39,083 nt of DNA, from assembly GCA_028712695.1 (NCBI GenBank), contig JAQTQZ010000032.1:1-39083 (forward strand). Reading direction: 5' to 3'. A model generated the notes under the pieces. It had not been told where the DNA came from, made no database searches, and saw only the letters and a program-made list of their open reading frames with translations. Both the position numbers and the translations under genes were made by a program. The DNA comes from Methylovulum sp. GTDB taxonomy: Bacteria; Pseudomonadota; Gammaproteobacteria; Methylococcales; Methylomonadaceae. Shown here in pieces: positions 1 through 39,083 of the stretch. Position 1 is the stretch's first letter, and the number at the start of each line of letters is the position of its first letter.

Positions 1-137
1 CGACAAGCCCGTCGCCGTTGCTAAGCCTTGGTTGCAGATCAGGTAGTCTGTGTAGAGTTCGGTTTTTTCTTTATCCATCCTGGAATGATACGCTTTTTGG
101 GATGGGGGTGCGTAACATCAGTTAATATAAACAACCA

Positions 138-1388
138 TCAAGGTTTTCCTGAAATTTTTTGGTTTAAGCTCGCATCACCTGCCCTATGCCGTGCAGCCCG
201 GCGTTTTTGCAACCAACGGATAACGCCTGTCACAAACAACAGCGGACACGCTAACCCCGACAAAAACACCAAAATCCGCCCCGTCCAACCAAACGCCTGC
301 CCCGAATGCAAAGGCCATTGCCATTGCGTAAACACTTCCCCTGCCGTGCCAATGCTTGGGTCGTCGACATCCAAGATTTTGCCGCTATATTGGTCTATCA
401 CCACGCAGCGGCGATGCAGCAAACTGCCTTGCTCCGCCACGCCGTTTTTGCAAACCGTGTAAGTGCTGGTCGGCTGGGTTGCGCCGTAAAGCCAATCGGG
501 ACGACCTGTGGGATAACGTTGTTCGGCTATCACCACCGCTTCAGGCATCGTGATTGGCTTGGAATTGACGGGCGGATGTGATTGGAACCAATAGCGGTAC
601 GTGACGGGCGAGAACAATTCCAACACGGGTACGACGCGCTCCGGTAGGTTCATGTACACACCGGAAAATAACACCGGAACCAGCACCACCGTGGTGTAAA
701 ACCCCGCTGTTTTGTGTAGGTCAAAATTCAACCGTTCCGCGCTGGCTTTGCGCTTGATGGTCAACGCTTGCAACCATTTTCCGGTCAACGGCCACCAGAG
801 AATCAAGCCCGTCAACGCCGAGATAATCAGCAACACGCCCATGATGCCCACCACCGTATACCCCAACGCCTCGCCCAACAACAAGGCGTAATGCAGTTCG
901 AAAACAAAACCGATAAAGGTCTTTGGGATAAAGCTGTCGGACGAAGTTTTCAGACGTTTGCCGATGACTTGCGCGGTGTAGGGATTGACGTAAACCTCCC
1001 AGCTTTCGGTCACGGCGTCGGCTACGGGTAAGGCATACATGAGTTTGAAAGCCGCCGCGTCATTGCGTGGATAATTGGCAAAGGTGTTGACCGCTTTTTC
1101 CGGCATCGCCGCCTGTCCGGCTTGGAAAATATCCGCTAAAGGACGGTATGCCGGATGGGTTTCCGGCACCGTGACGGTCAATAATTGGGGGCTGAGCAGT
1201 TCGTTGATTTCGGCATGGAACACTAGGATGCTGCCAGTGATGCCGAAAACCGATAAAAACAAACCTAAAACTAAACCAAGCCAGAGATGCACAGCCAGCC
1301 AAGTTTTGCGGCGGGATTTCAGTTTGGCAAGATGCTGTTGTTTGGCATCGGGTTGGTTTATCTTGAGTGGGTCAAAAAATCGGTTCAT
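138..1388 (-). CDS. PepSY-associated TM helix protein (iron-uptake linked)
   Basis: A 416-residue inner-membrane protein of the PepSY/PiuB type. Hydrophobic segments lie near residues 30-55 (containing the family-typical run TGSILVFHAEIN), about 165-200, about 225-245 and 365-392, giving four helices with a large periplasmic part between helices 1 and 2 and another after helix 3. Such proteins commonly sit beside TonB-dependent siderophore receptors and have been proposed to reduce or release iron from siderophores in the periplasm; the enzymatic role is inference. The gene lies 242 bp downstream of the receptor gene on the same strand, with palindromic repeats between them, so it may be transcribed with it or separately. 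The ATG at 1388 is the only plausible start before the first helix. Confidence 0.85.
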   Translation of the reverse strand: MNRFFDPLKINQPDAKQQHLAKLKSRRKTWLAVHLWLGLVLGLFLSVFGITGSILVFHAEINELLSPQLLTVTVPETHPAYRPLADIFQAGQAAMPEKAVNTFANYPRNDAAAFKLMYALPVADAVTESWEVYVNPYTAQVIGKRLKTSSDSFIPKTFIGFVFELHYALLLGEALGYTVVGIMGVLLIISALTGLILWWPLTGKWLQALTIKRKASAERLNFDLHKTAGFYTTVVLVPVLFSGVYMNLPERVVPVLELFSPVTYRYWFQSHPPVNSKPITMPEAVVIAEQRYPTGRPDWLYGATQPTSTYTVCKNGVAEQGSLLHRRCVVIDQYSGKILDVDDPSIGTAGEVFTQWQWPLHSGQAFGWTGRILVFLSGLACPLLFVTGVIRWLQKRRAARHRAGDASLNQKISGKP

Positions 1389-1441
1389 AGCGTGTCGTTA
1401 GCTATCCAAAATTGGTAGGGGGGTTAAATCGGGTGGTTGGA

Positions 1442-1482
1442 GTACAAGCCTGGGCTTGTACCAACGCAAACCGAGGTTTGCG
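1442..1482. repeat. Pair of adjacent perfect palindromes
   Basis: Two short palindromes lie side by side: GTACAAGCC (1442-1450) pairs with GGCTTGTAC (1453-1461) around a 2-nt loop, and CGCAAACC (1465-1472) pairs with GGTTTGCG (1475-1482) around GA. They lie between the receptor and PepSY genes. No T-run follows on either strand, so they look like REP-type intergenic repeats rather than terminators. Confidence 0.75.
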
Positions 1483-1527
1483 CTCCAAGTTACAAAGCCA
1501 GTTCCGCTTAAAGCCCATAAAATTCGT

Positions 1528-1604
1528 AGGGTGGGCAACGCTTTTCTGCCCACCAAAATGAATGTTTGGAATTTAATGGTGGGTAAAAAAGCGTTGCCCA
1601 CCCT
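1528..1604. repeat. Long inverted repeat, GTAGGGT family
   Basis: The 18-bp arm AGGGTGGGCAACGCTTTT (1528-1545) is repeated as its exact reverse complement at 1587-1604. An inner pair, CCCACCA (1549-1555) and TGGTGGG (1577-1583), allows a nearly continuous long hairpin. The outer GTAGGGT border is shared with the inverted repeats at 10542-10572 and 17439-17512, suggesting one dispersed, possibly MITE-like family. Confidence 0.8.
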
Positions 1605-1630
1605 GTCCTGTGCCTTGCCTGTTAAATTAA

Positions 1631-4189
1631 CTAAAACTCCAACCGTACCGATCCCATCGCCGTCAGCGGCGCACCGGGATAAATGCCGACACGCGGCGGC
1701 GCATTTTGGAACGGGTCAGTGGATTCGTAATAGGTTTTATCCAACAAATTGCGGATATTGAATTGCGTAATCAAACGGGCATCGCGCAGTTGATAGGTAT
1801 AGCTGGTGAACGCATCCAAGCGGGCATAACCGGGCAACACAAACGAATTGTCGTTATCACCTTGCCGCGCTCCGGCGGCGAAAACACCCAGGCCAAAACT
1901 TAAGCCATTCAACGGCATGTAGTGACGGATTTCATATTTGAGCCACAAACTGCCGGAATGCTCCGGCACGTTGTTCAGGCGATTGCCTTGCAAGCCGGAA
2001 TAATCCTTGGTGATACGTGCATCGGTAAAAGCATAATTGCCGATGACACTGACTTCGTCTGTTATTTGCCCGCTCATGTCCAGCTCAATGCCTTGGCTGC
2101 GGGCTTCGCCAATGGCCGCAACAGCGAGGGGATCGGCGCTTTTAAAATCGCGGGTCATTAGATTTGCCTTGGTCAAATGGTAATAAGCCAAGGTGGTGAT
2201 CAAACGCTTAGCAAACAATTCGGTTTTCAAACCGGCTTCAAATTGCTCGCCAATTTCTGGGTTAATGGTCGCACCTGAATCCGTAACGCCATTGTTTGCG
2301 CCGAACGAGGTGGTCCAATTGCCGTAAACGCTAGCCCATTGCCAAGGCTGGTAGAGTATCCCCACCCGTGGGCTAAAACCTTCATCTTGGCGGGACGGCA
2401 AAGCCGCTTCAGCACTATTAAAATTAGTGCCAACCCCTACACCGGTCGTTGCCCAATCATAGCGCCCACCGCCCAAAATATGGACTTTCTCCCAAAGCGT
2501 GATGTGGTCTTGAAAATAGGTGCCATACCAATTATCCCTATAAATATAATGGTTAAGCCCGCCATCAGACGGCGTTGCCAGCGCGGTGGCGTAATAAGAA
2601 GGGTCGATGCCGTAGCTTGGGTTATAAATGTCGATGTCCAGCCCTTGCACCGGATCCATATAATTGCCATAGAATTCATAATTACCGACCGCCCGTAAAT
2701 AATCCATGCCGATCAAGGTTTGATGGCTAACACCACCAAACTTGAATTTTCCGGCCAAATCCAAATTGGTCGTATAGGTTTCGTTATTGGAGGTTTGCGA
2801 AAAAATATTCCGCGGATACATCCGGTTGCTTGTATTCGGATCAAGAAATTGCTCGACGGTAAAGCCATTGGCGGGTTTCACCGAGGTGTTTTTATCGTAA
2901 ATAAACGAAGCCAGGAAACGGTTCCGTAAGGTCCAATTGTCATTAAAGTCGTGGTTTAAGTTAAAACCGAGATTGACCTTGGAATTGGTGTCAACTGGAT
3001 CGTTAGGATCAATAAAAGAGCGGGTGACAGGAATCGGGGCCGGACGGGTGCCAATCGCAAACAAGCCCCTATCGACTTGGTAATCTTCGTGCAAAGCATC
3101 CACTTCCAAGGACATTTCCGTGGCATCACTAGGCCGCCACGTTAACGACGGATTCACCACAATCCGGTCATTAAAATTGAAATCGCGGAATGATTTATTA
3201 TTTTGATACGCCCCCGTAAAACGGTAACTGAGCGATTTATCTTTGTTAACTGCATCGGTCGCATCCCATTCGGTCCGATAAAAATCATAAGACCCAAAAC
3301 GCTGTTCCACGGAATAAAACGGTTCAGTCCGGGGTTTTTTAGTCACCAAATTGATTAAACCGCCAGGCTCGATGCGACCAAACAACACCGCCGCCGGCCC
3401 TTTCAGCACCTCGATACGTTCCAGATTGGCGGAATCAAATTGCGCCCCTTCGCCAATCCCCAAGCCATTTGCCACCAGACCATTACGGAATACCCGACCA
3501 TTCCTAAAGCCACGGGTGATAAACGCATTGCTAAGCCCTAAAGACGATTGCGGACGCACACTGCTGACGTTTTCCAACGCATCTTTAATGGTCGTGGTTT
3601 TTTGGTCGCTCATCACCGCTTTAGGCACCACCTGGATCGACACGGGCGTTTCCATAATGGGCGTGTCGGTTTTAGTGGCACTCATGCTGTCGGCAACCTG
3701 ATAGTCATGGTTATAAGGATCATTCGGGTCATCATTCGCCACACTGCCCGTCACCTTCACCGTCGGTAAAACCGTCGCCGATGACGGCTCAGTTGCCCGT
3801 GTCGCTGTAACGGGCATCAGCATTTTCTGTAAGGTGACGGTATTGCCTTTGCCCAATTGATACCCAAGCCCAGAACCCGCCAATAATTTAGCTAACGCCG
3901 CCGATAGCGAATAATTGCCGCTCACCCCTGGCGAATCCAGCCCCCTGACCATCTCCGCGCTATAAACAAACTGCACCCCGGACTGCTCCGCCAAACGGTT
4001 GAGCGCGGAATATAAGGGTTGCGGGGCGATATTAAAACGCTGGCTATGGCTAACGGCAGGGCTATCGGCTTGGCTGGCTAGCGGCAGCGTTAAGCCAAGC
4101 AAGCCAAAACATAAGGGTAAAGCCAGTAGCTCGGACGAGGGCTTGCTTTTGAGCTTGCCTGTTTTGAAAGAAGTTTTCGTTTTACGCAT
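1631..4189 (-). CDS. TonB-dependent siderophore receptor with STN signalling domain
   Basis: An outer-membrane receptor of about 852 residues of the FecA/FpvA class. A signal peptide (basic MRKTKTSFKTGK start, hydrophobic LLALPLCFGLLGLTLPLASQA) is followed by an STN (secretin/TonB short N-terminal) domain (FNIAPQPLYSALNRLAEQSG onward), the region that talks to FecR. A plug domain follows (motifs METPVSIQVVPKAVM and LERIEVLKGPAAVLFGR), then a beta-barrel ending in the outer-membrane signature GSVRLEF. The open frame extends upstream to 4321, but the signal peptide, and a weak GGGA ribosome site 8-11 bases upstream, favour the ATG at 4189. The sigma/FecR pair at 7041-8580 is the expected regulator, so the receptor is probably induced by its own ligand. 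The iron chelate cannot be told from sequence. Confidence 0.9.
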   Translation of the reverse strand: MRKTKTSFKTGKLKSKPSSELLALPLCFGLLGLTLPLASQADSPAVSHSQRFNIAPQPLYSALNRLAEQSGVQFVYSAEMVRGLDSPGVSGNYSLSAALAKLLAGSGLGYQLGKGNTVTLQKMLMPVTATRATEPSSATVLPTVKVTGSVANDDPNDPYNHDYQVADSMSATKTDTPIMETPVSIQVVPKAVMSDQKTTTIKDALENVSSVRPQSSLGLSNAFITRGFRNGRVFRNGLVANGLGIGEGAQFDSANLERIEVLKGPAAVLFGRIEPGGLINLVTKKPRTEPFYSVEQRFGSYDFYRTEWDATDAVNKDKSLSYRFTGAYQNNKSFRDFNFNDRIVVNPSLTWRPSDATEMSLEVDALHEDYQVDRGLFAIGTRPAPIPVTRSFIDPNDPVDTNSKVNLGFNLNHDFNDNWTLRNRFLASFIYDKNTSVKPANGFTVEQFLDPNTSNRMYPRNIFSQTSNNETYTTNLDLAGKFKFGGVSHQTLIGMDYLRAVGNYEFYGNYMDPVQGLDIDIYNPSYGIDPSYYATALATPSDGGLNHYIYRDNWYGTYFQDHITLWEKVHILGGGRYDWATTGVGVGTNFNSAEAALPSRQDEGFSPRVGILYQPWQWASVYGNWTTSFGANNGVTDSGATINPEIGEQFEAGLKTELFAKRLITTLAYYHLTKANLMTRDFKSADPLAVAAIGEARSQGIELDMSGQITDEVSVIGNYAFTDARITKDYSGLQGNRLNNVPEHSGSLWLKYEIRHYMPLNGLSFGLGVFAAGARQGDNDNSFVLPGYARLDAFTSYTYQLRDARLITQFNIRNLLDKTYYESTDPFQNAPPRVGIYPGAPLTAMGSVRLEF

Positions 4190-4201
4190 GAAGAGTTCCC
4201 A

Positions 4202-4218
4202 GTGATGAAGATAATCAC
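4202..4218. promoter_or_regulatory. Small dyad upstream of the receptor gene
   Basis: GTGAT (4202-4206) and ATCAC (4214-4218) form a perfect inverted repeat with a 7-bp spacer, 13 bp upstream of the receptor start codon. It could be an operator or a leader hairpin; it does not match the classic Fur box well enough to call it one. Confidence 0.25.
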
Positions 4219-4343
4219 AATGGGAACGTTTGGGATGGGGGGAAACCGTACTGGTTTTGGGTGTGGCAAATTGTCGCGGGTAAAATAGTTGTCCAGAAAA
4301 ACTTGTTTGTTTTGTAGACAACCATTTGACTTAACTAATATTG

Positions 4344-6926
4344 TTAGACTTCCTTGAGGCTTCCAACGACTGGATGCTTATTCAAGTCCTCGATGATCGA
4401 TGTCAAATCGAGTCGATTTTCCTTAATGCTATCAGCCGCTTGATTCTGCCAGACTAAATCACCTGCTTCGTAGAAAGATTGGCGTAGTATTCTGATGGTT
4501 TTCAGAGCATTTGCGGCAAACGTCCGAAACTCGCCGTATTCCCAAAATTTGAGCGATTCGGCATGTGGAATGGCAGCCTTTCTTATCGACTTTGCAGGTG
4601 TTACAAGCGTAGATGTAAAACGGCAATTGGCTGACTCCGGTACATTTGACTTCAGCCAATTTGGATGGGAAGAAGCCTGTCTAGTCTTGGTAACATCCAA
4701 CGCCCCTTTCTCAGTTGTATCGACATAGTCTTCGAATACTACACAATCTAATCCAGATATCCACCACGGATCAGGAGAACCTTCGCTTTCAATTTTGCCT
4801 GAGATAAACCCGAGAATCTTACCGAGTTCAACTTGAGCTTGTTCAAACGTCTCTGGACGCGATAGTCCTTCGAGGATTTCTTTCTCTTTTAATGCAAACT
4901 TTCGTTCTTGCGTGGTTCCTAGACGGGCAAGTTCGGCAGCAATGCACTCAACTTGTGTTAACAGGGTTGTATTGGACTCTGTCGCTTCGACTACAAGTGG
5001 AGTCTGCCTTCTAGCAAACTTTGCTAGCCAGCTAATACTTGGTGCGCTTTTATAGGCACTTTCGAAGTGTTGTCGAGCCTTTTGATTCATTGTTTCATTA
5101 CCTAATTTGGCAGATAAATGCGCCGCTGCACCAGCAAGATAGAACCAAAGTGCGCGATAACCACGCAGCTCTGGTGCGTTCAAAACTCCAAGTATTCTCT
5201 CTGCGACAGCCATAGCTTCTATGTAATTTGCTTGCCACATTAATGTTTGATATTCGACTTCCGATGAGACTGATTTCGATAGATCGTCAATGGCAGGCAA
5301 TGGCTCTTGTATGAAAGTAGCCCGCTTTTCGAGGATAAGTTTGTTGCCATCGTCTTCCCATTCTTTACCGTTAGCTAGGAAGATACCGAAGTTTTCTAAA
5401 AAGTCAGTATTGTTCATGTCCTTAGATTGTTCGATACCAAACCAAATTTCAGCTTGTAATTCAGGATGGAGATATTTTCGACGACGAATATCCGAAATAT
5501 AGTCGGGCAGTTCCTCGCCTGTCACAACTACTGCGGAAAAATCCTCAAGTGATCGTGTGCAACGACCAATAGCTTGAATGACTCGAGTTTGTATCCGTTC
5601 GTTAAAGAGCGTATTAGCTCCCATCCGTGACATCAAAAAGCGTTCTTGGGAGTTTGTCCCTTTAGGTAAGCCTTCAATACATAACAAACGACATTCGTCA
5701 CCTGCAAAATCCACTCCGTCATAGCGATTCGCAATGATTGCCACGGCTTGCTTGTCATCGACGAATGGAGCTTTTGATTTCTCGATATTTTCCGCGCTAT
5801 AGATTTGGAAACCACTTTCCTGTTCAATTTGTTGGCGTATAGTTTTGGCTTTTTCATCACTTGGAACAAGTACAACTGAACGACCAGCTCGTTTCATAAG
5901 CTCCAAACGTAGTTTTGCGACTTCATTTTCCGATAGAGACATTTCTGGGAATATAAAGAACCTTCGGCCTACTCCTTGAATTTCCCAACCTTTGGGTGCA
6001 GCCAATCGTCGGATATTTTTGCGACCTGTCAGTCGTTCCAAATCACCTCCAGCACCGAGGGTTGCCGACATGTATATCCGGTGACGAGCATTATCGAATG
6101 GATCATGAGAATAAGTTGGTGGCAACAAAGGCCGTATCAGAATATCCTGACTAGATAGGTAAATGTGACAAGCTTCTAAATGTCTTCTCAACAAAGACCA
6201 CGGCCAATAGAGGTCGGTATCGGCAGTTTGTGCATCAAAAATTTCAACCAATTCATCTTTAATTTCAAGCAATATCGGAAGTGGCAGCATATCGACCCAG
6301 TTACGGTCTGCGACATCTTCCCAAACACCACTCAGACGCGTCATATCAATAGAATCCAGATACCTCGATAAAAGCCTGCACAATGTTTCGTGTAATACTG
6401 GGTAATCCTTGCGCCCCACCCGCAAACTCCAGTGACTTGCAATGTAGTTCTCTGCTGCGTGGGCATCATCCAGTAGGATGACATCTGCGTTATCAAAAAA
6501 CGAGTTGTTGTTGAACAAACCAGAGTAGGTTGTAATTGCGATTTTCGATGCTTGCTTAAAGTCAGTCTTAGCTGCTGGGGAGAAATTTACTTGTTTTCCG
6601 ACGAAAGTGACTACTGACAATCCATACTTTTCCTCAGCTTGATTCGCAACTTGGTGAACAAGTTGCTTTGTGGGGCAGAGATAAACCACTCGTTCACCGA
6701 ACTTACGTCGTCGCCACTCAGCGATCATAAGCCCTACCAGTGTCTTGCCACTTCCCGTGGGCAACTGTAGGGCAACATCACTATCATCACTGTAGGTGGC
6801 ATAGTCAGCTAAAATCTGAGCTTGATGGCCTAAAACGTCTGGAATCTTGCGACGGGGCAGTAAACGTAGGAGAAGGTCAGGGGAATCAGGTGCCGTGTCG
6901 ATACTGGTAGTTTTTTTAAAGGCCAT
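4344..6926 (-). CDS. SF2 DEAD/DEAH-type helicase with C-terminal nuclease-like domain
   Basis: An 860-residue protein. Helicase motifs are clear: Walker A LPTGSGKT (residues 55-62), Walker B with box DDAH (153-156, a DEAH variant), SATL (motif III, near 290) and QAIGRCTRS (motif VI, near 460), the last resembling Rad3/DinG-type helicases. After a helical middle region the C-terminus shows SPDPWW (717-722), a hydrophobic strand ending FEDY (731-734) and RQASSHPNW (749-757), an arrangement like the PD-(D/E)xK nuclease fold, although the expected lysine after the glutamate is not in the usual place. A helicase-nuclease would fit phage or plasmid defence; this is inference. It sits between FecR and the receptor, where such a gene is not expected, and its base composition is somewhat poorer in G+C than FecR beside it. 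Confidence 0.8.
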   Translation of the reverse strand: MAFKKTTSIDTAPDSPDLLLRLLPRRKIPDVLGHQAQILADYATYSDDSDVALQLPTGSGKTLVGLMIAEWRRRKFGERVVYLCPTKQLVHQVANQAEEKYGLSVVTFVGKQVNFSPAAKTDFKQASKIAITTYSGLFNNNSFFDNADVILLDDAHAAENYIASHWSLRVGRKDYPVLHETLCRLLSRYLDSIDMTRLSGVWEDVADRNWVDMLPLPILLEIKDELVEIFDAQTADTDLYWPWSLLRRHLEACHIYLSSQDILIRPLLPPTYSHDPFDNARHRIYMSATLGAGGDLERLTGRKNIRRLAAPKGWEIQGVGRRFFIFPEMSLSENEVAKLRLELMKRAGRSVVLVPSDEKAKTIRQQIEQESGFQIYSAENIEKSKAPFVDDKQAVAIIANRYDGVDFAGDECRLLCIEGLPKGTNSQERFLMSRMGANTLFNERIQTRVIQAIGRCTRSLEDFSAVVVTGEELPDYISDIRRRKYLHPELQAEIWFGIEQSKDMNNTDFLENFGIFLANGKEWEDDGNKLILEKRATFIQEPLPAIDDLSKSVSSEVEYQTLMWQANYIEAMAVAERILGVLNAPELRGYRALWFYLAGAAAHLSAKLGNETMNQKARQHFESAYKSAPSISWLAKFARRQTPLVVEATESNTTLLTQVECIAAELARLGTTQERKFALKEKEILEGLSRPETFEQAQVELGKILGFISGKIESEGSPDPWWISGLDCVVFEDYVDTTEKGALDVTKTRQASSHPNWLKSNVPESANCRFTSTLVTPAKSIRKAAIPHAESLKFWEYGEFRTFAANALKTIRILRQSFYEAGDLVWQNQAADSIKENRLDLTSIIEDLNKHPVVGSLKEV

Positions 6927-7040
6927 TTGGATACCAAAATATTATTAAATGTTAGGTAATTCTAACTTAATTTATAAGAGCCTCAGACAGTTGTTAGGTT
7001 TTTGAAGAATATATGCACTAAAGATCAACGAAAGCCAGTC

Positions 7041-8066
7041 TCAACCCCCCAACAAAACCCATCCCCCCAACCTCTCCACCTTAACCCCCATAGTCCTCTC
7101 CAAAGCCTCCAGCCAAGCGTCGATATGCTGAATATCAACGGCGATGTTCACTTCCTTTTCGCCTAACTTGTCATCCAGCAAGCGGATTTGTCCGCGCCGG
7201 TAGCGGTTGATTTCGGCGATGGCTTGTTTTAATGGCACGAAATTCATCAGCAAACGCCCGTGCCGCCAGGCTTCGGCGCTGCCCACGTCGGCGGTTTGCA
7301 CGGTTCCTAAGTCATCGGCATGAAAAGCGATTTGCTGGCCTGCGCTTAAGGTTGCCGTGGTGTTGGGCGCGGCGGTGCGGATTTTGCCTTGCAGCAAGGT
7401 GACGTTGCCGCCGCCGCTGCCGTCGTAACGGACGATGAAGCGCGTGCCTAGGGCTTCGGTGGTGGTGTGTCCGGCGCTGACGCGGAACGGGCGGGTGTGG
7501 TCGTGGGCGACTTCAAATTCCGCTTCGCCGCCTAATAGTTCGATGCGCCGTTCTTGGTTACTAAGGCTGACGTTAACGGCAGTATCGGTGTTGAGGTGGA
7601 TAACACTGCCGTCCGCCAGTTGGATGGATGTCTGTTCGCCGATGTGGGTGCGGTAGTCGGCGAGCGGGTGGCGGAGATAATCGGGGAATAGCCCTGCCAT
7701 CACCAGTAATACGAACGACGCGGCAACGGCAAGGCCCAGCGTCCGGCGGCGGCTTTGACGGCGAAGTTGTTGGGCAGCGGCGGCAAGGGCCAGCCTGCGT
7801 TGGCGGTCGGCTTGCAAGGGGCTCGACAATTGTTGCCAAAGCTGAACGGTTTCTTGATAAGCCTGTTCATGCACCGCGCTTTGTTGCCGCCAGTGATTAA
7901 ATTCGGCGCGGATAGCGTCGGACACTGCGCCGGAAGACAAGCGCACTTGCCAAGCGACGGCCTCCTGGCTGAGGCGTTCGCGGAATTGTTGGGGTGTTTC
8001 GGTCATTGGCGGCGTGGCGTGTGTGGGTGGCTTATCACTATAACGAATCGGCGTGGCAGTCGCCAC
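7041..8066 (-). CDS. FecR-family iron-responsive anti-sigma/sensor protein
   Basis: A sensor of about 340 residues. The cytoplasmic N-terminus (DUF4880-type, AVAWQVRLSSG...FNHWRQQSAVHEQAY) binds the ECF sigma factor. One membrane helix follows (LGLAVAASFVLLVMAGLF), then the periplasmic FecR domain (QLADGSVIHLNTDTAVNV, ELLGGEAEFEVAHD, RPFRVSAGHTTTEALGTRF) and a C-terminal STN-like part that contacts the receptor's STN domain. The gene follows the sigma gene by 4 bp, so the two are co-transcribed. The start is uncertain: 8066 is a GTG, and an ATG at 8006 (MTETPQQF) begins just before the conserved N-terminal region. Neither has a clear ribosome-binding site. Confidence 0.88.
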   Translation of the reverse strand: MATATPIRYSDKPPTHATPPMTETPQQFRERLSQEAVAWQVRLSSGAVSDAIRAEFNHWRQQSAVHEQAYQETVQLWQQLSSPLQADRQRRLALAAAAQQLRRQSRRRTLGLAVAASFVLLVMAGLFPDYLRHPLADYRTHIGEQTSIQLADGSVIHLNTDTAVNVSLSNQERRIELLGGEAEFEVAHDHTRPFRVSAGHTTTEALGTRFIVRYDGSGGGNVTLLQGKIRTAAPNTTATLSAGQQIAFHADDLGTVQTADVGSAEAWRHGRLLMNFVPLKQAIAEINRYRRGQIRLLDDKLGEKEVNIAVDIQHIDAWLEALERTMGVKVERLGGWVLLGG

Positions 8067-8070
8067 ACTG

Positions 8071-8580
8071 TCAGTGTTTATCCAGCGATAACCGGCAATG
8101 GTTTAAGGCACGGGCGAGTTGTTTTTCCACCCAACTGGTGGAAATGCCCAGTTGCGCGGCAATCTCGGCATGGCTTAAGCCTTCAATACGGCTTAAGTAC
8201 AAAATGTCCGCGCAAGCATCGGGCAATTCCGTCAGGGCGGCTTGAAGGTGGAAAAGCTGGTCTTGGGCTTGGGTGATGCGTTCCGGCTCGGCGCGGTGGT
8301 CGGCTTCGGTCTTATCATCGCCGTATTGGGCGAGCAGTTCACCATGACGTTTTTGGCTACGCAGATAATCAATCGACAGATTCGAGGCGACAGTGAACAA
8401 CCAAGCGCGGATTTCCGTTTCGCTGCGGGGCGGTGGTGTCAACAAGCGCAAGCGCAAATACAAATCTTGCAGCAAATCTGCCGTGGTGTCTTGGCAACGG
8501 ATACGCTGGCTGACAAAGCGCTGGATTTGCGGGCGGGTGTCTAAAAAAATCAGGTAAATATCGTCTTCAGTAAACGTCAT
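8071..8580 (-). CDS. ECF RNA polymerase sigma factor, FecI-like
   Basis: A sigma factor of 169 residues with only the regions typical of the extracytoplasmic-function class: region 2 (TADLLQDLYLRLRLL, then IRAWLFTVASNLSIDYLR) and region 4 with its helix-turn-helix (GLSHAEIAAQLGISTSWVEKQL). Length and sequence style match FecI-type iron-starvation sigma factors. It is the first gene of the sigma-FecR unit and would direct transcription of the receptor gene at 1631-4189 when the ferric chelate is bound. The ATG at 8580 has no strong ribosome-binding site. The 200 bp upstream hold a short hairpin (TAGCCA...TGGCTA near 8602-8618) but no convincing Fur box. Confidence 0.9.
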   Translation of the reverse strand: MTFTEDDIYLIFLDTRPQIQRFVSQRIRCQDTTADLLQDLYLRLRLLTPPPRSETEIRAWLFTVASNLSIDYLRSQKRHGELLAQYGDDKTEADHRAEPERITQAQDQLFHLQAALTELPDACADILYLSRIEGLSHAEIAAQLGISTSWVEKQLARALNHCRLSLDKH

Positions 8581-8788
8581 CTGCGGAGAGGGACAAGCGG
8601 GTAGCCATGTTGTGGCTATCTACAGGGCATGGATTGTGCCAACGCTGTCGGGTTTGTATGCGGGGCACAGCTAGACTGGGGTTGCTGCAAAATGGCTTAA
8701 GACTTTGCCTAGGAAGGGGATAAAAAATTGCGGGAAATGCCTTAGTGGAATGTGGCATATCGCCTATTTTTGACTAGCGGTTTACTCG

Positions 8789-8883
8789 TTCCCAAGCTGG
8801 AGCTTGGGAATGCAGTTTTAGCTTCCAGAATCCTTGAAGCTGGAGCTTCTCGGACTTGGTTCCCAAGCTGGAGCTTGGGAACC
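8789..8883. repeat. Composite palindromic repeat, copy A
   Basis: Three palindromes in about 95 bp: TTCCCAAGCT/AGCTTGGGAA (8789-8810), GAAGCT/AGCTTC (8836-8849) and a perfect 12-bp-arm palindrome at 8858-8883 centred on GG, ending in ACCAGCAAA. The last palindrome occurs again, identical over 26 bp, at 22114-22139, and the whole block is recognisably related to the block there. It is a dispersed intergenic repeat; function unknown. Confidence 0.85.
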
Positions 8884-8889
8884 AGCAAA

Positions 8890-9141
8890 CTAGCATTCTG
8901 ATTTATCGTTCAGAACCCCATAAATTGGGTCCTTTGAGGGCTTTTGACATCAATAGCACTTTTATTTTTGATGTTTTTATTAAGGTTTGCCCTTTATTTT
9001 CGCGCGTGCTTGCTGCTATTTTTAGTACTCCCTTTGTGGAAATGGCACTGAATTTACCGTTGATTATTAGCGCCTTAAAGCGGCTCATCGTCTTCAATCA
9101 CTAAAATTGACCGTTTAACGCTGGCTTACCAATTTTGCGCC
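8890..9141. other. Intergenic stretch with no recognised gene
   Basis: Between the palindromic repeat and the TolC gene lies AT-rich DNA with short open frames on both strands. None has a ribosome-binding site, a recognisable motif or protein-like composition. It could be an old gene remnant, but nothing in it could be assigned. Confidence 0.4.
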
Positions 9142-10488
9142 TTACCCCAGTTGCCGGTCAACATCCGCCAAATCGCTGTCATTAATCACCCCCACCGCCG
9201 CTTTCAAACGGATGATGTTCATCAAATACTGGTAACGCGCTTCCAGCAAATCGCGTTTGGCTGAAAACAGTTGCTGCTGGGCGTTAAGCACATCCACGCT
9301 GGTACGGATGCCGACATCGTAACCTGTGTCGGTCGAGTCCAATTGGCTTTGGCTGCTGCTCAGGGCTTGTTCGTAGGCTTTGACTTGGGAGATGCTGGAG
9401 TTTAGGTTCAGGTACGCGGTTTGTGTATCCAATTCGGTTTGGCGGCGGGCGATTTCCACGTCGTCCAAGGCTTTTTGTTTGTTCAGCACGGCTTGGCGGA
9501 CGCGCGAGCTGGTTGCACCGCCTTGGTACAACGGCAGGTTTAATTCCAGGCCAACCGTGCCAGTGTTGATGTCGCTGCCAAAGCCAAAATTGCTGCCATT
9601 GGCTGAGGTTTCGGTGTAGCTGGCGACGGCGTCTAAGGTCGGCAAATGTCCGGCTTGGTTGCGTTCGATTTCTTGGCCCGACAGGGTTGCCATATCTTGC
9701 CGGATTTGGATGGTTAAATTGCTGTCTGCCGCCACAGTTAGCCATTCCTCTAGGTTTTGCTCCAACGCATTGGGTTTCAGGCCGGCTTTGGCTTTTGCCA
9801 ACTGACGGGGCAACTCGCCGGTGATCGCTTGCAAGCTGCGTTTGGTGATTTCAAAGGCGTTTTGTGCGGCGATTTCTTGGGCAATGATCAAATCGAAGCG
9901 GGCCTGCGCTTCATTGGCATCGGTGATGGTTGCGGTGCCGACCTCGAAGTTGGCTTTTGCCTGCTCTAACTGGCTTAAGATGGCGGCTTTTTGCGCGGTG
10001 ATCAGGTCGAGTTTGTCTTGCGCGATCAGGGCATCAAAATAGCCTTGGGTGGTGCGGAGCATCAAGTTTTGCAAGGTCAAATGCAATTGCTTGTCGGCTT
10101 GGCTGACTTGGGTGCGCAGTTGTTCCATTTGCACCCACAGCTGTTTGCGGAACACCGGTTGCCGCGCTTCCACGCCGACTTGGTAGCCTTCATACGAACG
10201 CACGCCGTTAGGGAACGGAATGCCCGCGCCTTTATAACTTACATCGGCCCGTGTGGCATTCGCTCCGGCACTGAAACTGACGATGGGACGGTACAAGGCT
10301 TTGGCCTGCTCGATCAACTCTTGCGCGGCCTTGTTGGCGTTTAAGGCCGAGGCTAAGGTCGGGTCGTGGGCGAGGGCTTGGTTGTAAATGTCCAATAGCG
10401 ATTGGGGTTTGTTGTCAGCATCCGTAGCGGCGGCCCAAGCGGCGGTTGTGGCAAACAGTGCGGCAATGAGCAAGAGGGTTTGGCGCAT
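9142..10488 (-). CDS. TolC-family outer-membrane efflux channel
   Basis: A 448-residue protein of the TolC/OEP family, the outer-membrane channel of a tripartite pump. A cleavable signal peptide (MRQTLLLIAALFATTAAWA) precedes the mature start. The duplicated helical repeats typical of TolC are visible: YNQALAHDPTLASALN at the start of the first half, NLPLYQGGATSSRVRQA in the second, and DVGIRTSVDVLNAQQQLFSA near the end. There is no lipobox, unlike the channel at 27796-29223. It follows the RND pump gene by 90 bp on the same strand, with a strong hairpin between them, and would complete the TetR-adaptor-pump operon upstream. Confidence 0.92.
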   Translation of the reverse strand: MRQTLLLIAALFATTAAWAAATDADNKPQSLLDIYNQALAHDPTLASALNANKAAQELIEQAKALYRPIVSFSAGANATRADVSYKGAGIPFPNGVRSYEGYQVGVEARQPVFRKQLWVQMEQLRTQVSQADKQLHLTLQNLMLRTTQGYFDALIAQDKLDLITAQKAAILSQLEQAKANFEVGTATITDANEAQARFDLIIAQEIAAQNAFEITKRSLQAITGELPRQLAKAKAGLKPNALEQNLEEWLTVAADSNLTIQIRQDMATLSGQEIERNQAGHLPTLDAVASYTETSANGSNFGFGSDINTGTVGLELNLPLYQGGATSSRVRQAVLNKQKALDDVEIARRQTELDTQTAYLNLNSSISQVKAYEQALSSSQSQLDSTDTGYDVGIRTSVDVLNAQQQLFSAKRDLLEARYQYLMNIIRLKAAVGVINDSDLADVDRQLG

Positions 10489-10541
10489 AGTGGGTAAACC
10501 TTTGGGGTAATGGGTTAAGGTGTTGGCCTGATTTTATGTAG

Positions 10542-10572
10542 GGTGGGCAAACGGTTTTTTCGTTTGCCCACC
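10542..10572. repeat. Perfect 12-bp hairpin between pump and TolC genes
   Basis: GGTGGGCAAACG (10542-10553) pairs perfectly with CGTTTGCCCACC (10561-10572) around a 7-nt loop. It begins GTAGGGT on the plus strand, as do the repeats at 1528 and 17439. In the direction of transcription (minus) no T-run follows, so it is not a standard terminator; it could reduce tolC transcription or protect the 3' end of upstream mRNA. Confidence 0.75.
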
Positions 10573-10578
10573 GTTAAC

Positions 10579-13500
10579 CTACGATTTGGGCATTTCCACC
10601 CGAAACCACGCTGCATACAAAGCGGGCAAGAACAGCACGGTCAACACCGTAGCGACCGCCAAGCCACCCATGATCGCCACTGCCATCGGCCCAAAAAAAA
10701 CGCTGCGGGTAAGCGGGATCATCGCCAGAATCGCTGCCGCCGCCGTCAGCACGATGGGCCGGAAGCGGCGGATGGTCGATTCCACCACGGCTTGCCACGG
10801 TGCTATTCCGCTGGCCCGGTCTTGGTCGATTTGGTCGACCAAAATCACCGAGTTGCGCATAATCATGCCCGACAATGCAATCGTGCCGAGCATGGCGACA
10901 AAGCCAAAAGGTTTGTCGAACACCAGCAAGGCGATGGTCACACCAATCAGGCCTAGCGGTGCGGTCAGCACCACCAGCACCACCCGCGAGAAATTTTGTA
11001 GCTGGATCATCAGCACGGTGAAGACCACGATAAGAAACAACGGGAATCCCGCCGCGACCGACGCGCCGCCTTTTGCCGACTCCTCCACCGCGCCGCCGGT
11101 TTCGATACTGACCCCCAGCGGTATGTGGTTTTTCAGCCCGGTCATTTTTTCTTCGACTTGGCTTGAGACCAACGGCGCCTGCACGTTGCCGTTCAAATTG
11201 CCGCGCACGATAATCGACGGGATGCGGTCGCGCCGCCAGATCACACCTTCTTCAAACTCATAGCTGATGGTGGCAATTTGCGCCAACGGCACACCGACGC
11301 CCGTTTTCGTGTTGATCATCAAATCCGGCAAATGCGACAAGCGGCTGCGTTGCTCGGCCGGGCCACGGGCGACCAAATCTATGCGTTCTATGCCTTCGCG
11401 GAATTCGGTGATGTACAGCTCTTGGATGCCGCCGTTCAACACCGTGGCAATGTCCACGGAGCTGATGCCCAACAGCCGCGCTTTCACTTGGTCGACACTG
11501 ACCTTCACCACTTTGCTGGGCTCGTCCCAACTGAGCTGGACGTTGCTCAGGTTGCTGTTGCCGCGCATGATGTCGGCAATTTGGTGGGCAATCTGGCGGA
11601 TTTGTCCAATGTCGCTGCCGTTGACGCGGAACTGCACCGGAAAACCAACGGGCGGGCCGTTTTCCAAACGCAACACCGACGCACGTAAGGCCGGAAAGTC
11701 ATTGTCGAACAAAACCAGCAGGTCTTTGCGCAAGGCTTCGCGGTCTGCCAGCGTTTTGCTTAAAATGACCAACTGCCCAAAACCGCGATGCGGCAATTGG
11801 ATGTCCAACGGCAAATAAAAGCGCGGCGCACCACTGCCGATATAGGCGACAAAGTTGTCGATACCGTGGTGTTTGGCATTCCACGCCAGCAACCATTGCT
11901 CCAGCTTTTGGGTTTCGGTTTCGGTGGCGGCATACGATGCGCCTTCGGTCAGGCGCAAATCGACGATCAGTTCCAAACGGGTCGAGTCGGGGAAAAACTG
12001 TTGTTGGACTTTGCCAAAACCGACAATCGCCAGCACAAACAACGCCAAGGTGATGGCGATCACGGTTTTGCGGTAACGCACACAGGCGGTGACGATTTTG
12101 CGGAAGGCTTGGTAAAACGCCGAGCTGTAAATGTCGTGATGGTGGATCTCGGTGGCTTTGCTTTCCAGCTTGAACACCGACCGGAACCAACGCCCCAGTT
12201 TTGACGGTTGCGGCGCTTGCCCGTAATCCGGCAGCAGGTGGTAGCCCAAATACGGCACAAAAATAACCGCCGCAAACCACGACACCAGCAAGGCAATCGC
12301 CGTGACCTGAAAAATCGACCGCGTGTATTCGCCGGTGGACGACGCGGCGGTGGCAATCGGCAAAAATCCCGCCACCGTGACCAACGTGCCGGTCAGCATC
12401 GGCATGGCTGTGGAGGTGTAAGCAAACGACGCGGCTTTCAGCCTGTCCCAACCTTGTTCCATTTTCGCCGACATCATTTCCACGGCGATGATCGCGTCGT
12501 CCACCAGCAAACCCAGCGCCAGGATCAACGCCCCCAATGAAATTTTATGCAGGCCAATAGTGAAATATTGCATGAACACGAACGTTGTCGCCAACACCAA
12601 CGGAATGGTGATGGCCACCACGATACCGCTACGCCAACCCAGCGACAGCAAACTGACCCCCAAGACAATCACCAAGGCTTCCACCAACGACTGCACAAAA
12701 TCATTCACCGAATGGGTGACAATCTGCGGCTGCGAGGTGACAGTGTCCAGCGCCAAACCGACCAGCAAATTTTCTTTGATGTGGCTGATGGCGGCATCGA
12801 GGTTATGGCCCAGTTCGATGACATCGCCGCCGTCGGTCATGCTCACGCCCAGCAACAGCGTTTCTTTGCCCTGATAATGGATTTTGTCATGCGGCGGGTC
12901 TTCATAACCGCGATAGACTTTGGCGACATCACCCAGACGGAAATCCTGCCCATGCGCGCGCAAACGCAACTCGCGCAAGTCGTCCAAGCGCTGGTAGCGG
13001 CCTGACACGGCGATGCGGATGCGCTCGTCGGCGGAGTCGTAAGTGCCGCCGCGCACCACGGCGTTTTGGTTTTGTAAGGTTTGGATCAATTCGGGTGTGC
13101 TGATGCCCAGCGTCACCAATTTGGCGTTGGAAAGGTCGATGAACAGCCGCTGGTTTTGTTCGCCAAAAAACTCCACTTTGGCGACATTCTTCACTTTCAG
13201 CAATTCGGTGCGGATCAGCTCGGCGTGTTTTTTCAAGGCCGCGTAATCAAAACCGTCGCCCGTCAATGCGTACATGCTGCCGTAAACGTCGCTGAACTCG
13301 TCGTTAAAGGTCAGGCTTTCCAGTTGTTGCGGCAAGGTGTGGCGGATGTCGCCGATTTTTTTCCGCACTTGGTACCAAAGTTCAGGAATTTCCTTGGATA
13401 GGGTGTCATCTTTAATCATGACAAAAATCATGGTTTCGCCAGGCCGTGAAAAACTGCGGATAGAATCCAAATGGGCGATTTCTTGGATTTTCTTTTCCAA

Positions 13501-13734
13501 TTTATCGGTGACTTGTTCCGCCATTTCCGTAGCGCTCGCTCCAGGCCAGGTGGCACGTACCAGCATCACTTTAAAGGTGAAGGGCGGGTCTTCCGATTGC
13601 CCCAATTTGGTGTAAGCGACCAAACCCGCCAGCGTCAGCATCAACATCAGGTACAAGACCAAGGTTTGGTGTTTTAAGGCCCAATCGGTCAGGTTAAAGC
13701 CGTTGTTTTGTCCAGTGCCTGGGATCGGGGTCAT
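10579..13734 (-). CDS. RND efflux pump inner-membrane subunit (HAE1 family)
   Basis: A 1051-residue proton-driven exporter of the AcrB/TriC type. The N-terminal helix (TLVLYLMLMLTLAGLVAY) is followed by a first periplasmic porter loop (EDPPFTFKVMLVRATWPGA), helices 2-6 with the proton-relay motif GLLVDDAIIAVEMM, a second porter loop, and the C-terminal helix bundle (FGFVAMLGTIALSGMIMRNSVILVDQI). Length matches the family. Its ATG overlaps the TGA of the adaptor gene (ATGA), indicating coupled translation. It is clearly paralogous to the pump at 24699-27803. Substrates cannot be predicted; the family handles drugs, dyes, detergents and solvents. Confidence 0.95.
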   Translation of the reverse strand: MTPIPGTGQNNGFNLTDWALKHQTLVLYLMLMLTLAGLVAYTKLGQSEDPPFTFKVMLVRATWPGASATEMAEQVTDKLEKKIQEIAHLDSIRSFSRPGETMIFVMIKDDTLSKEIPELWYQVRKKIGDIRHTLPQQLESLTFNDEFSDVYGSMYALTGDGFDYAALKKHAELIRTELLKVKNVAKVEFFGEQNQRLFIDLSNAKLVTLGISTPELIQTLQNQNAVVRGGTYDSADERIRIAVSGRYQRLDDLRELRLRAHGQDFRLGDVAKVYRGYEDPPHDKIHYQGKETLLLGVSMTDGGDVIELGHNLDAAISHIKENLLVGLALDTVTSQPQIVTHSVNDFVQSLVEALVIVLGVSLLSLGWRSGIVVAITIPLVLATTFVFMQYFTIGLHKISLGALILALGLLVDDAIIAVEMMSAKMEQGWDRLKAASFAYTSTAMPMLTGTLVTVAGFLPIATAASSTGEYTRSIFQVTAIALLVSWFAAVIFVPYLGYHLLPDYGQAPQPSKLGRWFRSVFKLESKATEIHHHDIYSSAFYQAFRKIVTACVRYRKTVIAITLALFVLAIVGFGKVQQQFFPDSTRLELIVDLRLTEGASYAATETETQKLEQWLLAWNAKHHGIDNFVAYIGSGAPRFYLPLDIQLPHRGFGQLVILSKTLADREALRKDLLVLFDNDFPALRASVLRLENGPPVGFPVQFRVNGSDIGQIRQIAHQIADIMRGNSNLSNVQLSWDEPSKVVKVSVDQVKARLLGISSVDIATVLNGGIQELYITEFREGIERIDLVARGPAEQRSRLSHLPDLMINTKTGVGVPLAQIATISYEFEEGVIWRRDRIPSIIVRGNLNGNVQAPLVSSQVEEKMTGLKNHIPLGVSIETGGAVEESAKGGASVAAGFPLFLIVVFTVLMIQLQNFSRVVLVVLTAPLGLIGVTIALLVFDKPFGFVAMLGTIALSGMIMRNSVILVDQIDQDRASGIAPWQAVVESTIRRFRPIVLTAAAAILAMIPLTRSVFFGPMAVAIMGGLAVATVLTVLFLPALYAAWFRVEMPKS

Positions 13735-14810
13735 GGCTGCGCCTCCTCCATTACGGGGCGGACCAATTGGTTTTGCGTCAGGGTATGTACGCCCGCGATG
13801 GCAATCGTCTCGCCCGTGTTCAAACCGCTACGGACAACCACGCCGTCTTCCCGAAACGCGCCTGTTTCAACATCACGCACTTGGGCATGGTGGTCGGCGC
13901 TAATCACCCAGACTTGGCTTTTGCCGTTGCCTGCGGTCACGGCACGGCTAGGGATAAGCAAGGCGCTTGGGTTTTCTGTATCCGGTGCTTGGAATTTAAC
14001 GCCAGCGGTCATGCCGAGCCTGACGGCAGCATCGGCATTTTGCAACGTGATGCGGACGTTAAACGTGCGCGTTGCCGGATCGGCTTCCGGGGCGATTTCG
14101 CGCACGACACCGGTGTAAAACTTTCGCTGGTCCGCCCACATTTTCAGATAGACGGGGGCTTGCCGTTTGACTTCCGCCATGCGCGATTCCGGCACGGCGA
14201 CTAACACATCGACTGTGCGTGTATCGGCAATCTTGACGATGATATTGCCCGCTTCCACCACTTGACCCGGTTCGGCTTGGATAAAACTGACCACGCCGTC
14301 GCGGTCTGCACTGAGTGTCGTGTATTGGGTTTGGTTGCCGGAAATATTGGCTTGCGCCTTGGCTTTCGCCAACCGTGCGCTGGAGGCTTTCAACTCCGCT
14401 TCGCGGATGTCCAAAGCCGACGCGGAAATGAATTTTTTTGCAAACAACTGCCGTTGCCTGGCGACTTCCGCTATCGCCAGCGCGTGGTTGGCTTGTGCCG
14501 AGGCCACTTCCGCCGATGCCGCCGCTGCATTCAGTTGGCTATCGGTGGCATCCAGCCGGGCGATAACTTGGCCTTTGCTCACCTTTGCGCCCGTTTCCAC
14601 GCGCCGCCCGGTAATCTTTCCGGCAATGCGGAAACCCTGCGCCGATTCATAACGGGGCTGCACTATACCGACCAAACTCATTGCCGTGTCGGTGGCGCTG
14701 TCGGTGACTTTCATCACCAACACCGGACGCGGTGGCGTCTGGGTTTCCATGGGTTTGTCGCAAGCCACTAAGAACGGTAACGCCAGTAAACCAAAGAATA
14801 CGTGTTTCAT
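13731..14810 (-). CDS. RND periplasmic adaptor (membrane fusion) lipoprotein
   Basis: A 359-residue adaptor that bridges the inner-membrane pump and the TolC channel. The signal sequence ends in a lipobox (LLALPFLVAC), predicting a lipid-anchored cysteine. The order is barrel-sandwich half (GFRIAGKITGRRVETGAKV), alpha-hairpin (NAAAASAEVASAQANHALAIAEVARQRQLF), second lipoyl half (RDGVVSFIQAEPGQVVEAG) and beta-barrel domain. An in-frame TTG lies 9 bp further upstream, but the ATG at 14810 gives the proper signal peptide and follows the TetR stop by one base. It is second in the operon TetR-adaptor-pump-TolC. Confidence 0.93.
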   Translation of the reverse strand: MKHVFFGLLALPFLVACDKPMETQTPPRPVLVMKVTDSATDTAMSLVGIVQPRYESAQGFRIAGKITGRRVETGAKVSKGQVIARLDATDSQLNAAAASAEVASAQANHALAIAEVARQRQLFAKKFISASALDIREAELKASSARLAKAKAQANISGNQTQYTTLSADRDGVVSFIQAEPGQVVEAGNIIVKIADTRTVDVLVAVPESRMAEVKRQAPVYLKMWADQRKFYTGVVREIAPEADPATRTFNVRITLQNADAAVRLGMTAGVKFQAPDTENPSALLIPSRAVTAGNGKSQVWVISADHHAQVRDVETGAFREDGVVVRSGLNTGETIAIAGVHTLTQNQLVRPVMEEAQP

Positions 14811-14811
14811 C

Positions 14812-15453
14812 TCAAACAATCCTGTCAGGTTGGCGGAGCAAGCCGCGCAACAGCACGTCCTGCATTAAGCTGATCCGGGCCTCGATGGCGGCCCATTGCA
14901 TCCAAGTTTCATTGCCTAACGCAATCTGTAACGAACAAACCCCGTGCATCCCTGCCCATAAAATCTGGGCAATCAATTCACTATCGTGCAAGTCCGGCCT
15001 GAACAATTCCGCATCAAACGCCGTCTGCACCACCACTTGCAATTGGGCGTAAGCATCCTGTTCGGTATTGCCTTGTTCGATGTGGGTTATGTCCATATTG
15101 CAAGGGGCCCGCGGGGTCATGAACATAAAACGGTAGTGGCTGGGATGGTGCAGCGCGAACTGGCAATAACCGTGATACAAGGCCTGGATACGTTGGATAG
15201 GGTCAGGGATTTTCATGATTTCGCGCATCTCCGTTGCCAGCGCCAAAAAATCCGTATCGCACAGGGCTTGCAGCAAGGCCTCCTTATCCGCGAAATAGTT
15301 ATACAAAGTCGTCGCGGAATAGCCGATTTGCTTGGCAATCTCCCGCATCGACACCGCTTCGATGCCGCGTTCGACAAATAAGGCGCGGGCCGCATCGAGG
15401 ATAAGGACGCGCAGTTGTCCGCGCTCCTGTGCTGATTTTATTTTTGGTGGCAT
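14812..15453 (-). CDS. TetR/AcrR-family transcriptional repressor
   Basis: A 213-residue regulator. The N-terminal DNA-binding domain holds the canonical helix-turn-helix (VSMREIAKQIGYSATTLYNYFADKEALLQAL, residues about 39-69). The remainder is the ligand-binding, dimerising helical domain (HPSHYRFMFMTPRAPC region, resembling the TetR C-terminal WHG group). It is the first gene of the efflux operon and almost abuts the adaptor gene, so it probably represses its own operon until an inducer binds. The inverted repeat at 15468-15502 just upstream is the obvious operator. Confidence 0.92.
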   Translation of the reverse strand: MPPKIKSAQERGQLRVLILDAARALFVERGIEAVSMREIAKQIGYSATTLYNYFADKEALLQALCDTDFLALATEMREIMKIPDPIQRIQALYHGYCQFALHHPSHYRFMFMTPRAPCNMDITHIEQGNTEQDAYAQLQVVVQTAFDAELFRPDLHDSELIAQILWAGMHGVCSLQIALGNETWMQWAAIEARISLMQDVLLRGLLRQPDRIV

Positions 15454-15467
15454 GGGGAATCGCTCAT

Positions 15468-15502
15468 AAATATAACGGCGTTAAGTTAACACTGTTATAT
15501 TT
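15468..15502. promoter_or_regulatory. Probable TetR operator overlapping the efflux promoter
   Basis: AAATATAACGG (15468-15478) and CTGTTATATTT (15492-15502) form an 11-bp inverted repeat with one mismatch, spaced by 13 bp that include the palindrome GTTAAC. A third related half-site, CCGTTAT, lies at 15512-15518. The repeat lies 15-49 bp upstream of the TetR start codon and contains a plausible -10 element on the minus strand (TATATT). Confidence 0.6.
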
Positions 15503-15610
15503 ATATGTAAACCGTTATTTTGTTCCAGTACGGAGCCGATGTGCGAAATGGAATAGGGGGAGTTTAGCCGCTGTTGCGTTCTTGGTTACGCCTGCGTCAT
15601 GGCATATCAC

Positions 15611-15641
15611 AGCCCAAGTTACAAAGGTAACTTGGGCTTTT
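15611..15641. terminator. Perfect 12-bp hairpin, terminator-like on plus strand
   Basis: AGCCCAAGTTAC (15611-15622) pairs perfectly with GTAACTTGGGCT (15627-15638) around AAAG, followed by TTT on the plus strand. No plus-strand gene precedes it; it lies downstream of gpmI (minus strand), where no T-run follows. It may act as a weak gpmI terminator or be another dispersed palindrome. Confidence 0.45.
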
Positions 15642-15714
15642 CAGATGGGAGTAGTGTGTGGTATTTACGAAGGGCAACGTGCCCATCGATTATTCTATTT
15701 CTTACCTAGATGCT

Positions 15715-17367
15715 TCAGCCGACTTCCACGAGGCTTGCCGCATAATCTTCCGGTGGCTCAAAGCCCAACAAGGTGATACACGTCGCCGCCAAATTGGCAA
15801 TGCCGGCCTCAGGCACACCAGCCAAATGGGCGTTGGCCACCCCAGACGGATCGTAGACTATCCCTGGTACGGGGTTCAACGAATGGGCCGTCTTCGGCTT
15901 GCATCTATTCTGCCCGTCCAGCACCAATGCGCCGGTCTTTTTATCCAGTTCGCACATATCGTCCGCATTGCCATGATCGGCCGAGCAAACCATAATGCCA
16001 TTGGCTTTCTTCACCGCTGCCATAATCCTGCCGACGCTTTCATCCACGGCTTCAACCGCCAATTTGACCGCGCCCACCACGCCGGTATGGCCCACCATGT
16101 CGCCATTCGGGAAATTCAGGCGGATAAATTGATATTCCCCGCTGTCAATCGCCTGCACCACTGCATCGCTAATTTCATCCGCTTTCATCCTAGGCGCATC
16201 TTCAAACGGGCAGACATCCGACGGAATTTCTTGCCATGTCTCCGTCGGAAATTTACCGGAGTTATTGCCGTTGAAGAAATAGGTGACATGACCATATTTT
16301 TGCGTTTCTGAAATGGCCAATTGCTTGACACCCGAATTCGAGAGGTATTCGCTCATGGTGCGGTCAATCGCTGGCGGCGTCACCAGATAACGGGCAGGAA
16401 CGCCAAGGTCACCGTCATATTGCATCATGCCTGCATACAGCACATCGGGTTTCGGGCCGCGGTCAAACTCCTTTAAATCATCGGCTTCAAAGGCTTTGGT
16501 GATTTCCAGCGCCCGGTCGCCCCGGAAGTTAAAGAAAATGACGCTGTCGCCATCCACAATCGGGCCGACAGGCACCCCGTCGCGTTCAATAACAAACGCG
16601 GGCAAATCCTGATCCAAAATGCCCGGTATTTCTGCGCGGAAGGTTTCGACCGCTTCTTTCATCGACGCAAACGTCCGGCCTTCCGCTTTGACATGCGTCG
16701 CCCAGCCGCGTTTGACCATATCCCAATTGGCATCATAACGGTCCATGGTTATATTCATACGTCCGCCACCTGATGCCACACAATAATCAACGGTGCCATC
16801 GGCATTGATTTCTTCCAAGAAGGCGTCGAAACGTTCGATATATTCCAGTGCCGAAGTTGGCGGCACATCGCGCCCGTCAATCAAGGCATGGATCCGCGCG
16901 GTCTTCACGCCTTGCGCTTTCGCCTTCCGTAGCATGGATTCCAGGTGATTGATATTGGAATGCACGTTCCCATCCGACAATAAGCCGATAAAGTGCAATG
17001 TCGATGATTTGCCATTCACATTGGCAATGAGTTCATGCCAAACCGAGCCGTCGGCATACATCGCTCCCGAGGCAATTGCCTTGCCGACTAAGGCCGCCCC
17101 CTGCTCAAAGATACGACCGCAACCAATGGCATTATGCCCCACTTCGGAATTGCCCATATCGCCGTCATCCGGCAAGCCGACAGAAACACCGTGCGCCCGC
17201 AATTCGGTATACAAGGCATTGGCGTGCAACCAGTCTAAATTCGGAGTGTTTGCCTGCTTCACAAAATCACTTTCCGGATTTTTACCGATACCGACCCCAT
17301 CCATAATTACCAACACCACTGGGCCTTCAGGACCGGCAAAAGCGGCATTCTTTTTCAAATTGATCAT
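15715..17367 (-). CDS. gpmI: 2,3-bisphosphoglycerate-independent phosphoglycerate mutase
   Basis: Interconverts 3- and 2-phosphoglycerate in glycolysis and gluconeogenesis in the cytoplasm, using two metal ions and a phosphoserine intermediate. The 550-residue protein has the alkaline-phosphatase-fold motifs: IMDGVGIG (metal-binding Asp23), GDMGNSEVGH with the catalytic Ser74, NGDMVGHTG and SADHGNADD (metal ligands near the C-terminus) and KTAHSLNPVP. It is somewhat longer than the E. coli enzyme (514 residues). GGAG lies 8 bases upstream of the ATG at 17367. It appears to be a single-gene unit: a perfect 25-bp inverted repeat lies upstream and a hairpin downstream. Confidence 0.97.
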   Translation of the reverse strand: MINLKKNAAFAGPEGPVVLVIMDGVGIGKNPESDFVKQANTPNLDWLHANALYTELRAHGVSVGLPDDGDMGNSEVGHNAIGCGRIFEQGAALVGKAIASGAMYADGSVWHELIANVNGKSSTLHFIGLLSDGNVHSNINHLESMLRKAKAQGVKTARIHALIDGRDVPPTSALEYIERFDAFLEEINADGTVDYCVASGGGRMNITMDRYDANWDMVKRGWATHVKAEGRTFASMKEAVETFRAEIPGILDQDLPAFVIERDGVPVGPIVDGDSVIFFNFRGDRALEITKAFEADDLKEFDRGPKPDVLYAGMMQYDGDLGVPARYLVTPPAIDRTMSEYLSNSGVKQLAISETQKYGHVTYFFNGNNSGKFPTETWQEIPSDVCPFEDAPRMKADEISDAVVQAIDSGEYQFIRLNFPNGDMVGHTGVVGAVKLAVEAVDESVGRIMAAVKKANGIMVCSADHGNADDMCELDKKTGALVLDGQNRCKPKTAHSLNPVPGIVYDPSGVANAHLAGVPEAGIANLAATCITLLGFEPPEDYAASLVEVG

Positions 17368-17438
17368 TTATAACTCCAAATTACAGGTATGTGCATATAT
17401 ATGCTGGACAGTCATGTTTTTAGTTTTTACAAATTACC

Positions 17439-17512
17439 GTAGGGTACGCATCGCGTACCTTTTTAAAATTATGATAAAAATCAAAATAAAAGGTACGCGA
17501 TGCGTACCCTAC
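17439..17512. repeat. Perfect 25-bp inverted repeat, GTAGGGT family
   Basis: The 25 bases at 17439-17463 (beginning GTAGGGTACGCATCGCG) recur as an exact reverse complement at 17488-17512, with an AT-rich 24-bp centre. It lies between the VWA gene's end and the gpmI start. Length, perfect arms and shared border with 1528-1604 and 10542-10572 suggest a small non-autonomous element. The rest of the 17368-17675 gap shows nothing else recognisable. Confidence 0.85.
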
Positions 17513-17675
17513 ACAAAAAACCGAAAACTTGACCGTTTAAAGTATATACGAAGCAATTTTATAACAGATTTACGCTTTTAATCAGGACAATCGCGCTATC
17601 CATACCCTTAATAAATGCGTTTTTTTGTCCTGCGGGCATTCAACGCCATCCCCCAGTTTTACCTGCCCTCGTAAG

Positions 17676-18839
17676 TCATGCCCCACACTGCATCACCACC
17701 TCTTCCTTCGCCGCCCATTGCGCAATGTCGCCGCCATTCAACGCCGTCGCCATCAAATCGGGGAATTTGTCGGGGGTGCAGGCAAAGGTAGGTACGTCCA
17801 GATTAGCGAAGTGCTGCGCCATTCTTTGATCGTAACTGGGGGCGCCATCGTCGTTCAAGGCCAATAAGGTGATGACATTGACGCCACTGTTTTTCAATTC
17901 GGCGATACGTGCCACCAAGCTGTTGCCATCGCCGCCTTCGTATAAATCGGTGATCAACACAAACGTGGTGTCACGCGGCTTACTGATCTGTTGCTGGCAG
18001 TAGCCGACGGCGCGGTTGATGTCAGTGCCGCCGCCCAATTGCACGCCAAACAGCACATCGACCGGATCGGCGAGCTGTTCGGTCAAATCGACCACGGCGG
18101 TGTCAAACACCACCAACTGGGTTTTTAAAGCCGGAATCGACGCCATCACGGCGGCGAAAATGCTCGCATAAATCACGCTGGTCGCCATCGAACCGGACTG
18201 GTCCACGCACAAAAACACCTCCTTCAAATGCTGCGGTTTTTTACGCCCAAAACCGATCAGGCGTTCGGGGATGATGCTGTTATATTCCGCCTGGTAATGT
18301 TTGAGGTTGGCGCGGATGGTGCGCCCCCAGTCAATGTCACCCGCTAAAGGCCGTTGTTTGCGGGCGGCGCGGTTCAGGCTGCCGCGCAAAGCTTGCTCGG
18401 TTTTGCTGCGCAGCCGTGCCAGCAATTCATCCACCAATTTTTGCACCAAGCGCCGCGCCGTGTCTTTGGATTGTGCGGGGACCAAATGCTTAAGGCTGAT
18501 AACAGTGGCGACCAGATGGATGTCCGGCTCGATGCCATCGAGCATTTCCGGCTGCAACAGCATCGCGGTCAGATTCAGGCGTTCAAACGCATCTTTCTGC
18601 AACACCTTGACGACATTGGCAGGAAAACGCTCGCGGATGTCGCCCAACCAACGGCTGACTTTCGGCGCGGAACTGCCCAACCCCGCCGACCGTTCGGCGG
18701 CATCGCTATCGTTATAAAGTACGTTCAGCAAGTTATCCAATTGGATGTCTTCCTTGCTTAAACCGCCTTGGTTATCGCCGCCCAGCAATAAACGCCAACG
18801 CCTTTGGCGGGTCAGTTGTGCTTCGTTGAGTTCGGTCAT
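17676..18839 (-). CDS. VWA-domain protein (CoxE/YehP-like)
   Basis: A 387-residue cytoplasmic protein. The N-terminal half is helical and charged (TRQRRWRLLLGG, KVSRWLGDIRERFP); the C-terminal half is a von Willebrand A domain with an intact metal site: DQSGS (Asp213, Ser215, Ser217), GGGTD near residue 270 and LITDLYEGGD near 297. Proteins of this type are usually encoded with MoxR-type AAA ATPases, SWIM-domain and related proteins; none of those is present here. Instead it overlaps the STAND NTPase gene by an ATGA junction, implying joint translation. The gene is rich in G+C (43 of 60 bases at 18361-18420) whereas the NTPase gene upstream is very poor (17 of 60 at 19441-19500), so the pair probably has a mixed origin. 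Confidence 0.85.
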   Translation of the reverse strand: MTELNEAQLTRQRRWRLLLGGDNQGGLSKEDIQLDNLLNVLYNDSDAAERSAGLGSSAPKVSRWLGDIRERFPANVVKVLQKDAFERLNLTAMLLQPEMLDGIEPDIHLVATVISLKHLVPAQSKDTARRLVQKLVDELLARLRSKTEQALRGSLNRAARKQRPLAGDIDWGRTIRANLKHYQAEYNSIIPERLIGFGRKKPQHLKEVFLCVDQSGSMATSVIYASIFAAVMASIPALKTQLVVFDTAVVDLTEQLADPVDVLFGVQLGGGTDINRAVGYCQQQISKPRDTTFVLITDLYEGGDGNSLVARIAELKNSGVNVITLLALNDDGAPSYDQRMAQHFANLDVPTFACTPDKFPDLMATALNGGDIAQWAAKEEVVMQCGA

Positions 18840-21490
18840 GGAGTGTGATCCTCAAATGTGGGTGGATTATTTGCCGCAAAGTCAGGAAAATCCCGCTCAA
18901 TCACCCGCCATAAACCCCATTGGCCGATTTCTTCAATGCGGCTTTTGGCTTTTTGCAAATAATCATTAGCGTCTTTGGAGTACAAAACATGTTTTGTACT
19001 CCGGCAGATTCGGGCGGCGAGTAAATCCAATTCGGCATCGCGTAGGTGGTAGCCCGTTTCTTGGATTAAGTTTTTGGCTTCTTTGTAGTCGATTAATGCG
19101 CTGTCAAAATCAGCGGTGGCAAGACAGTAACGTCCGTGTATTAAACAATAATCCACTTGGTAGAGCTTCATGCCACAGCGTTCTATGATTTCCAATGCGC
19201 TGTTTAAATCGGCATCGGCATTTTCGAGTTGATTTTGGGTTAGGTAGAAGTCGGCGCGGTATAAATAAAAAATCGGTTTAAAAGCAATGGTTCTTGCTTT
19301 TTCTATATCTTGTATGGATTGTTGAAAATAACTTTCTGATTGGACAGTATCATCTAAAGCAAAATAGACATTAGCAAGAATTAAATTATTTAACGCAATA
19401 CTTAACAGGTTTTTGGGATTCATTATTACATTTAAATTCCCTTCTCTCTCAATATGCTCAATCTCCAAGCTATAATTTGTTCTTTCTATTATCTTTTTTA
19501 AGTTAATTTCATCGCGGGCAATATCTAACAGTAACGAACAATAAAAAAAGTTACTAATTCCATTTAAATATTCCAATTGATATTCACTGTCATGTTCTAA
19601 TTTTTCTGCTTGCTTGAAATGTTCACAAGCCTCTTTAAGCTTACCGCGATAGCTCAATACGGCTGCCAATTCACATGTTTTCCCAATTAAACAAGCTCTC
19701 TTTCTTGATTCAAATGATCTGCTTCGCTTCGCATATTCAATTGCTTTTTGTGCAAAACTTTCTGCTTGTGCAATATTTCCAAGCAAAATATTTAACTCAA
19801 CTAAACCAGAAATGAGAGAAGAAGTATTTATCCAATTATCTATTTGTGGAACTTTAGCAATAAATGCGTCGTAAAATTCTTTACTAATTTTTTTCAACTC
19901 TAAAGTATCTTGTAAACGACCCAAAGACATCAAACAAAATGAAATATTGTCTAAAAGCAATGCTTGCTCTTCTTCGTTGAAATTATTATTTGACTCCTTC
20001 CAGCCTGAAGGAAAAAATGCCGATAAAGCTGTCAATGTTTCCGAATATGCTCCTAATCCAATAATATTGTATTGTTTGTTTCCTCGTAGAATACTGCGCT
20101 CATAAATCCACTTGCTTTCGCAATATTCTCCTGCCAGACAACCGTGTATCACGGCTCGAAAATATGGCTGTATTTCTTCAAACGTAGCAGGATAACTTTC
20201 AAAATTTTCAAATGTGTCAGGATAAATCTCCCTAAATTTTTTCTCAGGTAATTTGTGAAAATACTCAAACAAAACCAAATGCGCTTGTTTAAATTCTTCG
20301 GGATACTTTTCTTTAAATTTCTCTCCAAAATAGGAACGAATAATGGGATGCGTATCCCACTCCAAATGCCCAAAACTACCTTTTTGACCCAACAACAAGC
20401 CGTTTTTTTCTAACTTCTGCTCTACTTTTTTCCATTCTGAAACCGTTAAAGCGCGTAACGGTTGAGCGTGTTCAGCATTGGCAATTAAAACTGCTTTTTC
20501 TTCTCGATTCATTGGGCGGTCAAACAAACCCAGCAATTGCAAAAATCGGCGAGAAGCATCATCCTGCAAACCATCGTAATAATCCAACACCCGTAGCGCA
20601 TGGCGGCTGTCTTTTTCGGCATCGCTATTGCCGTACGCTTCAGTCAAAGGCGGCAATTCCTTGGCATAACGCGGATCGCCCTCATGATATTCGCTTAACA
20701 AATGCCCCATTAACACCAAGCTCAAAGCATGACCGCTTAAATCTTGGCTAATCGCTTGCCTTTCTGCCGCCTTTCCCGTTACGCCTACCGCTTGCAACAA
20801 ATCCGCTCCGTCATCATGCGGCAAGGTTTTTAAATTTAATTCCAAATAATTTTCTTTATGCCACCTATTTTTTTCGGTTACTTCGACAAGTGGCTGACGC
20901 GATGAAAACAACACAAAACTTTTTCCCGCCGCTTTTCTAAATTGGAGAATAAATTCTATCAACGCGCTATCTTGCAATTCGCCATTCATTGCCGCCAAGT
21001 TTGGGGCATATTGCAACGGTTCTAAACCATCGAGTATCAACAAACAGGGTTGTTTTTGACATTCCTGCGCTAACAATCGCGCTTTTTCAATCTCATCTTT
21101 GGGAATCTCGGATATGCCTAAAAACGGCAACACCGCACTGAAAAACGGTTGCGAGTTGGTAAAGGTATTGTGCGAACCTTGCGAATAAAACGACCAGCCA
21201 AACACGCGGGTTTTGCCGTAATAATTTTCGTGGGCAAGCTGTTGTAACTATTCATCGGTTAAAGCGGATTTTCCAATGCCGCCTGCCGCGACAATAATCG
21301 CCAAGCGTTTGTTGGGATTGGTAAATGCTTCGGTGAGTTGGGCGAGTTCGGTTTTTCGACCGATTAGGGCGGTGGTGGGTTCAGGCAAGTGGCGAATATT
21401 CACCAAAATCTGAATTTCTTTTTGTTCTTTTTCAAAATAATAAACAAAGACTTGGGTGTAAATATCACCGCCAGCCTGAACATTTTGCAT
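18836..21490 (-). pseudogene. STAND-type NTPase with TPR repeats, interrupted by an amber codon
   Basis: Two collinear frames, 21490-21248 and 21247-18836, are in the same phase and separated only by a TAG at 21248-21250. Read through, they give about 884 residues: an N-terminal leader (MQNVQAGGDIYTQV), Walker A AAGGIGKS (68-75), the stop at 81, then a continuation without loss (LQQLAHENYYGKTR, VFGWSFYSQGS), Walker B LLILDGLE (Asp about 154), a winged-helix-like region and a long alpha-helical TPR-type C-terminus. The interrupted position is where related NTPases tend to have Trp (sequence style KSAL..EWL), so a TGG to TAG change fits. Either a recent pseudogene, a sequencing error or amber readthrough. 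The downstream part could restart at the GTG at 21205, but would lack the P-loop. The TPR half is AT-rich, suggesting acquisition. Confidence 0.8.
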
Positions 21491-21497
21491 TGAGACA

Positions 21498-21541
21498 GCC
21501 GCACCAAAAGATGCTTCGATTAGTGCGGCATCTATTTTTTT
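21498..21541 (-). promoter_or_regulatory. Candidate programmed -1 frameshift signal
   Basis: On the minus strand the first gene of the cassette ends GGA AAA AAA TAG, giving the slippery heptamer A_AAA_AAA in frame (21535-21541). After a 5-nt spacer comes a perfect 7-bp GC-rich stem, GCCGCAC (21529-21523) with GTGCGGC (21504-21498). A -1 slip enters the open frame that continues through IDAALIEASFGAAVS into the NTPase start at 21490. The NTPase ATG has no ribosome-binding site. A single-base homopolymer indel is the alternative. Confidence 0.5.
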
Positions 21542-21987
21542 CCTGACGCTTCTACTTTCACTTTGCTGATTTCAATATCGCCGCTAAATTCGCCATGTTT
21601 AATATGCACTCCAGCGGCTTTTTCACCACTAACAATAATTTCTTGCAAACGCACATTCGCTGCTTTCACCTCTTCTAATTTAATGCCAATGGCTTGTGCA
21701 ACTTCTGGAGCTTGTTTTGAAATCGCTTTTAACAACGCTTGCGCCTGTTGTAGTAGCTCATTATCTTTGTCGGCGTTGGCATCTTGCAAAACCTCTTGCA
21801 AAGCCGCTTTTTGCGCTGGCGAATCAGGCTTTTTTTCTACTGCCTCCAATGAAACGCCACTGTATTTGCGCTGAATCAGGGTTTTTAATCCGCCGTAAAG
21901 ATCGCTGATAACTTTCTCGGTTGTTGGTTTTGCAGAAGCTACCGCCCCTGAAATAATCGCTGTCATAATCGCGCTTATAGCATCCAT
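21532..21987 (-). CDS. Small helical protein encoded upstream of the STAND NTPase
   Basis: A 151-residue protein of unknown function. The N-terminus is hydrophobic and small-residue-rich (MDAISAIMTAIISGAVASA), followed by charged helices (VISDLYGGLKTLIQRKYSGV and an alanine/glutamine-rich stretch) and a beta-rich tail (AAGVHIKHGEFSGDIEISKV). Proteins of this style are often encoded just ahead of NTPase- or peptidase-type conflict proteins, where they may be regulatory or effector-associated parts; the role here is inference. The tail resembles the beginning of the next frame (MQNVQAGGDIYTQV). AGGAAC lies 7-12 bases upstream of the ATG. Its stop codon overlaps a candidate frameshift signal, so the natural product may be a fusion with the NTPase. 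Confidence 0.7.
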   Translation of the reverse strand: MDAISAIMTAIISGAVASAKPTTEKVISDLYGGLKTLIQRKYSGVSLEAVEKKPDSPAQKAALQEVLQDANADKDNELLQQAQALLKAISKQAPEVAQAIGIKLEEVKAANVRLQEIIVSGEKAAGVHIKHGEFSGDIEISKVKVEASGKK

Positions 21988-22020
21988 TTTCTGTTCCTGT
22001 TTAGTTTAAGTTTGCCCGTT

Positions 22021-22145
22021 CTCAAGCTTACGCTTACCCTCAGGGCATAAATGGGAATGCGGTTTTGGAAGCTCCAGCTTCCATGGTTCTCGAAGCCGGA
22101 GCTTCTAGGACTGGGTTCCCAAGCTGGAGCTTGGGAACCAGCAAA
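22021..22145. repeat. Composite palindromic repeat, copy B
   Basis: Related to copy A at 8789-8883. It holds GGAAGCT/AGCTTCC (22067-22082), a GAAGC/GCTTC hairpin (22092-22105) and the same 26-bp perfect palindrome (22114-22139) followed by AGCAAA. It lies between the divergently transcribed STAND cassette and marR; the remainder of that gap carries the marR promoter. Confidence 0.85.
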
Positions 22146-22279
22146 GGGAGCAATTCTAGCTTAGGCAAGCAAACATTGCGACAGAACCCAAGAGTTTGCT
22201 ACAACACCTACCCGATCAATCAATAGCCTTGATCAGCGCCATCAGGTGCTGAACTGGGGATTTTCAAAACAGCATAGTC

Positions 22280-22308
22280 TTGACAGTATATATTTGTATA
22301 TGCAATAT
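22280..22308 (+). promoter_or_regulatory. marR promoter with overlapping palindromic operator
   Basis: TTGACA (22280-22285) is a perfect -35 box; 17 bp further is CAATAT (22303-22308) as a weak -10. Between and over the -10 lies TTGTATATGCAA (22294-22305), a near-perfect palindrome that recurs with one change at 22819-22830 ahead of the efflux genes. It is the likely MarR binding site, giving autoregulation. Confidence 0.6.
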
Positions 22309-22347
22309 TATGGCTATGTACCAAGAAAATACGCCTTAACAAACTTT

Positions 22348-22776
22348 ATGCAACAAGACAAATCTATTATTGACCAAGTAGCCGGCGAGTGCTTGCTAGG
22401 TCGTGCCCGCAAACTCAACCGAATGCTCACGCGCATCTACGATGACCAGCTGCGCCCGTTCGGCCTGAAAGCCAGCCAACTCAATCTATTGGTGGTGGTC
22501 GCAAAAATCGGCCCCATCCGGCGTATCGACATTGGCAAGCGGCTTCACCTTGACCCCTCAACGCTGACCCGTAACCTGAAAATAATGCTGACTAACGGGT
22601 GGGTAGAAGAGATAGTGAGCGGCGAAGATGGTCGGGGCTTACCGTTATCGGTTACGGCCAAAGGCCGTGACCTTCTGAATCAAATCGGCCCATCCTGGCG
22701 AAAAGCCCAACACCGCGCCCAACAACTTATTGGCGACGAAGGCGCGGCGTTCTTGTTAGGGTTGGACGGCAAATAA
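22348..22776 (+). CDS. MarR-family transcriptional regulator
   Basis: A regulator of 142 residues with the winged helix-turn-helix of the MarR family: dimerising helix (RARKLNRMLTRIYDDQLRPFG), recognition region (DIGKRLHLDPSTLTRNLKIMLTNGWVEE) and wing (GEDGRGLPLSVTAKGRDLL). The frame is open upstream, with ATGs at 22300 and 22246, but 22300 falls inside the promoter's operator, so 22348 is preferred despite a weak ribosome-binding site. It is followed by a terminator and then the efflux operon on the same strand; the shared 12-bp palindrome suggests it represses both itself and the pump. Confidence 0.88.
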   Translation: MQQDKSIIDQVAGECLLGRARKLNRMLTRIYDDQLRPFGLKASQLNLLVVVAKIGPIRRIDIGKRLHLDPSTLTRNLKIMLTNGWVEEIVSGEDGRGLPLSVTAKGRDLLNQIGPSWRKAQHRAQQLIGDEGAAFLLGLDGK

Positions 22777-22784
22777 AAACAAAG

Positions 22785-22808
22785 CGCTTCCAATGGAGGC
22801 GTTTTTTT
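22785..22808 (+). terminator. Rho-independent terminator after marR
   Basis: CGCTTCC (22785-22791) pairs with GGAGGCG (22795-22801, one G-T pair) around AAT, followed immediately by seven T residues (22802-22808). It separates marR from the efflux operon, so the latter needs its own promoter. Confidence 0.85.
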
Positions 22809-22818
22809 GAGCATTTAC

Positions 22819-22830
22819 TTGTATATACAA
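22819..22830 (+). promoter_or_regulatory. Perfect 12-bp palindrome, probable MarR operator of the efflux operon
   Basis: TTGTATATACAA is a perfect palindrome differing at one position from the site at 22294-22305. It overlaps a TACAAT (22826-22831) that could be the -10 box of the operon starting at 22871. The -35 match is weak. Confidence 0.6.
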
Positions 22831-22870
22831 TCAAATGCTTTTCATCATCTTTTAAGTTAAAAGGATCACT

Positions 22871-23587
22871 ATGAGTTTTTCGACCTTGCCTTTTTTATTC
22901 GCTTTACAGCTATTGTTCTGGATAAGTTTGACCCACACGGCACACGGCCGGCAACAGTTAACAGACAGACAGGCGAGGTCTATTCTGGTCTGGCTTGCCA
23001 TACTGGTTTTGTGGGGCTTTGCAACATCAATGCTGGCCATTTGTGGCGTGTATTCATCCCCCGCGCTGTTGCGTTCATTGCCGGGTTTATGGCTGCCGCT
23101 AGTCCCGATGATCCTGTCAGCAAGCCTCTATGTGTCATCGACAACTTTTAGGGACGCAATACACGGTATTGTCACGGTGACTCCTTCACGGACGTTCATT
23201 TTTATCCAGGTGCTTCGGATCACCGCCATTGGCGGGCTTTATAAAGCCACCCACGATTTGATGCCCCTTATTTTTACCGCGAGTGTCGGCATCCCCGACT
23301 TTTTATATGGCGTCTCGGCGCTTGTGCTTGTCGGCATCACCCGCTATAGGCGGGTTAGCCTGCAACTATTGGGGGTTTGGCATATCGTCGGTATTGCCGT
23401 TATTGTCATAACCGCCCCGTTTGTCCTACAGCTGAGTTTGCCAGGGCCTTGGTATATCTTCCAAACCTTACCGGATGGCCGTGCCCTTTTAGAATTTCCT
23501 ATGGTGCTGGCACCGACGCTGGTCGTGCCTTTTTTCATCCTTACAAATGCTATTGCAGCCTACCATTTATTGCGGAAATCCCTATGA
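22871..23587 (+). CDS. Uncharacterised polytopic membrane protein of the efflux operon
   Basis: A 238-residue protein with about six or seven hydrophobic segments (LPFLFALQLLFWISL, WLAILVLWGFATSMLAICGVY, LPGLWLPLVPMILSASLYV, FIQVLRITAIGGLY, LYGVSALVLVGI, IVGIAVIVITAPFVL, LAPTLVVPFFILTNAIAAY). I do not recognise the family. It begins after an AGGA ribosome-binding site and ends in an ATGA overlap with the adaptor gene, so it is translated as part of the pump operon, directly behind the MarR operator. A role in sensing, assembly or an accessory transport step can only be guessed from position. Confidence 0.75.
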   Translation: MSFSTLPFLFALQLLFWISLTHTAHGRQQLTDRQARSILVWLAILVLWGFATSMLAICGVYSSPALLRSLPGLWLPLVPMILSASLYVSSTTFRDAIHGIVTVTPSRTFIFIQVLRITAIGGLYKATHDLMPLIFTASVGIPDFLYGVSALVLVGITRYRRVSLQLLGVWHIVGIAVIVITAPFVLQLSLPGPWYIFQTLPDGRALLEFPMVLAPTLVVPFFILTNAIAAYHLLRKSL

Positions 23588-24702
23588 AACAACTACGAGC
23601 CAATTTTGCGGCTGTCATCCTACCAATGATGATGGTGGTGGTTGGCTGCAACCATCAAGACCCGCAAGCCCAACTGCTTGTCCGTCCCGTGCAGACGGTT
23701 CGGGTGGGCGATAATCCGGCTGTCAAAGCGGCGCCTTTTGCAGGCGAAGTGCGGGCGCGGCTGGAGACCCTCTTGGCATTTCGGGTGACGGGCAAAATTA
23801 TCGACCGCCCCGTAGAAGTCGGCGACCCTGTCCATAAGGGCCAGCTTCTGGCAAGGCTGGATGCAAGCGATTACCTGCTGGGGACCCAAACGCTTAAGGC
23901 CCAGCTTAAATCCGCCCAAGCGGATCGGGATTTTGCCAAAAATGATTTGGCCAGATACCGCGAATTGCTCCAGCAACATATCATCAGCCCACCCGAATTT
24001 GACCGGCATGACACCGCCTACACCGCAGCGCAACAGCGGGTGGAAGCATTGGCGGCCCAATTGGGGCAAGCGGTTAACCAATTGGCCTATACCGAGCTGA
24101 GGGCCGACCGGGACGGTGCAGTGACCGCGCTGGAAGCCGAAGCCGGGCAAGTGGTGAGTGCCGGACAAGCGGTGGTCAAATTGGCTAGGCTCGATGACAA
24201 GGAAATCCTGTTTGACATCCCCGAACAGCGCGTTGGCGACCTTAAGCCGCAGCAGCCTGTCAGCGTGAGTTTATGGACGACTGGCGAGCGGCGCTTTGAT
24301 GCCCGTATCCGTGAAATTGCCGCCGCCGCCGACCCGGTTAGCCGCACTTATCGGGTCAAGGCAACACTGTTGGACGGGCTGGATAGTGCGCGTTTGGGGA
24401 TGACGGCGACTGTTTGGTTGCCTGAAAACGTATCGGCGACCCTTTCAATCCCTTTATCGGCGGTATTTACGCCGCAAAACACACCAGAACAGCAGCGGGT
24501 CTGGCTGGTTGACGAAGCTAAAAATTCGGTCAACTCGGTGCCCATCCAATTGGGTGCGGCACTCGCTGATGAACGCGTCGCCGTCACCGGACTGGCGCCA
24601 GGGCAATTGATTGTCAGTGCCGGCGTGCAACGGTTAGCGGAGGGGCAACTTGTCCGTTTGCCGGATGCAGACCTGAAGGCCAACGGAGGCCGACACTTAT
24701 GA
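23584..24702 (+). CDS. RND periplasmic adaptor (membrane fusion) lipoprotein
   Basis: A 372-residue adaptor. The signal peptide ends in a lipobox (MMMVVVGCNHQD), predicting an inner-membrane-anchored lipoprotein. Barrel-sandwich halves (AFRVTGKIIDRPVEVGDPV and RDGAVTALEAEAGQVVSAG) flank an alpha-hairpin (AQLKSAQADRDFAKNDLARY). A beta-barrel domain follows (RIREIAAAADPVSRTYRVKA). The open frame runs further upstream, but that extension overlaps the membrane-protein gene and lacks a signal sequence; the ATG at 23584 overlaps the preceding stop. The gene ends in a further ATGA overlap with the pump gene. Confidence 0.93.
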   Translation: MKQLRANFAAVILPMMMVVVGCNHQDPQAQLLVRPVQTVRVGDNPAVKAAPFAGEVRARLETLLAFRVTGKIIDRPVEVGDPVHKGQLLARLDASDYLLGTQTLKAQLKSAQADRDFAKNDLARYRELLQQHIISPPEFDRHDTAYTAAQQRVEALAAQLGQAVNQLAYTELRADRDGAVTALEAEAGQVVSAGQAVVKLARLDDKEILFDIPEQRVGDLKPQQPVSVSLWTTGERRFDARIREIAAAADPVSRTYRVKATLLDGLDSARLGMTATVWLPENVSATLSIPLSAVFTPQNTPEQQRVWLVDEAKNSVNSVPIQLGAALADERVAVTGLAPGQLIVSAGVQRLAEGQLVRLPDADLKANGGRHL

Positions 24703-27700
24703 AAGGCTTCAATATCACCGAATGGGCATTGGAACACCGCGCCTTTACCGGATTTATGATGCTGCTGCTGTTGCTGGGCGGGATTTTCGCCTACTTTCAA
24801 CTGCGCCAACGCGAAGACCCTGAATTCACGTTTCGGATCATGGTCGTCAAAACCCTGTATCCGGGGGCGACCGCGCGGGAAGTGGAGGAACAGCTCACTG
24901 ACCGCTTGGAGAAAAAAATCCAGGAATTGCCCAATCTGGATTATCTGCGCAGTTATTCAAAGCCGGGCGAATCGGTCATTTTCATCACCCCGCGTGAAGA
25001 TGCCAAACCCAGTGACATCCCTGACCTTTGGTATCAAGTCCGTAAAAAGGTTAGCGACATTAGCATGACGCTGCCACCCGGTATTATCGGGCCGTTTTTT
25101 AACGATGAGTTCGGCGACACCTATACCTTGCTTTATGCGTTTTCCGGCAGTGGTTTTAGTTACGCGGAACTGAAAAAAGTCGCGGATGCCGCCCGCCAAC
25201 AACTGCTGCGCATTGACGAAGTCGAAAAAATCGACCTGATTGGCATCCAAGATGAAAAGATTTTTGTCGAGTTTTCCGACCAGAGGCTAGTCCGGCTTGG
25301 CTTAGATCCCATCGCAGTGGCGCAAGCCCTAAAGGCCCAAAACGGCTTGCTGCCATCCGGTACGATAGTGTCCACCCAACGTGACTTGCCCATCCGCTTG
25401 ACCGGACAGTTCACTAGCGTGGATGAGGTGGCCTCCCTTCCGGTGCGCGTCGGCGGGCGGACTTTGCGGGTTGCCGATTTTGCCAAAATCACCCGTGCTT
25501 ATGTCGATCCGCCAGAAAACAAAATGCGCTTTAATGGCAAGGAGGCTATTGGCCTCGGCATCACGCTGAATAAAAAAGGCGATGCCCTGAAAGTCGGGCT
25601 AGCCCTTGAACAGGCCATGCAGCAATTTCAGAGCGACATTCCGGTTGGCATCGATGTCGGACTGGTCGCCAACCAACCCCAGGTGGTGAAGACACAAATG
25701 CGCGAGTTCGGCAGCACCTTTTTTGAAGCCTTGGCCTCGGTGCTGGTCGTCAGTTTCCTAAGCTTAGGGTTCCGCACCGGCTCGGTCGTCGCGCTGACCG
25801 TGCCGTTAGTGTTGGCGGCGACCTTGTTGTGCATGATGCTGTTAGGGATAGATTTGCACCGCATCTCCTTGAACGCGCTGATCCTTGCCTTGGGGCTGTT
25901 GGTTGACGATGCCATGATCGCCATTGAAATGATGGTGCGCAAACTGGAAGAAGGCTGGGATAGGATGCGGGCCGCGACTTACGCCTACCGCGTCACCGCG
26001 TTGCCGATGCTGACCGGCACCTTAATCACTATCGCCGGATTTTTGCCGGTGGGCTTGGCTAAATCGGCGGCGGGCGAATACACCGTAGCGATATTCCAAG
26101 TGGTCGGCATCTCGCTCTTGCTGTCCTGGTTGGGGGCGGTGATTTTTACGCCTTACTTGGGCTTTTTGCTATTGCAGGCCAAACCCAAGCGCGGCAACCA
26201 CGACCTGTTCGACACCCCATTTTATAAGCGGCTGCGGAGCTGGGTGGATGGCTGCCTGGAACACCGCACCAAAGTCATTGCCGCCACCGTTGTGCTGTTC
26301 GCTGTCGGCGTGGTGACCTTGACCAAAGTCCCCGAACAGTTCTTTCCCTTGTCCAACCGCCCTGAAGTCATCATCGACCTGTGGCTACCGGAAGGCAGCA
26401 CCTTCGCTAGGACTGAAGACGCGGCCAAACGTATGGAAGCAATGCTGGCGCAGGATGACGATGTCGTCAATTATGCCGCTTATATCGGTGGCGGTAGCCC
26501 ACGCTTCTTCCTGCTGATTGTGCAACAACTGGCGAACACCAATCTGGCGGAATTTGTCGTGATGACCAAAGACAACCACGCACGGGAGCGCGTCATGAAA
26601 CGCGTCCGGCAAGCCTTTGCGGATGATTTTGCCGGTGTGCGCGGCCGCGTCATGCGCCTGAATGTCGGGCCGCCGATGGATTATCCGTTAGTTTTTAGGG
26701 TGTTGGGTGAAAACCCAAACCGCGTCCGCGCCATTGCCGACCAAGTCGCAGCGGTGGTGCGTACTAACCCGAAAGCCGTCGATGTTAATGATGACTGGCA
26801 TGAACGCAGGCCGTCGTTCCGTCTACTGCTAGACCAAGACAAAGCCCGTGCTGTCGGGGTCTCGACGGCAAGCCTGTCGCAGACTTTGCAGGCACATTAC
26901 ACCGGGTTGCCTATCGGGCAATTCCGTGACAACGACAAGCTGATCGACATCGTTTGGCGGGCGGAACAACGCTTGCGTAGCGCCGCCGATGAATTGCCGG
27001 ACATCATGGTGCCGGCGGCTAACGGTACGTCGGCGTCACTCGCGCAGTTTGTCACGTTTGAAACCGTGTTCGAAGACGGCGTGCGCTGGCGCCGCGACCG
27101 CTTTCCGGCAATTTCGGTACGCGCCGATGTGATCGATGGTGCATTGGCGCCCGATGTGGCGGGGGAAATTATCCCACAGTTGCAACCCTTGCAAGCGCAA
27201 CTGCCGCCCGGTTATTTCATTGAAACGGGGGCGGCCAAAGAAGATGCGTGGACGGCACAAAAATCCATCCTGATCTGGATACCGCTGGTGGTGATCGTCA
27301 CCTTGGTGCTGTTGATGATACAGCTGCAAAACCTGTCCCGCACCTTGCTGGTGTTCGTCACCGCCCCGCTGGGGGTAATTGGCGCGGCCTTCGCCTTACT
27401 GCTGTTCGGCGCACCGTTTGGCTTTGTCGCCTTGCTCGGCATCATCGCACTGGCGGGTATGATTATGCGCAATTCGGTCATTCTGGTGGATCAGATCGAA
27501 CAGGATGAAAAGGCCGGACGGGATACCTGGAACGCCATCGTCGAATCCACAGTGCGGCGTTTCCGACCGATTATGCTGACGGCAGCGGCGGCGATTCTGG
27601 CGATGATCCCGCTGTCCCGCAACGACTTCTTCGGCCCGCAGGCCATCGCCATCATGGGCGGCTTGACCATTGCCACCGTGTTGACGGTGTTTTTCCTGCC

Positions 27701-27803
27701 AGCCTTGTATGCGGCTTGGTTTCGGGTAAAACGAAAACCCATTGATAGCGATGCGGCAGGGTTTGCTCCAAGCGCTTTTGAATCAGGAGACACACATGAT
27801 TAA
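24699..27803 (+). CDS. RND efflux pump inner-membrane subunit (HAE1 family)
   Basis: A 1034-residue proton-driven exporter paralogous to that at 10579-13734; the N-terminal parts align closely (IPDLWYQVRKKVSDI here, IPELWYQVRKKIGDI there). It has the N-terminal helix (GFMMLLLLLGGIFAYFQL), porter loops (EDPEFTFRIMVVKTLYPGA), the proton-relay motif GLLVDDAMIAIEMM and the C-terminal bundle (FGFVALLGIIALAGMIMRNS). Its stop lies 8 bp inside the beginning of the outer-membrane channel gene. Controlled, on context, by the MarR protein upstream. Substrate unknown. Confidence 0.95.
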   Translation: MKGFNITEWALEHRAFTGFMMLLLLLGGIFAYFQLRQREDPEFTFRIMVVKTLYPGATAREVEEQLTDRLEKKIQELPNLDYLRSYSKPGESVIFITPREDAKPSDIPDLWYQVRKKVSDISMTLPPGIIGPFFNDEFGDTYTLLYAFSGSGFSYAELKKVADAARQQLLRIDEVEKIDLIGIQDEKIFVEFSDQRLVRLGLDPIAVAQALKAQNGLLPSGTIVSTQRDLPIRLTGQFTSVDEVASLPVRVGGRTLRVADFAKITRAYVDPPENKMRFNGKEAIGLGITLNKKGDALKVGLALEQAMQQFQSDIPVGIDVGLVANQPQVVKTQMREFGSTFFEALASVLVVSFLSLGFRTGSVVALTVPLVLAATLLCMMLLGIDLHRISLNALILALGLLVDDAMIAIEMMVRKLEEGWDRMRAATYAYRVTALPMLTGTLITIAGFLPVGLAKSAAGEYTVAIFQVVGISLLLSWLGAVIFTPYLGFLLLQAKPKRGNHDLFDTPFYKRLRSWVDGCLEHRTKVIAATVVLFAVGVVTLTKVPEQFFPLSNRPEVIIDLWLPEGSTFARTEDAAKRMEAMLAQDDDVVNYAAYIGGGSPRFFLLIVQQLANTNLAEFVVMTKDNHARERVMKRVRQAFADDFAGVRGRVMRLNVGPPMDYPLVFRVLGENPNRVRAIADQVAAVVRTNPKAVDVNDDWHERRPSFRLLLDQDKARAVGVSTASLSQTLQAHYTGLPIGQFRDNDKLIDIVWRAEQRLRSAADELPDIMVPAANGTSASLAQFVTFETVFEDGVRWRRDRFPAISVRADVIDGALAPDVAGEIIPQLQPLQAQLPPGYFIETGAAKEDAWTAQKSILIWIPLVVIVTLVLLMIQLQNLSRTLLVFVTAPLGVIGAAFALLLFGAPFGFVALLGIIALAGMIMRNSVILVDQIEQDEKAGRDTWNAIVESTVRRFRPIMLTAAAAILAMIPLSRNDFFGPQAIAIMGGLTIATVLTVFFLPALYAAWFRVKRKPIDSDAAGFAPSAFESGDTHD

Positions 27804-29223
27804 GCGATATTCGACAACCGCCACGGTGTTGGCGATGGCTTTGTTATCAGCTTGCACACCGACGCGGGTAAACGCGCCGCTATCCCTATCCAGTCCGCCA
27901 GATTGGCATCAGGCATCGGTTGTCCTGCGCCAATCTGATCCGGCAGACCTTAAAAAATGGTGGCAAGGGTTTAAAGACCCGCAATTGGATAGTTTAATTG
28001 CGCAGGCATTGGCCGCCAACCACGACCTAAAAATCGCAACGTCCCGGGTGCGGGAAGCCAAGGCAATGGTCATCGTCGTCGAATCGGCACTGTATCCCAG
28101 CCTTGATTTCTCGTTATCGGGTGGCCGGGAAAAACGCATAGACCGGGTTATCGGCGTGCCGGGCCAACAGGGGGTGGAGCTGATCACACCGACTGCCGAT
28201 ATAGTCACGGGCGGCCTGTCGGCGCGTTGGGAAATCGACGTTTTTGGCAGCAGGCATTTACAAGCAGAGGGGGCTTCAGCCCAAGCCGAAGGGATACAAG
28301 CGGCGCGGCATGCCGTGCAAGTAGGATTGCTGGCCCAAATGGCGGGCAATTATCTGGAACTGCGGGGCGTACAAGAACGCAACGGCATCCTGCGCAAAAA
28401 TATCGCCCTCCAAACGGAACGGCTAAGGACGGTACAGGCTTTTTTTCGGGCTGGCTTAGCCAACGAAACCGAGGTGGCCCGCCAGCAAACCTTATTGCAC
28501 AGCACTGAAGCCGCACTGCCGCCATTGACGGCAAGTGAAGCGACGCTTATCCATCGTTTGGGTGTATTGTTGGGCGAGCCGCCAGGGCAATTGGCATCCC
28601 GACTTAGCAAAGTGACAGCCCAACCACCAAGCTTGCCGAAAATCCCCAAGCTGCTGCCGTCCAGCTTATTATCGCAACGCCCTGATTTACAGTTTGCCCA
28701 AACCGAAGTACGGGCGGCGGCGGCGAATTTGGGCGCGGCACGGGCCGATTTGTTGCCGAAATTTACGCTGGCGGCAAGTGGTGGATACGGCGCGCTGAGC
28801 GTCGGCGGCTTTCCAAGTTTGGCGGACAGTGTCTATGCGCTAGGCTCGGGGCTTACCGCGCCGATATTCAATGCAGGCCGCATCCGGAGCCAGATTACCG
28901 CCGCCGATGCAAGGCTGGCCCAAGTTGCCACAAACTACGAGAAAGCCTTTTTGCTGGCGTTGGAAGACGTGGAAAATGCCTATGTTGCCCATAGCTCGTC
29001 ACTGGCGCAAGGCGAACGCCTAGCCCAAGCCGACATAACGGCAGCAACTGCTTGCCAGTTTGCCCAAGCCTTATATCAGCGTGGCATGGGCGATTACTTA
29101 TCGGTGCTTGATGCCCAACGTACCCAGCTTGCAATCAAAGATGAGCAGGCCAAGTCCGAAACGGCGGTGCGGGTTGCCTTAGTCTCGCTTTATCGGGCGT
29201 TTGGCGGCGGCTGGAGCCTATAA
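27796..29223 (+). CDS. NodT-type outer-membrane efflux lipoprotein
   Basis: A 475-residue channel of the OprM/NodT branch of the TolC superfamily. The signal peptide carries a lipobox (LAMALLSACTP), so the protein is lipid-anchored in the outer membrane, unlike the TolC protein at 9142-10488. Family motifs include KWWQGFKDPQLDSLIAQALA near the start, the alpha-helical repeat LLAQMAGNYLELRG, LSQRPDLQFAQTEVRAAAANLGAARADLLPK split across the middle, and TAPIFNAGRIRSQI. The ATG at 27796 is chosen for its AGGAG ribosome-binding site (27785-27789) and lipobox distance; it overlaps the pump gene's end. Last gene of the operon. Confidence 0.93.
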   Translation: MIKRYSTTATVLAMALLSACTPTRVNAPLSLSSPPDWHQASVVLRQSDPADLKKWWQGFKDPQLDSLIAQALAANHDLKIATSRVREAKAMVIVVESALYPSLDFSLSGGREKRIDRVIGVPGQQGVELITPTADIVTGGLSARWEIDVFGSRHLQAEGASAQAEGIQAARHAVQVGLLAQMAGNYLELRGVQERNGILRKNIALQTERLRTVQAFFRAGLANETEVARQQTLLHSTEAALPPLTASEATLIHRLGVLLGEPPGQLASRLSKVTAQPPSLPKIPKLLPSSLLSQRPDLQFAQTEVRAAAANLGAARADLLPKFTLAASGGYGALSVGGFPSLADSVYALGSGLTAPIFNAGRIRSQITAADARLAQVATNYEKAFLLALEDVENAYVAHSSSLAQGERLAQADITAATACQFAQALYQRGMGDYLSVLDAQRTQLAIKDEQAKSETAVRVALVSLYRAFGGGWSL

Positions 29224-29252
29224 ACCGCCTGCGGCTGGTGTCGATAAAAACC

Positions 29253-29615
29253 TCAGTTGTCCTGGGCGTAGTGTGCGTAGGCCTTTATTACTTTTCCGCT
29301 GGCGTTAAAATGGAACACTTCCGCCGATAGGCCACGGACTCCTCGGTAATAAAGGGTAATGCTGTCTACGCCGACGAGCGTCGTGGACAACTCAAAATGA
29401 AGGTTGGGGGCCCGTTGCAGCGCCTTAGCCCAATAAGCGCCAATCGCCTCTTTTCCTGTCAATAGGCCTGACGGTTCTTCAGCAACCGTGACAATCATCG
29501 GTGACAACATGGCAAAATCATCCGTGTAATGGGACAAAATACGGTCAATATCATGGTTATTCCACGCATCAATCCAGTCAGCAGCAAAATGGTCAGCGAA
29601 TTTCTTATCTATCAT
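29253..29615 (-). CDS. SnoaL/NTF2-like protein
   Basis: A 120-residue protein with the cone-shaped NTF2-like fold: DWIDAWNNHDIDRILSHYTDDF, then GKEAIGAYWAKAL and the closing strands SITLYYRGVRG and AEVFHFNASGKVIKAYAHY. Members include small ketosteroid-isomerase-like enzymes and ligand-binding proteins of unknown role; no catalytic assignment is possible here. A GAGGTGA ribosome-binding site lies just before the ATG at 29615, so the longer frame to 29654 is not used. The gene is convergent with the efflux operon, 29 bp from its end. Confidence 0.85.
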   Translation of the reverse strand: MIDKKFADHFAADWIDAWNNHDIDRILSHYTDDFAMLSPMIVTVAEEPSGLLTGKEAIGAYWAKALQRAPNLHFELSTTLVGVDSITLYYRGVRGLSAEVFHFNASGKVIKAYAHYAQDN

Positions 29616-29705
29616 AGTCACCTCTACGTAATGGGAATGCCTATCGCCAGACATTAACTTTTCTGGGACAATCCATTGTCAATATCTATAGCGCAATCCT
29701 CAATA

Positions 29706-29755
29706 ATCGGATTTGAAAAAGCTAGCGGCTATAGTTATCCGCTTTTTCTAATCCG
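29706..29755. repeat. Imperfect long hairpin next to an IS30 remnant
   Basis: TCGGATT..GAAAAAGC (from 29706) and its complement CCGCTTTTTCTAATCCGA (29738-29755) pair over about 18 bp with one mismatch and a 2-nt bulge. It lies just ahead of the IS30-like fragment and may be linked to that element or to the promoter region of the divergent SnoaL-like gene. Confidence 0.6.
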
Positions 29756-29774
29756 ACCAAAGACGAAAAAGCAC

Positions 29775-29957
29775 ATGAAGGACTATAAGCCGCTAAACCG
29801 GACTCAAAGATACCAGATTGAGGTGTTAAAGAAAGCAGGAAGAGATAGCGGAATTGTCAGAGTGCCAGCCGCCACGATCAACTGGGGGCTAGCTCGGAAT
29901 AAAATCAAGGAAGTACCGCCCCTGCGACTGCGTGGATGCCAGGCGGTAAGGCCATAA
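29775..29957 (+). pseudogene. IS30-family transposase N-terminal fragment
   Basis: The reading frame from the ATG at 29775 gives MKDYKPLNRTQRYQIEVLKKAG followed by a degraded helix-turn-helix ending INWGLARNK. This matches the start of IS30-family transposases (YxxLTxxQRYQI...AG...STISRELxRN) but stops about 60 residues in; the DDE catalytic domain (well over 200 further residues) is absent. It is the remnant of an insertion sequence. The recognition helix is shortened by a few residues, so it is unlikely to be functional. Confidence 0.6.
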
Positions 29958-30347
29958 TCGTTATTAAACTAGCCCTTCAACCGATTGCAGGTGTTTTCGG
30001 AGGCGGTTCGCGAGTGCTTAAACCCTTCAGCAACCTTCCCCATTAATCTTGTGACCCCGTCTGATTTTGGTAAAATTTTGCATTGTTAACACACTGGGCT
30101 ACTCCGGTAAAAAAAACCGGTGATTAAACAACTTGGGACGGGCATTTTTCAATGCTGTTTTCCCTTGGATACCGGATAGCTTTGCGGGCTGGTTAACAAT
30201 TACAAATCTGTCTTTAACAGTGTCCGGTTTAATTAAACCATTTTGCTTGCCACACGATTAATGACGGCGGATGATAGGGAAATAGTTTAGAAGCGACTTG
30301 ATATTACTACTCAGGCAACTCCTGCAACAACATTAATTGAGATTTTC
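29958..30347. other. Leader region of the hydrogenase-4-like operon
   Basis: About 390 bp without a gene. It holds a short hairpin CCGGT/ACCGG around an A-run (30104-30120) and a perfect 14-bp palindrome GGTTTAATTAAACC (30226-30239) that could be an operator. No convincing sigma-70 or sigma-54 promoter could be picked out by eye, but the operon promoter should lie here. Confidence 0.4.
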
Positions 30348-32474
30348 ATGATCCTACTATTAGCTTATGGTGCGGTGCTGTTCAGTTTTGCCTCCGGTTT
30401 GCTGGCGTTGATGATGGATCAGCGGCAGGTTTTGCTGGGGCTTAGCCAATATTGGTTTAAAACATTTCCGCATAACCATCAATATGGCCGGTCCGTGCTT
30501 GAGGGCCGTTTGCAGGAAGCGCATTACCCGGACGCGCTTCGGCAAGCGGTGTTCGGGTTATTGGGGCTGTCCGGCATGTTTGCTGTCCTGGCCGGTTTGG
30601 GTGTGATGGTTGGTAAAGAAGCCTTTACTGACCAAATCAGTTTAGGCTTGCCTTGGTTGCCTTGGCATGTCCGTTTTGACAGTTTGTCCGGGTTCTTCTA
30701 TTTGATTATCGGTATTGGCGTGGGGGCGGTCAGCCTTTATGGCCCGGGCTATGTCCGTGCTTATGACGAAGGCCAACATCCTTTTGCAGCCTTGGGCTTG
30801 TTTACCGGATTGTTTGTTTCTGGCATGTTGTTGGTGTTGTTGGCCGATGACGCCTTTTTCTTCATGATTGCCTGGGAATTGATGTCGGTCGCCAGTTACT
30901 TCCTGGTGGCGTTCCAACATGAAAACCCGGCCAATCGCCGTGCCGCCTTCCTGTATTTGTTGATGGCGGAAGTCGGTGCCTTGGCCATTATTTTGGGTTT
31001 CGGCGTGCTGGCCAGTTTTTCTGACGGCTTTACGTTTGATGCCTTGCGGGAGGCAAAATTATCAAGCACTTGGGCCAGTATCGCTTTTGTGCTCGCCTTG
31101 CTGGGGTTTGGCATGAAGGCCGGGGTCGTTCCTATCCACGTATGGTTGCCAGAAGCGCATCCGGTGGCGCCCTCGCATATTTCCGCGCTGATGAGCGGCG
31201 TGATGCTAAAAGTCGCGCTCTATGGGTTGATCCGCTTTTGTTATGATTTGATCGGTGATGTCCATTGGCAATGGGGGGTGGTGCTATTGATTGTCGGCAC
31301 TGTTTCGGCGTTGGGCGGTATCTTGTATGCGATGATGCAGGTCAATTTAAAACGGCTTTTGGCTTACAGTTCCGTTGAAAATATCGGCATTATTTTTATG
31401 GTTCTAGGTTTGTCGATGATTTTTATGGATAACGGCCAGCCGCAACTGGCGGCCTTGGGCTTTCTGGCGGCGTTGTTCCATGCTTTCAACCATGCCTTGT
31501 TCAAAAATTTGTTGTTCCTGGGTGCAGGCATCCTCCAGCATCAAACGCATGAGTTGAATATCGACCTGATGGGCGGTTTGATCAGACGTATGCCGCATAC
31601 CAGCAAGTTATTTTTGGTTGGCTGTATGAGCATTTCGTCCTTGCCTTTGTTTAATGGCTTTGTTTCGGAATGGCTGGCTTTCCAGACCGCATTGCAGGTT
31701 GATGTGCTGGACAATGGCGTGTTACGCAGTTTGATCCCGGTTGCCGCCGCCGCCCTGGCGTTGACGGCCGCGCTGGCGGCGGCGTGTTTTGTCAAGGTGT
31801 TCGGCATGATCTTTTTGGGGCAGTCGCGTTCACGCCACTGTGACAATGCCCATGAAGTTGACGATCAAGGGATGTTGGCAGGCCCCTCCCTGCTGGCGGG
31901 ATTATGTTTTTTAATCGGCATTTTTCCTGGCGTGATTATTAGCTTGCTCAACAGCGTTGCCGGTCAACTGCTAGGACAAACCCTGCCGAATGATTCCGCG
32001 CTGGGTTGGTTATGGCTAGCGCCGGTTTCCGCCAAGCAGGCATCTTATTCACCGCCTTTGGTGCTGATAGCCGCCTTGATTGCCGGTTGTATCAGTTTTT
32101 GGTATTTGCGGCGTAACCCTGCCACGGTGATGCGCCGGGCGGAGCCTTGGGATTGCGGTTTTGGTGGCTTGACACCACGTATGCAGTATAGTTGCCATGC
32201 GTTTACCATGCCTTTCCGGCGTATTTTTGCCAACGCCTGGATTGTTGACGAGCGGATCGACAAAGACCTGCAAGGCGCCATGGACCAGGATGTTGCCGCC
32301 ATCCGTTATCAATTGCATATCCAGGACCATAGCTGGCCAAGGCTCTATGAACCTATTGCACGCGGGGTGGACCGTTTGGCCAGACAGGTGGGGCGTATCC
32401 AAACAGGCAATATCCGGACTTATCTCGGTTATTCGTTTGCAACTTTACTGCTACTGTTATGGGTGGTCAGCTAA
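30348..32474 (+). CDS. hyfB: HyfB-like antiporter-type membrane subunit
   Basis: A 708-residue subunit related to HyfB/HycC and to the NuoL/M/N antiporter-like parts of complex I. It has about 16 hydrophobic helices. Residues expected for proton movement are present: Glu177 in AWELMSVASYF (helix 5), Lys257 in GFGMKAGVVPIH (helix 7) and the motif HVWLPEAHPVAPSHISALMSG. It is a little longer than E. coli HyfB (about 670), with the extra length partly in the C-terminal loop (RRAEPWDCGFGGLTPRMQYS, conserved in this branch). First gene of a six-gene unit; it would form part of the membrane arm. Confidence 0.93.
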   Translation: MILLLAYGAVLFSFASGLLALMMDQRQVLLGLSQYWFKTFPHNHQYGRSVLEGRLQEAHYPDALRQAVFGLLGLSGMFAVLAGLGVMVGKEAFTDQISLGLPWLPWHVRFDSLSGFFYLIIGIGVGAVSLYGPGYVRAYDEGQHPFAALGLFTGLFVSGMLLVLLADDAFFFMIAWELMSVASYFLVAFQHENPANRRAAFLYLLMAEVGALAIILGFGVLASFSDGFTFDALREAKLSSTWASIAFVLALLGFGMKAGVVPIHVWLPEAHPVAPSHISALMSGVMLKVALYGLIRFCYDLIGDVHWQWGVVLLIVGTVSALGGILYAMMQVNLKRLLAYSSVENIGIIFMVLGLSMIFMDNGQPQLAALGFLAALFHAFNHALFKNLLFLGAGILQHQTHELNIDLMGGLIRRMPHTSKLFLVGCMSISSLPLFNGFVSEWLAFQTALQVDVLDNGVLRSLIPVAAAALALTAALAAACFVKVFGMIFLGQSRSRHCDNAHEVDDQGMLAGPSLLAGLCFLIGIFPGVIISLLNSVAGQLLGQTLPNDSALGWLWLAPVSAKQASYSPPLVLIAALIAGCISFWYLRRNPATVMRRAEPWDCGFGGLTPRMQYSCHAFTMPFRRIFANAWIVDERIDKDLQGAMDQDVAAIRYQLHIQDHSWPRLYEPIARGVDRLARQVGRIQTGNIRTYLGYSFATLLLLLWVVS

Positions 32475-32499
32475 TGGTTTCAAATGTAGGGGGAACCCA

Positions 32500-33444
32500 A
32501 TGAACTGGTTGATCGCCATGTTACAAACCACGCTATTTGTCGCGCTGGCACCATTATTGGCGGGTTGGCTCAAGTGCTGCAAATGCCGCTTGCAAAACCG
32601 TAAAGCACCGTCGCTTTTTCAACCTTACCGGGATTTGATCAAGTTGACCCATAAACAACCGGTCGTTGCCGGGCAGGCCTCATGGTTATTCACTATCGCC
32701 CCATACCTGGTGTTTTCGGCAACGGTGCTGGCGGCAACAGTGGTGCCATTGATAGCGGTCGATTTGCCAACCTCCGCTAGCGCCGATGTCATTGTTATGG
32801 TGGGTTTTTTTGCCTTCGCCCGGTTTTTTCTGGCCTTAGCGGGGCTGGACATTGGCACTGCTTTTGGCGGCATGGGTTCGTCCAGGGAAATGACCATTTC
32901 ATCGCTGGCGGAACCAGCGATGCTGATGGCTATTTTTACCCTGACCATGACCGCCTCAACGACGAACTTATCGGTCGCCATCAACCATGTGCTCAATGAT
33001 GGCCTGATGTTGCGGCCCTCGTTTGTGTTTGCGTTGTTGGCCCTGATACTGGTCGCCATCGCGGAAACCGGACGCATTCCTGTCGATAACCCGTCCACGC
33101 ATCTGGAGCTGACCATGATCCATGAGGCGATGATCCTGGAATACAGCGGCCGCCATTTGGCGCTGATTGAATGGGCTAGCCAGCTCAAACTCATGCTCTA
33201 TGGCGTCTTGATCGCGAATATTTTTTTCCCGTGGGGTATCGCTGAAACCTTCACTGCACAAGCCTTAGGCTACGGTTTGCTGGCGATTATCGGCAAGCTC
33301 GCCGTCTTGGCGATATTTCTTGCGCTAGCAGAGACCTTGGTGGCAAAAATGCGTTTGTTTCGGGTGCAGGAGTACCTCAGTTTTGCCTATCTGTTAGGGC
33401 TGCTGGGTATGTTGAGCCACATCATTTTGGAGGCGTCACGCTAA
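32500..33444 (+). CDS. hyfC: HyfC/HycD-like (NuoH-type) membrane subunit
   Basis: A 314-residue subunit equivalent to NuoH of complex I and HycD/HyfC of group 4 hydrogenases (about 310 residues), which anchors the hydrophilic arm to the membrane. Eight helices are visible. Characteristic stretches are LFQPYRDLIKLTHKQPV near the start and AETGRIPVDNPSTHLELTMIHE, the acidic cytoplasmic loop conserved in this family. The frame is open for 100 codons further upstream inside hyfB, but the ATG at 32500, behind a GGGGGA ribosome-binding site, gives the family's normal start. It ends in a TAATG overlap with the next gene. Confidence 0.93.
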   Translation: MNWLIAMLQTTLFVALAPLLAGWLKCCKCRLQNRKAPSLFQPYRDLIKLTHKQPVVAGQASWLFTIAPYLVFSATVLAATVVPLIAVDLPTSASADVIVMVGFFAFARFFLALAGLDIGTAFGGMGSSREMTISSLAEPAMLMAIFTLTMTASTTNLSVAINHVLNDGLMLRPSFVFALLALILVAIAETGRIPVDNPSTHLELTMIHEAMILEYSGRHLALIEWASQLKLMLYGVLIANIFFPWGIAETFTAQALGYGLLAIIGKLAVLAIFLALAETLVAKMRLFRVQEYLSFAYLLGLLGMLSHIILEASR

Positions 33445-34121
33445 TGGATATTGAACAACAGGATTTTTATACCCAGGCCATTTTATCCCTGGCGGCATTG
33501 GTGGGCCTCACCTCGTTTCTGATGTTAGGGCAAGGACGTTTGTTACGGCTGATCTTTATCTTTGCCATGCAGGGGTTTTTATTGACCTTGACTGCGGCAT
33601 TGGCGGCCTACAGTTTGGATAATCCCCATCTGTATATTTCGGCGGTGCTGAGCTTAGTGTTAAAGGTTATTTTTATTCCGTGGATGTTGCGGCGTGAAGT
33701 CATACAAATGCAAGCCCACCGCGATATCGAAGCCTTGCACAACAAAACCACGGTGATGCTGGGCGGGGCCAGCCTAATGGTGTTCAGTTATTACGTGTTG
33801 CATCCTATCGTGCAAACCACCTCGCCGGTCATGTTGAATGCCTTGGCGGTCAGCCTTTCCGTGGTGCTGTTAGGCATGCTGCTGATGATCTCCCATCGGC
33901 AGGCCGTCGCCCACGTCGTGGGTTTTATGGCTATAGAAAACGGCCTATTTTTTGCCGCTATCGTCGCCACCAATGGTATGCCGATGGTGGTGGAGCTGGG
34001 TGTGGCTTTTGATGTGCTGGTGGCTGCGGTGTTGTTCGGTATTTTCTTCTTTCACATACGCACCAGTATTGATTCGCTGGATGTGGATAGGTTAAACCGC
34101 TTGCATGAGGTGGATAAATGA
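33444..34121 (+). CDS. hyfE: HyfE-like membrane subunit
   Basis: A 225-residue, almost wholly membrane-embedded protein, similar in size and pattern to E. coli HyfE (216), whose C-terminal part corresponds to NuoK of complex I. Helices include ILSLAALVGLTSFLML, LIFIFAMQGFLLTLTAALAAY, VLSLVLKVIFIPWMLRR (the LxLKVxxIPW pattern is typical of HyfE) and IENGLFFAAIVATNGMP with its conserved glutamate. The start codon overlaps the stop of hyfC, and the last codons overlap hyfF by 4 bp, so the genes are translationally coupled. Confidence 0.9.
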   Translation: MDIEQQDFYTQAILSLAALVGLTSFLMLGQGRLLRLIFIFAMQGFLLTLTAALAAYSLDNPHLYISAVLSLVLKVIFIPWMLRREVIQMQAHRDIEALHNKTTVMLGGASLMVFSYYVLHPIVQTTSPVMLNALAVSLSVVLLGMLLMISHRQAVAHVVGFMAIENGLFFAAIVATNGMPMVVELGVAFDVLVAAVLFGIFFFHIRTSIDSLDVDRLNRLHEVDK

Positions 34122-35581
34122 TCGCTGCCTATCTTGTCCTATTGATCCCTTTTATTGGCATTGTGTTTTTTGCGCTGGCCGGACACAAGGCGGATACCGG
34201 GAAACTCAATATCCGGTTTAACGCCGTCTGCCTGTTGGCAACGGTTTGGCTGGCGATTAACGTGCTGAATCAAGGCACGCTTTTGTCTTCAGGCAAGGCG
34301 TTTTTGATTGACCCGTTCAATGTCTATTTGATTGTGTTGACGGCGTTTGTCGGGCTCACCACGTCGATTTTTTCCTCGCCTTATATGGCGCATGAAAAGG
34401 AATTGGGCAAGCTCACGGATAAGCGCTTAAGGCTTTACTACTCCATGTACCAGGGTTTTATGCTGGCGATGTATCTGGTGCTGACCACCAACAATATGGG
34501 GGTCATGTGGGTGGCGATGGAGGGTGCGACCCTGGCCACGGTGCTGCTGGTCAGTTTGTACCGCACCCCTGAGTCCATTGAGGCGGCCTGGAAATATTTT
34601 ATCCTTTGCGGCGTGGGCATTGCCCAAGCCCTGTTCGGCACCATTTTGCTGTATTACGCCGCCGTACAGGTGGGTGACGTGGAAAATTCCCTGTTGTGGT
34701 CGGTGCTTTATGAAAATGCCAGTAAATTGAATCCGGAAATACTTGAGATAGCCTTTGTTTTCATGCTGGTCGGTTATGGCACAAAAATTGGCCTGGTGCC
34801 TTTGCATAACTGGTTGCCCGATGCCCATTCCGAAGGCCCGACGCCGATGTCGGCGGTGTTGTCAGGGTTATTGTTGAACGATGCCTTATATGCCGTCGTC
34901 CGCAATAAGATGCTGGTGGATGGGGCCAGCCATTCCGATATGGCCGGCCATTTGATGATGGGCTTTGGCATGCTGTCGTTTCTGGTGGCCGCGTTTTTCT
35001 TGCATCGGCAGAAGGACATCAAAAGGTTGTTCAGTTATTCATCCATCGAACACATGGGCATCATGACTTTTGCCTTTGGCATGGGGGGCCCCTTAGCCAC
35101 TTTTGCCGCATTGCTGCACATGACCGTGCATTCGCTGACCAAATCGGCCATTTTTGTGACGGTGGGCCATGCTTCACAAGTTGCCGGCACCCAAAGCATG
35201 GATAAAATCCGTGGTTTGATCAAAACCCAACCACGGATTGGTTGGGGGCTATTGATAGGCACGGTCGCCATTGCCGGCTTTCCCCCTTTTGGCGTGTTTA
35301 CCAGCGAGTTTTTGGTGTTGTTAGCGACGATGCACAGCTATCCTTGGCTGACGCCATTGCTATTGTTGGGCATAGGCATCGCCTTTGCCGGTTTGTTCAG
35401 GCATGTACAACCGATGGTTTACGGCAATCAACCGGAAGGCCAATTCCCCGTTAAAGCCAACCTGTGGCCAGTGATGATCCATCTGGGTTTAGTGTTGTGG
35501 CTGGGTTTGGCCATTCCTGGCTTTTTGGCCCACTGGTTTTCACAGGCGACCTTGTTAATTTCCGGGAGCACACCGTTATGA
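34118..35581 (+). CDS. hyfF: HyfF-like antiporter-type membrane subunit
   Basis: A 487-residue second antiporter-like subunit (E. coli HyfF has 526). Key residues are present: Glu135 in WVAMEGATLATVLLVSLY and Lys223 in VGYGTKIGLVPLHNWLPDAH, followed by PTPMSAVLSGLLLNDALYAVVR and a third conserved helix with RQKDIKRLFSYSSIEHMG, all hallmarks of proton-translocating NuoL/M-type proteins. With HyfB it gives the complex two potential ion paths. The last bases overlap the large-subunit start (ATGA). Confidence 0.93.
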   Translation: MIAAYLVLLIPFIGIVFFALAGHKADTGKLNIRFNAVCLLATVWLAINVLNQGTLLSSGKAFLIDPFNVYLIVLTAFVGLTTSIFSSPYMAHEKELGKLTDKRLRLYYSMYQGFMLAMYLVLTTNNMGVMWVAMEGATLATVLLVSLYRTPESIEAAWKYFILCGVGIAQALFGTILLYYAAVQVGDVENSLLWSVLYENASKLNPEILEIAFVFMLVGYGTKIGLVPLHNWLPDAHSEGPTPMSAVLSGLLLNDALYAVVRNKMLVDGASHSDMAGHLMMGFGMLSFLVAAFFLHRQKDIKRLFSYSSIEHMGIMTFAFGMGGPLATFAALLHMTVHSLTKSAIFVTVGHASQVAGTQSMDKIRGLIKTQPRIGWGLLIGTVAIAGFPPFGVFTSEFLVLLATMHSYPWLTPLLLLGIGIAFAGLFRHVQPMVYGNQPEGQFPVKANLWPVMIHLGLVLWLGLAIPGFLAHWFSQATLLISGSTPL

Positions 35582-37155
35582 GCGCTGCAAACTGGACGGC
35601 GAATTTTTTGAACCAGCTGACTGCCGCCGCTATTAGCGTTGAACAATTCAGCCTGCCATCGGCAAGTTTGTGGCAAATCGAAAGCCGGCACTGGCAACAG
35701 TTTGCCACACTTGCGGTAGGGCAAGATGTGCGCTGGGTAGCCGGATGGGCGGAACACGTTGAAGGCCGGTTATTCATCAATGCCTGTTTTGAAAAACAGG
35801 GCGTTTATGTGTTGTTAAGGACTATTGTCAACGCCGCGAAACCGGAACTACCCTCACAAGCCACGGTTTATCCTGCCGCCAGCCGCAGTGAACGCCACAC
35901 CCAGGATATGTTTGGCGTCCATTTTACGGGACATCCCGACCATCGCCGCTGGACCCGTCATCAAGCCTGGGCCAAACACGATTATCCCTTACGCAAGGAT
36001 TTTCCTGTGCAGGGCGAGCCGGAAACCGTCACGCCGCCCGATAAGGATTATCAATTTATAAAAGCGCACGGGGAGGGGGTTTATGAAATTCCCGTGGGGC
36101 CTGTCCATGCCGGTATTATTGAGCCTGGGCATTTTCGCTTTCAGGCGGTAGGCGAACTGATTTTGAATCTGGAAGAACGCTTGGGTTATGTGCACAAAGG
36201 CATCGAGAAAATCGCCGAAGGCCGGACGCCGGAATCTTTAGCGCGTCTGGCCGGGCGCGTTTCCGGTGACACCACCGTGGGGCATTGCTGGGCGGCTTGC
36301 CGGGCAATGGAGCAAGCCGCCGGTATTGAAATTCCCCCCCGCGCGGCGTTGCTGCGCGGCATTCTGGCGGAGCGCGAACGGGTCGCCAACCATCTGGGTG
36401 ATATGGGCGCGATTTGCAATGATGTCGCCTTTATTTTTGCGCACATGCAGTTTAGCCGTTTGCGTGAACTGTGGCTGCGCACCAATGCCGCTGTTTTTGG
36501 CCATCGTTTGTTAATGGACAGGATAGTTCCGGGCGGTGTTGCTTGTGATTTATCCGCATCGGCCTGTACTTTGATTAAACAGGAGATAGTTCAGTTAAGT
36601 AAAGAACTGTCAGAAATCATTACCGCAATAGACCTTAACTCATCGTTGGAAGACCGGATATACACGGCGGGTTATTTGGCTCCGGAAATCGCCGCCGCGT
36701 TTGGTACGGTCGGTTACGTCGGCCGGGCTAGCGGACAGGATAGGGATGTCCGCCGCGACGCGCCTTATCTGCCTTACGATCATGCCAGCTTTAAAGTCGC
36801 GTTGGAAGATCAGGGCGATGTTGCCTCAAGGTTCTGGGTAAGATACAAGGAAATCAATGCGTCATTAAAACTTATCAAGCAATTTATAGCGCAACTTGCG
36901 GCAGGCAGCACGCTGACCGAATGGCAAGCGCCACCCGCAGGCAGTGAAGCCTTAAGCATCGTTGAAGGTTGGCGCGGTGAAACCATCGCTTATGTCCGCT
37001 TCGATGCCGACAATAAAATCGCCCGTTATTATCCACGCGACCCCAGCATCCTGAACTGGCCTGCATTGGAAAAACTGGTGCTGAACAATATCGTGCCGGA
37101 CTTTCCTGTGTGCAACAAATCCCTGAATGGCTCTTATTCAGGCAACGATTTATAG
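35578..37155 (+). CDS. HyfG/HycE-like large subunit lacking all NiFe-binding cysteines
   Basis: A 525-residue fusion of a NuoC-like domain (residues about 1-150, with RSERHTQDMFGVHFTGHPD) and a NuoD/[NiFe]-hydrogenase large-subunit-like domain (about 165-525). In hydrogenases the active site is held by RxCGxC near the start and DPCxxC at the end. Here the first motif reads RVSGDT (227-232) and the last NGSYSG (517-522), so all four ligand cysteines are missing and the protein ends three residues later without a tail for maturation. Hydrogenase activity is therefore excluded on present knowledge. It resembles the Ehr (energy-converting-hydrogenase-related) group. The ATG at 35578 overlaps the hyfF stop; a longer open frame upstream is within hyfF. 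Confidence 0.88.
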   Translation: MSAANWTANFLNQLTAAAISVEQFSLPSASLWQIESRHWQQFATLAVGQDVRWVAGWAEHVEGRLFINACFEKQGVYVLLRTIVNAAKPELPSQATVYPAASRSERHTQDMFGVHFTGHPDHRRWTRHQAWAKHDYPLRKDFPVQGEPETVTPPDKDYQFIKAHGEGVYEIPVGPVHAGIIEPGHFRFQAVGELILNLEERLGYVHKGIEKIAEGRTPESLARLAGRVSGDTTVGHCWAACRAMEQAAGIEIPPRAALLRGILAERERVANHLGDMGAICNDVAFIFAHMQFSRLRELWLRTNAAVFGHRLLMDRIVPGGVACDLSASACTLIKQEIVQLSKELSEIITAIDLNSSLEDRIYTAGYLAPEIAAAFGTVGYVGRASGQDRDVRRDAPYLPYDHASFKVALEDQGDVASRFWVRYKEINASLKLIKQFIAQLAAGSTLTEWQAPPAGSEALSIVEGWRGETIAYVRFDADNKIARYYPRDPSILNWPALEKLVLNNIVPDFPVCNKSLNGSYSGNDL

Positions 37156-37163
37156 GAGGCAGT

Positions 37164-37673
37164 GTGCTGCGGCTGTTTAAAAAAATTATCACAACCGGTG
37201 TCGTCACTGAGAAGTGTAAAGTCCCTAAAGAGGATGAACTGGAACGGCTGGGTATCCAGATCAAAAACCACATCGACAAGAACTTTTCCGGCAGCATTAC
37301 CATACGAGCAGTCGATGCCGGTTCCTGCAATGGTTGCGAATTGGAAATCCATGCGCTCAATAACCCTTATTATGATATTGAGCGCTTTGGCATCCATTTT
37401 GCCGCATCGCCACGGCATGCCGATGTATTATTGGTGACCGGCCCGGTGTCGCGGCACATGCAGACGGCATTACTGCGGACTTACGAAGCAACGCCGAACC
37501 CGAAATGGGTGGTTGCAGTCGGTGACTGCGCCGCTTGCGGGGGGGAATTTGGGGTTTCTTACGCCAGTTGCGGCGCAGTGTCCAATGTGATACCTGTCGA
37601 TGTGGTAATAGCCGGTTGTCCGCCCACGCCACAGGCATTAATGAAGGGGTTGCTGGGGCTTATGAAGGGATGA
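37164..37673 (+). CDS. HyfI/HycG-like (NuoB-type) iron-sulfur small subunit
   Basis: A subunit of about 169 residues, shorter than E. coli HycG/HyfI (about 250). The four cysteines for the proximal [4Fe-4S] cluster are intact: CNGCE (Cys55, Cys58), GDCAACGG (Cys122) and GCPPTP (Cys152), so it can still carry electrons although its partner has lost the NiFe site. The start is taken as the GTG at 37164 because a strong AGGAGG (37154-37159) lies directly before it; upstream the frame runs into the large-subunit gene. Last gene of the unit. No HyfA or HyfH ferredoxin-like subunit follows. Confidence 0.88.
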   Translation: MLRLFKKIITTGVVTEKCKVPKEDELERLGIQIKNHIDKNFSGSITIRAVDAGSCNGCELEIHALNNPYYDIERFGIHFAASPRHADVLLVTGPVSRHMQTALLRTYEATPNPKWVVAVGDCAACGGEFGVSYASCGAVSNVIPVDVVIAGCPPTPQALMKGLLGLMKG

Positions 37674-37735
37674 CAGCCTTACAGGGATCCGATATTTACC
37701 AATAATTGCCTATTAACACTCGGATAAAACTAAAG

Positions 37736-37958
37736 GTCCTGTCGCAAATATTTACAAGAGCTGAAGGCGGCCTGATTGGCGGACAAAACTAGCCTGCCAA
37801 ATTGATAAATTGCTGGTAAGCGGGACGTGTCCGCCCAGCGAGTTGTCCCTTCCTGATCATGTGGGCAGTTTCGATTCCGTCGAGGGTGGCCTTTGCGGAA
37901 TGGAAAGCTTTGAACCCTATCATTGACCCGGTGATCTTTTTGATAACCTGAGTTCGAC
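37736..37958 (-). mobile_element. Decayed end of an IS6-family insertion sequence
   Basis: On the minus strand, 37958-37789 encodes a fragment (RTQVIKKITGSM, GFKAFHSAKATLDGIE, HMIRKGQLAGRTRP, ending INLAG and a stop) that matches the C-terminus of IS6/IS240-type transposases. The sequence at 37736-37749, GGTCCTGTCGCAAA, resembles the terminal inverted repeat of that family (GGxxCTGTTGCAAA). The rest of the transposase is missing; an upstream TAA and a second element abut it. A short open frame in another phase over this region is only its shadow. Confidence 0.75.
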
Positions 37959-37981
37959 ATAAGCCTTACTTAGAGTAAAGG

Positions 37982-38248
37982 TCATAAATCTTGGCGACGC
38001 AAATTCAAAGAAGGCTTTTTTTCTTGGTACGAATAAGCGACCAGGCAAGCAACTACATTGACAACAAAGTTGACCAATGCCCGGTAACGGCTATATTCAA
38101 GCACAAAAATATTCTTGAATTGGTCATTAACCGTTTCGATGAGGCTGCGTTTTCTTAAGACGAGCTTGTCAAAGGCCTTATGGCGGGGGATACGGCTATT
38201 TTCACAGATGCATAACGGCGTTGAATCGACAAACCGACATTCCGCACT
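37982..38248 (-). mobile_element. IS982-family transposase remnant with internal deletion
   Basis: Read on the minus strand, the frame gives FVDSTPLCICENSRIPRHKAF joined directly to DKLVLRKRSLIETVNDQFKN, then FVLEYSRYRALVNFVVN and a stop at 37982-37984. These are the catalytic-core start and the C-terminus of IS982-family transposases, with the roughly 100 residues between them deleted. It starts immediately after the stop of the small membrane-protein gene at 38249. Clearly non-functional. Confidence 0.75.
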
Positions 38249-38449
38249 TTAGAACTTTTCTTCAATAACTCGAAGTAAAAACATGACTGAAACTATCACA
38301 AAAAATAAATACATCAATAAATCAAAGGCATCTAAAGTCCGTTTAGTTAACTTTAGACCTTTGGATAGAACAGTATTAAATTTAATAAAAATTGCTCCAA
38401 TATGAACAATAATAAATATTAACGTTATGATAATAACAGCCAATTTCAT
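38249..38449 (-). CDS. Small two-helix membrane protein, possible immunity protein
   Basis: A 66-residue protein that is nearly all membrane: helix 1 LAVIIITLIFIIVHIGAIFI, a short charged loop (KGLKLTKRTLD), helix 2 LLMYLFFVIVSVMFLLRVI. No family recognised. It starts 3 bp after the stop of the large toxin-like gene and on the same strand, the usual place for an immunity gene of a polymorphic toxin. Its very low G+C content matches the last third of that toxin-like gene, not the region before it. An IS982 remnant abuts its stop codon. Confidence 0.6.
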   Translation of the reverse strand: MKLAVIIITLIFIIVHIGAIFIKFNTVLSKGLKLTKRTLDAFDLLMYLFFVIVSVMFLLRVIEEKF

Positions 38450-38452
38450 GCT

Positions 38453-39082
38453 TTACCCACTTTTGAAAACCCAATAATTGCTAAAGCTATAAGGATAACT
38501 CCCATTACCACCCCTCCCCGGAGCAGAAAAACCAGCAATACCTAATCCTTGTAATAATGTGGATAACGCACGCATTAAACTAAGAGTAGCAGCCGAACCT
38601 GCAAACACACTTTGTGGATTTATTATGCCTTCAGCGAACAAAATATATAATTCAATTATGGCTACATGTAAAAGAACTGATATTGCGGCACTCAAAAATA
38701 CAAGAGAGCCTATTCCATTTACATAAAAAAACATAGCTAATATACCTGCAGTCCCAGTTGCAAATACTCCCCCATTCCCACCCCCCGCAATCTTAAACGC
38801 CCCGCCCCCCGTATCCGCATCGAAGATGATATAACCCGCCCCGCTCCAGCCGGGTACGCTGACCGCGTCGGTGTGGGTGATGACTTGAAGCCCGGCATTC
38901 AGGGCGTTGCGGATTTCTTCCATCACCAGCGGGTCGTGGTGGATGTTGGGCAGGGTGGTGGCCTGGTTGGCCGGGGTGATGTGGTAAATCCGTTGCCCCT
39001 GGGCGTTGGCCTTTTGCAGCGCCTTGACGGCGGAGATGGCTTCGCCGGGGTTTTGCCCGTTGACGAACATCTGCTCCGGCAC
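38453..39082 (-). CDS. C-terminus of a large secreted, polymorphic-toxin-like protein (partial)
   Basis: The last 209 or so residues of a protein that begins outside the window; the frame is open to the edge. The first part (QRIYHITPANQATTLPNI, NALNAGLQVITHTDAVSVPG, GWSGAGYIIFDADTGGGAFKI) resembles the end of large transglutaminase-like or RHS-type surface proteins; the attribution is from memory and tentative. After GGGNGG the sequence changes to hydrophobic segments (GILAMFFYVNGIGSLVFL, AISVLLHVAIIELYILF) and a glycine-rich end. Base composition drops at the same place (35 of 60 G+C at 38881-38940, 16 of 60 at 38641-38700), as expected where a variable toxin tip is fused to a conserved trunk. 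Confidence 0.6.
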   Translation of the reverse strand: MPEQMFVNGQNPGEAISAVKALQKANAQGQRIYHITPANQATTLPNIHHDPLVMEEIRNALNAGLQVITHTDAVSVPGWSGAGYIIFDADTGGGAFKIAGGGNGGVFATGTAGILAMFFYVNGIGSLVFLSAAISVLLHVAIIELYILFAEGIINPQSVFAGSAATLSLMRALSTLLQGLGIAGFSAPGRGGNGSYPYSFSNYWVFKSG

Positions 39083-39083
39083 G

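Follow-up and report, generated by a model that had tools for sequence, protein, structure and literature searches.

A predicted Ehr-type membrane complex of Methylovulum sp. without nickel-iron ligands, and its gene neighborhood in relatives

Described relatives and the hyfBCEFGI operon

Ehr complexes are widespread, and passages of PMC4378227, PMC7894505, and PMC10284858 describe those of Geobacter, Sulfobacillus, and comammox Nitrospira as having a large subunit devoid of NiFe ligands, a small subunit, and membrane subunits like those of complex I, HyfB, and HyfE, all of which are shared by the complex described here. Their function is still called unknown in parts of PMC4378227 and PMC10284858, as the preliminary description of this DNA had also stated. 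Complex I has the large-subunit fold, the proximal cluster subunit, and the coupling and antiporter subunits in common. DAB (DabAB) likewise has NuoL-like subunits (PF00361), but consists of DabA (beta-carbonic-anhydrase-like) and DabB with no redox part, according to a passage of PMC13144422. Cyanobacterial NDH-1MS, a complex I relative in which electron flow leads to CO2 hydration (parts of PMC8438413 and PMC13144422), would be a mechanistic precedent for a carbon-related role.

The window is the whole stretch of DNA analyzed, 39,083 nucleotides of the methane-oxidizing bacterium Methylovulum sp. (GCA_028712695.1, contig JAQTQZ010000032.1, positions 1–39,083, forward strand). Its plus strand carries a 7.4-kb operon of six genes for a membrane complex. 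The hyfB-like gene (30348..32474) encodes an antiporter-type membrane subunit of 708 aa (PF00361, E = 2e-55; over the cut-off of NCBIfam hydrogenase 4 subunit B), and it is followed by a hyfC/hycD/nuoH-like gene (32500..33444, starting at ATG 32500) for a membrane anchor of 314 aa (PF00146, E = 2e-36), whose best solved relative is HycD (7z0s_D). The hyfE-like product (33444..34121, 225 aa) matches the NCBIfam hydrogenase 4 membrane subunit below its cut-off (E = 1e-23) and has no match in a Pfam search, and the hyfF-like product (34118..35581, 487 aa) is a second antiporter-type membrane subunit, over the cut-off of NCBIfam hydrogenase 4 subunit F. The large subunit, HyfG/EhrL (35578..37155, 525 aa), has fused 30-kDa and 49-kDa domains; its ATG at 35578 lies in an ATGA overlap with the hyfF stop, and its own stop is at 37153–37155. 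The last gene, hyfI/ehrS (37164..37673, 169 aa; PF01058, E = 8e-33), starts with GTG at 37164, preceded by GGAGG, and encodes a small subunit with a predicted [4Fe-4S] site at C55, C58, C122, and C152.

The operon had been called complete and tightly coupled. Tight coupling is evident from gaps of 25 nt (B/C) and 8 nt (G/I), a 1-base overlap (C/E), and ATGA overlaps (E/F and F/G). Completeness holds for an Ehr operon but not against E. coli hydrogenase-4 (hyf), where the six genes follow one another in an identical order but are accompanied by hyfA, hyfD, and hyfH, absent here. Profile matches of the operon proteins revealed no HyfH or HyfA homologue; among 137 loci (135 distinct hyfG genes, two pairs being identical), a HyfH match lies near two and a HyfA match near none. 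No NuoI-like or NADH-module subunit is encoded in the operon, which in this respect differs from complex I, as it does in the CxxC form of the HyfI cluster motif. The order B-C-E-F-G-I recurs in 64 of 80 related loci.

HycE is the closest solved sequence and fold to HyfG, and in a tree HyfG falls inside a 120-sequence clade that adjoins HycE/HyfG and stands apart from NuoCD, in line with the group 4 relationship noted before. This clade also includes a Geobacter sp. locus, not necessarily the published EhrL. Because a group-4-like large subunit without the four cysteines is encoded in one operon with HyfB/C/E/F-like and NuoB-like subunits, we regard the complex, as judged by sequence, as a member of the known Ehr family. 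It is related to complex I and groups with hydrogenases of the HycE/HyfG type; the Ehr descriptions in passages of PMC4378227, PMC6349859, PMC10284858, and PMC3569383 match it, as had been surmised.

Residues expected of a redox pump are retained. In HyfB, E177, K257, K335, K386, and E441 are invariant except for gaps (1–8 per column, 76 loci), as are E135, K159, K223, K302, K342, and E397 of HyfF (0–5 gaps per column, 78 loci). The HyfC acids E131, E139, E190, D197, E204, E210, and E215 (counted from 32497; one less if counted from ATG 32500) are kept in 66–67 of 67 loci, and HyfE has conserved charges at K74 (71/71), E165 (69/71), and E184 (70/71). HyfI aligns with HycG without gaps and keeps the hydrogenase CxxC spacing; its four cluster cysteines are present in 77, 77, 77, and 76 (plus one gap) of 77 loci, counted with numbering from 37155. 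The conservation of the HyfI cysteines and of the charged residues in HyfB, HyfC, and HyfF suggests that the complex is still built as a redox pump.

Ligand positions of the large subunit

The preliminary description held that both NiFe ligand motifs had lost their cysteines through selection rather than decay. HyfG aligns with HycE of the solved formate hydrogenlyase (7z0s_E) at E = 1.2e-68. The first motif, RVSGDT (residues 227–232; 36256..36273, plus strand), stands in place of RxCGxC and aligns on HycE RVCGIC and Thermus Nqo4 RMDYLH. At the C-terminus, NGSYSGNDL (residues 517–525) and the stop (37126..37155, plus strand) take the place of DPCxxC and the propeptide, with NGSYSGND on DPCYSCTD (HycE DPCYSCTDR over the full motif). 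None of the four ligand cysteines is left, the equivalent positions being S229, T232, S519, and G522. Misplaced cysteines, the check proposed beforehand, were ruled out by alignments with HycE, MbhL, and Nqo4.

To count residues, 80 named relatives were used, 79 of them informative at the first motif. The loci were retrieved by the peptide patterns IEPGHFRF and DFP[VL][CI]NKS, with at least 580 of the 587 pattern matches listed encoding a relative; conservation within residues 181–188 and 508–515 is thus partly selected for, and the ligand positions fall outside these stretches. Position 229 is S in 72, A in 5, V in 1, and C in 1; position 232 is S in 51, T in 24, A in 3, and C in 1; position 519 is S in 75, N in 4, and A in 1; and position 522 is G in all 80. 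Across the four positions of the 120-sequence set, 114 sequences have no cysteine, six have one, and none has two. All 80 relatives end at the equivalent of L525, whereas E. coli HycE and HyfG run 32 residues further. In the pocket region, D231 and N517 (the counterpart of the E. coli canopy residue Asp529) are fixed, and H177, H272, and E182 are retained.

The nearly fixed replacement residues in 80 loci, the common C-terminus, and the retained HyfI cluster cysteines argue that the ligand loss was selected; the open frame, the conserved pocket, and the conserved partner cysteines rule out a decaying pseudogene. Of the features of a group 4 hydrogenase, RxCGxC, DPCxxC, and the C-terminal propeptide (the maturation-protease substrate) are all absent. 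With H2 turnover judged from ligand loss, the hyfG product is predicted to be no hydrogenase, its NiFe site apparently swapped for a different, well-conserved pocket.

The cavity earlier called quinone-like has neither of the quinone-site residues of complex I: in an ungapped alignment with Thermus Nqo4 (2fug_4), the quinone-site residues H38 and Y87, named as such in a passage of PMC7684303, correspond to I181 and G230. The AlphaFold model of HyfG has a mean pLDDT of 81, but values below 50 at 158–205 and 505–525, the pocket segments, so that it yields no cavity geometry. Pyrococcus MBS, as reported in part of PMC7684303, likewise has no counterpart of H38 or Y87, and of its four NiFe positions two have no cysteine, which would fit a sulfane sulfur reductase akin to MBS. 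This identity is scarcely credible for the present complex: MBS functions via a proximal cluster that has three cysteine ligands and a shortened motif, whereas HyfI keeps four with the hydrogenase CxxC spacing, and the counterpart of MbhL E21, said in the source to be absent from MBS, is kept here as E182.

SulP and dabAB genes beside related loci

The window's family was represented by 151 genomes, in which we counted 77 hyfG places (one of two G440 fragments was dropped). At least 42 of the 77 have a gene for a SulP anion carrier upstream of hyfG at a distance of up to 12 kb, on the same strand in at least 39 and divergent in at least 3; none has one downstream among the SulP places listed. 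These counts are lower bounds, as they draw on 150 listed places from 117 of the 128 genomes with a match. Contig ends were left uncorrected in the distance counts and locus lengths vary, so that a gene missing beside a locus may reflect a contig that is too short. The same SulP group occurs within 5 kb of dabA in at least 21 of 51 dabA places (the subfamily of the copy in the window's own genome, leaving aside split pieces and other DabA subfamilies of about 29–47% identity), and at 78 of the 150 listed SulP places there is no Ehr or dabA gene alongside. Own-type dabA is within 12 kb of Ehr in only 2 of the 77 loci; in two congeners (G019 and G010), dabAB comes after hyfI in the same orientation.

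In the 137-locus set, SulP is near 20 loci, 14 of them from Methylococcales and 6 from other groups. In the 127 loci whose B, G, and I genes form a single block, it is upstream on the same strand in 16, inside in 1 (between hyfF and hyfG in Methylocaldum), upstream on the opposite strand in 1, and downstream in 0. These neighbors come from two SulP subfamilies. Among same-strand neighbors within 3.5 kb of the 80 loci (71 upstream and 90 downstream proteins, read from the 25 commonest of 75 and of 107 Pfam families, respectively), SulP ranks first upstream (11/71), and no other upstream family, besides domains scoring with it, exceeds 4/71; downstream, DUF2490 (7/90) and two-component proteins (6/90) rank first. 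Another contig of the window's own genome has SulP-DabA-DabB-DUF2490, and relatives have SulP-hyf-DUF2490. No link of Ehr to SulP or dabAB is described in the Ehr literature searched; the Methylococcales loci differ in this from the Ehr complexes known so far, and this gene context is what is new here, the Ehr family itself being already known. It lies outside the window and was thus invisible to the preliminary description.

The SulP and dabAB neighbors in many relatives suggest a role for Ehr and provide a concrete hypothesis for its function. The reading we favor, with moderate confidence, is that the complex uses redox energy to pump ions in support of inorganic-carbon uptake. It keeps the proximal [4Fe-4S] ligands in HyfI, a coupling subunit rich in acidic residues (HyfC), and two antiporter-like channel subunits (HyfB and HyfF). 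Since the operon encodes no NuoI/HyfH-like wire, a soluble donor (ferredoxin is a first guess) would pass electrons directly to the HyfI cluster, and the pocket would serve an acceptor other than H2, either a quinone bound in another way than in complex I or a different compound. Ions would be pumped with the redox energy and, in Methylococcales, the pump would act within an inorganic-carbon uptake module with the SulP carrier and/or DabAB. By context, the SulP cargo may be bicarbonate; DabAB would hydrate CO2 vectorially, driven by the proton-motive force, and Ehr would supply local ion-motive force or replace DabAB. A wider proposal, which strikes us as doubtful, is that the clade's Ehr complexes use redox power to pump inorganic carbon. 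They would be a third energy-coupled kind of CO2/bicarbonate accumulation beside NDH-1MS and DAB, and would have arisen from a hydrogenase by exchange of the NiFe site for a new pocket. Should the hypothesis drawn from SulP and dabAB linkage be right, the repertoire of methanotrophs would include a redox-driven carbon pump, and the hydrogenase pocket would have taken another course in addition to those leading to quinone reduction and to sulfur reduction.

The likeness of the SulP-hyf-DUF2490 and SulP-dabAB-DUF2490 layouts could also mean that the complex acts as a vectorial carbonic anhydrase in its own right, with CO2 hydrated in the emptied NiFe pocket or an adjoining cavity and the reaction kept one-way by redox or ion flow, which would make it a counterpart of NDH-1MS and DAB. 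The fixed D231 and N517 and the retained H177, H272, and E182 would suit this reading, as would the co-occurrence of Ehr and own-type dabA below expectation in the 151 family genomes (20/77 vs. 31/74, p = 0.04, with no correction for phylogeny or multiple testing). We consider it unlikely: the six operon proteins match no DabA, carbonic anhydrase, or CupA/CupB-type family, no zinc motif was recognized by eye, and the model is poor at the pocket segments. Moreover, Ehr and DabAB adjoin in two genomes, which argues for complementing rather than replacing. The proposed role in carbon uptake, like any parallel with NDH-1MS, is read from gene context.

Genome context of the complex

Linkage to DIC genes is strong in the family, absent at the window, and rare elsewhere. 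RND efflux genes lie upstream of the window operon, the window has no SulP, dabA, or DUF2490 gene, and the two closest relatives share the 7.4-kb operon but not its flanks. The latter is consistent with a general respiratory Ehr pump, passing electrons from a carrier to quinone or another acceptor in place of a missing complex I, with the SulP and dabAB neighbors due to homeostasis of pH or of anions, or to a common site of integration, rather than to carbon uptake. The window's own genome has no other PF00346 match, no NuoI over the cut-off, and no NqrA match; 14 of 20 Ehr-positive genomes lack a NuoCD-like match; and Ehr is also frequent in lineages lacking the SulP link; outside Methylococcales, most loci of the 137-locus set do not have it. 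We hold this explanation as possible but tentative, given that the other 6 of the 20 genomes have NuoCD, that the pocket lacks both complex I quinone ligands, and that SulP is one-sided, drawn from two subfamilies, and once inside the operon. An orphan electron wire elsewhere in the own genome was rejected, as no NuoI exceeds the cut-off and ferredoxin-type matches are weak.

Several further results speak against the carbon-uptake reading. Of eight SulP proteins tested, none attains the cut-off of NCBIfam BicA or of DauA; the six from outside Methylococcales reach that of 'sulfate permease'. Annotated plasmid copies (Burkholderia, Paraburkholderia, Rhizobium, and one methanotroph) have no carbon-uptake gene nearby among the genes listed, and a beta-carbonic anhydrase (E. 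coli Can as query) is near 0 of 137 loci. Over 274 genomes, Ehr is associated neither with RuBisCO-family genes (20/35 vs. 121/239, p = 0.59) nor with DabA (9/35 vs. 59/239, p = 1.0). A class-wide Ehr–DabA co-occurrence was thus rejected, as was RuBisCO-linked carbon fixation, the own genome also having no PF00016 match.

Sigma-54-type regulators are found downstream of hyf in relatives. Presumably they resemble FhlA/HyfR and, together with SulP-family carriers, which could move formate, they would fit a complex whose HyfI is fed by a formate dehydrogenase encoded elsewhere. We regard this as very unlikely, since a HyfA homologue is near none of the 137 loci and no formate dehydrogenase family is among the 25 commonest upstream (of 75) or downstream (of 107). 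Such feeding has been proposed for Ehr of Geobacter and Margulisbacteria, with a formate dehydrogenase–Ehr proposal in a passage of PMC6349859 and an increase of Geobacter Ehr subunits with formate in one of PMC7894505.

Hexapeptide proteins also occur beside hyf. One locus (L128) reads SulP, hexapeptide protein, hyfB, and this protein has what we take to be a gamma-carbonic-anhydrase-like histidine pattern; the hexapeptide protein beside another locus (L076) resembles an acyltransferase by eye.

The hyf operon and its large subunit

The 3.79-Mb genome to which the window belongs as contig C41 encodes a PF02461 protein (particulate methane/ammonia monooxygenase family), and the nearest named relatives of its HyfG among the matches listed are Methylococcales, mainly Methylobacter; therefore, the host looks like a methanotroph. 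Two dabA genes are present in this genome, and family searches of it found no RuBisCO (PF00016), no NqrA match, no NuoD-family (PF00346) gene other than hyfG, and no NuoI above the family cut-off. Gene calls and family matches place the operon hyfB-hyfC-hyfE-hyfF-hyfG-hyfI at 30348-37673. Of the E. coli hyf series A-B-C-D-E-F-G-H-I-J, the genes A, D, H, and J are missing from the window operon. Its B-C-E-F-G-I order recurs in 64/80 named loci and in 112 of a larger set of 137; a HyfA homologue lies near none of these 137 loci, and a HyfH match near only two.

The preliminary description held that the large subunit (hyfG, 35578-37155) has lost its NiFe cysteines in both motifs, which was borne out by alignment to HycE of the solved formate hydrogenlyase, the top solved match to HyfG (sequence E 1.2e-68; fold TM 0.85): RVCGIC and DPCYSCTD of HycE fall on RVSGDT and NGSYSGND. 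We retrieved 80 loci by peptide patterns spanning HyfG residues 181-188 and 508-515; at their four ligand positions S, S/T, S, and G predominate, with a cysteine at the first position in one locus and at the second in one. Among 120 sequences used for the family tree, 114 have no ligand cysteine, six have one, and none has two. Other residues nearby are fixed, namely D231 (79/79), N517 (79/80), and both Y520 and D524 (80/80), the last two common to HycE; an aspartate at the N517-equivalent position is termed strictly conserved in PMC9474812. H177, H272, and R466 are also retained in the 80-locus alignment, as is E182, the counterpart of HycE E193 (78/79), although the retrieval patterns cover 181-188 and 508-515 and so partly build in the fixation seen there, that of E182 and I181 among it. 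HyfG ends at L525, three residues past the last ligand position, in 80/80 loci and therefore has no propeptide for a maturation protease, whereas E. coli HycE and HyfG extend 32 residues beyond the residue aligned to this end.

Ehr membership and the remaining putative redox and pump parts

Coppi 2005 and Marreiros 2013 are said to be the founding papers on energy-converting hydrogenase-related (Ehr) complexes. The 120 Ehr sequences (counting that of the window and two duplicates) in a 128-sequence FastTree formed a group with support 0.997 beside HycE/HyfG and separate from NuoCD; its members come from Alpha-, Beta-, and Gammaproteobacteria, Nitrospirae, Geobacter, and Mariprofundus records. 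This clade corresponds to the Ehr family described in PMC4378227, PMC6349859, PMC10284858, PMC3569383, and PMC7894505. Given the clade and this match, the earlier naming of the window complex as an Ehr complex, a known kind, stands at the level of sequence. Four of the 120 sequences branch together and carry a different motif pair, e.g., RFSGNA ... LASFGLSVAENDR. This subclade (loci L199-L202; genomes G080, G187, and G273) is sister to the main Ehr clade and also lacks the ligand cysteines; in L199 and L202, a hyfB-like gene is last (C-E-F-G-I-B).

The window complex is predicted not to be complex I either; the quinone residues H38 and Y87 of Thermus Nqo4 fall on HyfG I181 and G230 in ungapped alignment. 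The Pyrococcus sulfane sulfur reductase MBS likewise lacks H38/Y87 counterparts (PMC7684303), but its proximal cluster has three cysteines, whereas window-type HyfI has four with hydrogenase CxxC spacing, kept in 77/77 loci with one gap at the fourth. HyfC retains its coupling acids, and HyfB and HyfF retain their lysines and glutamates. From these conserved HyfI cysteines and HyfB/C/F charged residues, all parts except the catalytic site look intact, with one cluster-binding subunit.

SulP and DabAB genes beside Ehr operons

What is new beyond Ehr identity is a gene-context case that Ehr may serve inorganic-carbon uptake, a case that is strong in one family and sporadic outside it; a full-text search, with subscription literature outside its reach, found no paper that connects SulP or dabAB to Ehr or hyf. 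In Methylococcales relatives, one or two SulP (anion-carrier family) genes often precede the hyf operon, and DUF2490, histidine kinase, and sigma-54 response regulator genes often come after it; in Methylocaldum (L082), a SulP gene sits between hyfF and hyfG. SulP is near 20 of the 137 loci, 14 in Methylococcales and six elsewhere (L068, L081, L094, L128, L132, and L173), these six being of a different SulP subfamily, and it is absent at most Ehr loci examined outside Methylococcales. Around 127 complete blocks, for which 803 kb downstream and 474 kb upstream were searched, SulP is upstream on the same strand in 16, inside in one, upstream on the opposite strand in one, and downstream in none. 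Within the window's family, hyfG is present in 77/151 genomes, and SulP lies within 12 kb of it in at least 42 of the 77 loci; among the SulP places listed, 39 of these placements are upstream on the same strand (12 with two copies), three upstream and divergent, and none downstream. Neither Ehr nor dabA is beside 78 of the 150 SulP places among those listed. At L153:5296-6187, directly upstream of hyfB, are SulP gene fragments in several frames, likely what remains of the linked carrier as a pseudogene. In other bacteria, SulP proteins have been proposed or shown to carry bicarbonate (PMC6458275, PMC11423575, and PMC8438413); here, the putative substrate is taken from gene context.

On another contig of the window's genome (G000:C76, L209), an orthologous SulP, truncated where the contig ends, precedes DabA (PF10070, E 3e-224), DabB, and DUF2490, and SulP-DabA-DabB recurs in three Ehr-negative congeners (L214, L217, and L219). 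Genome G010 has the order SulP-SulP-hyfBCEFGI-DabA-DabB-DUF2490. The closest relative, G019 (HyfG 93%), carries DabA-DabB after hyfI in the same orientation. The SulP of the Ehr-linked group is within 5 kb of dabA in at least 21 of 51 places. The SulP tree splits one SulP type into an Ehr-linked and a Dab-linked group, sisters within a single clade (0.994), and the G010 copy, with both partners, falls in the Dab group. DAB2 is described as a carbonic anhydrase driven by proton-motive force (PMC13144422), and in Acidithiobacillus caldus a cluster named hyfBCEFG is reported to adjoin a beta-carbonic anhydrase (PMC3826726). A 726-aa SulP with a fused C-terminal beta-carbonic anhydrase (PF00916 + PF00484) is encoded at L211:14611-16788 in G016, an Ehr-negative congener.

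Evidence against the proposed carbon link, and operon flanks

Across 274 genomes of the class, Ehr showed no association with RuBisCO-family genes (20/35 vs 121/239) or with DabA (9/35 vs 59/239). Within the family, genomes with Ehr have the dabA subfamily slightly less often than those without (20/77 vs 31/74, p 0.04, phylogeny ignored). No carbon-uptake gene is among the listed neighbours of annotated plasmid copies in Burkholderia, Paraburkholderia, Rhizobium, and the methanotroph Methylocalor.

Upstream of the window operon are an RND efflux set and a SnoaL-like gene. The stretch common to the window and G019 is only 30309-37682, and that common to G006 only 30327-37669. Over the operon, DNA identity to the two closest genomes is 92-94%, and both flanks differ in each. 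The hyf operon appears as if it moves as a cassette. At the contig end, a 209-aa ORF on the minus strand (38453-39082), hydrophobic by eye, is without a Pfam match. A spermidine-synthase-like gene immediately precedes hyfB in the Burkholderiaceae loci L105, L108, and L143 and is close to it in L142.
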